The translations under genes were made by a program, and so were the position numbers. Positions 1 to 64,000 of a stretch of DNA of 64,000 nt are shown piece after piece (position 1 is the first letter of the stretch; every line of letters starts with the position of its first letter). The notes under the pieces were generated by a model, which saw only the letters and a program-made list of their open reading frames with translations, was not told the origin of the DNA and searched no databases. Origin of the DNA: Paracoccaceae bacterium (GTDB taxonomy: Bacteria > Pseudomonadota > Alphaproteobacteria > Rhodobacterales > Rhodobacteraceae); NCBI GenBank assembly GCA_027489375.1, contig JAIXZW010000005.1, forward strand, positions 372,001-436,000. Reading direction: 5' to 3'.

Positions 1-368
1 TCCGCCCCCAGGGCCGCAGCGGCGGCGGCAAACGAAGGCACCCCCGGCGTCACGTCGTAAGCAATCCCCATCTCGCGCAAGCGCCGCAACTGCTCGCCCA
101 TCGCCGACCACACCGACAGGTCGCCCGAATGCAGCCGCGCCACATCGTGGCCCGCCTCATCCGCCGCCCTGATCTCGTCCATGATCTGATCCAGCGACAA
201 AGATGCCGTGTTCACGATCCGCGCCCCCGCAGGGCAATGCGACAGCAACGCCTCCGGCACCAATGACCCTGCATAAAGGCAGACAGGCGACGCCGCGATC
301 AGATCCCGCCCCCGCAAGGTGATCAGATCCGCCGCCCCCGGCCCCGCCCCGATGAAATGCACCGTCAT
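1..368 (-). CDS. cobM: Precorrin-4 C11-methyltransferase (partial, 3' end missing)
   Basis: SAM-dependent methyltransferase of the aerobic cobalamin pathway; it methylates C-11 of precorrin-4 to give precorrin-5. The visible 122 N-terminal residues begin [20 protein letters not shown], the typical glycine-rich opening of CobM/CbiF tetrapyrrole methylases, followed by [12 protein letters not shown] and the [14 protein letters not shown] segment of the family. The gene runs off the left edge, so roughly the C-terminal half is unseen. Its ATG overlaps the TGA of cobE (ATGA), so it is translationally coupled at the end of the visible minus-strand run. Sure of the family from the signature; the symbol is supported by context. 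Confidence 0.93.
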
Positions 369-715
369 GCCCCGTCTCCTTCCGCTATCGCCGCCGTCGC
401 CATGCCGTTGGGTGTCACCACCCGCGCCACGACCAGACGCGCATTCGCCCCCGCCGCACCCAGCGCCGCCGCTTCCGCGACCGACCCCGTGCCGAAGGCC
501 CCTTTCACACGGGCCGATTGCGTCTGCGTCTCCACGCCCGACACATCGACCGCCCGAACCGCCAAACCCGTCCGCGCCGCAAGCGCCGCCATCACCGCAG
601 CCCCCGCCTTGCGCGTCTCGGTCGCCAGCACCTCGGCCCCGCCCGCAAGGGCAAGCGCCGCCTCCAAGTCGTCCACCGTCGCCGCCGAACGGAAACCCAA
701 TCCCGCCACCCTCAC
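365..715 (-). CDS. cobE: Cobalamin biosynthesis protein CobE (CbiG C-terminal-like)
   Basis: Small protein (116 aa) similar to the C-terminal domain of CbiG and to CobE of aerobic producers. The role of CobE is not fully settled; it is needed for efficient corrin-ring synthesis. I start it at a GTG whose last two bases form the TGA of cobL (GTGA overlap), because residues from [20 protein letters not shown] onward match the family and nothing upstream does. Seen: the VAGLGFR opening, a central [11 protein letters not shown] stretch and a C-terminal [18 protein letters not shown]. It ends in an ATGA overlap with cobM. A longer in-frame ORF extends upstream inside cobL but reads as shadow sequence. 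Confidence 0.85.
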
Positions 716-1890
716 AGCACGATACTCCACTGCACCACGGGCCGCGCCGCCTGCCAGTCGCGCATCCGCCCCAAGGCACCCGCCTGCGCGATGTCGATCC
801 GCATCAAACTCCCGCCACGGCTTTCGTGCAGCGCGTAAAGCAAAGCCTCGCTCTCCAGCGTCACAGCGTTCATCACCACCCGCACGCCACGCGGCAACAG
901 CGCCAGCAACGCCGCCATCCGCGCCGCATCCGCCCCGCCGCCGACAAACACCGCATCCGGCTTCGGCAGCCCCGCGACCACCTCGGGCCAATCCCCGCGA
1001 TGCAGCACCAGCAGATGCTCCACCCCGAACCAGCCCGCATTGGCGGCGATATTGTCGCAACGCGTCCCCTGCGCTTCGACCGCATGGGCGCGCCCTCCCA
1101 TAAGACACCACTCGACCGAGATCGACCCCGACCCCGCGCCAAGATCCCACAGCACCTCGCCCCGCCTCGGAGCCAGCGCCGAAAGCGTCAACGCCCGCAC
1201 GGGCCGCTTGGTAATCTGCCCGTCACTGGCGAACAACGCGTCCGGCAATCCGCCCGCCCGCGACAGCCCCTGCCCCCGCGCATGGATCGCCACCGCCACA
1301 GGCGCTTCGATACCCGATACGTCAAAGCCCGCAGCCGATGTCGCAACCACCCGCTCCCGCGCCCCGCCCAGCGCCTGCAAGACGGTCAGGTCCGACGCCC
1401 CGAACCCCGCCTCCACCAGCCATTCCGCCAAAGCCGCAGGCGCCTTGCCGTCCCGCAACAGGCAAATGACCCGCACCCCATCGGCCAGAACCCCGCGCAA
1501 CCGCGCAAACGGCGCGGCATGAAGGCCAAGACACACCGTCTCTTCCAGCCGCCACCCGAGCCGCGACGCCGCAAGCGCAAAGGTCGAAGGCGCAGGCATC
1601 GCCACCCACTCCCCCGCCGCCAGATGCGGCATCAGACTGCCCCCCGCCCCGAACCAGAACGGATCGCCCGAGGCCAGCACCACCACCCGCCGCCCGCGAC
1701 AAGCGAGCACGGGGGCCACGTCAAAGGGCACGGGCCATTCCCGCCCCCGCGCACCCGCCCCCACCAGCGCCAGATGGCGCGGGCCGCCGAACACGACCTC
1801 GGCCGCCCCGATCGCGGCACGGCTTGCATCTCCCAGCCCCGCCAGTCCATCCTCGCCCAGACCGATGATCGAAAGCCAGACCTCAGCCAT
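712..1890 (-). CDS. cobL: Precorrin-6Y C5,15-methyltransferase (decarboxylating)
   Basis: Bifunctional methylase (392 aa) that methylates C-5 and C-15 of precorrin-6Y and decarboxylates the C-12 acetate. Two fused domains are visible: an N-terminal CbiE-like tetrapyrrole methylase (starting [19 protein letters not shown], with [15 protein letters not shown]) and a C-terminal CbiT-like class I methyltransferase with the SAM loop [20 protein letters not shown] prefer the ATG at 1890 (MAEVWLS) because the family starts there; in-frame ATGs at 1899 and 1917 are possible. The start codon shares two bases with the cobK start on the other strand. The gene is followed with GTGA coupling by cobE. Confidence 0.93.
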
Positions 1891-2641
1891 GACGCGCATC
1901 CTCCTTCTCGGCGGCACGACCGAGGCGTCCCGCCTCGCCGCCGAACTCGCCCGCAGGGGGCTGGACGCGGTGTTTTCCTACGCGGGCCGCACGGCCACAC
2001 CCGTGGCGCAACCCCTGCCCACCCGCATCGGCGGCTTCGGCGGGGCCGAAGGCCTCGCCGCCTATATCCGCGCCGAAGGCATCACCCACCTGATCGACGC
2101 CACCCACCCCTTCGCCGCCCGGATGAGCCGAAACGCCATCACCGCCTGCGCGGCGACCGGAACCCCGCTCCTCGCCTTCGAACGCCCCGCGTGGGTCGCA
2201 ACCGATGCCGACCGCTGGACCCGCGTTCCCACGACCGAAGCCGCCGTCCGCGCCCTGCCCGACGATCCGTCCCGCGTCTTCCTCGCCATCGGCAAACAGA
2301 CGCTCGACGCCTTCGCCACGAAGCCCCAGCACCATTACCTGCTGCGCCTCGTCGATCCGCCCGAAGCCCCGCTTCCCCTGCCCCGTGCCACGGCGATCAT
2401 CGCAAAGGGACCGTTCACCGCCGAAGGCGACGAAGCCCTCCTGCGCGACCACGCCATCACCCATGTCGTCGCCAAGAACGCGGGCGGCAGCGGCGCGGAT
2501 GCGAAACTGGCCGCAGCCCGAACCCTCGGCCTGCCCGTGATCCTGATCGACCGCCCGACCCTGCCGCCCCGCGAAACCGCGGGCAGCGTCGAACGGGTCA
2601 TGGCGTGGCTGGACGCTCATTCCACCCGCCGCGGCGTATAG
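1889..2641 (+). CDS. cobK: Precorrin-6A reductase
   Basis: NADPH-dependent reductase (250 aa) converting precorrin-6A to precorrin-6B (dihydro-precorrin-6x) in the aerobic corrin pathway. It opens [20 protein letters not shown], with the family's LLGGTTE motif, then ATHPFAARMSRNA and a C-terminal VAKNAGGSGADAKLAAA. It is the only plus-strand gene within the otherwise minus-strand cob run: its ATG overlaps the cobL ATG (CATG, 1888-1891) and its last 25 bases overlap the end of cobJ. Its ribosome-binding site must therefore lie inside cobL coding sequence. An upstream in-frame ATG at 1865 would overlap cobL further and matches no family start. Confidence 0.93.
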   Translation: MTRILLLGGTTEASRLAAELARRGLDAVFSYAGRTATPVAQPLPTRIGGFGGAEGLAAYIRAEGITHLIDATHPFAARMSRNAITACAATGTPLLAFERPAWVATDADRWTRVPTTEAAVRALPDDPSRVFLAIGKQTLDAFATKPQHHYLLRLVDPPEAPLPLPRATAIIAKGPFTAEGDEALLRDHAITHVVAKNAGGSGADAKLAAARTLGLPVILIDRPTLPPRETAGSVERVMAWLDAHSTRRGV

Positions 2642-3351
2642 ACCCAGCGCCCCACCCGCCGTGTCGCCGAGTTGCCGACGATAACGACGGTCCGCATATC
2701 CGCCATCTCGGGCGTGGCCTCGCCCAGCGTCACGGTCACGATCCGCTCCTCCGGCGTGGTCACGGCGCGGGCGAATGTGATCAGCCGCTCCGCCCCGCAG
2801 ACCTCGCGCAGCACCTCAAGCGCCCGCCCGAACTGGTGCGGACGGCTGGCCGAGCGCGGGTTGTAAAAGGCCATGGCGAAATCCGCCTCGCCCGCCAGCC
2901 GCAAGCGCTTTTCGACCAAGTCCCACGGCTTCATATTGTCCGACAGGTTGATCGCGCAGAAATCATGCCCCAAGGGCGCCCCCGCATGCGCCGCCGCCGC
3001 CAGCATCGCCGTGATGCCCGGCAGGATGCGGATGTCGGGAACCTCGCCCGCGAAGCCCTCGACCGCCTCGAACACTGCGCTTGCCATCGCAAACACGCCC
3101 GGATCGCCGGAGGAAACCACGACCACCCGCTTCCCCTCCGTCGCCATAGCCAACGCATGGGCGGCGCGGTCCATTTCGACACGGTTGTCCGAAGGATGCA
3201 GCGTCAGCCCCGCACGCGGCGCGACCCGCGCGACATAGGGAATATACCCCACCACATCCGTCGCCTCGGCCAAGGCCTGCCGCACCTCGGCCGTGACCAT
3301 CCCCTCGTCGCCCGGCCCAAGCCCCGCGACCGCGACCCATCCGGCGCTCAT
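2617..3351 (-). CDS. cobJ: Precorrin-3B C17-methyltransferase
   Basis: SAM-dependent methylase (244 aa) that methylates C-17 and drives ring contraction of precorrin-3B to precorrin-4. It begins MSAGWVAVAGLGPGDEGMVT, then GYIPYVARV, VVVVSSGDPGVFAMASAVFE and the C-terminal MRTVVIVGNSATRR, all typical of CobJ/CbiH. The ATG at 3351 overlaps the TGA of cobI (ATGA); the longer ORF to 3486 runs into cobI and is not needed. The 3' end overlaps the cobK stop by 25 bp on the opposite strand, leaving no space for a conventional terminator between these convergent genes. Confidence 0.93.
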   Translation of the reverse strand: MSAGWVAVAGLGPGDEGMVTAEVRQALAEATDVVGYIPYVARVAPRAGLTLHPSDNRVEMDRAAHALAMATEGKRVVVVSSGDPGVFAMASAVFEAVEGFAGEVPDIRILPGITAMLAAAAHAGAPLGHDFCAINLSDNMKPWDLVEKRLRLAGEADFAMAFYNPRSASRPHQFGRALEVLREVCGAERLITFARAVTTPEERIVTVTLGEATPEMADMRTVVIVGNSATRRVGRWVYTPRRVE

Positions 3352-4085
3352 TCCATGCCCCCGATCTCGGGCCGCCGCCCGTGCCCGTGCACCAGCACGA
3401 TCGCGAAATAGGGACAATCCGCCGCGTCCACATCGACCAGCCGCGCAATCCGCTGGTCCGGCATCGTGCCGCGCTCCACCAGCCACGCGTCCCCAAGCCG
3501 CCCCGCCGCCGCCAAGGCATCGCGCACCCGCGGCAGGTTGCGGCCCGTCTTCATCACGACCAGCGCATCCGCCTCGCGCATGTGCCGCTCGAGCACATCC
3601 TGCGGCAGCGTCCCCATCAGCACGGTCAGGACATCGTCACCCCATGTGATCGGCGTGCCGGTCGCGGTCCAGCACCCCGTCATGCCGGTGATGCCGGGGA
3701 TCACCTCGACCTCCACCCGCCCCTGAAAGCGCGTGTAAAGATGCATGAATGAGCCGTAGAAGAACGGGTCGCCCTCGCACAGCACGACGACATCCGACCC
3801 CGCCGCCACCTCGACCAGTCGGTCTGCCCAATCGTCATAGAACCGCGCCAAGGCATCGTTGTAATCCGCCCCGTCAAAGGGCAGTTCGGTCGTCACCGGA
3901 TATTCCATCGGATATTCGACGACCCCCGCCGCCAGCATGCCCCCGACGATCCGCCGCGCCTGCCCGTTCCGCCCCGCCTTGCGGAAATAGGCCACATGCC
4001 CCGCGCTCCGGATGATCCGGTCGGATTTCACCGACATCAATTCAGGATCGCCCGGCCCGAGGCCCGTGCAGATGATCTTGCCCAT
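3348..4085 (-). CDS. cobI: Precorrin-2 C20-methyltransferase
   Basis: First committed methylase of the corrin branch (245 aa): adds a methyl to C-20 of precorrin-2 to make precorrin-3A. It starts MGKIICTGLGPGDPELMSVK, followed by AYFRKAGRNGQAR, VVVLCEGDPFFYGSFMHLY and VEVIPGITGMTGCWTATGTP, the standard CobI/CbiL pattern. I use the ATG at 4085; the open frame continues upstream into the 20-bp gap and cobH without family similarity. It follows cobH closely and is coupled to cobJ by an ATGA overlap. Confidence 0.93.
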   Translation of the reverse strand: MGKIICTGLGPGDPELMSVKSDRIIRSAGHVAYFRKAGRNGQARRIVGGMLAAGVVEYPMEYPVTTELPFDGADYNDALARFYDDWADRLVEVAAGSDVVVLCEGDPFFYGSFMHLYTRFQGRVEVEVIPGITGMTGCWTATGTPITWGDDVLTVLMGTLPQDVLERHMREADALVVMKTGRNLPRVRDALAAAGRLGDAWLVERGTMPDQRIARLVDVDAADCPYFAIVLVHGHGRRPEIGGME

Positions 4086-4105
4086 CGCTCTATTCCTTCC
4101 GGCCC

Positions 4106-4735
4106 CTATTCTTTCCGGCTGGCCAGCGCGTTCACCGCCGCCACGGTGATCGCCGACCCGCCAAGCCGCCCCCGCACCACCATCGACGGCACGGGCCGGT
4201 CCTCCATCAGCGCATCCTTGCTTTCCGCCGCCCCGATGAACCCCACAGGGCAACCGATGATCGCCGCCGGACGCGGGCAGGCGGGGTCTTCCAGCATGTT
4301 GAGCAGATGGAACAAGGCGGTCGGCGCATTGCCGATGGCGACGACCGCGCCGCCAAGCATGGGCCGCCACAACTCCAGCGCCGCCGCCGAGCGGGTATTC
4401 CCCATCTCCGCCGCCAAGGCAGGCACCCTCGGGTCTTGCAACGTGCAGATCACCTCGTTCTTCGCGGGCAGCCGCGTCCGCGTCACCCCCTCGCTCACCA
4501 TCCGCACATCGCACAGGATCGGCGCGCCGCCCTCAAGCGCCGCCCGCGCCGCGATTGCCATGCCTTCGGTGAAGTCCACGAACGCCTCCAACCCTACCAT
4601 CCCCGCCGCATGGATCATCCGCACCACGACGACCTCTTCCTCGGGTGTGAACCGGGCAAGGTCCGCTTCGGCCCTGATCGTGGCAAAGGAGCGCAGATAG
4701 ATTTCCGCGCCATCGGTGATGTAGCTATGGGGCAT
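4106..4735 (-). CDS. cobH: Precorrin-8X methylmutase
   Basis: Methylmutase (209 aa) that moves the C-11 methyl to C-12, turning precorrin-8X into hydrogenobyrinic acid. The conserved catalytic-histidine region VVRMIHAAGMVGLEAFVDF is present near residue 43, with VRMVSEGVTRTRLPAKNEVI and the C-terminal IGCPVGFIGAAESKDAL loop characteristic of CobH/CbiC. Length is normal. Its first 11 bases overlap the end of cobG, so the two are probably translationally coupled; cobI follows after 20 bp. Confidence 0.94.
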   Translation of the reverse strand: MPHSYITDGAEIYLRSFATIRAEADLARFTPEEEVVVVRMIHAAGMVGLEAFVDFTEGMAIAARAALEGGAPILCDVRMVSEGVTRTRLPAKNEVICTLQDPRVPALAAEMGNTRSAAALELWRPMLGGAVVAIGNAPTALFHLLNMLEDPACPRPAAIIGCPVGFIGAAESKDALMEDRPVPSMVVRGRLGGSAITVAAVNALASRKE

Positions 4736-5912
4736 TGAACGTCTCGGTCAAAAGCGCCGGTCGGGCCAGCAATTCATCGGCAGTCACATGGGCCAGCGCG
4801 GCATCCGCCGCCGTGCCGTTCCGTATCAGATCGAACCCCGCAGGGGTCGCGGTCAGCGTCACCGCAGCCTTTGCCGGATGGGCGCAGCCCTTGGCGCAGC
4901 CCGACAGATGCAGCACGGCCCCTTCGGGCACATGCGCGGCCAAGGCCCGCCCCAGATCGCGCACGGGGGCCAAGCCCTGCACACAAGCGGGCGCACCCGT
5001 GCAGGCCACCACCCGCAGCGCCGGATCATCGGCGCGGGTGATCACCCCCGCCACCTCGGGCAACGCGGCCCCTTCCAGCAGCAGCATCCGCCACGAGGTC
5101 ACGCGCATATCCGCAATCCCCGCCAGCTTGGCCAGCGTTTCGGCCCGCATCTGCCCGAATTCAAAACCCACCAGCGACCCCTGCGCCACCAGCCCCGGCC
5201 TTGCCACGAAGTCAGGCGCAGAGAGCATCGGCACCGCCATGAACCGCGCCGGCGGCACCGCCCCGCGCCTGACCAGCGCCGTCATCCGCCCGCGCCCGCC
5301 CGTCACGCCGCCCGCACCCACAAACCAGCGCACAAGCTCCAGCACCGCATCCACCGCCGACCCGACCGTGACCGCAGCCCCCGTCTCCATCCCCTCGGCC
5401 CGCACGACCAGCCCTGTCGCGCCCCGCTCGATCCGCACATCCGCCGCCGCATCGCGCAGCACCGGAACGGCCCCGATGTCCACCGCATAGCCGAACTTCC
5501 CCGGCAATTCGGGAAACTCCACCAGCCGCGCCGCCAATTCCGCGGCAATCTCCTGATGCCCGTCGCCCGCATCCCAAAAGGGCGAAACCTGAATGTTCCG
5601 CATCGCTTCAAGTCGACTGTCCGCGTCGATCAGCCCAAGCTCCGAAAGCCCAGCGATCAGCCCCGCATGGCCCGCCTCGGTCACGCCGCGCAACTGCACG
5701 TTCCCCCGCGCCGACAGGTCGATCAGCCCGTTCCCGAAGGCCCGCGACAAGTCCGCCAGACGCAGCGCCACCGCCTTCGGCAACCGCCCCCCGCGCAGCC
5801 GCACCCGCACGACCAGCCCATCCCCCGACAGCATCGGACGCAGCGCCCCCGGACACCAGCCCTGCACGATCGGGCCTTGGACAATCGGGCCTTGGACAAC
5901 ACGACCGCTCAC
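4725..5912 (-). CDS. cobG: Precorrin-3B synthase (iron-sulphur monooxygenase)
   Basis: O2-dependent enzyme (395 aa) that hydroxylates precorrin-3A at C-20 and forms the gamma-lactone precorrin-3B; its presence marks the aerobic route. It belongs to the nitrite/sulphite-reductase fold. Visible [4Fe-4S] ligands are CTGAPAC (C-x5-C) and CAKGC within LSGCAKGCAHPAKA. I start at GTG 5912, which overlaps the cobN stop (GTGA), instead of the longer frame that begins inside cobN. The N terminus carries a short in-frame duplication, VQGPI-VQGPI-VQG, from a 15-bp tandem repeat (5872-5901), just before the conserved WCPGALRPM opening. Confidence 0.9.
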   Translation of the reverse strand: MSGRVVQGPIVQGPIVQGWCPGALRPMLSGDGLVVRVRLRGGRLPKAVALRLADLSRAFGNGLIDLSARGNVQLRGVTEAGHAGLIAGLSELGLIDADSRLEAMRNIQVSPFWDAGDGHQEIAAELAARLVEFPELPGKFGYAVDIGAVPVLRDAAADVRIERGATGLVVRAEGMETGAAVTVGSAVDAVLELVRWFVGAGGVTGGRGRMTALVRRGAVPPARFMAVPMLSAPDFVARPGLVAQGSLVGFEFGQMRAETLAKLAGIADMRVTSWRMLLLEGAALPEVAGVITRADDPALRVVACTGAPACVQGLAPVRDLGRALAAHVPEGAVLHLSGCAKGCAHPAKAAVTLTATPAGFDLIRNGTAADAALAHVTADELLARPALLTETFNAP

Positions 5913-8900
5913 GACTGCCCCCCCATCGCCGCCGCAATCGAATTCCGCCGTGTCACCCAAAGCCCCGCATCGCGCAAGGCGGCAAAACGCGCACGCAAGG
6001 CAGCAAGCGCCTGCGGATTCTCCCGCTCCATGAAGGCGACCAGATCATCCCGACCCAAGGTCGCCTCGTGATAAAGGTCGAACAGATGCGCCGGAACCGC
6101 CCGCGTCAGATGCGCGTAAGCGGCAAGGTTATCCAGCGTCGCCGTCACCTCGGCCGCGCCCCGGAACCCGTGGCGCATCATTCCCGTGGCCCAGTCGGGG
6201 TTCGCCGCCCGCGCCCGCACCACGCGCCCCACCTCTTCCGAAACCGTCCGCGCGCGCGGCGCATCGCGGGTGGCATCGACGTGATAGGATGCCAAAGCCT
6301 CGCCCCCCAGCGCCGCCTTGGCCGCTGCAACCCCGCCCTCATGCGCGGCATAATCGGGGGCGACAAGGATATCCGTCTCGACCATATCCTGCACATGGGC
6401 AAAGGCATCGGCCCGCAACACCCGCGCCTCAAGCTCTCCCCGCGCCTCGCGCACATCGCCCTTGGCATCGACGGCCCAGCTCGAGGCCGACAGCCACGCC
6501 TCGCCCGCCGCCTGACGGCCCACGTCGGAATAATCCTCCAACGCCTCGGCCATGCCCATGCCGTAAAGCCCCGGTTTCGGACCGAACACCCGCGCCCCCC
6601 GCGTCACATAGGGGTTGTCCTCGACCGCCTCCTCCCGCGCCGCCAAAGCCTCGGCCCCCGCCTCGAACAGTTGCGCCAACCCCGGAAACACATCGCGGAA
6701 CAGGCCCGACACGCGCAGCGTCACGTCGATCCGTGGCCGCCCCAGCAGCGCCAGCGGCACCACCTCGAAACCCGACACCCGCTCCGACCCCTCGTCCCAG
6801 CGCGGCGCCAACCCCGCCAGATGCAGCGCCATCGCCACCTCTTCGCCAGCGGTCCGCATCGTGGCCGACCCCCACAGGTCAAGGATCAGCCCCTTCGGCC
6901 AATCCCCCTTGTCCTGCAAATGCCGCCGCAGCAATTCCTCGGCCAGTTTCACCCCTTGGGCATGCGCCGCCCGCGACGGCACGGCCCTCGGGTCCACGGA
7001 GTAGAGGTTCCGCCCCGTCGGCAGCACATCCACCCGCCCCCGCCAGGGCGATCCCGATGGCCCCGAAGCCACCCGCCGCCCCGCCAGCGCATCCTTCAGC
7101 CCCGCAATCTCGCCCGCCGCCGCGCCATAGACATGCAAGCCATCGCCATACTGGCTTTCCTTGATGTCACAGACGAAACGGTCGATCCGCGTGATCGCCT
7201 CGGCGGCACTGGCACCCGCGTCAAGGCCAAGGTCATCCTCGACCCCCGCCGCCCGCGCCTCGTCCCGGATCGCCGCGATCAGACGGTCGCGCCGCGAAGG
7301 GTCAAGCCCGTCCGCCGTCGAATACTCGTCCAGCAACCGCTCCAGCCGCAGCAGCCCCTCCGGCACCTTCGACAGCGCAAGCGGCGGCGGCAGATGCCCC
7401 AGCGTCACCGCCCCGATCCGCCGCTTCGCCTGCGCCGCCTCTCCGGGGTCGTTGACGATGAACGGGTAGATCACGGGGGTCGCCCCCACCAGCACCTCGG
7501 GCCAGCAGCTTTCGGACAGGGCGACCGACTTCCCCGGCAACCACTCGACCGTCCCGTGGGCGCCCACGTGAACCAAAGCGTGCATGCCTTGTGCATTCAG
7601 CCACAGATAGAACGCCACATAGCCATGACGCGGCGTCCGGCTCAGATCATGGTAAACATCCTCGCGCCCCCTAACCTCGCCCCGCTCGGGTTGCAGCGCC
7701 ACGAGGGCCGCCCCCGCCCGCAGCGCGGCGAAGCGGAACAGGCCGCCCTCCACCGCGACATCCTCCTCGGGCGCACCCCAGGCGGCCATCAGGTCATCCT
7801 GCAACCCCTTGGGCAACAAAGACAAAGCCGCCCGATACTCCGCAACCGGCCATTCAAGGACATCCGCGACCAACCGCTTGCCCAGATCATCGACCGGAGA
7901 AACCCGATAACCCTCGTCCCGCAACTCACCCAGAATCCCGTTAACCGAAGCCAGCGCATCCAGCCCGACCGCATGGGCAATCTGGTCCGGCCGCCCCGGA
8001 TAGGTCGACAGCACAAAGGCCAGCCTGCGATCGTTAACTTCCGATGAAGCCAGCCGATGCCAAGCCGCCACCTTTTCCGCCACCAGCGCCACGCGCCCCG
8101 CATCCGCCCGATGCGCGAAACGCGAAAATTGCAAGTCAGGGTCACGCTTTACGGGCTGCTTGAACGACACCACGCCCGCAAAAAGCCGCCCGTCCACCTC
8201 GGGCAAGACCACATGCATGGCAAGGTCCGCCGGAGACAACCCCCGCGCCGACCCCGCCCAATCCTTCCGCCGCGCCGTGGACAGCGCCACCTGAAACACC
8301 GGCACCCCCGCCGCATCCAAGGGCGAAGCCCCATCCGCGCCCCGCCCCGAAAAGGCCGTCGCGTTAACCACGGCCACGGGCTTCACCTCGGCCAGGGCAC
8401 CGCGCAGGAACTCCCCCGCTCCGCCCGCCTTGAGCGACGGCACGAACAGCCCCGAAACCGCAAACCCCTTATCCCGCAACGCGGCAAACAGGGCGTCCAC
8501 GGGGTCAAGGTCCGCACTCGTCAGGTAGCTGCGATAGAACACCACCGCGACCGCAGGCGCATCTGCTGCCTCCGGCCCCCTGACCACGCCCTTCTGCGGC
8601 TGATACCAGCCACAGTCCGGCACGGTCTTTTCCCCGATCACCGGCCCCGCATAAAGCCCCGCCGCCAATGCCAGTTGCGCCAATGCCGCCTGCGCCGCCA
8701 CGGCACCGCCCGCATCGCACAGCGCCATCAACCGCCGCAGCGTCGATACGGGCAGGGTCGAGGCCGCATCCAGCGCCGCATCCTCGCGCCCGTCCGCAGG
8801 CAGCACCGCCAGCGCGATCCCCTTCCTGCGGCACAGATCCTGAACCGAGGCGATGCCATAAGCCCAATAGCTCTCGCCCCCGATCAGCCGGATCAGAACA

Positions 8901-9142
8901 CCCTTCGCCCCCGACAGGGTCTTTTCGATGTAGGTATCAACCGACAAGGGGTGCCGCAGCGCCACAAGGTTGACCAGCCGCACGCTCGGCAACCCTGCCT
9001 TTCCCCGATGCCATCCCGCCGCGAAAGCGCCAAGGTCGCTGTCGGAAAAGGACATGACCACCAGATCGGCGGGGTCTTGGCCCACGTCGAACGGTGTATC
9101 CGTCTCCTCCAGCCCGTGGCTTTCGCGAAAGACGACATGCAT
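5909..9142 (-). CDS. cobN: Aerobic cobaltochelatase subunit CobN
   Basis: Large subunit (1077 aa) of the ATP-dependent CobNST chelatase that inserts Co2+ into hydrogenobyrinic acid a,c-diamide. It begins MHVVFRESHGLEETDTPFDV, a common CobN start. Family landmarks include LIRLIGGESYWAYG, HGTVEWLPGKSVALSE, PFIVNDPGEAAQAKRR, VDPRAVPSRAAHAQGVKLAE and the C-terminal RHGFRGAAEVTATLDNLAAY. Slightly shorter than many homologues but apparently complete. cobS and cobT are not in this window. It lies 6 bp after cobW and overlaps cobG by four bases. Confidence 0.95.
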   Translation of the reverse strand: MHVVFRESHGLEETDTPFDVGQDPADLVVMSFSDSDLGAFAAGWHRGKAGLPSVRLVNLVALRHPLSVDTYIEKTLSGAKGVLIRLIGGESYWAYGIASVQDLCRRKGIALAVLPADGREDAALDAASTLPVSTLRRLMALCDAGGAVAAQAALAQLALAAGLYAGPVIGEKTVPDCGWYQPQKGVVRGPEAADAPAVAVVFYRSYLTSADLDPVDALFAALRDKGFAVSGLFVPSLKAGGAGEFLRGALAEVKPVAVVNATAFSGRGADGASPLDAAGVPVFQVALSTARRKDWAGSARGLSPADLAMHVVLPEVDGRLFAGVVSFKQPVKRDPDLQFSRFAHRADAGRVALVAEKVAAWHRLASSEVNDRRLAFVLSTYPGRPDQIAHAVGLDALASVNGILGELRDEGYRVSPVDDLGKRLVADVLEWPVAEYRAALSLLPKGLQDDLMAAWGAPEEDVAVEGGLFRFAALRAGAALVALQPERGEVRGREDVYHDLSRTPRHGYVAFYLWLNAQGMHALVHVGAHGTVEWLPGKSVALSESCWPEVLVGATPVIYPFIVNDPGEAAQAKRRIGAVTLGHLPPPLALSKVPEGLLRLERLLDEYSTADGLDPSRRDRLIAAIRDEARAAGVEDDLGLDAGASAAEAITRIDRFVCDIKESQYGDGLHVYGAAAGEIAGLKDALAGRRVASGPSGSPWRGRVDVLPTGRNLYSVDPRAVPSRAAHAQGVKLAEELLRRHLQDKGDWPKGLILDLWGSATMRTAGEEVAMALHLAGLAPRWDEGSERVSGFEVVPLALLGRPRIDVTLRVSGLFRDVFPGLAQLFEAGAEALAAREEAVEDNPYVTRGARVFGPKPGLYGMGMAEALEDYSDVGRQAAGEAWLSASSWAVDAKGDVREARGELEARVLRADAFAHVQDMVETDILVAPDYAAHEGGVAAAKAALGGEALASYHVDATRDAPRARTVSEEVGRVVRARAANPDWATGMMRHGFRGAAEVTATLDNLAAYAHLTRAVPAHLFDLYHEATLGRDDLVAFMERENPQALAALRARFAALRDAGLWVTRRNSIAAAMGGQS

Positions 9143-9148
9143 GGCAGG

Positions 9149-10183
9149 TCAGGCCCCCAGAACGCCGCGGATCGCCGCCTCGTCGATGTCGTGATGCTCC
9201 GCGATGACGACCAACTGCCCCTTGCGCGGGGACGCCCCCCACGGGCGGTCATACTGCTGCCGCACCCGCTCGCCCACGGCCTGCACCAGCATCCGCATCG
9301 GCTTGCCGGTCACGGCGACATAGCCCTTCACGCGCAGGATATCCTGCTCGCGCGCAAGCCGCTGGATCGCGGCGACCAGCACCTCGGGATCGTCCACTTC
9401 CGGCAGATCGATCACGACGGAATCGAAATCCTCGTGCTCGTGGTCGTCGGCCCCGTCATGGTGGCTGGGACGGGCGGCCAGATCATCCTCGGCCTTGGCA
9501 TTCAACCCAAGGATCACACGCGGGTCGATCACCCCGTCGGTCATGGCGATGATCGGCAGACGCCGCGGCGCTTCCGCCTCGATCACCGCCCGCGCCGCCG
9601 CCAAGCCCGCCTCGCCCGCCAGATCGGCCTTGGACAACAGCACGATATCGGCACAGGAAATCTGATCCTCGAACACCTCCGAAAGCGGCGTCTCGTGGTC
9701 GATGCTGTCATCCGCCTCGCGCTGCGCCTGAACCGCCGCCTCGTCGGGCGCGAACCGCCCCGCCGCCACCGCCTCGGCATCGGCCAGCGTCACCACGCCG
9801 TCCACGGTGATCTTCGACCGGATCGCGGGCCAGTCGAAGGCCTTGAGCAAGGGCTTGGGCAAAGCCAGCCCCGAGGTTTCGATCAGGATATGGTCGGGCC
9901 GCACCGGCAGCGCCATCAGCGCCTCGATCGTCGGGATGAAATCGTCGGCCACCGTGCAGCAGATGCAGCCGTTCGCAAGCTCCACGATATTCTCGACGGG
10001 GCAATTCTCGTCGGCGCAGGATTTCAGGATATCGCCATCCACCCCCACCGTGCCGAATTCGTTCACAAGGATCGCCAGACGCTTGCCTTGCGGGTTCATC
10101 ATCAGATGCCGGATCAGCGTGGTCTTGCCCGCGCCCAGAAAGCCGGTGATGACGGTCACGGGAATTTTCGACAGATCGGACAT
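9149..10183 (-). CDS. cobW: CobW G3E-family metallochaperone GTPase
   Basis: P-loop GTPase (344 aa) of the COG0523/CobW family, thought to handle metal (probably cobalt) delivery to the CobN chelatase. Walker A GFLGAGKTT is at residues 14-22, the metal-binding GCICC motif at 72-76, and the switch-II-like ILIETSGLALPKPL follows. A histidine/acid-rich patch (HHDGADDHEHEDFD) in the second half looks metal-binding and is common in this family. It sits between the DUF1636 gene and cobN, consistent with a shared job in cobalt insertion, and is under the upstream cobalamin riboswitch if the run is one transcript. Confidence 0.94.
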   Translation of the reverse strand: MSDLSKIPVTVITGFLGAGKTTLIRHLMMNPQGKRLAILVNEFGTVGVDGDILKSCADENCPVENIVELANGCICCTVADDFIPTIEALMALPVRPDHILIETSGLALPKPLLKAFDWPAIRSKITVDGVVTLADAEAVAAGRFAPDEAAVQAQREADDSIDHETPLSEVFEDQISCADIVLLSKADLAGEAGLAAARAVIEAEAPRRLPIIAMTDGVIDPRVILGLNAKAEDDLAARPSHHDGADDHEHEDFDSVVIDLPEVDDPEVLVAAIQRLAREQDILRVKGYVAVTGKPMRMLVQAVGERVRQQYDRPWGASPRKGQLVVIAEHHDIDEAAIRGVLGA

Positions 10184-10186
10184 GGC

Positions 10187-10543
10187 TCAGCTCTCCAAAG
10201 GGGGAATTCGGGCAAGGCTCTGCTTGCGGAAGATGACGGGCCGCTCGCGCCACGGCACGATGCCATCGGCAGTCGCGGCATAGGCGGCGGCACCGGCAAG
10301 GATGTCGGCGGCATCGGCCTCGGTCAGGCGACCATAGACGTAAGACCATTTCCCTGCCGCACTCAACGCGACCGAACACCCTTGGGTGCAGGCGGAAAGG
10401 CATTCCACGGCAACGATCCGCACGCCTTCGGGCGCGCCTGCTGCACCAAGGGCGGCATGCAGCTTCGCCCCCGGCGCGACCGCGCCTTCGGGAAGGGGCT
10501 CGCCCGCCTTGCAGGTGACACAGACATGCAGCACAGCGCCCAT
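10187..10543 (-). CDS. DUF1636 ferredoxin-like metal-binding protein
   Basis: Small protein (118 aa) with a thioredoxin-fold ferredoxin-like cysteine pattern: CVTC near the N terminus and CLSACTQGC about 40 residues later. DUF1636 proteins are often encoded beside cobW/cobN; biochemical function is not established, and a role in metal or electron supply to the cobalt step is inference. I start at ATG 10543 (MGAVLHVCVTC), because the longer frame to 10654 runs into the riboswitch leader. It is the first gene after the cobalamin riboswitch, 3 bp before cobW. Confidence 0.82.
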   Translation of the reverse strand: MGAVLHVCVTCKAGEPLPEGAVAPGAKLHAALGAAGAPEGVRIVAVECLSACTQGCSVALSAAGKWSYVYGRLTEADAADILAGAAAYAATADGIVPWRERPVIFRKQSLARIPPLES

Positions 10544-10660
10544 CGACAGCCCATCCTCGGCAGGGGAACGGGGCGACCTGAGGGAAAGCCCTTGCCTCGC
10601 GGACAACGGCCAGACCCCTCGGCTGCGGAACACCCCGTCCGCCCGGATCATCACTCGGCG

Positions 10661-10865
10661 CTGGCAGGTCTCCCGGCTTGCGGATTCAGGGTTGCCCCAA
10701 CGCTTCGTCCACCTTCCCGCCCCCTTGCAGGGACAGTGGCACCGGACAAAGCTTTCCGGTCACGGTCGCGGGGGCGGCTGCGCTTCGGTCCCTGACCCCG
10801 TTGGGTCGCAAAACCTGTCGCATTCCCTCTTGGCCTGCCGTAGGACAGGCACCAACGCTTCACCG
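10661..10865 (-). promoter_or_regulatory. Cobalamin (AdoCbl) riboswitch
   Basis: Read on the minus strand, the region contains the conserved parts of a class I cobalamin riboswitch in order: the GGTGCC start of the outer stem (10848-10853), AAGAGGGAATGCG, GCCGCCCCCGCGACCGTGACC-like core, the B12-box core GCCACTG (reverse of cagtggc near 10734-10740), and the closing AGCCGGGAGACCTGCC (10662-10677). It lies about 120 bp ahead of the DUF1636-cobW-cobN run, so high adenosylcobalamin should repress cobalt insertion and corrin synthesis. Known: such riboswitches usually block translation or cause termination; which applies here is not evident. Confidence 0.95.
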
Positions 10866-10913
10866 ACCCTCTTGGCAGAAGCCCTGCCAGAGTCAAGGAC
10901 AAGGACCGTCACC

Positions 10914-11564
10914 ATGAGCGCAGACAGCGACATCGGAGCCAACCCGCAGGACGCGCCCCCCGACGCGGATGCCCGCCACGCCGCCAAGATGGCCAAGAAG
11001 AAAGCCGCCCGCGACAAGATCATGGCGACGAAATCGGGCGAAAAGGGCCTGATCATCGTCCACACCGGCGCGGGCAAGGGCAAGTCCTCGTCGGGCTTCG
11101 GCATGATCCTGCGCTGCATCGCGCACGGCATGCCCTGCGCCGTGGTGCAATTCATCAAAGGCGCCTGGGACACCGGCGAACGCCGCCTGATCGAAGGCCA
11201 CTTCTCCGACCTCTGCCAGTTTCACGCGATGGGCGAAGGCTTCACCTGGGAAACGCAAGACCGCGCCCGCGACATCGCGATGGCGCAAAAGGGCTGGGAA
11301 AAGGCCAAGGAGCTGATCCTGAACCCCGACATCCGCCTCGTCCTCTTGGACGAAATCAACATCGCGCTGCGCTACGACTACCTCGACGTGGCCGAAGTCG
11401 TCCGCTTCCTGCGCGAGGAAAAGCCGCCCCTGACCCATGTCGTCCTGACCGGCCGCAACGCGGGCGAGGCGCTGATCGACGCCGCCGACCTCGTCACCGA
11501 AATGACGCTGGTGAAACACCCCTTCCGTTCGGGCATCAAGGCACAGGCTGGGGTGGAGTTCTGA
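10914..11564 (+). CDS. cobO: Cob(I)yrinic acid a,c-diamide adenosyltransferase
   Basis: Adenosylates the corrin cobalt using ATP (216 aa; CobO/BtuR/CobA-type). The P-loop HTGAGKGKSSS follows an Ala/Lys-rich N-terminal tail, with GFGMILRCIAHG, QFIKGAW, LVLLDEINIALRYDYL and THVVLTGRNAGEALIDAADL typical of the family. The ATG at 10914 is preceded by AAGGAC. It is transcribed away from the minus-strand riboswitch, so the intergenic region must hold back-to-back promoters; no second riboswitch is visible on the plus strand, so cobO may not respond to B12 directly. Confidence 0.95.
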   Translation: MSADSDIGANPQDAPPDADARHAAKMAKKKAARDKIMATKSGEKGLIIVHTGAGKGKSSSGFGMILRCIAHGMPCAVVQFIKGAWDTGERRLIEGHFSDLCQFHAMGEGFTWETQDRARDIAMAQKGWEKAKELILNPDIRLVLLDEINIALRYDYLDVAEVVRFLREEKPPLTHVVLTGRNAGEALIDAADLVTEMTLVKHPFRSGIKAQAGVEF

Positions 11565-11608
11565 AACCGAAGCGGGGGGCCAGCCTCCCGCACCACGCCC
11601 CAGACAAC

Positions 11609-11655
11609 GGGGGGCCAGCCCCCCGCACCCCCCGGGATATTTGAGCCAGCATGAA
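11609..11655 (+). repeat. GGATATTTG intergenic element, copy 1
   Basis: After cobO: a GGGGGG-CCAG-CCCCCC hairpin (11609-11624), a GCACCCCCC tail, the core GGATATTTG (11635-11643) and CATGAAAG. A partial duplicate of the hairpin half (GGGGGGCCAGCCTCCCGCACCACG) precedes it at about 11573-11597. It belongs to a family seen 16 times in the window. Probably a terminator-like element for cobO. Confidence 0.7.
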
Positions 11656-11790
11656 AGCCGGAAGGTAAGGAAGTGTTAGGGTTTACCTGCCAAGAAGGTC
11701 TTACGGTACAGGGAGGGATCCCGATGACCGTCCAGCGTGAAAGCACCGCGCTTCCCCCGCTCCGGCGGCCCGAAGTGCGGTGCCGACCTG

Positions 11791-11840
11791 CTTTCATGCT
11801 GGCGACAAATATCCTCGCCGAAGGCTCCCGCACCCTCCAT
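11791..11840 (-). repeat. GGATATTTG intergenic element, copy 2 (reverse)
   Basis: Reverse-oriented degenerate copy: CTTTCATGC, core CAAATATCC (11806-11814), then a weakened G/C arm. With copy 1 it brackets 135 bp upstream of cobQ. The rest of the cobO-cobQ gap (11565-11908) shows a small GGTAA/TTACC inverted repeat (11664-11687) and no convincing gene. Confidence 0.6.
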
Positions 11841-11908
11841 CCGCGCAACATCGCAGAACAAGCGCCAGATTTTTCGCAGAAAAATCGCGGCCAGCCAAAG
11901 GTGCCGCC

Positions 11909-13351
11909 ATGCCAGCATTGATGATCCAGGGCGCAGGCTCGAACGTGGGCAAGTCGCTCCTCGTCGCCGGTCTCTGCCGCGCCGCGAAACGGCGCGGGCT
12001 TTCGGTCGCCCCGTTCAAGCCGCAGAACATGTCCAACAACGCGGCCGTCACCGTGGACGGGGGCGAGATCGGGCGGGCGCAGGCCTTGCAGGCCCGCGCT
12101 TCGGGGCTGGAGCTGCATACCGACATGAACCCCGTCCTGCTGAAACCGGAATCCGAGGTGGGCAGTCAGGTCGTCGTGCAGGGCCGCCGCATCGCCACGG
12201 TCAAGGCGCGGGACTATGCCGCGCTGAAACCCTCGCTCATGGCACCCGTCCTCGACAGTTTCCGCCGCCTTTCCGCCAGCCATGACCTCGTCATTGTCGA
12301 AGGCGCCGGATCACCGGCCGAGGTGAACCTGCGCGCGGGCGACATCGCCAACATGGGCTTTGCGCGGGCGGCGGATGTTCCGGTCGTCCTTGTGGGCGAT
12401 ATCGACCGCGGCGGGGTGATCGCGCAGCTCGTGGGAACGAAGGCCGTGCTCGACCCTGCCGATGCCGCCATGATCGCGGGCTTCCTCATCAACAAGTTCC
12501 GCGGCGATGTCAGCCTGTTCGACGATGGCTACAGGCTGATCGAAAGCCTGACGGGATGGCGGGGCTTCGGCACGCTCCCCTTCTTTGCCGATGCCTTCCG
12601 CCTGCCCGCCGAAGACGCGCTCGACATTCCCGCCCGCACCGGCAGCGGCGGCTTCCGCATCGCCGTCCCCGTCTTCTCGCGCATCGCCAATTTCGACGAC
12701 CTCGACCCGCTGGCGCAGGAACCCGCCGTCACCCTGACGATGGTGCGCGCGGGCGAACCGATCCCGCCTGCCGACCTGATCATCCTGCCGGGGTCCAAAT
12801 CCACCCGTGCCGACCTCGCCTTTCTCCGCGCCCAAGGCTGGGACATCGACATCGCCGCCCATATCCGGCGCGGCGGGCATGTGCTGGGCATCTGCGGCGG
12901 CTACCAGATGCTCGGCACATCCGTGGACGATCCCGAAGGCATCGAAGGGCCAGAGGGCAGCACCACTGGCCTCGGCCATCTGGATGTCGCCACCACCATG
13001 CAGGGCGACAAGCGCCTGACCCGCACCACGGCCACGCATCAGCCCACGGGGTTGCCGCTGGACGGCTACGAAATCCACATCGGCCGCACCTCCGGCCCCG
13101 ATTGCGCCCGCCCCTTCGCCATGATCGGCAGCGCCCCCGATGGCGCGATCTCGGCCAATGGCCGCGTCATGGGCAGCTACCTGCACGGCATGTTCGCCTC
13201 GGACGCCTTCCGCAGCGCCTTTCTCGCCTCGCTCGGCGCGGCGCGCTCGGATCTCGACTATGCAAAAGGCGTCGAAGCCACGCTCGACGCCCTCGCCTCG
13301 CATCTCGAGGCGCATCTCGATGTGGCGGGGCTTCTCGCCCTCGCCCGCTGA
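11909..13351 (+). CDS. cobQ: Cobyric acid synthase
   Basis: Glutamine-dependent amidase (480 aa) that amidates four side chains of adenosylcobyrinic a,c-diamide to give adenosylcobyric acid. The N-terminal dethiobiotin-synthetase-like ATPase has [11 protein letters not shown] and [14 protein letters not shown]; the C-terminal class I-type glutaminase domain has the nucleophile in [14 protein letters not shown] and the downstream [12 protein letters not shown] and [13 protein letters not shown] histidine region. The ATG at 11909 gives the family start [14 protein letters not shown]. It ends only 4 bp before the convergent cysteine-peptidase gene. Confidence 0.95.
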
Positions 13352-13355
13352 ACCC

Positions 13356-13958
13356 TCAGCTCCCCGCCCCGCGGAAGATGCCGCCGGCCATCGTCGCGAC
13401 CCAGCGTTGCGGATTGCGCGGGTCCTGCATGCGCAGGAAGGTATAGCCCGTCTGGTCCCAGCGCTTGATCGTGCCGCGCAGGTTGTCGAGCACAAGGTCC
13501 GCCCCGTCCGCCCGCAGCACCAGCACCGCATGCGACCCGCCCTGACGGTCCAGCACCGAAGCCAGCAGCAGGCGGTCGGGCGAAATCCCCGCCTCGATCA
13601 GCGCCTTTTTCTTGTAAAGCGCATAATCCTCGCAATCCCCGCCGCGAGCCGTGGGAAGCGTCCATTTCTCGGCCACATGATACTGCTGCATGTCCCCCAC
13701 GGGACGAATGCGCGTATTCGCCTTGCGGTTGATCTGCGAGATCAGTTCCATCTCGGCCGCACCCAGCGCCTTGTTCGAATTGCCAGGCGCGCAGGCCCAG
13801 GCATATGCCGCGCAGACGCCTGTCGCACCGGCAGGGGCCGAAACGACCGCCTTCAACGGCAGCACACCTCCGGAAGTCGAGGAGTCGATGGCGAAGGCGG
13901 CAGAGGATGCCGTGATCACGGACAGGGCGGCAGCAATGGCAATCTTGACCAGACGCAT
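13356..13958 (-). CDS. Periplasmic transglutaminase-like cysteine peptidase (BTLCP/LapG-like)
   Basis: Secreted protein (200 aa) with a Sec signal peptide (residues 1-23, MRLVKIAIAAALSVITASSA, cleavage near AFA). The bacterial transglutaminase-like cysteine proteinase fold is supported by a Cys-His-Asp triad: Cys109 in GGDCEDYALYKKKAL, His143 in GSHAVLVL and Asp158 in LVLDNL. The best-known member, LapG, cleaves biofilm adhesins under c-di-GMP control via LapD. No LapD or giant adhesin gene is in the window, so that function is inference, but a GGDEF gene lies just upstream on the same strand. A good AAAGGA ribosome site precedes the ATG. Confidence 0.85.
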   Translation of the reverse strand: MRLVKIAIAAALSVITASSAAFAIDSSTSGGVLPLKAVVSAPAGATGVCAAYAWACAPGNSNKALGAAEMELISQINRKANTRIRPVGDMQQYHVAEKWTLPTARGGDCEDYALYKKKALIEAGISPDRLLLASVLDRQGGSHAVLVLRADGADLVLDNLRGTIKRWDQTGYTFLRMQDPRNPQRWVATMAGGIFRGAGS

Positions 13959-14219
13959 GGCAATATCCTTTCGGCACAGGAACCCGGGTTCCCGCGTTGT
14001 CCGGGGCGGCCCCGGCTTTCCTCTTCTCGGTGATCGTCCCGCTGCCTTCTGGCGTCGTGGCGTATCGAATGGTCAGACGGGCACGTCGGCTCGTCTGGGC
14101 TTCGTTTTAGCCCTTGGGTTGCGCTTCGTCGCTCTGGCATCCGGCGGCTTTGCGACCGCCAAGGTCTGCGACCCCATCCAACGGATGATCCGCCCGGACC
14201 CATACCCACATACTTCCGC
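13959..14219 (-). other. Structured leader between diguanylate cyclase and BTLCP genes
   Basis: 261 bp with no supported gene. Several inverted repeats can be seen: CAGACG/CGTCTG (14074-14079 with 14092-14097) directly followed by GGGCT-TCGTTTT-AGCCC (14097-14113). They could form a long structured 5' leader of the peptidase gene or hold the terminator of the upstream GGDEF gene. No riboswitch class was recognised. Confidence 0.4.
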
Positions 14220-15221
14220 TCATGACCCCGCCGGTCCGTCTGCATCCCCCTGCGCCAGCACGGCACGGCCACGCCCCGCGCGCTTGGCCGCGTAAAGCGC
14301 CGCATCCGCTGCCGCCAGCAACGCCTCCGCCGTGGCGCCGCGATGATCCGCCGACAGCACCAGACCAAGCGAGGCCGCAACGCGGCATTCGTGCCCCTCG
14401 TAGAGCAACGGCTCGCCAAGCCGCGCCGTCAGCCGCGCCGCGACCGCCTGCAACCGCGCCACGTCCGCGACCGAAGGCAGCAGCAGCACGAACTCGTCCC
14501 CCCCGATCCGCGCGACCGTATCGCCTTCCCGCGTCTCGGCGGACAGCACCCGCGCCGCTTCCGCCAGCACATGATCACCCGCGGCATGGCCGAAACGGTC
14601 GTTCACCGCCTTGAAATGATCGAGATCGACATGGATCAAACCGAAGCGCCGCCCCTCGGCCACCGCCCGCTCGAGCGCCGCCATCAGCGCACGACGGTTG
14701 CCGATGCCGGTCAGCGCATCGCTCTGCGCTTCGGCCTCGGCCCTGATCCGCGCCCCGTCGAGCCGCGCGTTGAGACGGCGCAACTCCTCCGTCACCACCG
14801 TCTTCGCTTCGACAAGGTAAAGCAGCTCCACCGTCAACTCGGTCGGCGCGAAATCGGCTTCGGTCAAGGCATAGCGGTGCACCGCATCGACAAGGCCAAG
14901 CCCGAAGGACAGGTTCACCAATGCCCCGCCCGCCCCCTCTGCCACGGCCAGCCCGCGCAGCACCGTCCCGTCCGGCGCACGCAACCGCACGCGCCCGCTT
15001 GCGACCAGCGCCGGCACATCCGCGCCCGCATGGGGCAGTTCGACGCAAAACGCCTCGTCCAGCGACCGCGCCGCACCCGACAGCCGCGCAACGGTCGGCC
15101 CCGCGGCCCTTATTCCCCCTGCGGCGTCAAGCAAAAGCGCCATCGGCATCAGCCGCAGCAGCGCCGAGATATCGAGATCAACCCGCAAGCGCGAACCTCC
15201 GCCCCTCGGCAAAGCCCGCAT
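14220..15221 (-). CDS. Diguanylate cyclase with HNOBA and GGDEF domains
   Basis: Predicted c-di-GMP synthase (about 333 aa). The N-terminal ~150 residues match the H-NOX-associated PAS-like domain (HNOBA): LLRLMPMALLLDAAGGIRAA with GPTVARL, then FGLGLVDAVHRYALTEADF. A coiled-coil linker (EAKTVVTEELRRLNARLDGA) leads to the GGDEF domain: DALTGIGNRRALM, the intact ARIGGDEFVLLL active site, and an inhibitory RxxD (REGD) five residues before it. The start is uncertain: ATG at 15221 or 15254 overlaps the H-NOX-like gene, and a TTG at the overlap is possible. The overlap indicates coupling to that sensor-like gene. Confidence 0.88.
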   Translation of the reverse strand: MRALPRGGGSRLRVDLDISALLRLMPMALLLDAAGGIRAAGPTVARLSGAARSLDEAFCVELPHAGADVPALVASGRVRLRAPDGTVLRGLAVAEGAGGALVNLSFGLGLVDAVHRYALTEADFAPTELTVELLYLVEAKTVVTEELRRLNARLDGARIRAEAEAQSDALTGIGNRRALMAALERAVAEGRRFGLIHVDLDHFKAVNDRFGHAAGDHVLAEAARVLSAETREGDTVARIGGDEFVLLLPSVADVARLQAVAARLTARLGEPLLYEGHECRVAASLGLVLSADHRGATAEALLAAADAALYAAKRAGRGRAVLAQGDADGPAGS

Positions 15222-15750
15222 CGACCAGCCGTACCTCGACCGATCCGCCCGCACGGGACAGCACGACCAGCGTGCCGTAATCGTCGGCGATGGTGCGGAT
15301 CGTTCCCGTCAGCACGGCGGCGAACCCGTCAAGCCCCGCGCCGACCGACACGTGCCAAAGCCCCGCCCCGCCCCGCACCCGCACCGCAGGAAGGGCCAGA
15401 TCGCCAACCGCAAGCAGCACCCGCTCGGGCAATTCGCCCAGCGCCAGCAGGAAAGACACGAAATCCGGCCCGCCGAACCGCAAAAGCCGCCGGATCGCCT
15501 CGCAGGAGGGGTGCGAGACAAGATAGGTGCCGATGTCCTCCAGCAGCGCCTCGGCCTCGTGGCCCGTCAGCGTGGCGGCCGCCTCGACCAGCGCAGCGCC
15601 AAGCGCCGCGTCATAGGTGCCAAAGGCATCGAACCCGTCGGCACAAACGGCCTCCGGCACGCCCGCCCTGCGGGCCGCATCGCGCCAGAGCGCGTCTCCG
15701 AAACGGTCGCGCAGAAAGGACTGCGCCGCCCGCAAGCATAGCCCGTGCAT
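15178..15750 (-). CDS. H-NOX (haem NO-binding)-like protein with degenerate haem site
   Basis: Protein of 190 aa with the length and opening (MHGLCLRAAQSFLRDRFGDA) of bacterial H-NOX domains, and paired with an HNOBA-GGDEF cyclase as many H-NOX proteins are. Aligned by eye to soluble guanylate cyclase beta1, the proximal haem histidine of LDALHDHL falls on Pro108 (LGELPERVLL), and the YxSxR haem-propionate motif reads HxSxG (133-137, HVSVG). It may therefore not bind haem in the standard way. ATG 15750 is preferred; a GTG one codon upstream is possible. It could still regulate the neighbouring cyclase by protein contact. Family assignment is fairly firm, ligand unknown. Confidence 0.8.
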   Translation of the reverse strand: MHGLCLRAAQSFLRDRFGDALWRDAARRAGVPEAVCADGFDAFGTYDAALGAALVEAAATLTGHEAEALLEDIGTYLVSHPSCEAIRRLLRFGGPDFVSFLLALGELPERVLLAVGDLALPAVRVRGGAGLWHVSVGAGLDGFAAVLTGTIRTIADDYGTLVVLSRAGGSVEVRLVDAGFAEGRRFALAG

Positions 15751-15806
15751 CACCCGACCCCATCGTCACCCGTGGGTCAGGCTGCACGATTCGGCTTAAC
15801 GACCGC

Positions 15807-17936
<2,130 letters not shown>

Positions 17937-18014
17937 GGGCCAATTCCTTCACATCTTGGCCGGATCAGGGTCCGGCAGTCTTTCGTTTTCGCTCGGCCCG
18001 CCTATATCTGGCGC

Positions 18015-18464
18015 ATGGCCAACCGCATCTCTCCGCTCAGCGCACTCGCCCTCGCCGCCCTGCTGCCTTTCGGTGCAGCGGCGGACGAGGTGGCAAGCTT
18101 CGTCCCCGTTCCGGCGGCGCAGGTCGTCGTCTCCGACCTCATGTTCCTCAAGCGCCCCGTAGTGGTCTTTGCCGACAGCCCGAACGATCCCAACTTCCAG
18201 CGCCAGATGGAGCTGATCGCCCGCGACCCCGCCCCCCTTGCCGCCCGCGACGTGGTCGTCGTCACCGACACCGACCCCGCCGCCAAATCCGAACTGCGCC
18301 AGAAACTCCGCCCGCGCGGCTTCGGCGTGGTGCTGATGGACAAGGACTGGCAACCCGAAATCCGCAAACCCCTGCCGTGGAGCGTGCGCGAGATCACCCA
18401 CGCCATCGACAAGTTTCCGCTCCGCCGGCAAGAGATGAACGAGCGTCCGGCAGCGGGGGGGTGA
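18015..18464 (+). CDS. DUF4174 family secreted protein
   Basis: Protein of 149 aa with a probable signal peptide (MANRISPLSALALAALLPFG, cleavage near AAA-DEV). The remainder resembles DUF4174: VVFADSPNDPNFQRQMELIA, VVVVTDTDPAAKSELRQKLR, GVVLMDKDWQPEIRKPLPW, a small thioredoxin-like alpha/beta layout without cysteines. Function unknown. It is transcribed divergently from scpA (78 bp gap) and converges on pccA, with a paired intergenic element between them. The start choice is supported by the signal peptide. Confidence 0.75.
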   Translation: MANRISPLSALALAALLPFGAAADEVASFVPVPAAQVVVSDLMFLKRPVVVFADSPNDPNFQRQMELIARDPAPLAARDVVVVTDTDPAAKSELRQKLRPRGFGVVLMDKDWQPEIRKPLPWSVREITHAIDKFPLRRQEMNERPAAGG

Positions 18465-18497
18465 ACCCACCACTCCCGCACCGCCTGCCACCGTCGC

Positions 18498-18652
18498 AGG
18501 GGGGCCGTCTGCCCCCCGTCGCCGTTCCGGCGACTCCCCCCGAGGATATTTGTCCGAGCATGAAAGGGCAAAAGCGCCCCGTTCCTGCATTCACCTTTGC
18601 CCAAATACTCCGGGGGGGCCGCGCCAAGGGCGCGGCGGGGGGCTGGCCCCCC
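18498..18652. repeat. Paired GGATATTTG elements (copies 3 and 4) between convergent genes
   Basis: Between the DUF4174 gene and pccA: forward hairpin GGGGGG/CCCCCC (18499-18517) with core GGATATTTG (18544-18552) and GCATGAAAG; then the reverse core CAAATACTC (18602-18610) with GGGGGG-CTGG-CCCCCC (18637-18652). Cores start 58 bp apart and face each other, so the whole can fold as one large inverted repeat. Probably a bidirectional terminator. Confidence 0.7.
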
Positions 18653-18711
18653 TTGCTGCCCCGGCGCCGGCCAAGCCCACGCGGCCAAAACCGGCATATG
18701 GCTTTCGACCC

Positions 18712-20715
18712 TCACTCGAACTCCATGATCACATCGTCCACCTTCAGGCTCGCGCCCGCCGCCGCGTTGATCTTCTTGACCACCCCGCGCCGCTCGGCTT
18801 TCAGGATGTTCTCCATCTTCATGGCCTCGACCGTGGCAAGCGCCTGCCCTTCCTGCACCTCGTCCCCTTCGGCCACGGCGATCTTCACGATCAGGCCGGG
18901 CATGGGGCAGAGCAGGAATTTCGACGTATCGGGCGGCAGCTTCTCGGGCATCAGCAACGCCAGATCGTGCTGGCGCGGCGTTCTCACATGCACCTTCAGA
19001 TCCGCCCCGCGCAGCCTCAGGCGGAAGCCCATCGGCACCTTGCCCACCTTCATGACCAAGGGCGCGCCATCCACCACCAGCCGCGCCAGCGCCTGACCCG
19101 GCGTCCAGTCCGAGGTGACGCGCAACACCTGACCATCGGCAAAGCGCACGCTCGACCCGTCCCTGTCGGCGGCGATGGTCACGGCAAAAGCCTCGCCCTG
19201 CACGCTCACCACCCAATCATCGCCCACGCGGCGCTGGTGGTTGTCCATCGTCCCCGAAATCCGCGTCCGCCGGATTTCGGCGACACGGTTCATCGCCGCC
19301 GCCGCAGCGGCCACCCGCAGCAGCGTCACCGCATCCAGCGTAGCCCCCTGGAAGCCTTCGGGATATTCCTCGGCGATGAAGGCCGTGGTGATATTGCCCG
19401 ACACGAAGCGCGGATGGTCCATGACCGCACCGACGAAGGGCAGGTTATGCCCGATCCCCTCGACCTCGAAGGTATCGAGTGCCAGCCGCATCTCTTCGAT
19501 TGCGGCCTCCCGCGTGGCCCCCCATGTGCAAAGCTTCGCGATCATCGGGTCGTAATACATGCTGATCTCGCCGCCCTCGAAGACGCCGGTATCGTTGCGC
19601 ACGATCCCCCCGCCCGCAGTCGGCCCCTCGACCGGCGGGCGATAGCGCGTCAGCCGCCCGATGGAGGGCAGGAAGTTCCGGTAGGGGTCTTCCGCATACA
19701 ACCGGCTTTCCATCGCCCAGCCGTTGATCTTGAGGTCCGACTGCTTGAACGGCAAAGGCTCGCCATTCGCCACGCGGATCATCTGCTCCACAAGGTCCAC
19801 ACCCGTGATCAGCTCCGTCACCGGATGCTCGACCTGCAAGCGCGTGTTCATCTCGAGGAAGTAGAAATTCCGGTTCCCGTCGACGATGAACTCCACCGTC
19901 CCCGCGCTCGTATAGCCCACGGCCTTCGCCAAGGCGCAGGCCTGCTCGCCCATCGCCTTGCGCGTCGCCTCGTCCAGAAACGGCGAAGGCGCCTCTTCGA
20001 TCACCTTCTGGTTCCGCCGCTGGATGCTGCACTCCCGCTCGTGCAGATAGACGCAGTTGCCATGCTTGTCGGCCAGCACCTGAATTTCGATATGGCGCGG
20101 TTGCGTGACGAATTTCTCGATGAAAATCCGGTCATCCCCGAAGCTCGCCGCCGCCTCGTTCTTCGACGACTGGAAGCCTTCGCGCGCCTCGGCATCGTTC
20201 CACGCGATGCGCATCCCCTTGCCGCCACCGCCCGCCGATGCCTTGATCATCACCGGATAGCCGATCTCGCCCGAAATCTTCACCGCCTCTTCGGCATCCG
20301 CGATCAGGCCCATATAGCCCGGCACGGTCGAAACCCCGGCACCTTGGGCGATCTTCTTCGAGGTGATCTTGTCCCCCATCGCCTCGATGGCCGGGCTGGG
20401 CGGGCCGACAAAGACCACCCCAGCCGCCTCGAGCGCCGCCGCAAAGGCGCGGTTTTCCGACAGGAAGCCGTAACCCGGATGCACCGCCTGCGCGCCCGTC
20501 GCCTTGATCGCCGCCATGATCTTGTCGATCACGATATAGGACTGCGCCGCAGGCGCGGGGCCGATATGCACCGCCTCGTCCGCCATCTTCACATGCAGCG
20601 CGTTGCGGTCGGCATCGGAATAGACGGCAACCGTCTTGATGCCCATCTTGCGCGCGCTCTTGATGACACGGCAGGCAATCTCGCCGCGGTTGGCGATCAG
20701 GATCTTGTCGAACAT
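18712..20715 (-). CDS. pccA: Propionyl-CoA carboxylase alpha subunit (biotin carboxylase/biotin carrier)
   Basis: Biotin carboxylase plus biotin carrier chain (667 aa) of propionyl-CoA carboxylase, producing methylmalonyl-CoA with PccB. It opens MFDKILIANRGEIACRVIKS; the ATP-grasp domain has KASAGGGGKGMRIAW and EMNTRLQVEHPVTE; the C-terminal biotinyl lysine is Lys633 in EAMKMEN. The ATG at 20715, after a GGGGGAGAG ribosome site, is the family start; a longer frame to 20802 is not needed. It is the last gene of the minus-strand stretch from pccB, separated from it by four small genes and at least two terminators, so pccA may have its own promoter. Confidence 0.96.
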   Translation of the reverse strand: MFDKILIANRGEIACRVIKSARKMGIKTVAVYSDADRNALHVKMADEAVHIGPAPAAQSYIVIDKIMAAIKATGAQAVHPGYGFLSENRAFAAALEAAGVVFVGPPSPAIEAMGDKITSKKIAQGAGVSTVPGYMGLIADAEEAVKISGEIGYPVMIKASAGGGGKGMRIAWNDAEAREGFQSSKNEAAASFGDDRIFIEKFVTQPRHIEIQVLADKHGNCVYLHERECSIQRRNQKVIEEAPSPFLDEATRKAMGEQACALAKAVGYTSAGTVEFIVDGNRNFYFLEMNTRLQVEHPVTELITGVDLVEQMIRVANGEPLPFKQSDLKINGWAMESRLYAEDPYRNFLPSIGRLTRYRPPVEGPTAGGGIVRNDTGVFEGGEISMYYDPMIAKLCTWGATREAAIEEMRLALDTFEVEGIGHNLPFVGAVMDHPRFVSGNITTAFIAEEYPEGFQGATLDAVTLLRVAAAAAAMNRVAEIRRTRISGTMDNHQRRVGDDWVVSVQGEAFAVTIAADRDGSSVRFADGQVLRVTSDWTPGQALARLVVDGAPLVMKVGKVPMGFRLRLRGADLKVHVRTPRQHDLALLMPEKLPPDTSKFLLCPMPGLIVKIAVAEGDEVQEGQALATVEAMKMENILKAERRGVVKKINAAAGASLKVDDVIMEFE

Positions 20716-20800
20716 GGCTCTCCCCCAGCGCCGCGCGGCAAAGGCCGCGTGGCTGATTTGAACGGACTGCCGCACCCGGGCCGGGGAGCGGCAGAAATGC

Positions 20801-20836
20801 AAAAGACCACCCGGGGGTCCGCCCCGGATGGCCTTT
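20801..20836 (-). terminator. Intrinsic terminator of the glycine-zipper lipoprotein gene
   Basis: On the minus strand a 15-bp stem (AAAGGCCATCCGGGG with CCCCGGGTGGTCTTT, two G-U pairs) is followed by a short T run. It lies 38 bp after the lipoprotein gene and upstream of pccA. Confidence 0.8.
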
Positions 20837-20874
20837 CCTCAATGGAAACCGTCCGCCCGAAGGCGGCGGTCAGA

Positions 20875-21102
20875 TCAGTTGCACAGCCCTGCGTCGTCGG
20901 CCAGCGCACCGGCACCAGCGCCGATTGCCGCGCCGGTAAGGGCGTTCTTGTCAAGGATATCGGCCGCAAGCGCGCCGGTGACGGCACCGATGGCCGCGCG
21001 GCCACCATCACCCGTGCCACAGTTGAGTTGCGACGTGCCGGGGGCACAGGCCGCAAGGCCAAGACCGGCGACCGAAAGAAGGACGAAAGGAAGAATGCGC
21101 AT
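20875..21102 (-). CDS. Small glycine-zipper lipoprotein
   Basis: 75-aa lipoprotein. The signal peptide ends in the lipobox LAAC (MRILPFVLLSVAGLGLAAC), giving lipidation at Cys19. The mature part has a glycine-zipper-like hydrophobic segment, AAIGAVTGALAADILDKNAL then TGAAIGAGAGALADDA, and two further cysteines. Such proteins insert in or pack against the outer membrane; the exact role is unknown. It has its own strong terminator, suggesting monocistronic expression within the pccB-pccA interval. Confidence 0.78.
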   Translation of the reverse strand: MRILPFVLLSVAGLGLAACAPGTSQLNCGTGDGGRAAIGAVTGALAADILDKNALTGAAIGAGAGALADDAGLCN

Positions 21103-21424
21103 CTGAGACTGCCTCGTGCTGGGGTTATTCTTGCCGCACAGTCTATCGAAAGGCGAAAGCGGTTAAAGCGAAAAGACGCTTTCCGCCGGTCCGATAGTCC
21201 CAAATCGGCAAAAGCACGCGCATCGCCCAAAAGGCGCCCGACCCCCAAGGGGTCAGGCGCAAGGTATTGGGAAGGGCAGACATCGGGACCACCCCGAACG
21301 GGGGTGCATTCCGCAACATGCGTATCTTCGAACGGTTCCCTCCGCGCCGACAAATCACAAATCGTCCCCCCCGCGCCTTGCGCGGCAGATTGCCGAACCT
21401 GGAATTTGACGGGCGGATTCATGC
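21103..21424. other. 322-bp gap with hairpins, no supported gene
   Basis: Contains an AAAGCG/CGCTTT hairpin (about 21165-21182), the terminator-like stem at 21229-21260 and an ACCCC/GGGGT stem near 21290. A 71-codon minus-strand frame (21143-21358) has no recognisable features. The lipoprotein promoter must lie in the left part. Confidence 0.4.
21229..21260 (-). terminator. Probable intrinsic terminator, minus strand
   Basis: Minus-strand stem GCGCC-T-GACCCC with GGGGTC-G-GGCGC, followed by CTTTTGG. It lies 165 bp after the 132-aa gene (21425-21823), so either that mRNA has a long 3' UTR or another short transcript ends here. Confidence 0.6.
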
Positions 21425-21823
21425 CTATTCGTCCTCGTCGTCCCAGTCTTCGTCAAAGACGACGGGCGGCGCGTCGGGGGCAAAGACCTCGGGGAAGGAC
21501 GCTTCGGCCCGCTTCACGTCGATGCGCAACAGCGCTTCATAGCTTTCGGGATCGAACGGGTCCTCGGCGGGCACGACCTCGCGCCCGAACAGCCAGCTCA
21601 GCCGCCCTGCATCCAGATTGCCGCGCTCGAACGGCTCTTCGCCGAAACAGGCCCACAGCGCCGCCATGAACCCCTGGTCGGCCATGCGGTCCGCGTGCTT
21701 GCGGTCCTTGTAGCGCTCGCGCCGGACGATCTTGGTCGGCCCGTCCTTCTTGTTCGCGCGGCGGATGGTGAATTGGAAATCGGTCCCCGTCAGTCGGCCG
21801 GGAAAGCCGCGATGCTTCAACAT
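21425..21823 (-). CDS. Hypothetical protein with acidic C terminus
   Basis: 132-aa protein that I do not recognise. The N-terminal 50 residues are strongly basic (KHRG, RRANKKDG, RRERYKDRKHADR), the middle is hydrophobic/aromatic (GFMAALWACFGEEPFERG) and the C terminus ends in an acidic run (VVFDEDWDDEDE). No signal peptide or membrane helix. GC-rich codon use matches its neighbours, and conservation of charge blocks suggests a real gene. It lies between two small lipoprotein genes in the pccB-pccA interval. Confidence 0.7.
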   Translation of the reverse strand: MLKHRGFPGRLTGTDFQFTIRRANKKDGPTKIVRRERYKDRKHADRMADQGFMAALWACFGEEPFERGNLDAGRLSWLFGREVVPAEDPFDPESYEALLRIDVKRAEASFPEVFAPDAPPVVFDEDWDDEDE

Positions 21824-21896
21824 GTCTTGCCCCTTTGCATGCCAAGGGGCGCGTGATGCCGCATCGGGGGCGGGGCGTCAAACGAAACGCCACACA

Positions 21897-21940
21897 GAAT
21901 AAGGGCGGGCCGGGGGCACGCGCCCCCGTTGGCCCGCCCC
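21897..21940 (-). terminator. Intrinsic terminator of the 45-aa lipoprotein gene
   Basis: Nine-bp perfect stem GGGCGGGCC/GGCCCGCCC (21903-21911 with 21931-21939) enclosing a second GC-rich stem, followed on the minus strand by TTATT. It starts 7 bp after the stop codon of the small lipoprotein gene. Confidence 0.78.
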
Positions 21941-21946
21941 AGTCGA

Positions 21947-22084
21947 TTACTTGTACTTGCCGGTGTAGGTCGGCTCGGTCGAAACTGCTGCTTCGTCCAC
22001 GTAAACGACTTCTTCCTTCTTCGCGGCACAGCCAGCGACAAAGGCAACCATGCACAGTGCGAAAACGATTTTGCTCGTCGACAT
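21947..22084 (-). CDS. Tiny lipoprotein (45 aa)
   Basis: Short gene below usual length cut-offs. It encodes MSTSKIVFALCMVAFVAGCA followed by AKKEEVVYVDEAAVSTEPTY and TGKYK. The lipobox VAGC predicts lipidation at Cys19, leaving a 27-residue acidic/lysine tail. A strong AGGAG ribosome site sits upstream of the ATG, and a clear terminator follows the stop codon; together these argue for a real, separately transcribed gene. Codon bias is milder than in neighbours, as often seen for highly expressed small envelope proteins. Function unknown. Confidence 0.8.
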   Translation of the reverse strand: MSTSKIVFALCMVAFVAGCAAKKEEVVYVDEAAVSTEPTYTGKYK

Positions 22085-22298
22085 CCTCTACTCCTATTTT
22101 CTTGGAGGGTCGTGGCGCAGGAACATTCCCTTACCCGCCCCCGTTGCGAGGTGCAGGCCGCTTGGGTACGGCCCTCTGCAACCTTAACGGAAATCCTTCC
22201 GAAAGGACATGCAAACCGACCCAAGTTCGCGGCCTGTGGCACAGCTACATCACGAAGCCCGTGATCGGCAACGAAAAATCGGACGCTGCGCACCACCA

Positions 22299-22730
22299 TC
22301 AGAACATCTCCCATTGGCAGGAACCGTTCTCGACCCGATAGGATTCGAAGAACTGCACCGCATCGGGTGCCGCATCGCCAAAGGGCAGGGCGCGGTCCGA
22401 AAGCGAAATCACCACCGCCTCCGGCTGCGGACCGAACTCCGACAGGCGCGGCAGCGCGAACTGGTCGCACAGGAACTGCATATCGGCCGAGGCTGTATCG
22501 AAATCCACCGCCCCCGCGATCTCGGGCGCAAGGAAACGGAAGCGCGTCGTCATCCCGTCCGGCCCCGGCACGTTCCAGATCACATCCTGCAGCGTCACCG
22601 TCTGGCCCGAAGGCACCGCGACCGCGACGCCGTCGCCCTCCACCACCTGCGGCCCCTCCTGCCCAAGCGCCAGCCCCGCGCAAAGCGCGGCAGGCAGGGC
22701 AACGGCAAGGGGAAGGGCGGCGTGCGGCAT
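22299..22730 (-). CDS. Exported protein, DUF6497-like
   Basis: 143-aa exported protein with a signal peptide (MPHAALPLAVALPAALCAGL, cleavage near ALG-QEG). The mature part (VVEGDGVAVAVPSGQTVTLQ, DVIWNVPGPDGMTTRFRFLA, SADMQFLCDQFALPRLSEFG, FFESYRVENGSCQWEMF) looks like the alphaproteobacterial DUF6497 family; that name is from memory of the sequence type and less sure. Two cysteines could form a periplasmic disulphide. It starts 4 bp after the pccB stop, so it is co-transcribed with pccB. Function unknown. Confidence 0.72.
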   Translation of the reverse strand: MPHAALPLAVALPAALCAGLALGQEGPQVVEGDGVAVAVPSGQTVTLQDVIWNVPGPDGMTTRFRFLAPEIAGAVDFDTASADMQFLCDQFALPRLSEFGPQPEAVVISLSDRALPFGDAAPDAVQFFESYRVENGSCQWEMF

Positions 22731-22734
22731 CACA

Positions 22735-24267
22735 TCACAGCGGAATGTTGTCGTGCTTCTTCCACGGGTTCGCCAGTTTCTTCGTCCGAAGGCTGGCAAA
22801 GGCCCGCGCCACGCGGCGGCGGGTGGAATGGGGCATGATCACCTCGTCGATGAAGCCCTTTTCCGCCGCGACGAAGGGATTGGCGAAGCGGTCCTCGTAA
22901 TCCTTCACCCGCGCCGCGATCTTCTCCCTGTCGGCAAGTTCGCTGCGATAGAGGATTTCGACCGCCCCCTTGGCCCCCATCACGGCCACTTCTGCTGTGG
23001 GCCATGCGTAGTTGAAATCGCCGCGCAGGTGTTTCGACGACATAACCACGTAAGCCCCGCCATAGGTCTTGCGCGTCAGCACCGTGACCTTCGGCACCGT
23101 CGCCTCGCCATAGGCGAACAAGAGCTTCGCCCCGTGCTTGATCACCCCGCCATATTCCTGCGTCACACCGGGCAGGAAGCCCGGCACGTCAACCAGCGTC
23201 AGGATCGGAATTTCGAAAGCATCGCAGAAGCGAACGAAGCGCGCCGCCTTGCGGCTCGCGTCGATATCCAGACACCCCGCCAGCACCATCGGCTGGTTCG
23301 CCACCACGCCCACCGACTGCCCCTCGAGCCGGATGAAGCCGGTGATGATATTGGCGGCAAAGTCCTTCTGGATTTCGAAGAAATCGCCCTCGTCGGCGAT
23401 CTTCAGGATCAGTTCCTTCATGTCATAGGGCTGGTTCGGATTGTCCGGCACCAGCGTATCCAATGACATTTCCACCCGTGCCGGATCGTCGAAGAAGGGC
23501 CGCACCGGCGCCTTCTCGCGGTTGTTCAGCGGCAGGAAATCGATCAGCCGCCGCGTCTCGGCCAGCGCTTCCACGTCATTCTCGAAGGCCCCGTCCGCCA
23601 CGCTCGACTTGCGGGTATGCGTCGAAGCGCCGCCCAACTCCTCGGCCGTGACATGCTCGTTCGTCACGGTCTTCACCACATCCGGCCCCGTCACGAACAT
23701 GTAGGAGCTGTCCTTCACCATGAAGATGAAGTCGGTCATTGCAGGGCTATAGACCGCCCCGCCCGCACAAGGCCCCATGATCAGCGAAATCTGCGGCACC
23801 ACGCCCGAGGCCAGGATGTTGCGCTGGAACACCTCGCCATAGGCGGCAAGCGAGGACACGCCCTCCTGGATCCGCGCCCCGCCGGAATCGTTGATCCCGA
23901 TGACAGGCGCGCCGTTCTGGATCGCCATATCCATGATCTTGCAGATCTTCGCGCCATGCGTCTCGGACACCGACCCGCCCAGCACGGTGAAGTCCTGCGC
24001 AAAGACATAGACCATCCGGCCATTGACCGTGCCCCAGCCCGTCACCACGCCATCGCCCGGGGTCTTCGTCTCTTCCATGCCGAAATCGGTGCAGCGGTGC
24101 TGCACGAACATGTCGAATTCCTCGAAGCTGCCCTCGTCCAGCAGCAATTCGATCCGCTCCCGCGCCGTCAGCTTGCCCTTGTAATGCTGGGCCGCGACCC
24201 GCTTCTCGCCCCCGCCCGCCCGCGCGACGGCACGGCGGCTTTCCAGCTCTTGCAGGATATCCTTCAT
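22735..24267 (-). CDS. pccB: Propionyl-CoA carboxylase beta subunit (carboxyltransferase)
   Basis: Carboxyltransferase chain (510 aa) that moves CO2 from biotin on PccA to propionyl-CoA. It begins [20 protein letters not shown]. The crotonase-fold CoA and biotin sites show as [58 protein letters not shown] and [17 protein letters not shown] 24267 is the family start. Two TTTGCAAA-like palindromes lie 70-115 bp upstream, matching the operator type of the PccR regulator encoded at 26437. It heads the transcript that includes the exported DUF6497-like gene. Confidence 0.96.
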
Positions 24268-24337
24268 GGCAGACCTCTCCCCCGATTTCGGCGGACCATA
24301 TCGCCCCGCCGCCAGCGCGCAAAACGGAACCTCGCAT

Positions 24338-24380
24338 ATTTGCAAATAATTGGCAGAGCGCCCGCCGCGAATTGCAAATT
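24338..24380. promoter_or_regulatory. Predicted PccR operators upstream of pccB
   Basis: A perfect palindrome ATTTGCAAAT (24338-24347) followed by TTGGCAGA, and a second site AATTGCAAATT (24370-24380), stand out as AT-rich islands. TTTGCAAA repeats are the operator type described for the short-chain acyl-CoA regulator PccR of Rhodobacter; a homologue is encoded 2 kb away with the same motif in its own promoter. Confidence 0.7.
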
Positions 24381-24454
24381 AGCGAACCCCTCGCCACAGC
24401 GCCGCCCGCACCCTAGAACGGCACCAGCCGCGCCGGTAATCCCTTGCTCTTCCA

Positions 24455-24510
24455 GCTTCCTCTTGCCCCAAATATCCTCGGGAGGGTCCGGGAGGGCAGA
24501 CGGCCCTCCC
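24455..24510 (-). repeat. GGATATTTG intergenic element, copy 5 (reverse)
   Basis: CTTCCTCTTGCCC, core CAAATATCC (24469-24477), TCGGGAGGG, then an 8-bp hairpin GGGAGGGC/GCCCTCCC (24490-24510). Unusually, it lies between divergent genes (pccB and the DMT gene), so it cannot be a simple gene-end terminator for either. Confidence 0.65.
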
Positions 24511-24556
24511 GGCCTCGGCCACCCCCGCCCCGCTTGCAGAACCAGCACAGGTCAAC

Positions 24557-24910
24557 ATGTCGCAGCTTCCCGCCCCCCTCGTCACCATCGGCCTCCTCCT
24601 CGCCTCCAACGTTTTCATGACCTTCGCGTGGTATGGCCACCTCAAGTTCAAAGCGGCCCCCCTCTATCTCGTGATCCTCGTCTCATGGGGCATCGCCTTC
24701 TTCGAATACGTGCTTCAGGTCCCCGCCAACCGCATCGGCCACGGGTATTTCAGCGCAGCCCAGCTCAAGACGATCCAGGAGGTCATCACCCTCGCCGTCT
24801 TCGCCGCCTTCTCGGTCCTCTATCTCAAGGAACCGCTCGGCTGGAACCACGCCCTCGGCTTCGCCTTCATCGCGCTCGGCGCCTTCTTCATCTTCCACAA
24901 ATGGGGCTGA
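24557..24910 (+). CDS. DMT family / DUF486 membrane protein
   Basis: 117-aa integral membrane protein with four hydrophobic helices (LVTIGLLLASNVFMTFAWYG, LYLVILVSWGIAFFEYVLQV, VITLAVFAAFSVLYLKE, ALGFAFIALGAFFIFHKWG). The AWYGHLKF and VPANRIGHGYFSAAQLKTIQ signatures are those of the DUF486 half-size drug/metabolite-transporter-like family. Substrate unknown. It is divergent from pccB and 37 bp upstream of the efflux gene, with which it probably forms an operon. Confidence 0.85.
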   Translation: MSQLPAPLVTIGLLLASNVFMTFAWYGHLKFKAAPLYLVILVSWGIAFFEYVLQVPANRIGHGYFSAAQLKTIQEVITLAVFAAFSVLYLKEPLGWNHALGFAFIALGAFFIFHKWG

Positions 24911-24947
24911 GGTGGACTTCCCCGCCCCCCGCACCTAGAAACATCCG

Positions 24948-26156
24948 ATGCAAGTCCGCTTCCTCGACCGCCGCACCGCCCCGCACATCTCGACGCTGAT
25001 CCTGCTTGCCGGATTGTCGGCGCTGACGATGAACATCTTCCTGCCCTCGCTTCCGGGCATGGCGGCCTATTTCGACGTGCCCTACGCGTTGATGCAGCTT
25101 TCCGTGGCGCTCTACCTCGCGCTCTCGGCGGTGCTGCAAATCGTCATCGGCCCGATCTCCGACCGCTACGGGCGGCGGAGCGTCATCATCGGCGCGCTCC
25201 TCCTGTTCCTGCTCGCCACCATCGGCACGCTGCTTGCGCCCAACGCCACCGTCTTCCTGATCTTCCGCATGGCGCAGGCCGTCATCGCCGCAGGCATGGT
25301 GCTGTCCCGCGCGGTCGTGCGCGACATGGTTCCCGATGCACAGGCGGCGAGCATGATCGGCTACGTGACGATGGGCATGAGCATCGTCCCCATGATCGGC
25401 CCCGTCATCGGCGGCGTGCTGGACGAATGGTTCGGCTGGCACGCCAACTTCGCCCTCCTCCTTGCCCTCGGCCTCGTGACCCTTGCGCTCGTCTGGGCCG
25501 ATCTGGGCGAAACGGCAACCCTGCGCCGTGTCTCGCTGATGGACCAGATCCGCAGCTATCCCGCGCTGCTGAAATCACAGCGTTTCTGGGGCTATGTGCT
25601 TTGCGCAAGCTTCGCCTCGGGCTGCTTCTTCGCCTATCTCGGCGGCGCTCCTTACGTCGGGAACACCGTCTTCGGCCTTTCCTCCTCGCATATCGGCGTG
25701 CTTTTCGCGATCACCGCCGTGGGCTATGCGGCGGGCAACTTCGTCGCGGGCCGCTTCTCGGTGCGGGTGGGCATGAACCGGATGATCCTCGCCGGATCGA
25801 CCCTCACCCTTATCGGCCTCGGCCTCCTGCTCCTGCTCACCCTCGCGGGCGTCCATTCGGCGCTCGTCTTCTTCGGCTGCACCATCTTTGTCGGCGCGGG
25901 CAACGGTATGACCCTGCCCAACGCCAATGCAGGCATGCTCTCCATCCGCCCCGAGCTTGCCGGAACCGCCTCGGGCCTCGGCGGCGCGATACAGGTGGGC
26001 GGCGGCGCGGCGCTGGCCGCCCTCGCCGGCGCGCTGCTGCCCCCCGGCGCGACCGAGCTTCCCCTCGTCCTCCTCATATCCGCAAGCTCCTTCGCCTCGC
26101 TCCTGTCGATCTTCTGGGTGATCCGGCGCGCAAGGGCGATCGGGCTGGCAGGCTGA
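24948..26156 (+). CDS. Bcr/CflA-type MFS drug efflux transporter
   Basis: 12-helix major facilitator (402 aa) of the DHA1 Bcr/CflA group, a proton-driven exporter of drugs or metabolites. The loop 2-3 motif A GPISDRYGRRSVIIGALLL and the motif C-like AQAVIAAGMVLSRAVVRD region are visible, as is NANAGMLSIRPELAGTASGL in the second half. No neighbouring resistance regulator. The substrate cannot be read from sequence. It is followed by a 37-bp near-perfect palindrome that could serve as terminator. Confidence 0.88.
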   Translation: MQVRFLDRRTAPHISTLILLAGLSALTMNIFLPSLPGMAAYFDVPYALMQLSVALYLALSAVLQIVIGPISDRYGRRSVIIGALLLFLLATIGTLLAPNATVFLIFRMAQAVIAAGMVLSRAVVRDMVPDAQAASMIGYVTMGMSIVPMIGPVIGGVLDEWFGWHANFALLLALGLVTLALVWADLGETATLRRVSLMDQIRSYPALLKSQRFWGYVLCASFASGCFFAYLGGAPYVGNTVFGLSSSHIGVLFAITAVGYAAGNFVAGRFSVRVGMNRMILAGSTLTLIGLGLLLLLTLAGVHSALVFFGCTIFVGAGNGMTLPNANAGMLSIRPELAGTASGLGGAIQVGGGAALAALAGALLPPGATELPLVLLISASSFASLLSIFWVIRRARAIGLAG

Positions 26157-26170
26157 CTTTCCAGGATAAA

Positions 26171-26207
26171 GAGGTGCGAAAGGCTCCAGTGGAGCGTTTT
26201 GCACCTC
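26171..26207 (+). terminator. 37-bp imperfect palindrome after the efflux gene
   Basis: GAGGTGC-AAA-GCTCCA arms (18 bp with two mismatches) around a CCAGTGG centre, 14 bp after the stop codon. It lacks a clear T run, so termination is plausible but unproven; it may instead be part of the palindromic tract that continues to 26346. Confidence 0.5.
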
Positions 26208-26346
26208 TGCCGTTAGGTCCGCGCGCGACCCGCGGGGTGGGCGCCTTGGCGACGCCCCGCGGGGTGCGAGGAGGGACCGTCGCGCCAGTGGCGCGGCGTA
26301 AGCCCGACGAGCGTCGTGCGCGGACCGTGGCTTTGGGCCACGGTCC
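26208..26346. repeat. Palindrome-rich tract upstream of the PccR gene
   Basis: No gene. Nested GC palindromes: CCCGCGGGG repeated twice around GGGCGCCTTGGCGACGCC, CGCGCCAGTGGCGCG, and a perfect 10-bp hairpin GGACCGTGGC-TTTGG-GCCACGGTCC (26322-26346). The layout looks like a dispersed palindromic repeat; only one copy is in the window. Confidence 0.45.
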
Positions 26347-26397
26347 AACCCGACCGTTGCGTGGATAAAACTTGACGCCCCACCCATTCCACGAAAC

Positions 26398-26427
26398 TTT
26401 GCAACCAACCGCAACGAAGTTTGCAAA
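26398..26427. promoter_or_regulatory. Predicted autoregulatory PccR operator
   Basis: TTTGCAAC (26398-26405) and TTTGCAAA (26420-26427) are spaced 22 bp start to start (two helical turns) and end 9 bp before the pccR ATG. Binding here would block translation start or transcription, consistent with autoregulation. Confidence 0.65.
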
Positions 26428-26436
26428 GGGCATCGC

Positions 26437-27831
26437 ATGGCCACGCAGAAACTCTACGCCGGAGCCAAACTCCGCGAAATCCGCGCCCGCCTTGCCCTCA
26501 CGCAAAAGACCTTCGCCGACAAACTCGGCGTCTCGCTGCCCTACCTGAACCAGATGGAGAACAACCACCGCCCCGTCTCGGCGGCGGTCGTCCTCGCGCT
26601 GGCGCAGGAATTCGGCCTCGACGTCACCGAACTCACCGTGGGCGAATCCGAACGGCTCGTCTCGGACATGCGCGAAGCCCTGGCCGACCCCGTCTTCGCC
26701 AAATCCACGCCCCCCTTGGCCGACCTGCGCCTTGCCGCCTCGAACGCGCCCGCCCTCGCCCGCGCCTTCCTCGACCTGCACCGCGCCTACCGCCAGACCC
26801 ACGAACGCCTCGCCTCGCTCGACGAAGCCTTGGGCCGCGACGGTGCCGCCCTGCGCGCCTCCCCTTGGGAGGAAGTGCGCGACTTCTTCCACTATTGCGA
26901 CAATTACATCGACGCCATCGACCGCGCCGCCGAACATTTCGCCACTTCCGCAACATCCCGCGACATCACCCGCACCGCGACCGAGGCGCTTGAGAAACGC
27001 GGCATCACCCTCGCCTTCTCCGAAAACCCCGACCTGCGCCACTACGACCCCGCCACCCGCCGCCTCACGCTGTCGGACCGCAGCGCAGGCCCGACCCAGC
27101 GCTTCCAGCTCCTGATGCAGGTGGCGTTGCTCACGCAGAACGAACTCCTCGACGCCACGCTCGACCTCGCCCGCTTCACCACGCCCGAGGCCCGCGACAT
27201 CGCCAAGATCGGCCTTGCCAACTATTTCGCCGGCGCCGCCCTCCTCCCCTACCGCGCCTTCCAGTCCGCAGCCCTCGAAACCCGCCACGACCTCGAACGT
27301 CTGGCCGACCTTTTCGGTGCCTCCATCGAACAGGTCGCGCACCGCCTCTCCACGCTGCAACGCCCCGGCGCAAAGGGCATCCCCTTCTTCTTCGTCCGCG
27401 TCGATCAGGCCGGCACGATCACCAAACGCCACTCGGCCACGCGCCTGCAATTCGCCCGCTTCGGCGGGGCCTGCCCGCTCTGGAACGTGCACCGCGCCTT
27501 CGAGACCCCCGGCCAGTTCCTGCGCCAGCTTGCCGAAACGCCCGACGGCGTGCGCTACCTCTGCCTCGCCCGCGACGTGTCAAAGGCGGGCGGAGCCTTC
27601 CATGCCCCCGTCAAACGCTTCGCCATCGGTCTGGGATGCGAGGTGCAGCACGCCCCCGCCCTCGTCTATTCCGACGGGCTGGACCTCAAGGGCCGGTTCG
27701 AACCCATCGGCATCTCCTGCCGCATCTGCGAGCGGCGCGATTGCCACCAGCGCTCCGTCCCGCCCCTCGAACGCCGACTGCGCGTCGACCCCGACCGCCG
27801 TGGCCTCTTGCCCTACGAAATCGCCGAATGA
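26437..27831 (+). CDS. pccR: Short-chain acyl-CoA responsive XRE regulator, PccR-like
   Basis: 464-aa ScfR-family regulator. The N-terminal XRE helix-turn-helix spans about residues 8-65 (AGAKLREIRARLALTQKTFA, SLPYLNQMENNHRPVSAAVV). The middle is an IrrE/ImmA-like DUF955-type domain without a clear zinc HExxH (IGLANYFAGAALLPYRAF), and the C-terminal domain ends in a cysteine pattern CRICERRDCHQRSVPPLERR. PccR in Rhodobacter sphaeroides controls pccB in response to propionyl-CoA status; the nearby pcc genes and shared TTTGCAAA sites support the same job here. The closest alternative would be another ScfR such as RamB, for which the context is poorer. Confidence 0.88.
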   Translation: MATQKLYAGAKLREIRARLALTQKTFADKLGVSLPYLNQMENNHRPVSAAVVLALAQEFGLDVTELTVGESERLVSDMREALADPVFAKSTPPLADLRLAASNAPALARAFLDLHRAYRQTHERLASLDEALGRDGAALRASPWEEVRDFFHYCDNYIDAIDRAAEHFATSATSRDITRTATEALEKRGITLAFSENPDLRHYDPATRRLTLSDRSAGPTQRFQLLMQVALLTQNELLDATLDLARFTTPEARDIAKIGLANYFAGAALLPYRAFQSAALETRHDLERLADLFGASIEQVAHRLSTLQRPGAKGIPFFFVRVDQAGTITKRHSATRLQFARFGGACPLWNVHRAFETPGQFLRQLAETPDGVRYLCLARDVSKAGGAFHAPVKRFAIGLGCEVQHAPALVYSDGLDLKGRFEPIGISCRICERRDCHQRSVPPLERRLRVDPDRRGLLPYEIAE

Positions 27832-27860
27832 CAACCGCCGCGCGGGCGGACCGCGCGGAA

Positions 27861-28001
27861 TGAGTATTTGGGCAAGGGTGAAACCTGTAAACGCGCCCCG
27901 CCAAGCAAAACGGGGCCAAGCAAAACGGGCGACCCTGCCGGACCGCCCGCTTCCTCTTGCCCCAAATATCCTCGGGGGGTGCGGGGGGCAGACGGCCCCC
28001 C
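27861..28001. repeat. Paired GGATATTTG elements (copies 6 and 7)
   Basis: Forward core GAGTATTTG (27862-27870) with GGGTGAAA and reverse core CAAATATCC (27963-27971) followed by TCGGGGGGTGCGGGGGGCAG and CCCCCC. Located between the convergent pccR and DUF465 genes; a CAAAACGGG(G/C) direct repeat lies between the cores. Confidence 0.68.
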
Positions 28002-28009
28002 GCCCTCGC

Positions 28010-28249
28010 TTAGCCCGCGGTGAGCGCGTGCCAGATGTCATCCTTCAGCCGCATCCGCTTCTGGCGCAGGCTGCCCTCGTGTTCCGGAGTCACGGGTTCC
28101 ACCAGCGTCTCGGCGCGATGCACGGCGCGGTTCACCTCGTGATACTCGTCGACCATCTTTGCGAAATGGGCGTCTTTCGCTTTCAGCGCGTGGATCGCAG
28201 CCGCCTTTTCGGGGAAATCCTCGTAAAGGTCATGGGGCGTGTTCGACAT
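28010..28249 (-). CDS. YdcH-type DUF465 small protein
   Basis: 79-aa helical protein of the DUF465/YdcH family: FPEKAAAIHALKAKDAHFAK, DEYHEVNRAVHRAET and C-terminal SLRQKRMRLKDDIWHAL form two long amphipathic helices that probably make a coiled-coil hairpin. Cytoplasmic, function unknown. ATG 28249 (MSNTPHDLYEDFP) is chosen because it follows a purine-rich GAAGGAGAT site; the ATG at 28270 is too early. Confidence 0.85.
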   Translation of the reverse strand: MSNTPHDLYEDFPEKAAAIHALKAKDAHFAKMVDEYHEVNRAVHRAETLVEPVTPEHEGSLRQKRMRLKDDIWHALTAG

Positions 28250-28323
28250 GGGCGCATCTCCTTCTTCCAATTGCGCCCCGACCCTAGCCGCCCGCGACGT
28301 GCCGCACCTTGACCTCGGTCAAA

Positions 28324-28971
28324 TCAATGCTGCGCGCGCCGCCATCCTGCCGCCCGCGCCTCGGCCTCGGAACAGAACCAGCGCTCGCCCTTGCCTTCGT
28401 TGATGCGCGTGCGCTCGTAATCCGTCTGGCCGGGCAGGTGATAGATGCGCCCATGCGTGCCGATGTTGCCCTTGATCGTGCAGCCCTTCACGGGGGCGTC
28501 CTGCGCCGTGCCGTGGCGGAACGCTTCGGGCTGCATCATCTGCCCGCCCCAGATGCCGCGCCGGTCCGCCTTGGCCTCCACCTCCGCCGCGACATAGCGC
28601 AGCGAATAGCGCCGATAGGCCACCGCCGCCCCCTGCCGCACCAGCGACTCGCCCAGATCGGCTCCCCCCGCCATGCAGGTGGAAACCGCCCGCCCGTAAC
28701 GGTCGCGGTCCTCGACCTCGCAGACCACCTTGCCGCGCCCGACCAGCCCCGCCAGCGCCTGCGTCGCCGCCTGCCCGCAAGGCCATGCCGTGCCGCGATG
28801 CTCGCACATCTGGTCATGTTCCGGCGCGTCCACACCGAACAGCCGCACCCGCTCCGCCCCGATGTCGAGCGTGTCTCCATCGATGACCGCCGCCCGCCCC
28901 GCGATGGTTTCGGCCAGCGCAGGCAGGGCGCAAAGGATAAGAACGATGAATGAACGAAAGATTAATGCCAT
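28324..28971 (-). CDS. Exported thermonuclease (SNase-like) family protein
   Basis: 215-aa protein with an N-terminal signal peptide (FRSFIVLILCALPALA-ETI). The SNase OB-fold shows the calcium/catalytic region IDGDTLDIG, VRLFGVDAPEHDQ and a VEDRDRYGRAVSTC segment carrying the conserved Asp/Arg. The C-terminal ~45 residues, CTIKGNIGTHGRIYHLPGQT and ERWFCSEAEARAAGWRRA, are an extra domain often appended to bacterial SNase proteins. Probably a periplasmic nuclease; two cysteine pairs may form disulphides. Monocistronic by appearance. Confidence 0.87.
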   Translation of the reverse strand: MALIFRSFIVLILCALPALAETIAGRAAVIDGDTLDIGAERVRLFGVDAPEHDQMCEHRGTAWPCGQAATQALAGLVGRGKVVCEVEDRDRYGRAVSTCMAGGADLGESLVRQGAAVAYRRYSLRYVAAEVEAKADRRGIWGGQMMQPEAFRHGTAQDAPVKGCTIKGNIGTHGRIYHLPGQTDYERTRINEGKGERWFCSEAEARAAGWRRAQH

Positions 28972-29053
28972 GCCCCTTCATCGGGGGGAATGGCGCAAGC
29001 CTCAAGCGCAAAAGTCAAACTTCGTTAACGCACCCGCCGCTGCGGGTGCCGCG

Positions 29054-30712
29054 TCACCGCTGCGCCACCCGCCAGTTCGGATTGATCCACGGCTCGAGGT
29101 TCGACGCAGGCAACGGCCCCCGCCCCAAGAGGTGATCCGCCGCCTTTTCCCCCACCATGATCGACGGTCCATTCAGGTTCCCGTTCGTCACCTGCGGGAA
29201 GATCGAACTGTCCGCGACCCGCAACCCCTCGACCCCGATCACACGGCATTCGGAATCGACCACCGCCAAGGGGTCGTCCCGCCGCCCCATCCGCGCCGTG
29301 CCGCAGGGGTGATAGGCGCTTTCCACATGCTCGCGGATGAAATCGTCCAACTGCTCGTCCGTCTGCACCCCCGCCCCCGGCTGGATCTCGTGCTTCACGA
29401 AGCCCGCCATCGCCTCCTGCCCGAAGATCTCGCGGGTCAGGCGGATGCAGGTGCGGAAATCCTCCCAGTCGCTGGGGTCCGACATGTAGTTGAACAGGAT
29501 CTTCGGCGCGTCCATCGGATCGCCCGACCGCAGCGTGACCGCCCCGCGCGATTTCGACCGCATCGGCCCGACATGGGCCTGAAACCCGTGCCCCTCGGCA
29601 GCCGCCTTGCCGTCATAGCGCACGGCGATGGGTAGGAAGTGATACTGGATATCGGGATATTCCACCCCCGCTTTCGAGCGGATGAAGGCGCAGGCCTCGA
29701 ACTGGTTCGACGCGCCCAAGCCCTTGCCGGTGAACAGCCACTGCGCCCCGATCAGCGCCTTGCCCCAAAGGTTCCAGTATTTGTAAAGCGTCACGGGCTT
29801 TTTCGACGCGAATTGCAGGTAAAGCTCCAGATGGTCCTGCAAATTGGCCCCCACACCGGGACGGTCCGCGACCACCGCGATGCCATGCTCGCGCAGATGC
29901 GCCGCAGCCCCGATGCCCGACAGCATCAGGATCTTCGGCGTATTGATGCTCGAGGCCGCAACCACCACCTCGCGGCTTGCCCCGATCACCTCGACCTTGC
30001 CGCCGCGCTCCACCTCGACGCCCGTGGCGCGCCCGTTCTCGATCACCACGCGCCGCGCAAAGGCCCGCACCACCTGCACATTCCCCGCCCGCATCGCGGG
30101 TTTGAGGTAGGCATTGGCCGCCGACCACCGCTGCCCGCGATAGATCGTCGCCTCCATCGGGCCGAAGCCTTCCTGCTGCTGGCCGTTGTAATCGGAGGTG
30201 ACAGGATAGCCCGCCTGCTCGCCCGCCTTGATGAAGGCACCGAACAGCGGATTGGCCCGCGCCCCGCGTGTGACGTGCAAGGGGCCGTTCGCGCCACGGA
30301 AGGCACGGTCGCCCCCGTCGGAATGCCCGTGCCACTGCTCCATCCGCTGGAAATAGGGCAGCACATCGGCATAGGCCCAGCCCTGCGCCCCCATCTCGGC
30401 CCAGGTGTCGAAATCCCGCGCATGGCCGCGCACATAGACCATCCCGTTGATCGACGACGACCCGCCGATCACCTTGCCGCGCGGTGTGGCAAGGACGCGC
30501 CCGCCCAAATGGGGCTCGGGTTCGGTATGGAAACCCCAGTCATAGCGCGCCATGTTCATCGGATAGGACAGCGCCGCAGGCATCTGGATGAACGGCCCCG
30601 CATCGGTGCCGCCATGTTCGATGACGATGACCTTCGCCCCCGCCTCGCCCAGTCGGTAAGCCATCGCCGAACCGGCAGACCCTGCCCCGATGATCACGAA
30701 TTCCGCGTTCAT
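29054..30712 (-). CDS. betA: Choline dehydrogenase
   Basis: FAD-dependent GMC oxidoreductase (552 aa) oxidising choline to betaine aldehyde at the membrane. It starts [20 protein letters not shown] with the ADP-binding GAGSAGS, then [34 protein letters not shown], and the C-terminal catalytic histidine in HPCGTARMG with the family ending [22 protein letters not shown] 30712 is the family start. It follows betB after 13 bp; in the betI-betB-betA order the gene is expected to be repressed by BetI and induced by choline. Confidence 0.96.
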
Positions 30713-30725
30713 AGCTGACCCTTGC

Positions 30726-32180
30726 TCAATACGGCGCGTCCACGGGACCCATGCCCACGTAGACGGATTTGACCTGTGAATAATGTTCGATGGCCGCATG
30801 GCCGTTCTCGCGCCCCACGCCCGACCGCTTCGATCCGCCAAAGGGGCTTTCGACCGGCGTCAGGTTGTAGGCGTTGATCCATGTGGTCCCCGCCTGCAAC
30901 TGCCCCACCACCCGATGCGCCCGCGCAAGATCGGCGGTGAAGACCCCCGCCGCCAGACCGAATTCCGTGTCATTCGCCCGCGCGACCACCTCGTCCTCGG
31001 TGTCGAAGTCGAGAACCGCCATCACCGGCCCGAACACCTCTTCCCGCGCCAGCGTCATGGCATCGGTCACATCGGCAAAGACGGTCGGCTCCACATAGAA
31101 CCCCGTGTTCAGCGCCGCCCGCCCGCCACCGCAGACCAGCCGCGCGCCCTCGCGCTTGGCGATGTCGATATATGCCAGCACCTTGTCCATCTGCGCAGCC
31201 GAGACCAGTGGCCCCATCTGCGTCGCCTCGTCCAAAGGATCGCCCAGCACGATCTTCCCCGTCCGCTCGGCCAGCCGCGCAAGGAACCGCGCCTTGATGC
31301 CCTTTTGCACGAAAACCCGCGTGCCGTTGGAACAGACCTGCCCTGCGGAATAGAAATTCCCCAGCATCGCGGCCCCCACCGCATCCTCGACGCTCGCATC
31401 GTCAAAGACGACCAGCGGCGACTTGCCGCCAAGCTCCATCGTCACATGCCGCACGCCCTCCGCCGCCGCCGCGTAAACCTTCTGCCCCGTGGGGACCGAT
31501 CCGGTCAGCGACACCTTCGCCACGCGCGGGTCCGTCACCAGCGCGCCGCCGACCGCGCCGCGCCCCTGCACCACGTTGAACAGCCCCGCCGGAAGCCCCG
31601 CTTCCACGAAAATCTCGGCCAGCTTCAGCGCCCCCAGCGGCGTCACCTCGCTCGGCTTGAACACCATCGCATTGCCCATCGCCAAGGCAGGCGCCGATTT
31701 CCAGCAGGCGATCTGGCTGGGGTAGTTCCACGCTCCGATGCCGACGCAAACCCCCAAGGCCTCGCGCAGCGTATAGACGAAATCGCGGCCCAGCGGGATC
31801 GTCTGCCCCGTCACCGTGGGGGCCAGCCCCGCGAACCATTCCAGCGCATCCGCCCCGCTCGGCCAGTCCGCGACCAGCGTCTCCTGCACCGGCTTGCCCG
31901 TATCCAGCGTCTCCAGCCGCGCCAGTTCGGGGTTACGCGCGCGGATGATATCCGCCGCCCGCCGCAAAACCCGCGCCCGTTCCACTGGCTTCAGCGCGGC
32001 CCAAGCGCCCTGCGCCGCCTTGGCCCCCGCCAAAGCCGCCTCGATCACCGCAGGCGTCGCCTCATGCACCACGGCGATCACCTCGCCCGTGGCGGGATAG
32101 ACCACCTCGATCGGCGCACCCGCCCTGTCGTCGACATAGGCACCATTGACGAAATGGCTGCCCGCAGGTTGCGCCCTCAT
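30726..32180 (-). CDS. betB: Betaine aldehyde dehydrogenase
   Basis: NAD(P)-dependent aldehyde dehydrogenase (484 aa) making glycine betaine from betaine aldehyde. Visible: the NAD-site loop [12 protein letters not shown], catalytic Glu in [14 protein letters not shown], catalytic Cys in [13 protein letters not shown], and the C-terminal [20 protein letters not shown]. Its start codon overlaps the betI stop (ATGA), so the two are translationally coupled. The substrate assignment rests on the bet context and close family features. Confidence 0.95.
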
Positions 32181-32761
32181 TCGCCCTTTTCCTTCAATTG
32201 CACGTCCAGATAGGCAACCGCCGTCGCCACCGCCGCCGCCGTATCGGGCGGACCGCTTTTCAACACCTCGCGGATGTAAAGCCCGTCGATCAGCGCCCCA
32301 AGCCCCTCGGCGATCTCGTCGGCCCGCACCCCTGCAAGCGGACGAAGGCAAGCGAGCAGGTTGGACCTGAGTCGCCGCTGGTAGACCGCAAGCAACCGCT
32401 TCGCCTCGGGCACCGTCTGCGCCAGCACGTAAAAGTTGAGCCACGCCCCCACCACCTCGCGCCGGAAGTTTCCGGCCGTGAAGGACGCCGCCAGAATCGC
32501 CCGCAGCCGCTGCTCCGGCCCCTGCGCCACGGCCAGCGCACCGCGCACCTCGGCCCCGTAAAGCGTCAGCACATGCCGCATAGCCGCTAGAAAAATATCG
32601 TCTTTCGACCCGAAGTAGTGATGCGCCAGCGCGCTCGACATGCCCGCACGCTTGGCGATCTGGCTGACCGTCACGTCAAGCGAGCCGACACGCCCGATCT
32701 CGCTGATCGTGGCTTTGACCAGCGCGGCCTTTCGGATAGGTTCCATTCCAATCTTCGGCAT
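32177..32761 (-). CDS. betI: TetR-type repressor BetI
   Basis: 194-aa TetR regulator that represses the bet genes in the absence of choline. The start [20 protein letters not shown] matches the BetI family; the helix-turn-helix is [20 protein letters not shown] followed by [16 protein letters not shown]. The ATG at 32761 is preferred to one at 32791. It is first in betI-betB-betA and divergent from choX, so one operator region between 32762 and 32852 can control both uptake and oxidation. Confidence 0.94.
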
Positions 32762-32808
32762 TTCGGTGCGGTCCAAGAAAAAACTTGCCAAACCGAATAA
32801 GCGTGAAG

Positions 32809-32830
32809 TTTATTAACTCGTCAATCAACA
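32809..32830. promoter_or_regulatory. Candidate BetI operator in the betI-choX interval
   Basis: An AT-rich island, read on the minus strand as TTGATTGACGAGTTAATAAA, resembles the E. coli BetI site (TTGATTGGACGTTCAATATAA). It sits between the divergent betI and choX starts, where a shared operator is expected. The match is partial, so confidence is moderate. Confidence 0.45.
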
Positions 32831-32852
32831 AAAACCGACAGGGAGTCGATCC

Positions 32853-33779
32853 ATGTTCAAATCCACCCTCCTTGCCAGCGTCGCGACGTTGGCCCTTGCC
32901 AGTGCCGCCTTGGCCGAAGGCTGCGACAAAGTCGTCTTCTCCGATGTGGGCTGGACCGACATCACCTCGACCACCGCCGCCGCCTCGGTCGTGCTGAAAG
33001 CGTTGGGATACGAGACGGAAACCAAGGTGCTCTCCGTTCCCGTCACCTACACGGGCCTGAGCCAGGGCGACATCGACGTCTTCCTCGGCAACTGGATGCC
33101 CTCGATGGAAGCCGACATCGCGACCTACCGTGACAACGGCACGGTCGACACGGTCCGCGCCAACCTCGAAGGCGCGAAATACACGCTCGCCGTCAACGAA
33201 GCCGCAGCCGCCCTCGGCATCAAGGACTTCAAGGACATCGCCGCCCACAAGGACGAACTCGCCGGCCAGATCTACGGCATCGAACCGGGCAATGACGGCA
33301 ACCGCCTGATCCTCGACATGATCGACAACGGCCCATTCGGCCTTGACGGGTTCCAGCTCGTCGAAAGCTCGGAACAGGGCATGCTCGCCGAAGTCGCCAA
33401 ACATGACGGCGCAGGCCAGCCCATCGTCTTCCTCGGCTGGGAACCCCACCCGATGAACGCCAACTTCAAGATGACCTACCTCACGGGGGGCGATGACTAC
33501 TTCGGCCCGAACCTCGGCGGGGCGACCATCTACACCAACACCCGCAAGGGCTACGTGACCGAATGCCCGAACACGGGCAAATTCCTGCAAAACCTGTCCT
33601 TCTCGCTCCAAATGGAGAACGAGATCATGGGCAAGATCCTCGACGACGGTGCCGATCCGGAAGAGGCCGCCAAGGAATGGCTCGCCGCCAATCCCGCCAC
33701 CATCGAGCCGTGGCTCGAAGGTGTGACGACCAAGGACGGTGGCGACGCCAAGGCTGCCGTGACGGCCGCGCTCCAGTAA
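32853..33779 (+). CDS. choX: Choline ABC transporter, periplasmic binding protein
   Basis: 308-aa substrate-binding protein with a signal peptide (MFKSTLLASVATLALASAAL, cleavage ALA-EGC). OpuAC/ChoX-type features include KVVFSDVGWTDITSTTAAAS, the NWMPSMEADIATYRDNGTVD loop and the aromatic/acidic choline-cage residues in FLGWEPHPMNANF and EPGNDGNRLILDMI. First gene of choXWV; expected to be induced by choline through BetI. The ATG follows GGGAGTC. Confidence 0.94.
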   Translation: MFKSTLLASVATLALASAALAEGCDKVVFSDVGWTDITSTTAAASVVLKALGYETETKVLSVPVTYTGLSQGDIDVFLGNWMPSMEADIATYRDNGTVDTVRANLEGAKYTLAVNEAAAALGIKDFKDIAAHKDELAGQIYGIEPGNDGNRLILDMIDNGPFGLDGFQLVESSEQGMLAEVAKHDGAGQPIVFLGWEPHPMNANFKMTYLTGGDDYFGPNLGGATIYTNTRKGYVTECPNTGKFLQNLSFSLQMENEIMGKILDDGADPEEAAKEWLAANPATIEPWLEGVTTKDGGDAKAAVTAALQ

Positions 33780-33800
33780 ACCGCGCTTTTGCGGAAACGG

Positions 33801-33857
33801 GCGGGGGGCATGTGCTGCCCCCCGCACCCCCCGCAGAGTATTTCCCCAAGGATGAAA
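33801..33857 (+). repeat. GGATATTTG intergenic element, copy 8
   Basis: Between choX and choW: a perfect 10-bp stem GCGGGGGGCA-TGTGC-TGCCCCCCGC, then ACCCCCCGCA, core GAGTATTTC (33836-33844), CCCAAGGATGAAAG. Lying inside the choXWV operon, it may attenuate or process the mRNA so that choX is made in excess of the permease genes. Confidence 0.68.
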
Positions 33858-33871
33858 GGGAACGGCCGCGC

Positions 33872-34702
33872 ATGGAGTGGCTTACCGATTACAAGATCCC
33901 CGTCGGCAAGACCGCGAAGCACATCTTCGACTGGTTCAAGACCAACGCCGGACCCTTCTTCGATTTCCTGTCCATGCTGCTCGACGGCATGATCGCGGGT
34001 ATCCTCTGGGTGCTCCAGACACCGCCGCCGCTTCTGGTGATCGCGGTCTTCATCGCGCTGACGTGGTTCCTGCAACGCTCGTGGAAGACCTGCCTCGGCA
34101 TCCTGCTCGGTTTTCTCTTCATCCTCAATCAGGGCTATTGGGAGGAAACGACCGAAAGCCTCACCCTGATCCTGTCGGCCTGCGTCGTCTGCATGGGCCT
34201 CGGCGTGCCCATCGGCATCGCCGCCGCGCACCGCCCGCGCCTGTATCGGGCGATGGTGCCGGTGCTCGACCTGATGCAGACCCTGCCCACCTTCGTCTAC
34301 CTGATCCCCGCCATCGTGTTCTTTGGCCTTGGCATGGTGCCCGGCCTGATCGCCACGGTGATCTTCGTCCTTCCCGCCCCGATCCGCCTGACGCATCTGG
34401 GCATCTCGACCACCCCCCTGCCGTTGCTCGAGGCCGCCACCGCCTTCGGCGCCACCCCGAGCCAGCGGCTGTGGAAGGTCGAACTTCCCTACGCCTTCCC
34501 GCAGATCATGGCGGGTCTGAACCAGACCATCATGCTCTCGCTCTCGATGGTCGTCATCGCCGCCCTCGTGGGGGCAAACGGCCTCGGCGTGCCGGTGGTG
34601 CGCGCCCTCAACTCGGTCAACACGGCGCTCGGCTTCGAATCGGGCTTCATCATCGTCGTCGTGGCCATCCTTCTTGACCGTATGCTTCGGGTGACGCGAT
34701 GA
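33872..34702 (+). CDS. choW: Choline ABC transporter permease
   Basis: 276-aa inner-membrane permease of the proline/glycine-betaine (OpuAB/ProW) type with about six helices (LLVIAVFIALTWFLQRSWK, LTLILSACVVCMGLGVPIG, FVYLIPAIVFFGLGMVPGL and others). The EAA-like cytoplasmic loop LLEAATAFGATPSQRLWKVE contacts ChoV. ATG 33872 (MEWLTDYKIPVGK) is chosen over the longer frame that extends back through the repeat into choX. It overlaps choV by four bases (ATGA). Confidence 0.94.
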   Translation: MEWLTDYKIPVGKTAKHIFDWFKTNAGPFFDFLSMLLDGMIAGILWVLQTPPPLLVIAVFIALTWFLQRSWKTCLGILLGFLFILNQGYWEETTESLTLILSACVVCMGLGVPIGIAAAHRPRLYRAMVPVLDLMQTLPTFVYLIPAIVFFGLGMVPGLIATVIFVLPAPIRLTHLGISTTPLPLLEAATAFGATPSQRLWKVELPYAFPQIMAGLNQTIMLSLSMVVIAALVGANGLGVPVVRALNSVNTALGFESGFIIVVVAILLDRMLRVTR

Positions 34703-35748
34703 CTGCCGCCAACTCCATCGCCGTAGAATTCGACCGCGTCTCCATCGTCTTCGGCGACAACCCCGACCGCGCCCTGCCGCTCATGGACCAAGGCATGTCC
34801 CGCGCCGAGGTGCAGGAGAAAACCGGACAGGTTCTCGGCGTCCACGACTGCTCGCTCACCGTGGCGACCGGCGAAATCCTCGTCCTGATGGGCCTGTCGG
34901 GTTCGGGGAAATCAACCCTGCTGCGCGGTGTCAACGCGCTGAACCCCGTGGTCAGGGGCGAGGTGCGGGTGAACGACGGCAACCGCATGGTCTCGGTCAC
35001 GAAGGCCGATGCCGAAACCTTGCGCAAACTCCGCCTCTCGCGCATCGCGATGGTGTTCCAGCAATTCGGCCTCTTGCCGTGGCGGACAGTGCGCGAAAAC
35101 GTGGGCCTCGGCCTCGAACTCGCGGGCCAGACTCCCACCCAGCGCAAGGACCGCGTCGACGAACAACTCGCCCTCGTGAACCTCTCGCAATGGGCCGACC
35201 GCAAGGTGGGCGAGCTGTCGGGCGGCATGCAGCAGCGCGTGGGCCTTGCCCGCGCCTTCGTCACCCAAGCACCGATCCTGCTGATGGACGAACCCTTCTC
35301 GGCCCTCGACCCGCTGATCCGCGCAAGGCTGCAAGACGAACTTCTCGACCTGCAAGCCAAGCTCAAGCGCACCATCATCTTCGTCAGCCACGACCTCGAC
35401 GAGGCGTTCAAGATCGGCAACCGCATCGCGCTGATGGAAGGCGGGCGCATCGTCCAATGCGGCACCGCGCGCGAGATCATCGCCAACCCCGTCTCGGATT
35501 ACGTGGCCGATTTCGTCGCCCACATGAACCCGCTCGGCGTGCTCACGGCGCGTGACGTAATGCAGGCAGGCCACTCGCTGGCCAAGGACTCGGTCGACAT
35601 CGACACGCCGGTGAAAGAGATCATGTCCCGCCTCACCAACGGCATCACCGAACTTTCCGTGACCGAAGGCGGCAAACCGGCGGGGCAAATCCGCGCCGAA
35701 ACCGTGATGGCGAAACTCCTCAACCCGCGCGGCGCTTCGGCCCCTTAA
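34699..35748 (+). CDS. choV: Choline ABC transporter ATP-binding protein
   Basis: 349-aa ATPase of the OpuAA/ProV family energising choline import. Walker A GLSGSGKST, Q-loop MVFQQFGLLPW, signature LSGGMQQRVGLARAF, Walker B ILLMDEPFSALDP and switch His in IIFVSHDLDEAF are all intact. The C-terminal ~80 residues resemble a reduced CBS-like regulatory tail. Start overlaps choW. A hairpin at 35804-35824 follows as a probable terminator shared with topA on the other strand. Confidence 0.95.
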   Translation: MTAANSIAVEFDRVSIVFGDNPDRALPLMDQGMSRAEVQEKTGQVLGVHDCSLTVATGEILVLMGLSGSGKSTLLRGVNALNPVVRGEVRVNDGNRMVSVTKADAETLRKLRLSRIAMVFQQFGLLPWRTVRENVGLGLELAGQTPTQRKDRVDEQLALVNLSQWADRKVGELSGGMQQRVGLARAFVTQAPILLMDEPFSALDPLIRARLQDELLDLQAKLKRTIIFVSHDLDEAFKIGNRIALMEGGRIVQCGTAREIIANPVSDYVADFVAHMNPLGVLTARDVMQAGHSLAKDSVDIDTPVKEIMSRLTNGITELSVTEGGKPAGQIRAETVMAKLLNPRGASAP

Positions 35749-35803
35749 GCGGAAGCCCCCGTGCGCAGACGTGGCGCACCGCTCCCGCGGGGAACCGAAG
35801 AAA

Positions 35804-35824
35804 GGTGCGCATCAAACGCGCACC
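35804..35824. terminator. Hairpin between convergent choV and topA
   Basis: GGTGCGC-ATCAAAC-GCGCACC (7-bp perfect stem), preceded by a GTGCGC/GCGCAC pair at 35761-35779 that uses the same arm sequence. Placement between convergent ends suggests a bidirectional terminator; no long T run. Confidence 0.5.
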
Positions 35825-35843
35825 CTACGCCGCCCTGCACAGC

Positions 35844-38453
35844 CTAGGCCTCTTTGGCAACCTTCGGCTTCGTCGCCGCTTTCGGCTTGGCCGCGGCCTT
35901 CGGTTTCGCGGCAGCCTTGGGCTTCGCCGCAGCCTTCGGTTTCGCCGCCGCCTTCTTCGGCGCGGCCTTCTTGCCGCCCTTGCCCGCCTTCTCGGCCACC
36001 AGCGCCAAGGCCTCTTCCAGCGTTACCGCCTCGGGCGTCAGTTCCTTGGGCAGGGTCGCATTGACCTTGGCCCATTTGACATAGGGACCATAGCGCCCCG
36101 GCATCACCTGAACCTCGCCGCCATCGGGATGCTCGCCCAACACGCGCAACGGCCCCGCAGGTGCCGAAGCCCCGCGCCCGCGGCTCGCCTTTTGCGCCAG
36201 AACCTCGACAGCGCGGTTCATGCCGATGGTAAAGACCTCTTCCACATCGGGAATATTGGCATAGACCGACCCGTGCTTGACATAAGGCCCGAACCGCCCG
36301 ATCCCCGCCTCGACCAGCAGCCCGTCCTCGGGGTGCGGACCTACGGGGCGCGGCAGGTCCAGAAGCTGCAAGGCCCGCTCCAGCGTCACACTCTCCGGCG
36401 ACCAGCCCTTGGGCAGGCTCGCCCGCGGCGGCTTCGGCACATCCGCTGTCACATCGCCCCGCTGGACATAAGGCCCGAACCGCCCCGATTTCACGCTGAT
36501 CTCCAGCCCCGCCGGATCAAGGCCGAGCACACGGTCCCCGCCCCCCTCGGCCCCGTCCTCGCTGCCGCCGATAGGCCGCGTGTAACGGCACTCGGGATAA
36601 TTCCCGCAGCCGATGAATGCCCCGCCCGACCGTGCCGTCTTGAGATGCAGCTTCCCCGTCCCGCAGGTCGGGCAGATGCGCGGGTCCGACCCGTCCGCCC
36701 GTGCGGGATACAGATGGGGGGCAAGGAATTCGTCGATCTTGTCCAGCACCTCGCCGATGCGCAGATCGGCGGTTTCCGCAATCGCAGCCGAGAAATCGCG
36801 CCAGAACCGCGCCAGCACTTCCTTGTAATCCCGCTCGCCCGCCGAAACGTCATCGAGCTGCGCTTCCAGATCGGCGGTGAAATCATATTCCACATAGCGG
36901 CGGAAATAGTTGGTCAGGAACGCCGTCACCAGCCTCCCCTTGTCCTCGGGGATCAGGCGGTTCTTGTCCTTCTTGACATATTCGCGGTCCTGGATCGTGC
37001 CGATGATGCTGGCATAGGTCGACGGGCGACCGATCCCCAACTCCTCCATCCGCTTGACCAAGGTGGCTTCGGTGTAGCGCGGCGGCGGCTGGGTGAAATG
37101 CTGCTCGGGGGCAACGCGGCGCTTTTCGACCGCCTCGCCCTGCATGATCTGCGGAAGACGCCCGCCCGCGTCCTCGTCATCCGACGGCGCCTCGTCGCGG
37201 CTTTCGTCATAGACGGCAAGGAACCCGTCGAACAGCACGACCTGCCCCGTGGCGCGCAGACCCACCTGCGCATCCTCGCTCGCGATCTCGACCGTGGTCC
37301 GCTCCATCCGGGCCGAGGCCATCTGGCAAGCGAGCGTCCGCTTCCAGATCAGATCGTAAAGCTTGCGCTGGTCCTCCTCCAGCCGCAGCTTGTCGGCACT
37401 CGCCGCCATGTCGGTGGGGCGGATGCATTCATGCGCTTCCTGCGCGTTCTTGGCCTTGTTCTTGTAAAGGCGCGGGCTGTCGGGCACGTAATTCGCACCG
37501 AAACGCCGCCCGATCTCGGCCCGCGCCGCCGCCACGGCCTCGGGGGCCATGTCGATGCCGTCGGTCCGCATATAGGTGATATGCCCCGCCTCATAAAGCC
37601 GCTGCGCCGCGTTCATGGTGGCCTTGGCCCCCATGCCGTATTTCCGGCTCGCCTCCTGTTGCAGGGTCGAGGTCATGAAGGGCGGATAGGGGTTGCGCGT
37701 GGCAGGCTTGGCCTCGACGCTTGCCACCCTCAGGCTGCGCGAGGTGACGGCCTGCACCGCAAGCTCCGCCGCCGTGGCGGTCGGGATGTCGAACTTCTGC
37801 AACTTCCGCCCGCCAAGGACGGTAAGCTGCGCCTCGAACTCCTGCCCGCGCGGCGTGGCAAGCACCGCCTTCACCGTCCAGTATTCCTGCGCGCGGAAAG
37901 CCTCGATCTCCATCTCGCGCTCGACGATCAGCCGCAGGCAGACCGACTGCACCCGCCCCGCCGACTTCGCCCCCGGCAGCTTGCGCCACAGGACGGGCGA
38001 GAGGTTGAAGCCTACAAGGTAATCCAGCGCACGGCGGGCCAGATAGGCCTCCACCAGCGGCAGGTCCACATCGCGCGGCTCCTGCATCGCCTTGGTCACG
38101 GCCTCCTTGGTGATGGCGTTGAAGGTCACGCGCCGCACCGTCTTGCCCTTTTTCAGGCTCGACGCCAGCGCCTCCTGCAAATGCCACGAAATCGCCTCCC
38201 CCTCGCGGTCGGGGTCGGTGGCAAGGATCAGCGTGTCGTCGGATTTCAGCGCCTCGGTGATCGCCCGCACGTGCTTTTTCGACTCGGGCGCGACTTCCCA
38301 CTCCATGCGGAAATCCTGCTCGGGATCGACCGACCCGTCCTTTGCCGGAAGGTCGCGCACATGGCCGTAGCTCGCCAGAACCACATAATCCGGACCGAGG
38401 TATTTGTTGATCGTCTTGGCCTTGGCGGGAGACTCGACAACGACGACTGCCAT
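35844..38453 (-). CDS. topA: DNA topoisomerase I
   Basis: Type IA topoisomerase (869 aa) relaxing negative supercoils. The Toprim domain begins VVVESPAKAKTINKYLG with ATDPDREGEAISWHLQEAL; the active-site tyrosine is Tyr294 in GHITYMRTDGIDM. A C4 zinc finger (CPTCGTG...CGNYPEC) and TopA-C repeat domains follow. The C terminus is a lysine/alanine tail with several KPKAAA units encoded by an 18-bp tandem repeat (about 35858-35960), typical of Rhodobacteraceae TopA and probably non-specific DNA binding. It has its own 389-bp upstream region. Confidence 0.97.
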   Translation of the reverse strand: MAVVVVESPAKAKTINKYLGPDYVVLASYGHVRDLPAKDGSVDPEQDFRMEWEVAPESKKHVRAITEALKSDDTLILATDPDREGEAISWHLQEALASSLKKGKTVRRVTFNAITKEAVTKAMQEPRDVDLPLVEAYLARRALDYLVGFNLSPVLWRKLPGAKSAGRVQSVCLRLIVEREMEIEAFRAQEYWTVKAVLATPRGQEFEAQLTVLGGRKLQKFDIPTATAAELAVQAVTSRSLRVASVEAKPATRNPYPPFMTSTLQQEASRKYGMGAKATMNAAQRLYEAGHITYMRTDGIDMAPEAVAAARAEIGRRFGANYVPDSPRLYKNKAKNAQEAHECIRPTDMAASADKLRLEEDQRKLYDLIWKRTLACQMASARMERTTVEIASEDAQVGLRATGQVVLFDGFLAVYDESRDEAPSDDEDAGGRLPQIMQGEAVEKRRVAPEQHFTQPPPRYTEATLVKRMEELGIGRPSTYASIIGTIQDREYVKKDKNRLIPEDKGRLVTAFLTNYFRRYVEYDFTADLEAQLDDVSAGERDYKEVLARFWRDFSAAIAETADLRIGEVLDKIDEFLAPHLYPARADGSDPRICPTCGTGKLHLKTARSGGAFIGCGNYPECRYTRPIGGSEDGAEGGGDRVLGLDPAGLEISVKSGRFGPYVQRGDVTADVPKPPRASLPKGWSPESVTLERALQLLDLPRPVGPHPEDGLLVEAGIGRFGPYVKHGSVYANIPDVEEVFTIGMNRAVEVLAQKASRGRGASAPAGPLRVLGEHPDGGEVQVMPGRYGPYVKWAKVNATLPKELTPEAVTLEEALALVAEKAGKGGKKAAPKKAAAKPKAAAKPKAAAKPKAAAKPKAATKPKVAKEA

Positions 38454-38842
38454 GAAAATCCTGCCCCTCTGGCCCTGACGAATAGCGCGGCAACATGTGG
38501 GCGAAGAGCGCGGCTGTCAATCGGCCCTGACCGCGCAGCCCGACAAAGCCTTGCGCGGCCCCTGCCCCGAAGCCGGTTTTCCCGCGAAAAATCGGGGGCT
38601 GCCGCCCCCCGCCGCGCCAAAGGCGCGTCTCCCCCCGCGAGTATTTGGACCAAGGTGAAAGAGAGGGGCGCCGCACCCTTCCCCCATTCACACTGGCACA
38701 AATATCCTCGGGGGGTGCGGGGGGCAGACGGCCCCCCGTTCCACCGGCCGACACAAAGGTTCCCCCCGCCGCCCTGCGCACCCCGCCCCGCAACGGCCCG
38801 GTAAACGGTTCCGCCCCGCGCCTGACTCTTCACAGAGGCAAC
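38454..38842. other. 389-bp gap between topA and dprA
   Basis: Holds the topA promoter region (right of 38453), the paired GGATATTTG elements at 38600-38745 and about 95 bp after them with no recognisable feature. No gene is supported. Confidence 0.5.
38600..38745. repeat. Paired GGATATTTG elements (copies 9 and 10)
   Basis: Forward: GGGGGCTGCCGCCCCCC-type arm, GCGCCAAAGGCGC hairpin, CCCCCCGC, core GAGTATTTG (38639-38647), AAGGTGAAAG. Reverse: CATTCAC, core CAAATATCC (38699-38707), TCGGGGGGTGCGGGGGGCAG, CCCCCC. Core starts are 60 bp apart. It follows dprA but is also upstream of topA on the same strand. Confidence 0.7.
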
Positions 38843-39946
38843 CTACACCGCCCGCGCCAACAACCCTCCGGCTTGCCGCACGATGGCCCCTTCCAGTTCC
38901 AGCGCCACCAGTTCCGGCGCCACCTGCGCCGCAGGCAGGGCGAGGTCGCGGATCAACTGGTCTTCCGCCATCGGGCTTGGCCCCAGCCGTGACAGGATCT
39001 GACCGTGCAACGCCGCCATCTGCGCCAGAGGCCGCGCCGCAGGCACGGGTCCGGGCAAGGGCGGGCGCGCGTCCCGTTCCTCCTCCACCCGCCGGACCTG
39101 TTTTACCCCCAGCACCTCGAGCACATCCGCCGCCCCCCGCACCAGCGTCGCCCCGTCGCGGATCAGCATGTTGCACCCCGCCGCCCGCGCGTCGAAGGGA
39201 TGCCCCGGCACCGCCATCACCTCGCGCCCCATGTCCAGCGCCTCGCGCGCGGTGATCAGCGATCCCGACCGCGCGGCAGCCTCCACCACCACGACCCCCC
39301 GCGAAAGCCCTGCCACCACGCGGTTGCGCTGCGGGAAATGCCGCGCCTGCGGCTGCAATCCGATCGGCTGCTCCGACAAAAGACACCCACGCTCGGCAAT
39401 CGCCGCCGCCAGACGCGCGTTTTCTTCGGGGTAGACCACATCCACCCCGCCCGCCATCACCGCGACCGTCCCCGTCTCCAGCGCCGCCAGATGCGCTTCG
39501 GCGTCGATCCCCCGCGCCAGCCCCGACACCACGACCTGCCCGCCCTCGCCCAGCGTCAGCGCCAGCCGCTTGGCCATCCGCAAGCCCAGCGACGAGGCGT
39601 TCCGCGCCCCCACCATCGCCACCATCGGCCGCGCCAGCAGCCCCGCATCCCCGCGCAGCCACAGCACCGGCGGCGCATCGGACAATCCCGCCAGCAGCGC
39701 CGGATACTCCGCCGCCCCGTGGCACAGCATCCGCGCCCCCGCGATCCGCCCCTGCGCCATCTCGTGCTCGGCCAGTTCCACCGGACAGACGGCGTAATTC
39801 TCCACCCCCGCCGCCCGCGCCACCCCGGGCAGCGCCTCGAGCGCGGCGCGGGCCGAGCCATGTTCGGCGACCAGCCGGTGATAGGTGATCGCCCCCACCC
39901 GCCGCGACCGGATCAGCCGCAGGATAGCCATCTCGTCCAACGCCAT
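38843..39946 (-). CDS. dprA: DNA processing protein DprA (Smf)
   Basis: 367-aa Rossmann-fold protein that loads RecA on incoming single-stranded DNA during transformation. Core motifs: MVGARNASSLGLRMAKRLAL, VVSGLARGIDAEAHLAAL, VMAGGVDVVYPEENARL, FPQRNRVVAGLSRGVVVVEA, SGSLITAREALDMGREV. A C-terminal winged-helix (ALHGQILSRLGPSPMAEDQL) follows. ATG 39946 has a good AGGCGGAGG ribosome site; an upstream ATG (39973) lacks proper spacing. No other competence genes are in the window. Confidence 0.94.
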   Translation of the reverse strand: MALDEMAILRLIRSRRVGAITYHRLVAEHGSARAALEALPGVARAAGVENYAVCPVELAEHEMAQGRIAGARMLCHGAAEYPALLAGLSDAPPVLWLRGDAGLLARPMVAMVGARNASSLGLRMAKRLALTLGEGGQVVVSGLARGIDAEAHLAALETGTVAVMAGGVDVVYPEENARLAAAIAERGCLLSEQPIGLQPQARHFPQRNRVVAGLSRGVVVVEAAARSGSLITAREALDMGREVMAVPGHPFDARAAGCNMLIRDGATLVRGAADVLEVLGVKQVRRVEEERDARPPLPGPVPAARPLAQMAALHGQILSRLGPSPMAEDQLIRDLALPAAQVAPELVALELEGAIVRQAGGLLARAV

Positions 39947-40099
39947 GCGCGCCTCCGCCTTGCCGACTCGCATCCTTGCGGCACAGGGTTAAGAATGGGT
40001 GAATCACGCACCCCCCGAGAAAACGTCGCGAACAGGCAAGGACGGGCGACAAAATGGCCAGCACCGCCCGCGCCTTCGTGATTGAAGCCGGAACCAAAG

Positions 40100-40109
40100 T
40101 TTGATCAAA
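40100..40109. promoter_or_regulatory. Palindrome TTTGATCAAA upstream of gabT
   Basis: A 10-bp perfect palindrome in the AT-rich part of the dprA-gabT gap (39947-40161), about 53 bp before the gabT ATG. It could be a promoter element or operator; no regulator is encoded next to it. It is not an FNR site, which needs a spaced TTGAT/ATCAA. Confidence 0.3.
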
Positions 40110-40161
40110 TATCGCCAAACCCGACCCGCAAGGCTCACGCGGGTCCGAACAGGAGCTTGCC

Positions 40162-41439
40162 ATGCTGAACGCCGAAGTAGCCCGCCGCCGCGATGACGCC
40201 ATTTCCCGCGGGGTCGGGATGATGACCCAGATCTACGCCGACCGCGCACTCAACGCGGAAATCTGGGATATCGAAGGCAACCGCTACATCGACTTCGCCG
40301 CAGGCATCGCCGTGGTGAACACCGGCCACTGCCACCCCAAGGTGATGGCCGCCGTGACCGCGCAGATGGCGAAATTCACCCACACCTGCCATCAGGTGCT
40401 GCCCTACGAAAACTACATCCGCCTCGCCGAACGCCTGAACGCCGCAGTGCCGGGCGATTTCCAGAAGAAGACGATCTTCGTCACCACGGGGGCCGAGGCC
40501 TGCGAGAACGCGATCAAGATCGCCCGCATCGCCACGGGCCGCAACGCCGTCATCGCCTTCGGCGGCGGCTTCCACGGCCGGACCTTCATGGGCATGTCCC
40601 TGACCGGCAAGGTCGAACCCTATAAAAAAGGCTTCGGCGCGATGATGCCCGATGTCTTCCACGTCCCCTTCCCGATGGGGCCGCACGGCATTTCCACCGA
40701 AGATTCGATGAAGGGCATCGAAAAGCTGTTCAAAGCCGACCTCGACCCCGCCCGCGTCGCCGCCATCATCTTCGAACCCGTGCAGGGTGAAGGCGGTTTC
40801 TACGAGGCACCGACCGACCTCATCCGCGCCATCCGCGCGCTGTGCGACAAGCACGGCATCGTCATGATCGCCGACGAGGTGCAGACCGGCTTCGCCCGCA
40901 CCGGCAACCTCTTCGCCATGCAGATGCACGGCGTGGCGGCTGACCTGACCACGATGGCCAAGGGCCTTGCGGGTGGCCTGCCGCTCGCCGCCGTCACCGG
41001 CAAGGCGGAACTGATGGACGCCGCCAACCCCGGCGGCCTTGGCGGCACCTATGCCGGCAACCCGCTCGGCATCGCGGCCTCCCACGCCGTTCTGGACGTG
41101 ATCGAGGAAGAGCAACTCTGCGCCCGCGCCAACGAACTGGGCAGCCGCCTGAAACAGCGCCTCGAATCGATCCGCTCCACCACGCCGGAAATCATCGACA
41201 TCCGCGGTCCCGGCTTCATGGTCGCCGTGGAATTCGCCAACCCGTCGAACAAGGAACCCGACGCAGGCTTCACCGGCCGCGTGCGGACCGAGGCGCTCAA
41301 GCGCGGCCTCATCCTGCTCACCTGCGGCGTCTACGGCAACGTGATCCGCTTCCTTGCCCCCATCACCATCCCCGACGCGCATTTCGCCGAGGCGATGGAC
41401 ATCCTCGAAGCCTCGGTCGCCGCAGCGCGTCAGGGCTGA
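40162..41439 (+). CDS. gabT: 4-Aminobutyrate aminotransferase (class III, PLP)
   Basis: 425-aa class III aminotransferase converting 4-aminobutyrate and 2-oxoglutarate to succinate semialdehyde and glutamate. Seen: YIDFAAGIAVVNTGHCHPKV, TTGAEACENAIKIAR, AFGGGFHGRTFMGMSLTGKV, IADEVQTGFARTGNLFAM and the PLP lysine in TTMAKGLAGGLPLAAVTGK. These fit GabT well; related omega-amino acid transaminases are the main alternative since no gabD is adjacent. It is followed by an intergenic element and an intrinsic terminator. Confidence 0.9.
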   Translation: MLNAEVARRRDDAISRGVGMMTQIYADRALNAEIWDIEGNRYIDFAAGIAVVNTGHCHPKVMAAVTAQMAKFTHTCHQVLPYENYIRLAERLNAAVPGDFQKKTIFVTTGAEACENAIKIARIATGRNAVIAFGGGFHGRTFMGMSLTGKVEPYKKGFGAMMPDVFHVPFPMGPHGISTEDSMKGIEKLFKADLDPARVAAIIFEPVQGEGGFYEAPTDLIRAIRALCDKHGIVMIADEVQTGFARTGNLFAMQMHGVAADLTTMAKGLAGGLPLAAVTGKAELMDAANPGGLGGTYAGNPLGIAASHAVLDVIEEEQLCARANELGSRLKQRLESIRSTTPEIIDIRGPGFMVAVEFANPSNKEPDAGFTGRVRTEALKRGLILLTCGVYGNVIRFLAPITIPDAHFAEAMDILEASVAAARQG

Positions 41440-41448
41440 GGGCGGCGA

Positions 41449-41505
41449 AGCGGGGGGTTTCACACCCCCCGCACCCCCCGTGGGATATTTGGGAACAGAT
41501 GAAGG
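41449..41505 (+). repeat. GGATATTTG intergenic element, copy 11
   Basis: Stem GCGGGGGGT-TTCAC-ACCCCCCGC, then ACCCCCCGT, core GGATATTTG (41483-41491), ACAGATGAAG. The 43 bases 41449-41491 are identical to copy 13 at 50149-50191, suggesting recent copying or strong constraint. Confidence 0.75.
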
Positions 41506-41507
41506 CA

Positions 41508-41536
41508 GGGCCGTTTCTTCTGGAACGGCCCTTTCC
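41508..41536 (+). terminator. Intrinsic terminator after gabT
   Basis: GGGCCGTT-TCTTCTGG-AACGGCCC perfect 8-bp stem followed by TTTCC, just downstream of repeat copy 11 and 20 bp before bioM. It shows that at least here the repeat coexists with a separate terminator. Confidence 0.75.
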
Positions 41537-41555
41537 ATTGCGCTAATCGCGCAGC

Positions 41556-42293
41556 ATGGCACAGGGCGGCACATCCACGGACGGCATCACCCTTACGGGC
41601 GTCTCCTACGCCGTGACGGGGCGCGAGATCCTGTCGGATATCTCGCTCTCCCTCACCGAATCCCGCATCGGCATCATCGGGCGGAACGGATCGGGCAAGA
41701 CCACGCTGCTGCGCCTCATGGCGGGGCTGATCGCCCCCTCGCGCGGCAGCGTCACCGTCGCGGGCCGTGACCCCGCCGACCGCAAGGCGATGCTGTCCCG
41801 CTTGGGCATCCTGTTCCAGAACCCCGACCACATGATCCTGTTTCCCACGGTCGAGGAAGAACTTGCCTTCGGCCTGATCCAGCAGGGCCGGTCGAAGGCC
41901 GACGCCCAAGAGGCCGCGCGCGCCTGCCTTCTGGCCGAAGGGCGCGCCCATTGGGCCACGGCCCCGACCGCCACGCTCAGCCAAGGCCAGCGCCATTACC
42001 TGTGCCTGTTGTCGGTCCTGCTGATGCAGCCCGAAACCATCCTGCTCGACGAACCCTTCGCGGGCCTCGACCTGCCCACGCAGGCCCGCCTTGCCCGCCG
42101 CTTCGCCGCCCTGCCGCAGCGCCTTGTCACCATCAGCCACGACCCCGCCGCCGTCGCCACCGCCGACCGCCTGATCTGGATCGAGGCAGGCCGCATCCGC
42201 GCCGATGGCCCGCCCGCCACGATCCTTCCCGCCTTCACCGCCGAAATGGCCCGGATCGGAGAGGCCGATGCTGACGCTGACCTCTCCCGTTGA
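41556..42293 (+). CDS. bioM: Biotin ECF transporter ATPase BioM
   Basis: 245-aa ATPase (A component) of the energy-coupling-factor biotin importer. Walker A IGRNGSGKTT, ILFQNPDHMILFPTVEEELA (the typical ECF Q-loop), signature LSQGQRHYL, Walker B ILLDEPFAGLDLP and switch LVTISHDP are present. The signature LSQGQ is a minor variant of LSGGQ. Order bioM-bioN-bioY matches the founding Rhodobacter capsulatus system. It overlaps bioN by 26 bp. Confidence 0.93.
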   Translation: MAQGGTSTDGITLTGVSYAVTGREILSDISLSLTESRIGIIGRNGSGKTTLLRLMAGLIAPSRGSVTVAGRDPADRKAMLSRLGILFQNPDHMILFPTVEEELAFGLIQQGRSKADAQEAARACLLAEGRAHWATAPTATLSQGQRHYLCLLSVLLMQPETILLDEPFAGLDLPTQARLARRFAALPQRLVTISHDPAAVATADRLIWIEAGRIRADGPPATILPAFTAEMARIGEADADADLSR

Positions 42294-42867
42294 GACCCCC
42301 TTCCACCGCCTGCCCGCAGGGGCAAAGCTCGGCGCGCTCTGCCTGTTCACGGCACTCCTGTTCCACCTGAACTCCCCCCTGCCCCTTGCGGCCCTCCTCG
42401 CCGCGCTCGCGGCGCTGCACCTGACCCAAGGCGGCACCTTCGCGGCCCACGCGCTCCGCCTCCTGCGGCCGCTCTGGCCCTTTGCCCTCGTGATTGCGCT
42501 CTGGCACCTCTGGCAGCGCGACCCTGCGGGGGGCGCGACCATCCTCCTCCGCCTCCTTGCCGCCGTCATGGCCGCGAACCTCGTCACCATGACGACGCGG
42601 CTTTCCGACATGCTCGCCCTCACCGAACGCCTCGCCACCCCCCTGCGCCACATCGGCCTCGCGCCGCGCGCGTTTGCCCTTGCCATCGCGCTGACCGTCC
42701 GCTTCCTCCCCGTCCTTTCGCAGCGCGTGGCCGAGATCACCGACGCCTTCCGCGCCCGCTCTCCCCGCCGCCCCGGCCACCGCATCCTGATCCCCGCCAC
42801 CCTCGCCGCCCTCGACGATGCCGACCGCGTGGCCGAGGCCTTGCGCGCAAGGGGCGGCGCGGGCTAA
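42268..42867 (+). CDS. bioN: Biotin ECF transporter transmembrane subunit BioN
   Basis: 199-aa T component with about five helices (LGALCLFTALLFHLNSPLPL, LLRPLWPFALVIALWHLW, ILLRLLAAVMAANLVTMTTR and others) that couples BioM ATP hydrolysis to BioY. The coupling-helix signature with Ala-Arg-Ser/Gly is seen as ITDAFRARSPRR and DRVAEALRARGGAG. ATG 42268 is used because MLTLTSPVETPFHRLPAGAK is the family start; the longer frame lies in bioM. Confidence 0.92.
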   Translation: MLTLTSPVETPFHRLPAGAKLGALCLFTALLFHLNSPLPLAALLAALAALHLTQGGTFAAHALRLLRPLWPFALVIALWHLWQRDPAGGATILLRLLAAVMAANLVTMTTRLSDMLALTERLATPLRHIGLAPRAFALAIALTVRFLPVLSQRVAEITDAFRARSPRRPGHRILIPATLAALDDADRVAEALRARGGAG

Positions 42868-42897
42868 CTGCGCCGCATCTGAAAACCGGAGTCCCAG

Positions 42898-43440
42898 ATG
42901 GAACGAAACCTCGCCCATATCGCCCTCTTCGCCGCGCTGATCGCGGTCCTGGGCCTTGTTCCCGCCATCACCCTGCCTTTCGGCGTGCCGATCACGGCGC
43001 AATCCCTTGGCATCATGCTCTGCGGCACGGTTCTGGGGGCCAAGCGCGGCGCACTGGCGGTCCTCCTGTTCCTCCTCCTCGTGGCCATCGGCCTGCCGCT
43101 GCTTTCGGGCGGGCGCGGCGGGCTTGGCGTCTTTGCCGGTCCCTCGGTCGGCTTCCTGATCGGCTTTCCCGTCGCCGCCTTCGTCGCGGGCCTGATCGTG
43201 GAACGCTGGCAAGCCCCCGTGGCCGCCGCTGCCCTGCTCGGCTCGGTCCTCGGCGGCGTGATCGTGCTTTACGCCTTTGGCATCCCCGGCATGGCGATCA
43301 TGCTCGGCAAAACGATCCCCGAAGCCACCGCCCTGACCGCCGCCTATATCCCCGGCGACCTGATCAAATGCGCCCTTGCCGCCCTCGTCACCCGCGGCAT
43401 CGCGCAGATGCGCCCCGGCGCGCTGCTCTCGCGCGGCTAA
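42898..43440 (+). CDS. bioY: Biotin ECF transporter substrate-binding protein BioY
   Basis: 180-aa membrane S component that binds biotin. Six hydrophobic segments, including HIALFAALIAVLGLVPAITL, GIMLCGTVLGAKRGALAVLL and FVAGLIVERW, and the conserved LLSGGRGGLGVFAGPSVGFL motif of BioY (the GG..G....P..G pattern) are visible. Last gene of bioMNY, 30 bp after bioN, converging with the thiolase gene across a reverse-oriented repeat. Confidence 0.95.
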   Translation: MERNLAHIALFAALIAVLGLVPAITLPFGVPITAQSLGIMLCGTVLGAKRGALAVLLFLLLVAIGLPLLSGGRGGLGVFAGPSVGFLIGFPVAAFVAGLIVERWQAPVAAAALLGSVLGGVIVLYAFGIPGMAIMLGKTIPEATALTAAYIPGDLIKCALAALVTRGIAQMRPGALLSRG

Positions 43441-43464
43441 GAACCGCCGCGCCTCCCCCCTTCA

Positions 43465-43530
43465 TCTGTTCGACAAATATCCTCGGGGGGAAAGGCGCGG
43501 CACGCGCCTTGGGGGGCAGACAGCCCCCCG
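43465..43530 (-). repeat. GGATATTTG intergenic element, copy 12 (reverse)
   Basis: CTTCATCTGTTCGA, core CAAATATCC (43474-43482), TCGGGGGG, an inner GGCGCGGCACGCGCC hairpin and GGGGGG-CAGACAG-CCCCCC (to 43529). Lies between convergent bioY and the thiolase gene. Confidence 0.7.
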
Positions 43531-43547
43531 CGCCCGCTCCGCAAGAC

Positions 43548-44642
43548 CTACCCGCGCAGAACCAGCGCCGTCCCGATCCCGCCCGCCGCCGCAATCGCCG
43601 CCAGCCCGTGCCCCCCCGTCAGGTCATGGAACAGCCGCACGGCAAGGACCGCGCCTGACGCGCCGATCGGATGCCCCCGCGCCAGCGCGCCGCCCCGCAG
43701 GTTGACGCGCAGCGGGTCCAGCCCCGCACCGCGCACACAGGCGATGGCCTGCACGGCATAGGCCTCCATCACCTCGGCCCGCTCCAGCGCCGCCGCCCCG
43801 AACCCTGCCCCGATCCCTGCCGCCTCCAAGGCCACAGCAATGGCCGCCACCGGCGCAAGCCCCGGCTCCACCGGATCGCCACCAAGCGTGACGCCGGACA
43901 CGATCTCGACCGCCCGCGCCGCTCGCGCCGCGACCCGCTCCGAAACGACAAGGCACAGCGCCCCCGCATCCGCCGCCACCGCCGCATTGGCCGCCGTCAC
44001 ATCGCCCGCGACCACCTTCGCCCGCGCCGCCAGCGCAGGCGTCAGGGCGCGGGCAAAGGCATCCTCCGCCACCCCCGCCACGGGCACGATCTCGCGCCGC
44101 ACCGCATCGGTTGCCGCAAGCGCCTTGGCATGGCTCGCCACCGCCCAGCCATCCGCCTCGCCCCGCGTGATCCCCAGACGCCGCGCCAGTCCATCCGCCG
44201 CTTCCGCCATGTCGGGGTCGCGCCCGGGCCAGGGGGTGAACCGCGCCTGCCCATAGGGCAGCCCCTCTCCCGCCCGCCGCCGCTCGGGCCGCAACGAGGC
44301 GCTCTCCACGCCCCCCGCCACGACCACATCCGCCCCCGCCGCCACCAGCGCCCGCGCAATCAGCAGCGCGTCGAGACCGCCCGCGCATTGCCGGTCCACC
44401 GACAGGCCCGCCACCCGCTCGGGCAATCCGGCCAGCAGCGCCACCCGCCGCGCGGGATTGCCGCCCTCGCCCACCGCTTCGGACAGCACCACCTCGTCCA
44501 CCGCTCCGGCGTCAACTCCGGCATCGGCCAGCACCGCCCGCAGCACAGCGGCCCCCATCGCATCGACCGACACCCCCCGCAGCGCGCCGCCCTTCGGCAC
44601 CACCGCCGTCCGCCGCGCCGCGATGACGAAGGCCCGCCTCAC
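43548..44642 (-). CDS. Thiolase-family protein lacking the second catalytic cysteine
   Basis: 364-aa thiolase-fold protein. The acyl-accepting Cys86 (DRQCAGGLDAL) and the His324 loop (GGALARGHPIGASGA) are kept, but the C-terminal CxxGG cysteine that acts as base/acid is Ala351 (IAAAGGIG). It starts at GTG 44642, overlapping the stop of the acyl-CoA ligase gene (GTGA), so the pair is co-expressed. It might act in decarboxylative or altered Claisen chemistry, or be a non-degradative homologue; function cannot be assigned. An ordinary FadA/AtoB label would be unsafe. Confidence 0.8.
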   Translation of the reverse strand: MRRAFVIAARRTAVVPKGGALRGVSVDAMGAAVLRAVLADAGVDAGAVDEVVLSEAVGEGGNPARRVALLAGLPERVAGLSVDRQCAGGLDALLIARALVAAGADVVVAGGVESASLRPERRRAGEGLPYGQARFTPWPGRDPDMAEAADGLARRLGITRGEADGWAVASHAKALAATDAVRREIVPVAGVAEDAFARALTPALAARAKVVAGDVTAANAAVAADAGALCLVVSERVAARAARAVEIVSGVTLGGDPVEPGLAPVAAIAVALEAAGIGAGFGAAALERAEVMEAYAVQAIACVRGAGLDPLRVNLRGGALARGHPIGASGAVLAVRLFHDLTGGHGLAAIAAAGGIGTALVLRG

Positions 44643-45850
44643 AGCCCCGCCTCCGCCGCCAGCCGCGTCAGGTTCGTCTTGCCCGATGACAGCATCGGCC
44701 AATGCTCCATCCAGATCACCGCCCGCGGCGCTTTGAGCACGCCGAACCGCTCACGCGCCGCGCGCAGCATAGCCTCTTCCCGCGCGGCATCGCCCTGCAT
44801 CACGGCGATCATCACCACCCCGCGCAGCGCATCGCGCCTGGGCAGCACCGCCACCTGCGACACCCCCTCCTGCGCGGCAAGGAACAGTTCGATCTCCTCG
44901 GGAAAGACGTTCTCGTCGGCCACCGTCACCATCCGCCCCACGCGACCGGCCAGATGCAACTCGCCCTTCTGCATCCAGCCCGCCTCGCCCACCGACAGCC
45001 AGCCCGCCTTCCACTTCCCCGTGCCGGGATCATCCCCCGCATAGGCGCGGAACAGATAGGGCGACCGCACCCAGACCTCGCCCACGGCGCCATCCTTCAA
45101 CACCTCGCCCTCGCGGTTGCGGATTGACAGGCGCACGCCGGGATAGGCCCGCCCGACCGAATCGACGGGGCTGGCCTCGTCGGCCAGCGTGATGAAGCTC
45201 GCCTCCGCCGCGCCGTAGAATTCGCGCACCACCGCCGTGGGGGCCAGCCGCGCCAGCGCCGCGCGCAGGGCGGCGTCAAGCTTCGATCCCCCCACCAGCA
45301 CCACGCGCAGCGCGGGCAAGGCGGCCCCGCCCGCCTCGACCAGCATCCGCAGTTGGGACGGTGTGGCATAGACCACCTCCACCCCCGCCGCCGCCAGCGC
45401 CGCCCGCTGCCGGTCGGGCCGCATGCCGCCCATCAGATGCACATGGCACCCCGTCTGCGCCCCCTCGAGCGCGCCGTAGAGCGAAAGCGAATGCGCCAGC
45501 CGCCCCAGCACCGCGACCCGCACCGCAGGCCCCAGCCCGAACAACCCCGCATTGATCACGAAACTCGCCAGCCAACTCGCCTGCGTGCGCAAGATGCGCC
45601 TTGGCCGCCCCGACGACCCCGAGGTGAGCGTTTCAAAGACAGGCACCTTGTCGGCCACCGGCCCCTCGGCCTCTTCCAGCCCGATGCGGAAGGGCAATCC
45701 CCGCTCCGCCCGCGCCAAAGCCGCCAGAAGCGCGGCACCGCCCCCCGCCTCGGCCAGAACGTCCCTGTCGTCCGCCGCCGCAGCCACGGGCACCAGCCCG
45801 TCGCAGATCACGGCCAGCCGGTGCAGGCGGAAGCGGTCATCGCTTGCCAT
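44639..45850 (-). CDS. Short AMP-dependent acyl-CoA synthetase-like enzyme
   Basis: 403-aa member of the ANL adenylation superfamily. The P-loop TSGSSGRPRR comes at residues 76-84, whereas full-length ligases have it near 150-190, so the usual N-terminal subdomain is largely missing. Other motifs are intact: EFYGAAEASFIT, the GWLSVGEAGWMQ/LAGRVGRM hinge region, and the C-terminal catalytic Lys in MLSSGKTNLTRL. It is coupled to the thiolase gene. Together they may activate and condense an acyl group; substrate unknown. Truncation appears natural since the start region is clean and no upstream fragment is seen. Confidence 0.82.
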   Translation of the reverse strand: MASDDRFRLHRLAVICDGLVPVAAAADDRDVLAEAGGGAALLAALARAERGLPFRIGLEEAEGPVADKVPVFETLTSGSSGRPRRILRTQASWLASFVINAGLFGLGPAVRVAVLGRLAHSLSLYGALEGAQTGCHVHLMGGMRPDRQRAALAAAGVEVVYATPSQLRMLVEAGGAALPALRVVLVGGSKLDAALRAALARLAPTAVVREFYGAAEASFITLADEASPVDSVGRAYPGVRLSIRNREGEVLKDGAVGEVWVRSPYLFRAYAGDDPGTGKWKAGWLSVGEAGWMQKGELHLAGRVGRMVTVADENVFPEEIELFLAAQEGVSQVAVLPRRDALRGVVMIAVMQGDAAREEAMLRAARERFGVLKAPRAVIWMEHWPMLSSGKTNLTRLAAEAGL

Positions 45851-45880
45851 GCTCCGCCCTCCCCCTTCGTCCAGATTGCC

Positions 45881-46645
45881 TCAGTCGCGGAACCGCGCCG
45901 ACAGCCCCCGCGCCGCCTGCGCCAGAAGCGTCATGTCGATGCCCACGGCGGTAAAGGTCGTGCCCCATTCGATGCAGCGCCGCGCGAATTCGAGGTCCGT
46001 CACCAGAATCCCCGCAGGCAGACCCGCATCGACGATGGCATGGATCGCCCGCTCCACCGTCGCCACCACGTCGGGATGGTCAAGGTTCCCCACATGCCCC
46101 ATCGACGCGGCAAGGTCCGCAGGCCCGATGAACAGCGCATCTACCCCCTCGACCCGCGCGATCTCGCCGATCCGGTCCACCGCCTCGATCGTCTCGATCT
46201 GGAGGATGAGGCACAGCTCCTCCTCCGCACGGCGATGATAGTCCTGCACCGTCTGGAAGACCGAGGCCCGCATCATCCCCGCCACGCCGCGCACCCCGCG
46301 CGGGGCATAGCGGATCGCCTCGACCGCCGCCCGCGCCTCGAAGGCGTTCTGGACATAGGGGATCAGCAGCGTCTGCGCCCCGAAATCCAAGAGCCGCTTG
46401 ATCAGCACCTTATCGTTGTTCGCGGGCCGCACCACGGGCGCGGTGCGATAGGGCGCCACCGCCTGCAACATCGGCAGAACATCCGGCACATCGGTCAGCG
46501 AATGCTCGGTGTCGATCACCATCCAGTCGAAGCCGCAGGTCGCCAGCATCTCGGCGGTCAGCGATCCGGGGATCGTGTTCCACAGCCCGATCTGCTGACG
46601 CCCCTCCTGCAACGCCTTCTTGAAGCGGTTCTTGGGCAGCATCAT
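45881..46645 (-). CDS. HpcH/HpaI family aldolase
   Basis: 254-aa metal-dependent class II aldolase of the HpcH/HpaI (2,4-dihydroxyhept-2-enedioate / 2-keto-3-deoxyglucarate aldolase) family. Motifs: [36 protein letters not shown] with the metal-site region, [33 protein letters not shown]. It likely cleaves a 2-keto-3-deoxy acid to pyruvate plus aldehyde; the exact substrate is not evident. Its start overlaps the aroQ stop (ATGA). Confidence 0.87.
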
Positions 46646-47082
46646 TTGCCCACCAGAGTCTTCATGCGCCGCAGGGCAAGCTGATACCCCTCGGTCCCGA
46701 ATCCCGCGATCACCCCCTCGGCGCGCAAGGAGACATAGGAATGATGCCGGAACGCCTCGCGCCGGTGCACGTTCGAGATATGCACCTCCAGCACCGGCCC
46801 TTCAAAGGCGTTCAGCGCATCGAGGATCGCCACCGACGTATGCGTATAGGCCGCGGGGTTGATGATGATCCCCGACCCCTCGTTCCGCGCCTGATGGATC
46901 CAGTCGACCAGCGCCCCCTCGTGGTTGGACTGGTGGAAGCGGATCGACAGGCCCAATTCCTCGGCCAGCGCCGAACAGGCATCCGCCACATCCTCCAGCG
47001 TCTCGCGCCCATAGATTTCGGGCTGCCGCAGACCCAGCAGGTTCAGGTTCGGACCATTCAGGATGAAAACGGGTTTGGGCAC
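46642..47082 (-). CDS. aroQ: 3-Dehydroquinate dehydratase, type II
   Basis: 146-aa shikimate-pathway enzyme dehydrating 3-dehydroquinate. The family signature [20 protein letters not shown] carries the catalytic Tyr in the flexible lid; [16 protein letters not shown] and [20 protein letters not shown] contain the catalytic His and substrate-binding residues. It starts with GTG (47082), as [12 protein letters not shown] is the normal N terminus and no ATG is available. Co-transcribed with the aldolase gene downstream. Confidence 0.95.
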
Positions 47083-47202
47083 GGGACTATCCTGTCACAA
47101 CGCATTGCGGGACGATAGCCGCCAAGCCGACAGCCCCACAAGTCCCGAAGGGGGATTCCCGCCCGCACGCGGCCTTTACGAATATGAACCGTTGCCCAAA
47201 TG

Positions 47203-47225
47203 CCTGAGGCGACGCACCCCTCAGG
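47203..47225 (-). terminator. Weak hairpin at the SRPBCC gene end
   Basis: CCTGAGG/CCTCAGG stem overlapping the stop codon of the SRPBCC gene, followed on the minus strand by CATTTGGG. A weak terminator candidate; the short T run makes it doubtful. The rest of 47083-47202 holds the aroQ upstream region and nothing else recognised. Confidence 0.35.
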
Positions 47226-47688
47226 CCGCAGCCAACTCGGCGTCCAATGCGGCGAACTGCTCCTCGAACGCCCCTGTGGAGCCGGACTCGATGGCGAAAT
47301 CCAGTGCGGCCTTGCTCGGATAGCGGTCCGTCAACACAACCTCGGTCCGCCCGTCCCGCTCGGCAAAGGTGACGGTCGTCACCGCCCCGTCCTCGGATTC
47401 GTCATTGGTCCAGACCAGCCGCGCATCCGGCACGACCTCCAGATAACGGCCAAAGAAGGTCATCGGCTCGGGCGCCGCCGGATGGCGAAAGACGAAACGA
47501 TACCCCCCGCCATGCCGCACATCCATTTCCGCCGACAGCACGGTGATGCCAAAGCTTTTCGGCACCCACCAGCGCATCATCAGATCGACCTCGGTCCAGG
47601 CGCGGAACACCGCCCCCGCGCCGGCGTCGAAACCCCGCCGCACCACCAATTCACAGTCCGACACGCGCTCGACCAGCTTGTCCGCCAT
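47221..47688 (-). CDS. SRPBCC (AHSA1-like) domain protein
   Basis: 155-aa START/Bet v1-like protein of the Aha1-C / SRPBCC group: VVRRGFDAGAGAVFRAWTEV, LMMRWWVPKSFGITVLSAEM, GGGYRFVFRHP, FFGRYLEVVPDARLVWTNDE and the C-terminal SGSTGAFEEQFAALDAELAA. These proteins bind hydrophobic small molecules; the ligand is unknown. ATG 47688 is chosen because it begins the domain; the gene starts 4 bp after the ArsR gene, a very common ArsR-SRPBCC operon pairing. Confidence 0.87.
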   Translation of the reverse strand: MADKLVERVSDCELVVRRGFDAGAGAVFRAWTEVDLMMRWWVPKSFGITVLSAEMDVRHGGGYRFVFRHPAAPEPMTFFGRYLEVVPDARLVWTNDESEDGAVTTVTFAERDGRTEVVLTDRYPSKAALDFAIESGSTGAFEEQFAALDAELAAA

Positions 47689-47692
47689 CGCC

Positions 47693-48031
47693 CTATTCCT
47701 TCGCTTCCAACCCGGCCACCACCGCATCCAGCGCGGCGAAACGTTCGGCCCACAAGGCGCGGTGACGCGACAGCCACGCCATCTCGGCCTCCAGACGCAG
47801 CGCGCCGATGCGGCAGGTCCTGACCCGCCCGACCTTCTCGCTCTCGACCAATCCCGCCCGCTCCAGCACGCCGATATGCTTCTTCATGCCGGTCACGGTC
47901 ATACCGAAGCGCCCCGCCAACTCGCCGACCGAAGCCTCGCTCCGCAAAAGCTGCTCCACCACGCCACGACGGGTGGCATCCGCAAGGGCGGCAAAGGTGG
48001 CATCAAGGGAAGCGGGCTTATACTGAACCAT
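47693..48031 (-). CDS. ArsR-family transcriptional repressor
   Basis: 112-aa winged-helix regulator: SLDATFAALADATRRGVVEQ, LLRSEASVGELAGRFGMTVT (recognition helix), GMKKHIGVLERAGLVESEKV. No metal-binding cysteines are present, so it belongs to the non-metal ArsR group usually paired with SRPBCC proteins. The ATG sits in the middle of an 18-bp perfect palindrome, CTGAACCA-TT-TGGTTCAG, which probably is its own operator. It likely represses the two-gene operon. Confidence 0.9.
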   Translation of the reverse strand: MVQYKPASLDATFAALADATRRGVVEQLLRSEASVGELAGRFGMTVTGMKKHIGVLERAGLVESEKVGRVRTCRIGALRLEAEMAWLSRHRALWAERFAALDAVVAGLEAKE

Positions 48032-48040
48032 TTGGTTCAG
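48023..48040. promoter_or_regulatory. Palindromic operator overlapping the ArsR start codon
   Basis: Perfect inverted repeat with 8-bp arms and a TT spacer; the ATG of the ArsR gene is at its centre (48029-48031). Binding here would block initiation and implies a very short or leaderless mRNA. Confidence 0.65.
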
Positions 48041-48140
48041 CGATAGCACGACACAGACAGGCTGCATAGGCCGAAAGCGGCAGCGAGGCGAACCGCCACC
48101 GCGTCACGCCACCACAGCCCGCGTCTTGGTCTGACAGAAG

Positions 48141-48234
48141 AAAAAAGACGGGCGCCTGCCCTGTTCGATGGTCCTCCCCTCCCCCCGCGGGAGCCCGTTG
48201 GTTGCGGAAGGGAACAAAGGACCGGCAGGCGCCC
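48141..48234 (-). terminator. Large structured terminator (possible 3' UTR sRNA) after metF
   Basis: On the minus strand an 11-bp perfect outer stem GGGCGCCTGCC/GGCAGGCGCCC (48224-48234 with 48150-48160) encloses a second stem GGTCCT/AGGACC and further GC pairing, followed by GTCTTTTTTC. The T run and stem make it a strong intrinsic terminator for metF, about 40 bp after its stop. The ~85-nt size and internal bulge are larger than needed for termination, so a small RNA is possible. Confidence 0.75.
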
Positions 48235-48274
48235 AGTCAGCCACAATCTCTCGGGGAGCGTGGATCGCGTAAGC

Positions 48275-49144
48275 TCAGGCCACCTTCTCCAGCGCCACTT
48301 CCGGCGTGATGCCAAGGGCGCGGACGACCTCGCGCGTCAGATGCGGGCGGTTGAGGGTGTAGAAATGCAGATCCTCCACCCCGCCCTCGATCAGCCGCGC
48401 GCACAGCGTGGTGCATTGCGTCAGCGCAAGCAGGTCTTCGCGCCCGTCACGCGCAGCCAGCCGGAAGGCTTCGTCAAGGCTCGCCGGAACCTGCGCCCCG
48501 CAGCGGGCGGCGAAACGCTTCGTCCCGTCCCAGCTGATGATCGGCAGGATACCCGGAATGATCGGCACATCGATTCCCGCCTTCACGCAGGCATCGCGGA
48601 AGCGGAAGAAGGTGTCGGCGTTGAAGAAGAACTGCGTGATGGCACTCGACGCGCCCGCATCCACCTTGCGCTTCAGATGCTCCACATCGGCACCGGCATG
48701 GGCGGCATCCGGATGGGCTTCGGGATAGGCGCCCACGCGCACCTTGAACTTGCCCGTCTTGGCCAGCGCCTCCACCAGTTCGACCGACGAGGCGAAGCCT
48801 TGCGGATGTGCGGTGAACCGCTCCGCCCCCTTGGGCGCATCGCCGCGCAGGGCGACGATCTCGGTCACACCCGCCGCCGCATAGCTTTCCGCGATCTCCA
48901 GCGTCTCGGCGCGGGTCGCATCGACGCAGGTCAGATGCGCCGCGACGTTCAGCCCGTAATTCCGCCCGATCGCCGCCACCGCCTCATGCGTCAGCTTCCG
49001 CGTCGTCCCGCCCGCCCCGTAAGTGACCGAGGCGAACGAAGGCTTCAGCGGTGCCAGCATCTGCACCGTCTCCCACAGCCGGAAAGACGCATCCAGCGTC
49101 TGGGGCGGGAAGAACTCGAAGCTGATGCGCGGGGTCACGGACAT
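48275..49144 (-). CDS. metF: 5,10-Methylenetetrahydrofolate reductase
   Basis: 289-aa FAD enzyme reducing methylene-THF to methyl-THF for methionine synthesis. Motifs: ISFEFFPPQTLDASFRLWET, SVTYGAGGTTRKLTHEAV, AHLTCVDATRAETLEIAE, VALRGDAPKG, ITQFFFNADTFFRF and IPGILPI. ATG 49144 (MSVTPRISFEFFPP) follows AAAAGGAGAC. It is divergent from a LysR regulator with a MetR-like box between them. The methyl product feeds methionine synthase, which may be the B12-dependent MetH (not in the window). Confidence 0.95.
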   Translation of the reverse strand: MSVTPRISFEFFPPQTLDASFRLWETVQMLAPLKPSFASVTYGAGGTTRKLTHEAVAAIGRNYGLNVAAHLTCVDATRAETLEIAESYAAAGVTEIVALRGDAPKGAERFTAHPQGFASSVELVEALAKTGKFKVRVGAYPEAHPDAAHAGADVEHLKRKVDAGASSAITQFFFNADTFFRFRDACVKAGIDVPIIPGILPIISWDGTKRFAARCGAQVPASLDEAFRLAARDGREDLLALTQCTTLCARLIEGGVEDLHFYTLNRPHLTREVVRALGITPEVALEKVA

Positions 49145-49189
49145 GATCGTCTCCTTTTCGATGCCCCCCTTGTGCAGGAAACCGCTTTC

Positions 49190-49202
49190 TGAGACAAATT
49201 CA
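49190..49202. promoter_or_regulatory. MetR-type box between metF and metR
   Basis: TGAGACAAATTCA matches the MetR consensus TGAA-N5-TTCA with one change and contains the LysR T-N11-A core. It lies 46 bp before metF and 37 bp before metR, next to an overlapping AT-rich TTCATAATATTCA that may be the promoter. Confidence 0.55.
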
Positions 49203-49238
49203 TAATATTCACGTTCAACATGAGCGCTGCGCATAATC

Positions 49239-50144
49239 ATGCATCTCGAATTCCGCCACCTCCGCACCATCCGCGCCATCCATCAGGCAGGCGGCCTCGC
49301 CCGCGCCGCCGACATGCTGAACATGACGCAAAGCGCGCTGTCGCATCAGGTGAAGGGGCTGGAAGATCAGGCAGGCGTCGAGCTTTTCGTCCGCCGCGCC
49401 AAACCGATGCGGCTTTCGGCTGCCGGATTGCGCATGCTCAAACTCGCCGAACGCATCCTGCCCGAGATCGACGCGCTCGAAGACGAATTCCGCGCCCTGA
49501 AATCGGGCAAGACGGGGCGGCTCCACATCGCCATCGAATGCCACGCCTGCTTCGACTGGCTCTTCGTCGTGCTCGAACTGTTCCGCCACGCATGGCCCGA
49601 TGTCGACGTCGACATCCGCGCAGGCCTCGCCTTCGACGCCCTCCCCGCGCTTCTGCGCGAGGAAGTCGATCTCGTCATCTCCTCGAACCCCACGGCGCTT
49701 GACGGGATCACCTTCAACCCGCTCTTCGACTACCACCCCACCTTCGTCGCGGCCAAGGACCACCCCCTTGCTGCCAAGGAATTCATCGCGGCCGAGGATT
49801 TCCGCGACCAGACCCTCATCACCTATCCCGTCACCCGCGACAAACTGGACGTCTTCACCGAACTCCTCACCCCCGCCCGCGTCGAACCGCGCGGGCAACG
49901 CCCCGTCGAACTGACCGCCGTGATCCTGATGCTGGTGGGATCGAACCGCGGCGTCTCGGTCCTGCCCGACTGGGTGCTGCGCGACGTGCGGTCGAACGCC
50001 GATTACATCACCCGCCCCCTCGGCCCCCGGACCATCACCAAACGCCTCTACGCCGCCACGCGGGAAGAGGACGCAACCCGCCCTTACATGGCCCATTTCC
50101 TGCGCCTTGCGCGGTCCGAACCCGTCAAACTCCAGCGCGGCTGA
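49239..50144 (+). CDS. metR: LysR-type regulator of methionine genes, MetR-like
   Basis: 301-aa LysR regulator. The winged HTH is FRHLRTIRAIHQAGGLARAA with DMLNMTQSALSHQVKGLEDQ and VELFVRRAKPMRLSAAG; the effector domain includes LHIAIECHACFDWLFVVLEL, a region where MetR binds homocysteine, and SNRGVSVLPDWVL. Divergence from metF and the intervening box support MetR. It should activate metF when homocysteine builds up. The 3' end meets repeat copy 13. Confidence 0.88.
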   Translation: MHLEFRHLRTIRAIHQAGGLARAADMLNMTQSALSHQVKGLEDQAGVELFVRRAKPMRLSAAGLRMLKLAERILPEIDALEDEFRALKSGKTGRLHIAIECHACFDWLFVVLELFRHAWPDVDVDIRAGLAFDALPALLREEVDLVISSNPTALDGITFNPLFDYHPTFVAAKDHPLAAKEFIAAEDFRDQTLITYPVTRDKLDVFTELLTPARVEPRGQRPVELTAVILMLVGSNRGVSVLPDWVLRDVRSNADYITRPLGPRTITKRLYAATREEDATRPYMAHFLRLARSEPVKLQRG

Positions 50145-50148
50145 AGGC

Positions 50149-50205
50149 AGCGGGGGGTTTCACACCCCCCGCACCCCCCGTGGGATATTTGCGCGAGCGT
50201 GAAAG
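50149..50205 (+). repeat. GGATATTTG intergenic element, copy 13, overlapping a coding end
   Basis: Stem GCGGGGGGT-TTCAC-ACCCCCCGC, ACCCCCCGT, core GGATATTTG (50183-50191), GAGCGTGAAAG. Identical over 43 bp to copy 11. It lies between convergent metR and the fusion-enzyme gene and supplies the last ~15 codons of the latter. Confidence 0.75.
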
Positions 50206-52745
50206 GGGAAAGGGGTCTTGCGCCACATCCGAAGCAGCGCACGCTGCGCGGCAAAGACAAGCAGCCCCAACCCCACCCCGCCCGCGATGGAAAGCGTGGA
50301 AAAGACCCACGGCGGCACCGTGCCAAGAAACGGCGCGAGGATCACATTCGGCACGAAGCGGTGCGTCAGGTAGATCAGGTAACTCGCCCCCGCCACGGCC
50401 AGCACGGGCCGCACCGCCCATGACGGAAGCCGCATCTGGGGCAGGTAGAGCAGCAGCGCCACCACGCCAAAGACCGACCCGTATTTCAGCCATGCCCCAT
50501 ACCAGTTCCCGCCATAAAGCGCGACGAGCGCCAGCACGGGCGCGGCCAACCCCAGCACCACCCGGCGCTGCCGCCCCTCGGCCACCCCCACCAACCAGCC
50601 GAGAGCGGCAAGGTAGAACACCCAAGCCAGCGTGAATATACGCTGCCCGCCGATGTCCCAGACCAGCGGAAAGGCGAAGCGACAGGCCAGCGCCGCGCCG
50701 AGGAACCACAGCCCGAAACGGAACGGATCACGCGCCACCAGCCGCCGCACGGGCGGCACGGCCACGGCCAAGGCCAGCACCAGCATCATCTGGGCAAAGG
50801 CCTCGACGAACCAGTAAAGGAACGGTAGCCGGTCAAAGGTCGCAGGCGCGCCGATCCCGAAGTTCGAGATCAGGAACGCCGACCCCCAAGGCACCTGCCC
50901 CCAAGCCAGCGCATAGCCCGCCACGATCATGTAATAGGGCACCAGCACCCGTGCGAGCGGTCGCATCAGATGCCCCACCCGCCCCTCGGCCATCGCCGCC
51001 CGCTGGAACCGCGCCAGCATCAGCCCGATCAGCACCACCATCACCGCCGCCCCGCCGTAAAGCGGCCAAAGCGTCTCGTGCGTCACCACCACGGCCAGCA
51101 CGGCCAGCGCCCGCATCACCAGCGCCGTATCGACCCGCGCCACCTCGGGCAGGGGCGCGGCCTTGCCTTCCAGCGCGGCAAGATCGGCCACGGCCAGATC
51201 CTCCCACCGCTCCGGCAGATGGCCAAGCCGCCCCTCCAGCACCATCGCCAGCTCCACATGCCGCAGCGAATCGCCGCCGAGCGTGGCGAAGCTGTCCCCC
51301 GCCGCCACCCGCACCGGATGGAAGGCGCGGGCGAATTCCGCAGCGATCCCCGCCGCGCAGGCATCGCCCTGCCCAGCCGCGAGCGCAGGATAATCCACCT
51401 TGCCACTCGGCAGTCGCGGCAAGGGGCCGTGCCGCAGCTCCACATGCCGCGCCGTCAGCCCCGTCAGCCCCGCGACCAGCGCCGCCACATCGCCGCTACC
51501 GCTTTCGACCGCCACGCAAAGCCGCGCATCGTCGCCCCAGACCGCCGCCACGATGCCCTTCGCGGCCAGCCCCGCCTCCACCGCGTCATGACCCACGCGC
51601 AGCCCCGCGATCTTCGACATGCGCCGCGCACGGCCCGTGATGCGGAACATGCCGTCCGGCCCGACCTCGGCCAGATCCCCCGTCGCCAAGGCGGCAACCT
51701 CGGCCCCCCGCGCCAGATCGTCCCGCCCCATCGCATAGCCCATCATCACGCCCGGCCCGTCATAGACCAGCTCGTTCCCGCGCAGCGACAGCCGCCCCCC
51801 CGGCACCGGAACCCCGATCCAGCCCTGCTCCGCCTCGCAGGCCCGCTCGGGCGGGACATAGGCGATCCGCGCCGTGGCCTCGGTCTGGCCATACATGGCA
51901 AAGAACCGCCCGCCCCGCGCCGCCATCAGCCGCCCCAGGGCCCGCACCCGCGCCGCAGGCATCGCACCGCCCGCCGAGGTCAGCGTCCGCAACTCAGGCA
52001 AATCCGCCGCGTCGAACCCGATCCGCGCCAACACCTCATGCCCGTGCGGCACGGCGGCAAGGCTCGTCGCGCCCACCGCCCGCAGATCGTCCAGAAACCC
52101 TTCGGCCATCAACCCGCCCGGGGCCAGCCAGACCGAAGCCCCCGCCGTCAGATGCGCGTTCAGCACCGACAGGCCATAGGAGTAATGCAAGGGCAGCACC
52201 AAAGCCGCCCGCTCCCCCGCCGACAAGTCCTGAAACGCCGCAATCGCCACGGCGTTCTCCTCGACCGCCCGCGCCGACAGCCGCACCGCCTTGCCCTGTC
52301 CCGTAGAGCCTGATGTCATCATTACCAGCGCCAGATCGGGATGCAGCGCTCCCGCCCCCCGCGCATCGAGCGTCAGCCGCCACCGCCCCGCCACCCGCGC
52401 AAAGACCGCATCGGGCCGGAACCGCTGCCGGAAGCCCTCGACCCCGCCCGCATCGACCAGCGCCACCGCATGGCCCGCGCCCAGCGCGCCCAGATAGGCC
52501 GCGACGAACTCGACCGTCCCCGCCGCCTCCAGCGCCACAAGCTTGCGCCCCGCCCCAAGCCGCCCCGCCCCGAGCCGCGCCGCAAAGCGCGCCGCCCGCG
52601 CGGCAAGCGCGCGGTAGCTCACCTCGGCAAAGCCCGTGGCCGCCGTCCCCGTCACCAGCGCCACCGCATCCCCACGCGCCGCCAACCCGCAGGCAAAGCG
52701 GGGCGGCGACACGGCGGCCGCAATCTGGGGCAGAGCGATATTCAT
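50160..52745 (-). CDS. Adenylation-carrier-membrane acyltransferase fusion enzyme
   Basis: 861-aa fusion of three parts. Residues 1-455: ANL adenylation domain (P-loop TSGSTGQGK 144-152, YGQTEATARIAY 285-296, catalytic Lys449 in LPSGKVDY). Residues 460-540: carrier domain with the phosphopantetheine Ser493 in LGGDSLRHVE. Residues 545-842: acyltransferase-3 membrane domain of about ten helices with His556 in VVVTHET, an arginine/proline loop RPLARVLVPYY and SYLIYLTH. Inference: it activates an acyl or amino acid, loads it on its own carrier and transfers it across or at the inner membrane to a glycan or lipid, like a one-protein Dlt system. The last ~20 residues are read from a repeat element. 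ATG 52745 gives the cleaner start. Confidence 0.83.
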   Translation of the reverse strand: MNIALPQIAAAVSPPRFACGLAARGDAVALVTGTAATGFAEVSYRALAARAARFAARLGAGRLGAGRKLVALEAAGTVEFVAAYLGALGAGHAVALVDAGGVEGFRQRFRPDAVFARVAGRWRLTLDARGAGALHPDLALVMMTSGSTGQGKAVRLSARAVEENAVAIAAFQDLSAGERAALVLPLHYSYGLSVLNAHLTAGASVWLAPGGLMAEGFLDDLRAVGATSLAAVPHGHEVLARIGFDAADLPELRTLTSAGGAMPAARVRALGRLMAARGGRFFAMYGQTEATARIAYVPPERACEAEQGWIGVPVPGGRLSLRGNELVYDGPGVMMGYAMGRDDLARGAEVAALATGDLAEVGPDGMFRITGRARRMSKIAGLRVGHDAVEAGLAAKGIVAAVWGDDARLCVAVESGSGDVAALVAGLTGLTARHVELRHGPLPRLPSGKVDYPALAAGQGDACAAGIAAEFARAFHPVRVAAGDSFATLGGDSLRHVELAMVLEGRLGHLPERWEDLAVADLAALEGKAAPLPEVARVDTALVMRALAVLAVVVTHETLWPLYGGAAVMVVLIGLMLARFQRAAMAEGRVGHLMRPLARVLVPYYMIVAGYALAWGQVPWGSAFLISNFGIGAPATFDRLPFLYWFVEAFAQMMLVLALAVAVPPVRRLVARDPFRFGLWFLGAALACRFAFPLVWDIGGQRIFTLAWVFYLAALGWLVGVAEGRQRRVVLGLAAPVLALVALYGGNWYGAWLKYGSVFGVVALLLYLPQMRLPSWAVRPVLAVAGASYLIYLTHRFVPNVILAPFLGTVPPWVFSTLSIAGGVGLGLLVFAAQRALLRMWRKTPFPFHARANIPRGVRGV

Positions 52746-52871
52746 CGGGACGCCATACAAAACCCTAGCGTTTCAGTCAACAAATTCCTACCCCTCCCAT
52801 GCCCCCTTCCCTTCCGCCCCGCCCCCGTGTAATCCCCGCCCTTTAGCAAAACCGTCCGACCGGAGCCTCCC

Positions 52872-53657
52872 ATGCAAGGCAGCGCCAACCTCAACCTGAT
52901 GATCAAGGCCGCCCGCAAGGCAGGCCGCAGCCTCGTCAAAGACTTCCGCGAGGTCGAAAACCTTCAGGTCTCGGCCAAAGGCCCCGGCGATTTCGTCTCG
53001 AAAGCCGACCGCGAGGCCGAGCGCATCATCAAGGAAGAACTGATGGGCGGCCGCCCCACCTATGGCTGGCTGGGCGAGGAAACCGGCGAGACGGACGGGG
53101 CCGACCCCACCCGCCGCTGGATCGTCGACCCGCTGGACGGCACGACGAACTTCCTCCACGGCCTGCCGCACTGGGCGGTGTCCATCGCGCTCGAGCACAA
53201 GGGCGAGATCGTCTCGGCCGTGGTCTTCGACGCGGCCAAGGACGAGATGTTCTGGGCCGAAAAGGGCGCGGGCGCATGGCTGAACGACAGCCGGATGCGC
53301 GTCTCGGGCCGCCGCAACATGGTGGAAGCGGTCTTTGCGACCGGCGTCCCCTTCGGCGCCAAATCCACCCTGCCCGCCACGATGCAGGACCTCGCCCGCC
53401 TCATGCCCGCCTGCGCCGGCGTGCGCCGCTGGGGGGCCGCCTCGCTCGACCTCGCCTATGTGGCCGCTGGCCGCTACGACGGCTATTGGGAACGCGAACT
53501 CAAGGCATGGGACATCGCCGCGGGCCTGCTTTTGGTGAAAGAAGCGGGCGGCTTCGTGTCAGCCATCCGCGAAGGCGACGAACCCTTGGTCAAGGGCGCG
53601 ATCATCTGCGGCAACGAACCCCTGTTCGAACCCTTCCGCAAGATCATCCGCGAATAA
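52872..53657 (+). CDS. suhB: Inositol monophosphatase family protein
   Basis: 261-aa Mg2+-dependent sugar phosphatase. Metal-binding motifs: GWLGEETGE (Glu69/70), IVDPLDGTTNFLHGLPHWAV (Asp86, Asp89) and ELKAWDIAAGLLLVKEAGGF (second Asp). In alphaproteobacteria such proteins act as inositol-1-phosphatase or SuhB-like factors, sometimes histidinol-phosphatase; the sequence alone does not settle which. Divergent from the fusion-enzyme gene with 126 bp between. Ends in a paired repeat. Confidence 0.87.
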   Translation: MQGSANLNLMIKAARKAGRSLVKDFREVENLQVSAKGPGDFVSKADREAERIIKEELMGGRPTYGWLGEETGETDGADPTRRWIVDPLDGTTNFLHGLPHWAVSIALEHKGEIVSAVVFDAAKDEMFWAEKGAGAWLNDSRMRVSGRRNMVEAVFATGVPFGAKSTLPATMQDLARLMPACAGVRRWGAASLDLAYVAAGRYDGYWERELKAWDIAAGLLLVKEAGGFVSAIREGDEPLVKGAIICGNEPLFEPFRKIIRE

Positions 53658-53669
53658 TCCCGCCCGAGA

Positions 53670-53835
53670 AGGGGGGCTTGTGCAGCCCCCCCACGCCGCG
53701 CCACGGCGCGGCTCCCCCCGCAGGATATTTGTCCGAGTATGAAAGGGGCCAACCGCCCCTTCTTCCTGCTTTCACGCTTGCCCAAATATCCTCGGGGGGG
53801 GAAGGCGCAGCCTGACGGGGGGCAGACAGCCCCCC
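53670..53835. repeat. Paired GGATATTTG elements (copies 14 and 15)
   Basis: Forward: GGGGGGCTTGTGCAGCCCCCC hairpin, CGCCGCGCCACGGCGCGGC hairpin, TCCCCCCGCA, core GGATATTTG (53723-53731), GAGTATGAAAG. Reverse: CTTTCACGCTTGCC, core CAAATATCC (53783-53791), TCGGGGGGG, GGGGGGCAGACAGCCCCCC. Core starts are 60 bp apart; convergent suhB and rhomboid genes flank it. Confidence 0.72.
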
Positions 53836-54617
53836 TAGCGCCGCCCGCCCCAAGGACTCCGTTCGACCGGCGCACGCCGCCGCACCACGCGCGGCAGGCG
53901 GCTTTGGACGAGCGGATATTCCGCCACCGGATGCGGCGGCAACCCCCGCGTCACCGACCAGAACCCCGTGCCGCCCGCCGAGATGAAGGTCGGCACCGCC
54001 AGCGCCAGCCCCGCGACGAACCCGCCCACATGCGCCCAATAGGCGACCCCGCCCATATCCACAGGCGTCAACGCCCCGCTTCCCAGTTGCAGCGCGAACC
54101 AGACGCCCAGCACGATCCATGCCGGAATCGGAAAGACGCGGAAGAAGACGACGAAGATGAACAGCACATCCACCCGCGCCTTGGGGTAAAGCAGAAGATA
54201 TCCCCCCATCACCCCCGCAATCGCGCCCGAAGCCCCCACCATCGGCACCACCGACGACGGGTCCGCCCCCATCTGCGCCAACGCCGCCGCGATCCCGCTG
54301 GCAAGATAGAAGCCAAGGAACCGCCCGTGGCCCATCCGGTCCTCCAGATTGTCGCCAAAGACATGAAGGAACAGCATATTCCCCAGAAGATGCAGCCATC
54401 CCCCGTGCAGGAACATGCTCGTCAGGAACGTCGCGTAACCCTCGCCATAGGCGATGCGCGCCGGAACCAGCCCCCATTCCATGAAGAACCGGTCCACGGC
54501 AAGGTCCGAGGGCAAGCCGAACCAATAGCTGACGAAGACCAGACAATTCAGCCCGATCAGCACCCGCGTCACATGCGGCACGCGCCCCGAAGGGTTATGG
54601 TCACGGATCGGAAACAT
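53835..54617 (-). CDS. Rhomboid family intramembrane serine protease
   Basis: 260-aa membrane protein with at least six helices. Catalytic dyad: Ser130 in GASGAIAGVMGGY and His196 in AHVGGFVAGL; oxyanion-site residues His71/Asn80 in HGGWLHLLGNMLFL. The cytoplasmic N terminus FPIRDHNPSGRVPHVTRVL and a basic C-terminal tail (RLPRVVRRRAPVERS) fit the alphaproteobacterial rhomboid group. Substrate unknown. ATG 54617. Upstream (same strand) is putA, separated by repeat copy 16. Confidence 0.92.
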   Translation of the reverse strand: MFPIRDHNPSGRVPHVTRVLIGLNCLVFVSYWFGLPSDLAVDRFFMEWGLVPARIAYGEGYATFLTSMFLHGGWLHLLGNMLFLHVFGDNLEDRMGHGRFLGFYLASGIAAALAQMGADPSSVVPMVGASGAIAGVMGGYLLLYPKARVDVLFIFVVFFRVFPIPAWIVLGVWFALQLGSGALTPVDMGGVAYWAHVGGFVAGLALAVPTFISAGGTGFWSVTRGLPPHPVAEYPLVQSRLPRVVRRRAPVERSPWGGRR

Positions 54618-54674
54618 GCCCCCACGCTTCCCGAAGCACGCGCCAGCGTCAAGCCGGAGCGGAAACCCTGCCCT

Positions 54675-54726
54675 TCACCTTGGCGCAAATACTCTCGGGG
54701 GGTCCGGGGGCAGAATGCCCCCGGCT
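54675..54726 (-). repeat. GGATATTTG intergenic element, copy 16 (reverse)
   Basis: CCTTCACCTTGGCG, core CAAATACTC (54686-54694), TCGGGGGG, then CCGGGGGCA-GAA-TGCCCCCGG (54704-54724). It lies just downstream of putA on the minus strand, fitting a putA terminator. Confidence 0.7.
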
Positions 54727-54730
54727 CTCC

Positions 54731-57700
54731 TCACCCCTCGGACACGGCCACCAGCAGTTGCGCGTTGCCACCCGAAGCCGTGGTGTCGATACAGACATGC
54801 CGCTCCAGCCGCGCATGGCCCGCGTCCAGACTTCCGACCAGCGGCAGGATCGGCCCCGCCCGCCCCGCCAGCGCCCGCGCATAGGCGCGGCCCGCTTCGG
54901 CATCACCCCACCAGACCGCGCCGGAAATGCCACCGATGCGGCCCAGCACCTCGGGCGCAAGGAGCGGCGCTTCCACCGCCTGCCCGCCGAGGCGACGCAC
55001 CGCTTCCGCCTGCGCCACCGCCGCCGCCTCGGACGGGCCAAGGCAAAGCAAGGGTGCCCGCGCCACCGTGCCCAGACGGTTCGATTCCCCCGTCGGCCCC
55101 GGCAGGTCCTGCCCTTCGGGCTTGGGCGTAGCATGGGGCGCACGCAGTGCCGCCAGAACCTCGGCCTCGCCCGCCACGCGGGTGCCGCCCGTCACCGCCG
55201 CCACATCGCCCTTGGTGAAGCGCGGCAGATAATCCGGCCCGCCCGCCTTGGGCCCCGTCCCCGACAGCCCCTCGCCGCCGAACGGCTGGCTGCCCACGAC
55301 AGCCCCGATCTGGTTGCGGTTGACATAGACGTTGCCGACCCTGATCCGGCTGATGATGTTCTGCACGCGGTCGTCGATCCGCGTGTGCAGACCAAAAGTC
55401 AGCCCGTAGCCCGTGGCGTTGATCGCATCGACCACCGCGTCGATCTCGCTCGCCCTGAAGCGCGCCACATGCAGCACGGGGCCGAAAATCTCGCCCGGCA
55501 GGTCGGCGATTCCCGTCACGCGGATCACGGTCGGCCCGACGAAGCAGCCTGCGGGGGCCGCCATCTCCTTGACCACACGCCCCTCGGCCCGCGCCTTGGC
55601 GACATAGGCGGCAATGCCCGCCTGCGCCTCGGCGTCGATCACCGGACCCACATCGGTCGCCAGATGCCACGGATCGCCCAGCGCCAATTCGTCCATCGCG
55701 CCCGCCAGCATCTCCTCGACCGCCTCGGCCACATCTTCCTGCACATAAAGGCAGCGCAGCGCCGAACACCGCTGCCCCGCCGACTGGAACGAGGACGCCA
55801 GCACATCCCGCACCGCCTGTTCCGGCAGCGCCGTCGAATCGACCAGCATCGCGTTCAACCCGCCCGTTTCCGCAATCAGCGGCGCGGTGGGGTCAAGGTG
55901 TTCGGCCATCGCCTTGCGGATCAAGAGCGCCGTCTCGGTCGACCCCGTGAAAGCCACCCCGTTCACGCGGCGGTCAGACGTCAAGGCCCGCCCCACGACC
56001 GCCCCATCCCCCGGCAGCAGTTGCAAGGCCGTGGCCGGAACCCCCGCCTTCAGCATAAGCTCCACGCCAATCGCGGCGATCAGGGGCGTCTGCTCGGCGG
56101 GCTTGGCCAGCACCGCATTGCCCGCAGCCAGTGCCGCCGCGACCTGCCCCGTGAAAATCGCCAGCGGGAAGTTCCAAGGGGAAATGCAGGTGAACACCCC
56201 CCGCGCCCCTTGGGCCAGCGACGCAGCCCCCGCCGCATAGTAGCGCAGGAAATCCACCGCCTCGCGCAATTCCCCCACCGCATCGGCCAGCGTCTTGCCC
56301 GCCTCGCGGGCGAGGACGGCAAAGATGCGCCCGAATTCGGCCTCGTAAAGGTCCGCCGCACGGTTCAGCACGGCGGCCCGCTCGGCCGGAGCCGCAGCCC
56401 AAGGCTCGGCCAGCCGCAGCGCGGTATCCACATCGGCCGCGCTCGCCTCCAGCACATGCCCCACCAGCGTGCCATTCGCCGGATTGCGCAGCTCGCGCCG
56501 CAAACCGCCCGCAGCGCGCCCCGCAAGCATCGGCCCCGCCTCGAACAGGGCGGAAGCAAACGGACCCCGCGCCGCCTCGATCGCCGCAAGATCGGGGGCC
56601 GCCGTCAAATCCCACCCTTTGGAATTCGCCCGCCCGCCGAACAAAGCCGGACCCGTCTTGATCGCGGGCGAAGACACCACCGCCACGGCCTCCATCGCCG
56701 TGATCGGGCAGGCGGCCACCACCTCGGGCGAGACCTCCTCGTTCACGATCTGGTTGACGAAGGACGAATTCGCCCCGTTCTCCAGCAGCCGCCGCACAAG
56801 GTAGGCCAGCAAATCCCGATGCGCCCCCACGGGAGCATAGATGCGGCAGCGCGTGCCGTTGTCGGTCAGCACGATGTCGTGCAGCCGCTCGCCCATCCCG
56901 TGCAGGCGCTGGAACTCGAAGGCCCTCCTGTCGGTCGCCATGTCAAGGATCGCCGCCACCGTATGCGCGTTATGCGTGGCGAATTGCGGATAGATGCGGT
57001 CGGTCATGCCGAGCAGCTTCTTGGCATTGGCGATATAGGACACATCGGTCGCCTGCTTGCGGGTGAAGACGGGGAAGCTTTCCAGCCCCATCACCTGCGC
57101 CCGCTTCACCTCGGCATCCCAATAGGCACCCTTGACCAGACGCACCATGATCTTGCGGTCAAGCCGTTCGGCCAGCGCGTAAAGCCAGTCGATGGCCGCG
57201 CCCGCCCGCCGCCCGTAGGCCTGCACCACCACCCCGAACCCGTCCCATCCGGCAAGCGAAGCATCCGACAGCACCGCCTCGATCACTTGAAGCGACAGCG
57301 CCAGACGGTCCGCTTCCTCCGCGTCGATGTTGAACCCCAACCCCGCCGCCTTGGCCAGCCCCGCCAGCGCCCGCACCCGCGGCACCAACTCGGCCATGAC
57401 CCGCTCGCGCTTGGCCACCTCGTAGCGCGGATGCAGCGCCGACAGCTTCACCGAAATCCCCGGATTGGCGCGGATGTCCGACCCCTTGGCCGCTGCCGCA
57501 ATCGCGGTGATCGCCTTCGAATAGGACAGGTGATACCGCCGCGCATCGCCTTCGGTCCGCGCCGCCTCGCCCAGCATGTCGTAGCTGTAGGTGTAGCCCT
57601 TGCCCTCCAGCTCCTCGGCCCGCTTCATCGCGGCTTCGATGGTTTCGCCCAGCACGAACTGCCGCCCCATCTCCTTCATCGCCTGCGCCACGGCCCGCCG

Positions 57701-58180
57701 GATCACCGGCTCGCCCAACCGCTTCACCGCCGCCCGCAGATGCCCCACCACCCCCGGCTCGCGGTCCTCCAGCACCTTGCCCGTCAGCATCAGCGCCCAT
57801 GTCGACGCGTTCACCAGCGACGAGGCCGATTTGCCCAGATGCCGCCCCCAGTCGCTCGGCGCGATCTTGTCCTCGATCAGCGCATCCATCGTCTCGGCAT
57901 CCGGCACACGCAGCAGCGCCTCGGCCAGACACATGAGGGCGATCCCCTCCTCGGTCGAAAGACCGTATTCGGCAAGGAAAACCTCCATCAGGCCGGGCTT
58001 GACCGAGTCCCGGATGCGCCGCACCAGCCCCGCCCCCGCCGCCGAAATCCGCGCCCGCTGCTCCGCCCCGATCCCTGCTTCGGCGATCAGCGCGGCGACC
58101 AGCGCCGCCTCGTCCCGCAGGGCTTCGCGCTCGATGATGGTCCACGGGGTCTGGGTCGCGTCACGGGGCATGGCATTCAT
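54731..58180 (-). CDS. putA: Bifunctional proline dehydrogenase / glutamate-semialdehyde dehydrogenase
   Basis: 1149-aa enzyme oxidising proline to glutamate. The proline dehydrogenase barrel (roughly 150-460) has SVKLSALHPRYEVAKRERVM, LGFNIDAEEADRLALSLQVI, RLVKGAYWDAEVKRAQVMG and FATHNAHTVAAILDM; the P5C dehydrogenase part has ISPWNFPLAIFTGQ, AETGGLNAMLVDS with the catalytic Glu and SAGQRCSALR with the catalytic Cys. There is no N-terminal ribbon-helix-helix, so it does not regulate itself; the divergent Lrp-type gene does. ATG 58180 or 58171 are both possible. Confidence 0.96.
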   Translation of the reverse strand: MNAMPRDATQTPWTIIEREALRDEAALVAALIAEAGIGAEQRARISAAGAGLVRRIRDSVKPGLMEVFLAEYGLSTEEGIALMCLAEALLRVPDAETMDALIEDKIAPSDWGRHLGKSASSLVNASTWALMLTGKVLEDREPGVVGHLRAAVKRLGEPVIRRAVAQAMKEMGRQFVLGETIEAAMKRAEELEGKGYTYSYDMLGEAARTEGDARRYHLSYSKAITAIAAAAKGSDIRANPGISVKLSALHPRYEVAKRERVMAELVPRVRALAGLAKAAGLGFNIDAEEADRLALSLQVIEAVLSDASLAGWDGFGVVVQAYGRRAGAAIDWLYALAERLDRKIMVRLVKGAYWDAEVKRAQVMGLESFPVFTRKQATDVSYIANAKKLLGMTDRIYPQFATHNAHTVAAILDMATDRRAFEFQRLHGMGERLHDIVLTDNGTRCRIYAPVGAHRDLLAYLVRRLLENGANSSFVNQIVNEEVSPEVVAACPITAMEAVAVVSSPAIKTGPALFGGRANSKGWDLTAAPDLAAIEAARGPFASALFEAGPMLAGRAAGGLRRELRNPANGTLVGHVLEASAADVDTALRLAEPWAAAPAERAAVLNRAADLYEAEFGRIFAVLAREAGKTLADAVGELREAVDFLRYYAAGAASLAQGARGVFTCISPWNFPLAIFTGQVAAALAAGNAVLAKPAEQTPLIAAIGVELMLKAGVPATALQLLPGDGAVVGRALTSDRRVNGVAFTGSTETALLIRKAMAEHLDPTAPLIAETGGLNAMLVDSTALPEQAVRDVLASSFQSAGQRCSALRCLYVQEDVAEAVEEMLAGAMDELALGDPWHLATDVGPVIDAEAQAGIAAYVAKARAEGRVVKEMAAPAGCFVGPTVIRVTGIADLPGEIFGPVLHVARFRASEIDAVVDAINATGYGLTFGLHTRIDDRVQNIISRIRVGNVYVNRNQIGAVVGSQPFGGEGLSGTGPKAGGPDYLPRFTKGDVAAVTGGTRVAGEAEVLAALRAPHATPKPEGQDLPGPTGESNRLGTVARAPLLCLGPSEAAAVAQAEAVRRLGGQAVEAPLLAPEVLGRIGGISGAVWWGDAEAGRAYARALAGRAGPILPLVGSLDAGHARLERHVCIDTTASGGNAQLLVAVSEG

Positions 58181-58275
58181 CCTTTGTTTGCCCTATGATA
58201 GCGCAAGGTTCACAGGCCGTTTTCCCCATTGCGGCCAAAACCGCAGCCGGATCGGCCGTTCTTTAGGGGTTCCCC

Positions 58276-58761
58276 ATGTCAAACATCCCGCCCACCCCGC
58301 GCCCCGCCGTCCGCGTCGATCTCGACCGCTTCGACGAGGCGATCATCCGCACCCTTTCGACCGATGGCCGCATCAGCGCGACCGAACTCGCCCGCCGCAT
58401 CGGCCTGTCGAAATCGCCCACCCAAGCGCGGATGAAACGGCTCGAAGACGCGGGCGTCATCACCGGCTACCGCGCCCTCCTCGACCCGATCCGCATGGGC
58501 CTCGCCCATGTCGCCTTCGTCGAAGTCCGCCTCTCCGACACCCGCGAAGCCGCCCTGCAAGCCTTCAACAAGGCTGTGCTCGCCGTGCCCGAGGTAGAGC
58601 AGTGCCACATGATCGCCTCGCGCTTCGACTACCTGCTCAAGGTCCGCACGGCGGATATCCAGGAATACCGCCGCGTGCTCGCCGAACGCATCTCGGCCCT
58701 GCCGCATGTCGCCTCCACCTCGACCTATGTGGCGATGGAGGCGGTGAAGGACCTTTTCTGA
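58276..58761 (+). CDS. putR: Lrp/AsnC-type activator of putA
   Basis: 161-aa Lrp-family regulator: HTH DEAIIRTLSTDGRISATELA with RRIGLSKSPTQARMKRLEDA, then the RAM effector domain (GLAHVAFVEVRLSDTREAAL, VAVPEVEQCHMIASRFDYLL-like segment). PutR of Rhodobacter capsulatus is the named relative, activating putA with proline; the divergent position (95-bp gap) supports this. No clear operator was recognised in 58181-58275. Confidence 0.88.
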   Translation: MSNIPPTPRPAVRVDLDRFDEAIIRTLSTDGRISATELARRIGLSKSPTQARMKRLEDAGVITGYRALLDPIRMGLAHVAFVEVRLSDTREAALQAFNKAVLAVPEVEQCHMIASRFDYLLKVRTADIQEYRRVLAERISALPHVASTSTYVAMEAVKDLF

Positions 58762-58938
58762 CCGCCCGCCCCGCTTCGCACGGCGCATAAATCACAGCCG
58801 CACCACCACCCGGATCGCCGCTTTTTTGGGCAAACCGAAAAACGCACCTTTAAGAGGCAGCATTTCCGACCTCTGGCGCTTTTACGGGCAGCGATTCACC
58901 CCTCTACCCTCCGCCGCGATGCGCAATTGGGGGTTTTC

Positions 58939-60117
58939 ATGAACGCTGCCGACACCGCCTGGATTCTGATGGCCACGGGCCTCGTCCTTTTCATGACCCT
59001 GCCGGGCCTTGCGCTCTTCTACGGCGGCCTCGTCCGCGCGCGGAACGTGCTTTCCGTGTTCATGCACTGCTTCGCCATCGCCTGCCTGATGAGCGTGCTG
59101 TGGTTCGCCTTCGGCTATTCCATCGCCTTCGGCGGTGAGGGCGCGCTCTGGGGCGGCTTGGGCAAGTCGTTCCTCGCGGACGTCACCATCGACAGCCTGA
59201 CCGGCACCCTGCCCGAAGTGCTCTTCTTCGCCTTCCAGATGACCTTTGCCATCATCACCCCCGCCCTGATCGTCGGCGCCTATGTCGAACGCGTGGGCTT
59301 CGGCTTCGTCCTTCTGTTCTCGGCACTCTGGATGCTCGTCGTCTACGCCCCCGTCACGCATTGGATCTGGGGCGGCGGGATGCTGGCCGATGGCGGCATC
59401 TTCGGCGAAACCGGCGTGCGCGATTTCGCGGGCGGCATCGTCGTGCATGAAACGGCGGGCCTTGCCGCGCTGCTGCTCGCCTGGCTCCTCGGCCCGCGCA
59501 AGAACAAGCACACCCCGCCCCATTCCCCCGGCTTCGTGATGATCGGCGCGGCGATGCTCTGGTTCGGCTGGTTCGGCTTCAACGGCGGCTCGGCCCTTGC
59601 CGCCAACGGTCAGGCCGCGATGGCCCTCACCGTCACCCACCTCTCCGCCGCTGCCGCCTCGCTCACATGGATTTTGTGGGAGCGTGTCAAATTCGGCCGC
59701 TGCTCGCTCGTCGGCCTCGTCACCGGCACCATCGCGGGCCTCGCCTCCATCACCCCCGCCTCCGGCTACGTCTCGCCCGTCGAGGCGTTGGTGATCGGCT
59801 CCATCGCCGGCATCCTCTGCCAAGAGGCGGTGAACCTGATCCGCAACCGCCTGCACATCGACGACACGCTCGACGTCTTCGCGGTCCACGGCGTGGGCGG
59901 CATCTTCGGCACGATCATGGTCGCGGCCTTCGGCCACGGCGCATGGGCGGCCCAACTCGGCGGCCTCGCCGTGGTCGGCCTCTGGACGCTGGTCGCCAGC
60001 TACGCCCTCGCCAAACTCTGCGCCAAAGTGACCGAATTCCGCGTGGACATCGAGACCGAAACCAACGGCCTCGACCTCTCGGTCCACGGCGAACGCGCCT
60101 ATGAGCTGACCTCCTGA
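58939..60117 (+). CDS. amt: Ammonium transporter
   Basis: 392-aa Amt/Mep channel with eleven helices. The pore histidines appear in [12 protein letters not shown] and [31 protein letters not shown] and [20 protein letters not shown] are family signatures. The start at ATG 58939 follows a GGGGG ribosome site. Unlike many amt genes it has no glnK (PII) gene next to it, so it may be a secondary Amt. The 177-bp upstream region shows no convincing sigma-54 or NtrC site. Confidence 0.94.
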
Positions 60118-60136
60118 TCGGGGCTCGGCGCTCCCT

Positions 60137-60222
60137 TGGTACCCGCGGCCGGACTCGAACCGGCACGGCCTTTCGGCCTAGAGATTTTAAGTCTCCTGTG
60201 TCTACCATTCCACCACGCGGGC
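60137..60222 (-). tRNA. tRNA-Leu (anticodon UAA)
   Basis: 86-nt tRNA on the minus strand. Acceptor GCCCGCG pairs with CGCGGGT, CCA is encoded (60137-60139). The anticodon stem GGAGA/TCTCT holds the loop CTTAAAA, giving anticodon UAA. The long variable arm (AGGCCGAAAGGCCG-like hairpin) and T-arm GGTTCGAGTCC are typical of a class II leucine tRNA. No integrase or att-like repeat is next to it. Confidence 0.95.
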
Positions 60223-60345
60223 AGGCGGGCGTAACGGGTCGCTACCAAGCTTTGCGCCAGCGGTAAACCCCGCCCGCCCGTCAAGGGCGTGGCGCAGCGC
60301 GTTCCGCCGCGCTAGGCTCGGGCCATTGGTTAACGGAGTTTTCCG

Positions 60346-61587
60346 ATGCGCCCCGCCGCCCGCCCCGCCGCCCCTCTCGCCGCCCGCCCCGCCGCCCCTC
60401 TCGCCGCCCCTCTCGCCGCCGTCGCCCTGTTGCTTTCCGCAGCCCCGCTTGCCGCACGCGAAATCACCGGAACGCTCGCCTATGACCTCCGCATCGCGCT
60501 CCCGCCCGATGCCCAACTCGGCCTCGACCTTTCCTCGCCCACCGCCACGACCCCGCTCCGCCAGCCGACACGGGGCGCGCAGGTCCCGCTCCCCTTCACC
60601 CTGCGCAGCGACGATGCAGGACCACTCACCCTCCGCGCCGCACTCTTCCTCGATGGCCGCGCCCTCTGGATCGCCCAACCCCGGCCCATCCCCGAAGGCG
60701 TGGACGACATCGACCTCGGCACGATCGCGCTCCAGCCCCACATCGCCCTCGGCCCCGACACGCTGCTCGATTGCGGCGGCACCCCCGTCGCCCTTCGCGT
60801 AAATGACAGCACCGCCACGCTCCACAGCGCAGGACAAAGCCTCACGCTGACCGCCGCCCCCTCGGCCAATGGCAAACGCTTCACCGATGGCGCCACCCCC
60901 GAAACCGCGCTCCGCCTCCAGCCCGACCGCATCACCGCCACCCTGCGCGGTCAAAGCCTGCCCGATTGCACCCCGCAAATCCCCGCCCCGCTCCTGCCGC
61001 TCACCGCACGCGGGACGGAACCCTTCTGGTCCCTCACCCTCTCGCCACAAGACCTCCGCCTCGAAACGCCCGACGCCGCCCCCGTCACCCACCCCCTCCC
61101 CGCCGCCGAAAGCGGAAACGGCACCCTCACCTTCCGCGCAGATGGCCTCACCGTCACCCTTGCTGACACCCTCTGCCATGATGCCATGACCGGAATGCCC
61201 TACCCCGTCACCGCCACCCTGACCCGCGACACCGCCCTCAGCGGCTGCGGCGGCGACCCCGCCACCCTGCTTGCAGGCGCATGGAGCGCGACCGAACTCG
61301 CAGGCCGCCCCCTGCGCGGCAATGCCACCGCGACCCTGACCTTCGCCGATGGCAAGATCACCGGCCAGGCCTGCAACCGCTTTTTCGGCACCTACCGGAT
61401 CACGGGCGAAGGCATCGCCTTGGGCAACGCCGCCGCCACCCGCATGGCCTGCCCGCCCCCGCAGATGGAAGCCGAAACCGCCCTCTTCGCCGCCCTCTCC
61501 ACCGCCACCCGCTTCGACATCGACGATGCGGGCCAACTCCTCCTCCTCGCCCCCGATGGCGCCCCCCTCCTGAAAGCCTCCCGATGA
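60346..61587 (+). CDS. Envelope protein with YbaY-like, MliC/COG3650-like and META domains
   Basis: 413-aa exported protein. The signal region is unusually repetitive (RPAAPLAA units from a DNA repeat at 60349-60420) and leads to a hydrophobic stretch ending AAPLAA-REI. Residues ~40-140: YbaY-type domain (TLAYDLRIALPPDAQLGLDL). Middle: ARGTEPFWSLTLSPQDLRL as in COG3650 lipoprotein-like proteins. C-terminal: META/HslJ domain (GAWSATELAGRPLRGNATAT, FFGTYRITGEGIALGNAAAT, RMACPPPQMEAETALFAAL). Probably periplasmic; HslJ relates to novobiocin tolerance in E. coli. Coupled to the next gene by ATGA. Confidence 0.82.
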   Translation: MRPAARPAAPLAARPAAPLAAPLAAVALLLSAAPLAAREITGTLAYDLRIALPPDAQLGLDLSSPTATTPLRQPTRGAQVPLPFTLRSDDAGPLTLRAALFLDGRALWIAQPRPIPEGVDDIDLGTIALQPHIALGPDTLLDCGGTPVALRVNDSTATLHSAGQSLTLTAAPSANGKRFTDGATPETALRLQPDRITATLRGQSLPDCTPQIPAPLLPLTARGTEPFWSLTLSPQDLRLETPDAAPVTHPLPAAESGNGTLTFRADGLTVTLADTLCHDAMTGMPYPVTATLTRDTALSGCGGDPATLLAGAWSATELAGRPLRGNATATLTFADGKITGQACNRFFGTYRITGEGIALGNAAATRMACPPPQMEAETALFAALSTATRFDIDDAGQLLLLAPDGAPLLKASR

Positions 61588-62606
61588 CCTTCCCCGCAAC
61601 CCGCGCCGAAACCGTCACCCGCGACAGCCTCGCCCATCTCTTCAGCCTCATCGGCAAGAAGGGCCGCTTCATCTACGCCCACAAGGCCGATGACCCCGCA
61701 CAGGCGACCGAGGGCTACAACATGCTCCGCCACTGCGGCACGCTCTGGTTCATGCTCCGCGCCATCCGCGAACTGGATATCGGCCTGACGGCAGCGCAAG
61801 GGAAGCAACTCTCCGCCGCCATCGGCTATGCGGGGGGCAAGATGGATCGCCCCGCATGGCTCCCCGACCCCGCCTTCGCCCTCGTGACCAAAGGCATGGT
61901 GAAGACCGGCGGCATCGGCCTCTCGCTCGTGATGCTGCTCGCATGGCGCGACCTCGCCGCCAGCCGCAGCCTTCCCAGCCCCGCCCTTCCCGCCAGCCTC
62001 GATGACACCATCGCGGGCCTCGTCACCTACGGCCTCGCGCAGATCACCGGCGACGACGTGCTGCACAAGCGCAGCTTCGGGGACGGCACCCCCACCCCCT
62101 TCCGCAGCGACTATTACACGGGCGAGCTTCTCCTCGGCCTCCTCGCCGCCTCCGCCCCCCCTGCCGCCGTGGCCCCCCTGACCCGCGCCCTGATGGCACG
62201 CGACTACGGCGTCGACATCCAAAGCCACTGGATGGCCTATGCCGCCTGCGAGGCCGTCGAGCGCGGCTACGTCGACGCCTCCTTCGGCGAGGCCTACCTC
62301 GCCCGCCTCGTCGCCCATATCGCCGCGCATCCCGACTACCGCCTCCGCCGCGCCTCCACCCCCATCGCCTGCCGGACCGAGGCGCTGACACGCATCCTTC
62401 TGCTGGCAAAGCGGCGTGGCGCGGCCTGCACCCTGCCCCGCGAAACCCTGCTTCTCGCCGCAGGCGAAGCCGACACCAACCTGACCCTGCAACTCGACTG
62501 GTACCGGAACGGCCAATTCCTCAAGTCGGACGAGGATGACAAGGTCCAGATCGACTACATCCAGCACAACGCCACCTCCTACCTCAACCACCTCGCCCGC
62601 CTCTGA
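61584..62606 (+). CDS. Conserved hypothetical, possible alpha/alpha-toroid protein
   Basis: 340-aa cytoplasmic protein that I do not recognise with certainty. Repeated helical segments with [53 protein letters not shown] and [13 protein letters not shown] resemble the alpha/alpha barrel of six-hairpin glycosidases and some epimerases. Acid residues that could be catalytic are present but unproven. There is no signal peptide even though its partner gene encodes an exported protein. ATG 61584 overlaps the META gene stop (ATGA), so they are co-expressed. Confidence 0.75.
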
Positions 62607-62682
62607 TGCCGCAGCGCAGCGATTGACAGCGCCAAAGGCGCGGTCCCATATGTCGCCCGAAACCTGCGGGGAGGGAGCACGC

Positions 62683-63387
62683 ATGAAGAAAGTCTATCCC
62701 AGCGCCGAAGCCGCGCTGGACGGGTTGCTGTTCGACGGAATGCTGGTCGCCTCGGGCGGCTTCGGCCTCTGCGGCATCCCCGAACTCCTCATCGCCGCCA
62801 TCCGCAAGGCAGGGACGAAAAACCTCACCGTGGCCTCGAACAACGCGGGCGTCGACGGCTTCGGCCTCGGCGTGCTGCTGGAATCGCGTCAGGTGAAGAA
62901 GATGATCTCCTCCTACGTGGGCGAAAACGCCGAATTCATGCGCCAGTATCTCTCGGGCGAGCTTGAACTCGAATTCAACCCCCAAGGCACCCTTGCCGAA
63001 CGCATGCGCGCAGGCGGCGCGGGCATCCCCGGCTTCTACACCCGCACGGGCGTGGGCACGGTGATCGCCGAGGGGAAAGAACACAAGGATTTCGACGGCA
63101 AGACCTACATCCTCGAACGCGCCATCAACGCCGACCTCTCCATCGTCAAGGCGTGGAAGGCCGACCCCTCGGGCAACCTCGTCTTCCGCAAGACCGCCCG
63201 CAACTTCAACCCGCCCGCCGCGACCTGCGGCAAGGTCTGCGTGGCCGAGGTCGAGGAAATCGTCCCCCTCGGATCGCTCGACCCCGACACCATCCACCTC
63301 CCCGGCATCTACGTGCACCGCATCGTCCAAGGGCAGCACGAGAAACGCATCGAACAGCGCACCGTGCGGAAGAAGGAGCAGGCATAA
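62683..63387 (+). CDS. scoA: 3-Oxoacid CoA-transferase subunit A
   Basis: 234-aa alpha subunit of succinyl-CoA:3-ketoacid CoA-transferase (or acetoacetate:acetyl-CoA transferase AtoD). Signatures: [80 protein letters not shown]. It acts in ketone-body / acetoacetate use. ATG 62683 after GGGGAGGGAG is the family start. The stop overlaps the scoB start (TAATG), so the two subunits are made together. Confidence 0.94.
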
Positions 63388-64000
63388 TGTGGGACCGCAA
63401 CCAGATGGCCGCCCGCGCGGCGCAGGAACTGCAAGACGGCTGGTATGTGAACCTCGGCATCGGCATCCCGACGCTGGTGGCGAACTACATCCCCGAGGGC
63501 GTCGAAGTGACCCTGCAATCCGAAAACGGCATGCTCGGCATGGGGCCTTTCCCCTATGAGGGCGAGGAAGACCCCGACCTGATCAACGCAGGCAAGCAGA
63601 CCATCACCGAACTGCCCCAAACCGCCTTCTTCGACTCTGCCACCTCCTTCGCCATGATCCGCGGCGGCAAGATCGCAATGGCCATCCTCGGCGCGATGGA
63701 AGTTGCCGAAAACGGCGACCTCGCGAACTGGATGATCCCCGGCAAACTCGTCAAAGGCATGGGCGGGGCGATGGACCTCGTCGCAGGCGTGGGCCGCGTG
63801 GTCGTGGTCATGGACCACACCAGCAAGCATGGTGAATCGAAGGTGCTGAAACGCTGCACGCTGCCCCTCACCGGCCAAGGCGTGGTCAACCGCATCATCA
63901 CCAACCTCGGCGTCCTCGACGTGGTGGAAGGCGGGTTGAAGATCGTCGAACTGGCCGATGGCGTGACCGAAGCCGAACTGCGGGCGGCGACCGAGGCGAC
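63387..64000 (+). CDS. scoB: 3-Oxoacid CoA-transferase subunit B (partial)
   Basis: N-terminal ~204 residues of the beta subunit; the 3' end is beyond the right edge but little should be missing. It begins [20 protein letters not shown]. The catalytic glutamate is in [40 protein letters not shown] and [20 protein letters not shown] follow. It partners with scoA, transferring CoA from succinyl-CoA to acetoacetate. Codon use matches the rest of the window. Confidence 0.94.

Follow-up and report, generated by a model that had tools for sequence, protein, structure and literature searches.

An adenylation–carrier–AT3 fusion family that appears to load its own acyl donor and looks iron-regulated

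Introduction

Where an adenylation (A) domain, a carrier (T) domain and an AT3 membrane acyltransferase domain are found in one polypeptide, it may be asked which acid is activated, what serves as the acyl donor in the membrane, where the acyl group goes and in which process this takes part. The question is raised by a gene in a 64,000-nucleotide stretch of DNA from a Paracoccaceae bacterium (contig JAIXZW010000005.1, positions 372,001 to 436,000), referred to here as the window. Two known systems invite comparison. In teichoic-acid D-alanylation, DltA, DltC and DltB adenylate, load a carrier and export via a membrane acyltransferase (MBOAT), and epsilon-poly-lysine synthetase is a single-chain NRPS with membrane domains. 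The preliminary description of the gene had drawn the Dlt comparison, which holds for the adenylate-load-export logic but not for the membrane domain, as this is of the AT3/TmAT and not the MBOAT kind. In addition, the fusion is one polypeptide, its pocket is devoid of the amino-binding Asp and it appears to be linked to iron. With epsilon-poly-lysine synthetase, it shares an A-T part followed by membrane helices; however, its membrane part is an AT3 transferase and not a polymerising C-like domain.

Within the AT3 (PF01757)/TmAT superfamily, to which OafB, OatA and HGSNAT belong, the fusion differs in that its chain also has A and carrier domains at the N-terminus. The AT3 fusions named in the accessible review text are those with SGNH, alanine/serine racemase and NRF domains, and others in Eukarya. 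In the open-access literature, no description of the function of the fusion family was found, and SMc00592, discussed below, is listed only as a hypothetical transmembrane protein.

Domain architecture of the fusion

The proposal that a single 861-aa frame joins adenylation, carrier (Ser493) and AT3 domains was confirmed by domain search and alignment (Table 1). The N-terminal part has the AMP-binding domain, the A3 motif and the A10 Lys (K449, in 88/88 rows) of ANL enzymes, and its structural neighbours are PltF, HitB, VinN and MenE. The carrier domain has a Ser in GGDSL, and PF00550 is matched at E≤0.01 in 38/38 family segments, the window protein's own match being just under the cut-off when scored singly. 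In turn, PF01757 is matched by 45/51 fused AT3 segments and, with an E of 1.1e-4 that is under the gathering score, by the window protein. The membrane domain also has the TmAT fold; this match came from a second structural alignment, and Foldseek on the AT3 model gave no match at E≤0.001. As far as the sequence can tell, the identity of the fusion as a self-loading AT3 enzyme is well supported, and the parts that would activate, carry and export an acyl group, as had been proposed, are present in one polypeptide.

Loading of the carrier in the window species is not assured, given that one phosphopantetheinyl transferase was found in its genome (PF01648, 151-aa frame) and that no match to 4PPT_N (PF17837), that is, to an Sfp-type transferase, was found there. 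Because of this single PF01648 transferase and the lack of a 4PPT_N match, an AcpS-type enzyme may be the loader.

Table 1. Features of the fusion gene and its upstream region (window positions).
Feature	Position	Strand	Basis
A-T-AT3 fusion gene, 861 aa	50160..52745	-	ORF and domain analysis
Adenylation (ANL) domain, about residues 10-459; TSGSTG 144-149, K378, K449	51369..52718	-	Pfam AMP-binding, 2.7e-35
Ser189, aligned with the amino-binding Asp (GrsA 235, VinN D230)	52179..52181	-	Alignment
Arg293, at the place of VinN Arg331; 88/88 rows; predicted second-carboxylate binder	51867..51869	-	Alignment
Carrier (PCP/ACP) domain, about residues 466-530	51156..51350	-	PP-binding in 38/38 family segments
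Ser493, predicted phosphopantetheine site; 88/88 rows	51267..51269	-	Alignment
AT3/TmAT membrane domain, about residues 537-845	50211..51137	-	Profile and fold comparison
R545-x10-H556, the AT3 R/K-X10-H motif; 88/88 rows	51078..51113	-	Alignment
His795; 88/88 rows; common to ordinary AT3 proteins	50361..50363	-	Alignment
Putative promoter TTGACT-17-TATGGC	52752..52780	-	Read by eye
Degenerate RirA-type box TGA-N9-TAG, 2 mismatches; overlaps the putative promoter	52779-52765	-	Window copy

Distribution and conservation

A protein search with the fusion gave 1130 matches at E≤1e-3; among the matches listed, 119/120 cover at least 85% of the query, and the best named one is from Paragemmobacter. 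The gene is accessory. In a sample of its own family, likely Rhodobacteraceae to judge from that best named match, it is matched in 9/149 genomes at E≤1e-60 (a count that includes the own genome and distant paralogues), and in a second such sample 5/394 genomes match at E≤1e-150. At this same threshold, it is carried by 9 of 19 genomes listed for its genus, its own among them. In a sample of the phylum, 14/398 genomes match at E≤1e-60, several of them over the A domain only. The fusion is also found in rhizobia and many Actinobacteria, the assignment of genera to these groups being our assumption. It is matched at E≤1e-30 by 100 plasmid records, and in 71 of these the match spans 80% or more of the query. 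A contig scan with two peptide patterns found at least 511 loci, the best 80 of which are, by their record titles, mostly from Alphaproteobacteria and Actinobacteria; two (L027, L036) are marine and presumably gammaproteobacterial. Recurrence in the same genus, in rhizobia and in Actinobacteria rules out an assembly artefact or a chance fusion. The preliminary description, which set the fusion against the usual separate proteins, had missed that the fused form is widespread and not odd.

For the alignment, 87 of the 91 clustered genes were combined with the window protein into 88 rows, four genes of ≤700 aa being left out; the window protein is also locus L001, hence the rows hold 87 distinct genes. 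The AT3 alignment used 51 of these rows and the carrier alignment 38. Y188, S193, R293, K378, K449, S493, R545, H556 and H795 are identical in all 88 rows, and the order A, carrier, AT3 is conserved, with the three domains joined in the aligned members. Because genes in the loci were called by codon composition, their starts are approximate, and shadow ORFs occur on the reverse strand. In six annotated plasmid regions near the window's clade, no common neighbour was found.

Some copies depart from this pattern. In the Leisingera sp. NJS201 plasmid (L103:447-3004), the fusion is annotated as two adjoining genes, which may reflect a broken copy or an error in sequencing. In Rhizorhapis (L040:12565-14808), an ordinary AT3 gene and a GT2-GtrA gene lie downstream of it. 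More distant paralogues occur at L119:7639-10248 (869 aa) and L117:8718-11306 (862 aa), the former with SGTS in place of GGDS in its carrier motif.

The membrane domain and its acyl donor

RxxR and R/K-X10-H are essential motifs of AT3 proteins and are thought to bind acyl-CoA, which is the donor, rather than acyl-carrier protein, in the AT3 systems tested (PMC9558356, accessible text). The fused AT3 domains share R-x10-H, G574, W645, G716, Y792 and H795 with 55 ordinary AT3 proteins, all found as relatives of a single query; a 56th was left out because of its length. By contrast, the RxxR motif of the first cytoplasmic loop, in its RxxR-hydrophobic-x-P form, is found in 0/51 fused domains and in 55/55 of these close ordinary AT3s; this strict form was chosen after inspecting the fused/ordinary alignment. 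When the strict motif was re-tested with R-x10-H as an anchor, it appeared in 0/88 fused rows against 53/54 ordinary AT3s, one of the 55 having no such anchor. With Ala or Lys variants allowed, 2 to 3 of 88 fused rows match, and a bare RxxR anywhere in the same stretch, present in 55/88 fused rows and 46/54 ordinary AT3s, does not separate the groups, so that the result depends on the form of the motif. At the aligned RxxR places of the fused domains, Pro or Ser mostly replaces the first Arg, and 26/51 retain the second; at column 289, another Arg is constant in ordinary AT3s and Trp, Val or Leu stand in many fused ones. A wider panel (29 matches from 11 genomes, own included, with L126 and L142 left out for a wrong reading frame) had the motif in 21/27 parsed proteins by a slightly wider pattern in which Ala was allowed. 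The full motif is also absent in both AT3 partners of the split forms described below (L118, L120).

This lack of RxxR-hydrophobic-x-P fits a donor on the fused carrier, likely a thioester, in contrast to the acyl-CoA of the tested systems. The carrier's arm, needing no pocket for the CoA nucleotide, would present the acyl group. From this reasoning we infer that the AT3 domain works free of CoA, as had been proposed from the start; the 0/51 count fits that proposal, and a fit is not a proof. An AT3 branch that is devoid of the usual CoA-linked motif form and brings its own A and carrier domains could show a second route by which the pore is fed, and the fusion offers a single-chain system for studying transmembrane acyl transfer.

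The adenylation pocket and its substrate

In alignments to PltF and VinN, Ser189 aligns with the amino-binding Asp. This position is Cys in 52, Ser in 35 and Ile in 1 of the 88 rows, and none of them has the Asp at 235 that marks amino-acid-activating A domains, a rule with exceptions such as McyG (PMC11253843, accessible text). Arg293, in turn, aligns with VinN Arg331 and is invariant in 88/88 rows. In VinN, Asp230 is proposed to recognise the amino group and Ser299/Arg331 the second carboxyl (PMC7756342), and the matching Arg of AfcQ was modelled as binding the alpha-carboxylate of Asp (PMC12186527), as described in the available portions of both papers. Because the amino-binding Asp is lacking and an invariant Arg stands at pocket position 331, the substrate is likely dicarboxylic and free of an amino group, a reading based on two pocket positions. 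The match to the model of AmcH, a 2-oxoglutaryl-ACP ligase, agrees with a dicarboxylic substrate, at 64 bits against a cut-off of 370 and with other ligase models equal or better.

The fusion resembles VinN-type aspartate-activating enzymes in its MYGQTE motif and in the Arg at position 331. It differs from them in lacking the amino-binding Asp, in having Ala for Ser299 and a loop one residue longer, and in being fused to carrier and AT3 domains. The stand-alone A domains closest to the fusion are found in another class of the same phylum. These ligases, in five LuxC/LuxE-type loci (L112-L116), are 40-48% identical to the fusion (five rows) and carry its YS[YF]G and MYGQTEA..R pocket; unlike the fusion, they have separate small carrier genes in 4/5 loci (by eye) and LuxE/LuxC partners instead of an AT3 domain. 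Pfam confirmed LuxE and LuxC in L112; to judge from gene size and order, both appear to be present in L113-L116 as well. Reading these loci by ORF starts, an SDR-like gene also lies beside the ligase in 4/5.

Links to iron in Actinobacteria

A gene for a ferric-iron-type ABC binding protein lies ≤5 kb from the fusion gene in 35/90 loci, namely 34/50 actinobacterial loci and one of Rhizobium (L031); as a yardstick, the own 3.9-Mb genome holds one such homologue at E≤1e-10. No such protein was found within 5 kb in 16/50 actinobacterial loci, some of which are incomplete. The binding proteins are 29 to 100% identical to that of L055. In a structure comparison on 4 of the 35, iron binders were the best matches every time: 8k7n (3.7e-129) and YfuA (3.3e-128) for L055, 7w3w (1.5e-77) for L063, 7li0 (6.3e-80) for L084 and 1y9u (7.9e-142) for L031. 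The top NCBIfam models for the binding proteins tested were 2-aminoethylphosphonate ones, far under cut-off. The binding-protein gene is upstream in the same direction at 16 of the 35 loci and in the opposite direction at 12, and downstream at 4 and 3, respectively; in L055 and L071, the transporter ATPase gene overlaps the fusion gene. L023 was left uncounted, as its permease and ATPase genes are 4.6 and 7.5 kb away and no binding-protein match reached the cut-off; a clustered neighbour there scores weakly as a phosphonate-type binding protein.

The 50 actinobacterial loci (1.008 Mb) were scanned with a 19-bp consensus that we take to be that of DtxR/IdeR, allowing up to 5 mismatches. Of 47 sites, 46 fall in the stretch that runs from 300 bp upstream of the called start of the fusion or binding-protein gene to 60 bp into that gene, and one shuffled copy, in which base composition only is kept, held one site. 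Such boxes are present in 38/50 loci, 12 of which have no ferric-type binding-protein gene nearby, and none was found in the other 12/50. DtxR/IdeR-type boxes are thus predicted for the actinobacterial copies.

Links to iron in Alphaproteobacteria and the window copy

RirA binds IRO boxes, TGA-(N9)-TCA (PMC6386902), a sequence present in five of ten RirA ChIP peaks (PMC8822346), according to the accessible text of these papers. Upstream of the fusion gene, an exact box is found in 18/32 regions, where about 0.1 per region would be expected from its density elsewhere in the loci (0.097 per 260 bp over whole loci, true sites included; 25/32 regions are 350 bp long). These predicted sites concentrate in rhizobial-type regions, with 17/20 having an exact box and 16 of the 17 having it on a TTGAC -35 box; 8 of the 20 are from Sinorhizobium/Ensifer, hence not independent, and L099, although filed as Roseateles, is counted among the 20. 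An exact box, TTGACTGATTTTGTCA, was also read by eye in L100, from the window's own family. In the upstream regions of Marinobacterium (L027) and Oceanospirillaceae (L036), no exact RirA box was found; GACTTACTCNNAT-like sites were seen by eye in both, twice in L027.

In S. meliloti, the fusion gene is three genes before ndk, and ndk is SMc00595; because of this gene order, we infer that SMc00592 is the orthologue. It has log2 changes of -0.44, 1.47, 1.30 and -0.23 in Table 2 of PMC2848241, which lists 36 genes that respond to swarming in a fadD mutant, 17 of them iron genes. SMc00592 is co-induced with iron genes on swarm agar there, in a dataset that is not an iron-starvation experiment as such.

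The window promoter has the same layout as the rhizobial ones, with TAG and not TCA as the second half of the box, which leaves two mismatches to the RirA sequence. Similar variants precede same-genus copies (TTGACTGAAACGCTAGG in L104, TTGACTAAAACACTTGG in L105), and no exact TTGACTN7TCAN7TA was found in the own genome. An iron link for the window's own copy is therefore drawn from its relatives only. The statement that the gene stands alone is true of the window copy and does not extend to those relatives, which are tied to iron genes or boxes. For Actinobacteria and rhizobia, a role in iron nutrition is supported by boxes and linkage; the family looks iron-regulated and is likely a component, so far undescribed, of the bacterial response to iron starvation.

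Split forms and the acceptor

Two split forms were found in which an A-T gene adjoins an AT3 gene (L118:8795-11771 and L120:369-3162, in opposite orders). The pair in L118 adjoins genes for a sugar transferase (PF02397), a glycosyltransferase and a sulfotransferase; in its A-T gene, Pfam gave no PP-binding match at E≤0.001, although the GGDSL motif is present. Several genes around the L112-L116 ligases also look, by eye, like sugar or glycan genes. Because the split pair and the related ligases sit among glycan-type genes, a surface glycan is the likely kind of acceptor, with a lipid or a small molecule as alternatives. The position of the split pair in a polysaccharide locus fits the earlier suggestion of transfer onto a surface polymer.

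Candidate explanations

The reading preferred here, with a probability of roughly one half, is that the A-T-AT3 chain activates a carboxylic acid, loads its carrier and acylates an acceptor outside the cytoplasm, probably in the response to iron starvation. The adenylation domain would activate a carboxylic acid, likely dicarboxylic and without an amino group, and this acid would be loaded on the phosphopantetheine arm of the carrier at Ser493. The arm would replace CoA in the AT3 pore, R545, H556 and H795 may catalyse or orient the transfer, and the acyl group would pass through the membrane domain to a non-cytoplasmic acceptor, for which a surface glycan or lipid is likely. By collecting Fe(III) at the cell surface, the added acidic group might then help to supply an SfuABC/FbpABC-type transporter. 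A bolder and distinctly tentative version is that the family is a widespread and undescribed class of CoA-free, self-loading TmATs that hang acidic, iron-binding acyl groups on the outer surface, where Fe(III) is concentrated for SfuABC/FbpABC uptake, giving an envelope siderophore function from one gene.

An iron-control link in two phyla points to envelope modification or to a minimal chelator. In the latter case, the AT3 domain would join the carrier-bound acid to a small soluble acceptor, and the product would be a small secreted siderophore feeding the ferric-iron transporter. Nearness to a transporter together with iron boxes is the usual setting of siderophore genes, and the fusion has both a ferric-iron-type ABC transporter nearby and iron boxes. 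Nevertheless, as far as the clustering goes, distant loci do not repeatedly place a second biosynthetic gene family next to the fusion, and the split form in L118 and the related ligases are in loci with glycan genes, which makes a chelator rather unlikely. Alternatively, the fusion may acylate an envelope polymer as part of a general envelope or swarming response that low iron merely switches on, with no binding of iron. The presence of SMc00592 in a swarming gene set (PMC2848241) and the usual action of AT3 enzymes on surface glycans (PMC9558356), both taken from accessible text, favour this; yet transporter genes are near in four arrangements, which exceeds what shared regulation needs, and we consider it unlikely. 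Finally, the AT3 domain might keep acyl-CoA as its donor while the A-T part charges its carrier with a different acyl group, destined for another enzyme, so that the fusion only co-locates the two. The motif residues R545 and H556, which have been linked to the binding of acyl-CoA, are indeed retained, and the second RxxR place still has its Arg in about half of the fused domains. However, the full motif is missing in all 51 of them and in both split partners, and the three domains stay joined in the aligned members, so that such an arrangement seems improbable.

Another acyl-related locus in the window

On the reverse strand of the window, at 43548-45850, lie two overlapping genes, one for a stand-alone AMP-binding ligase of 403 aa (44639-45850) and one of the thiolase family (43548-44702). 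Together, they may form a two-gene acyl pathway.
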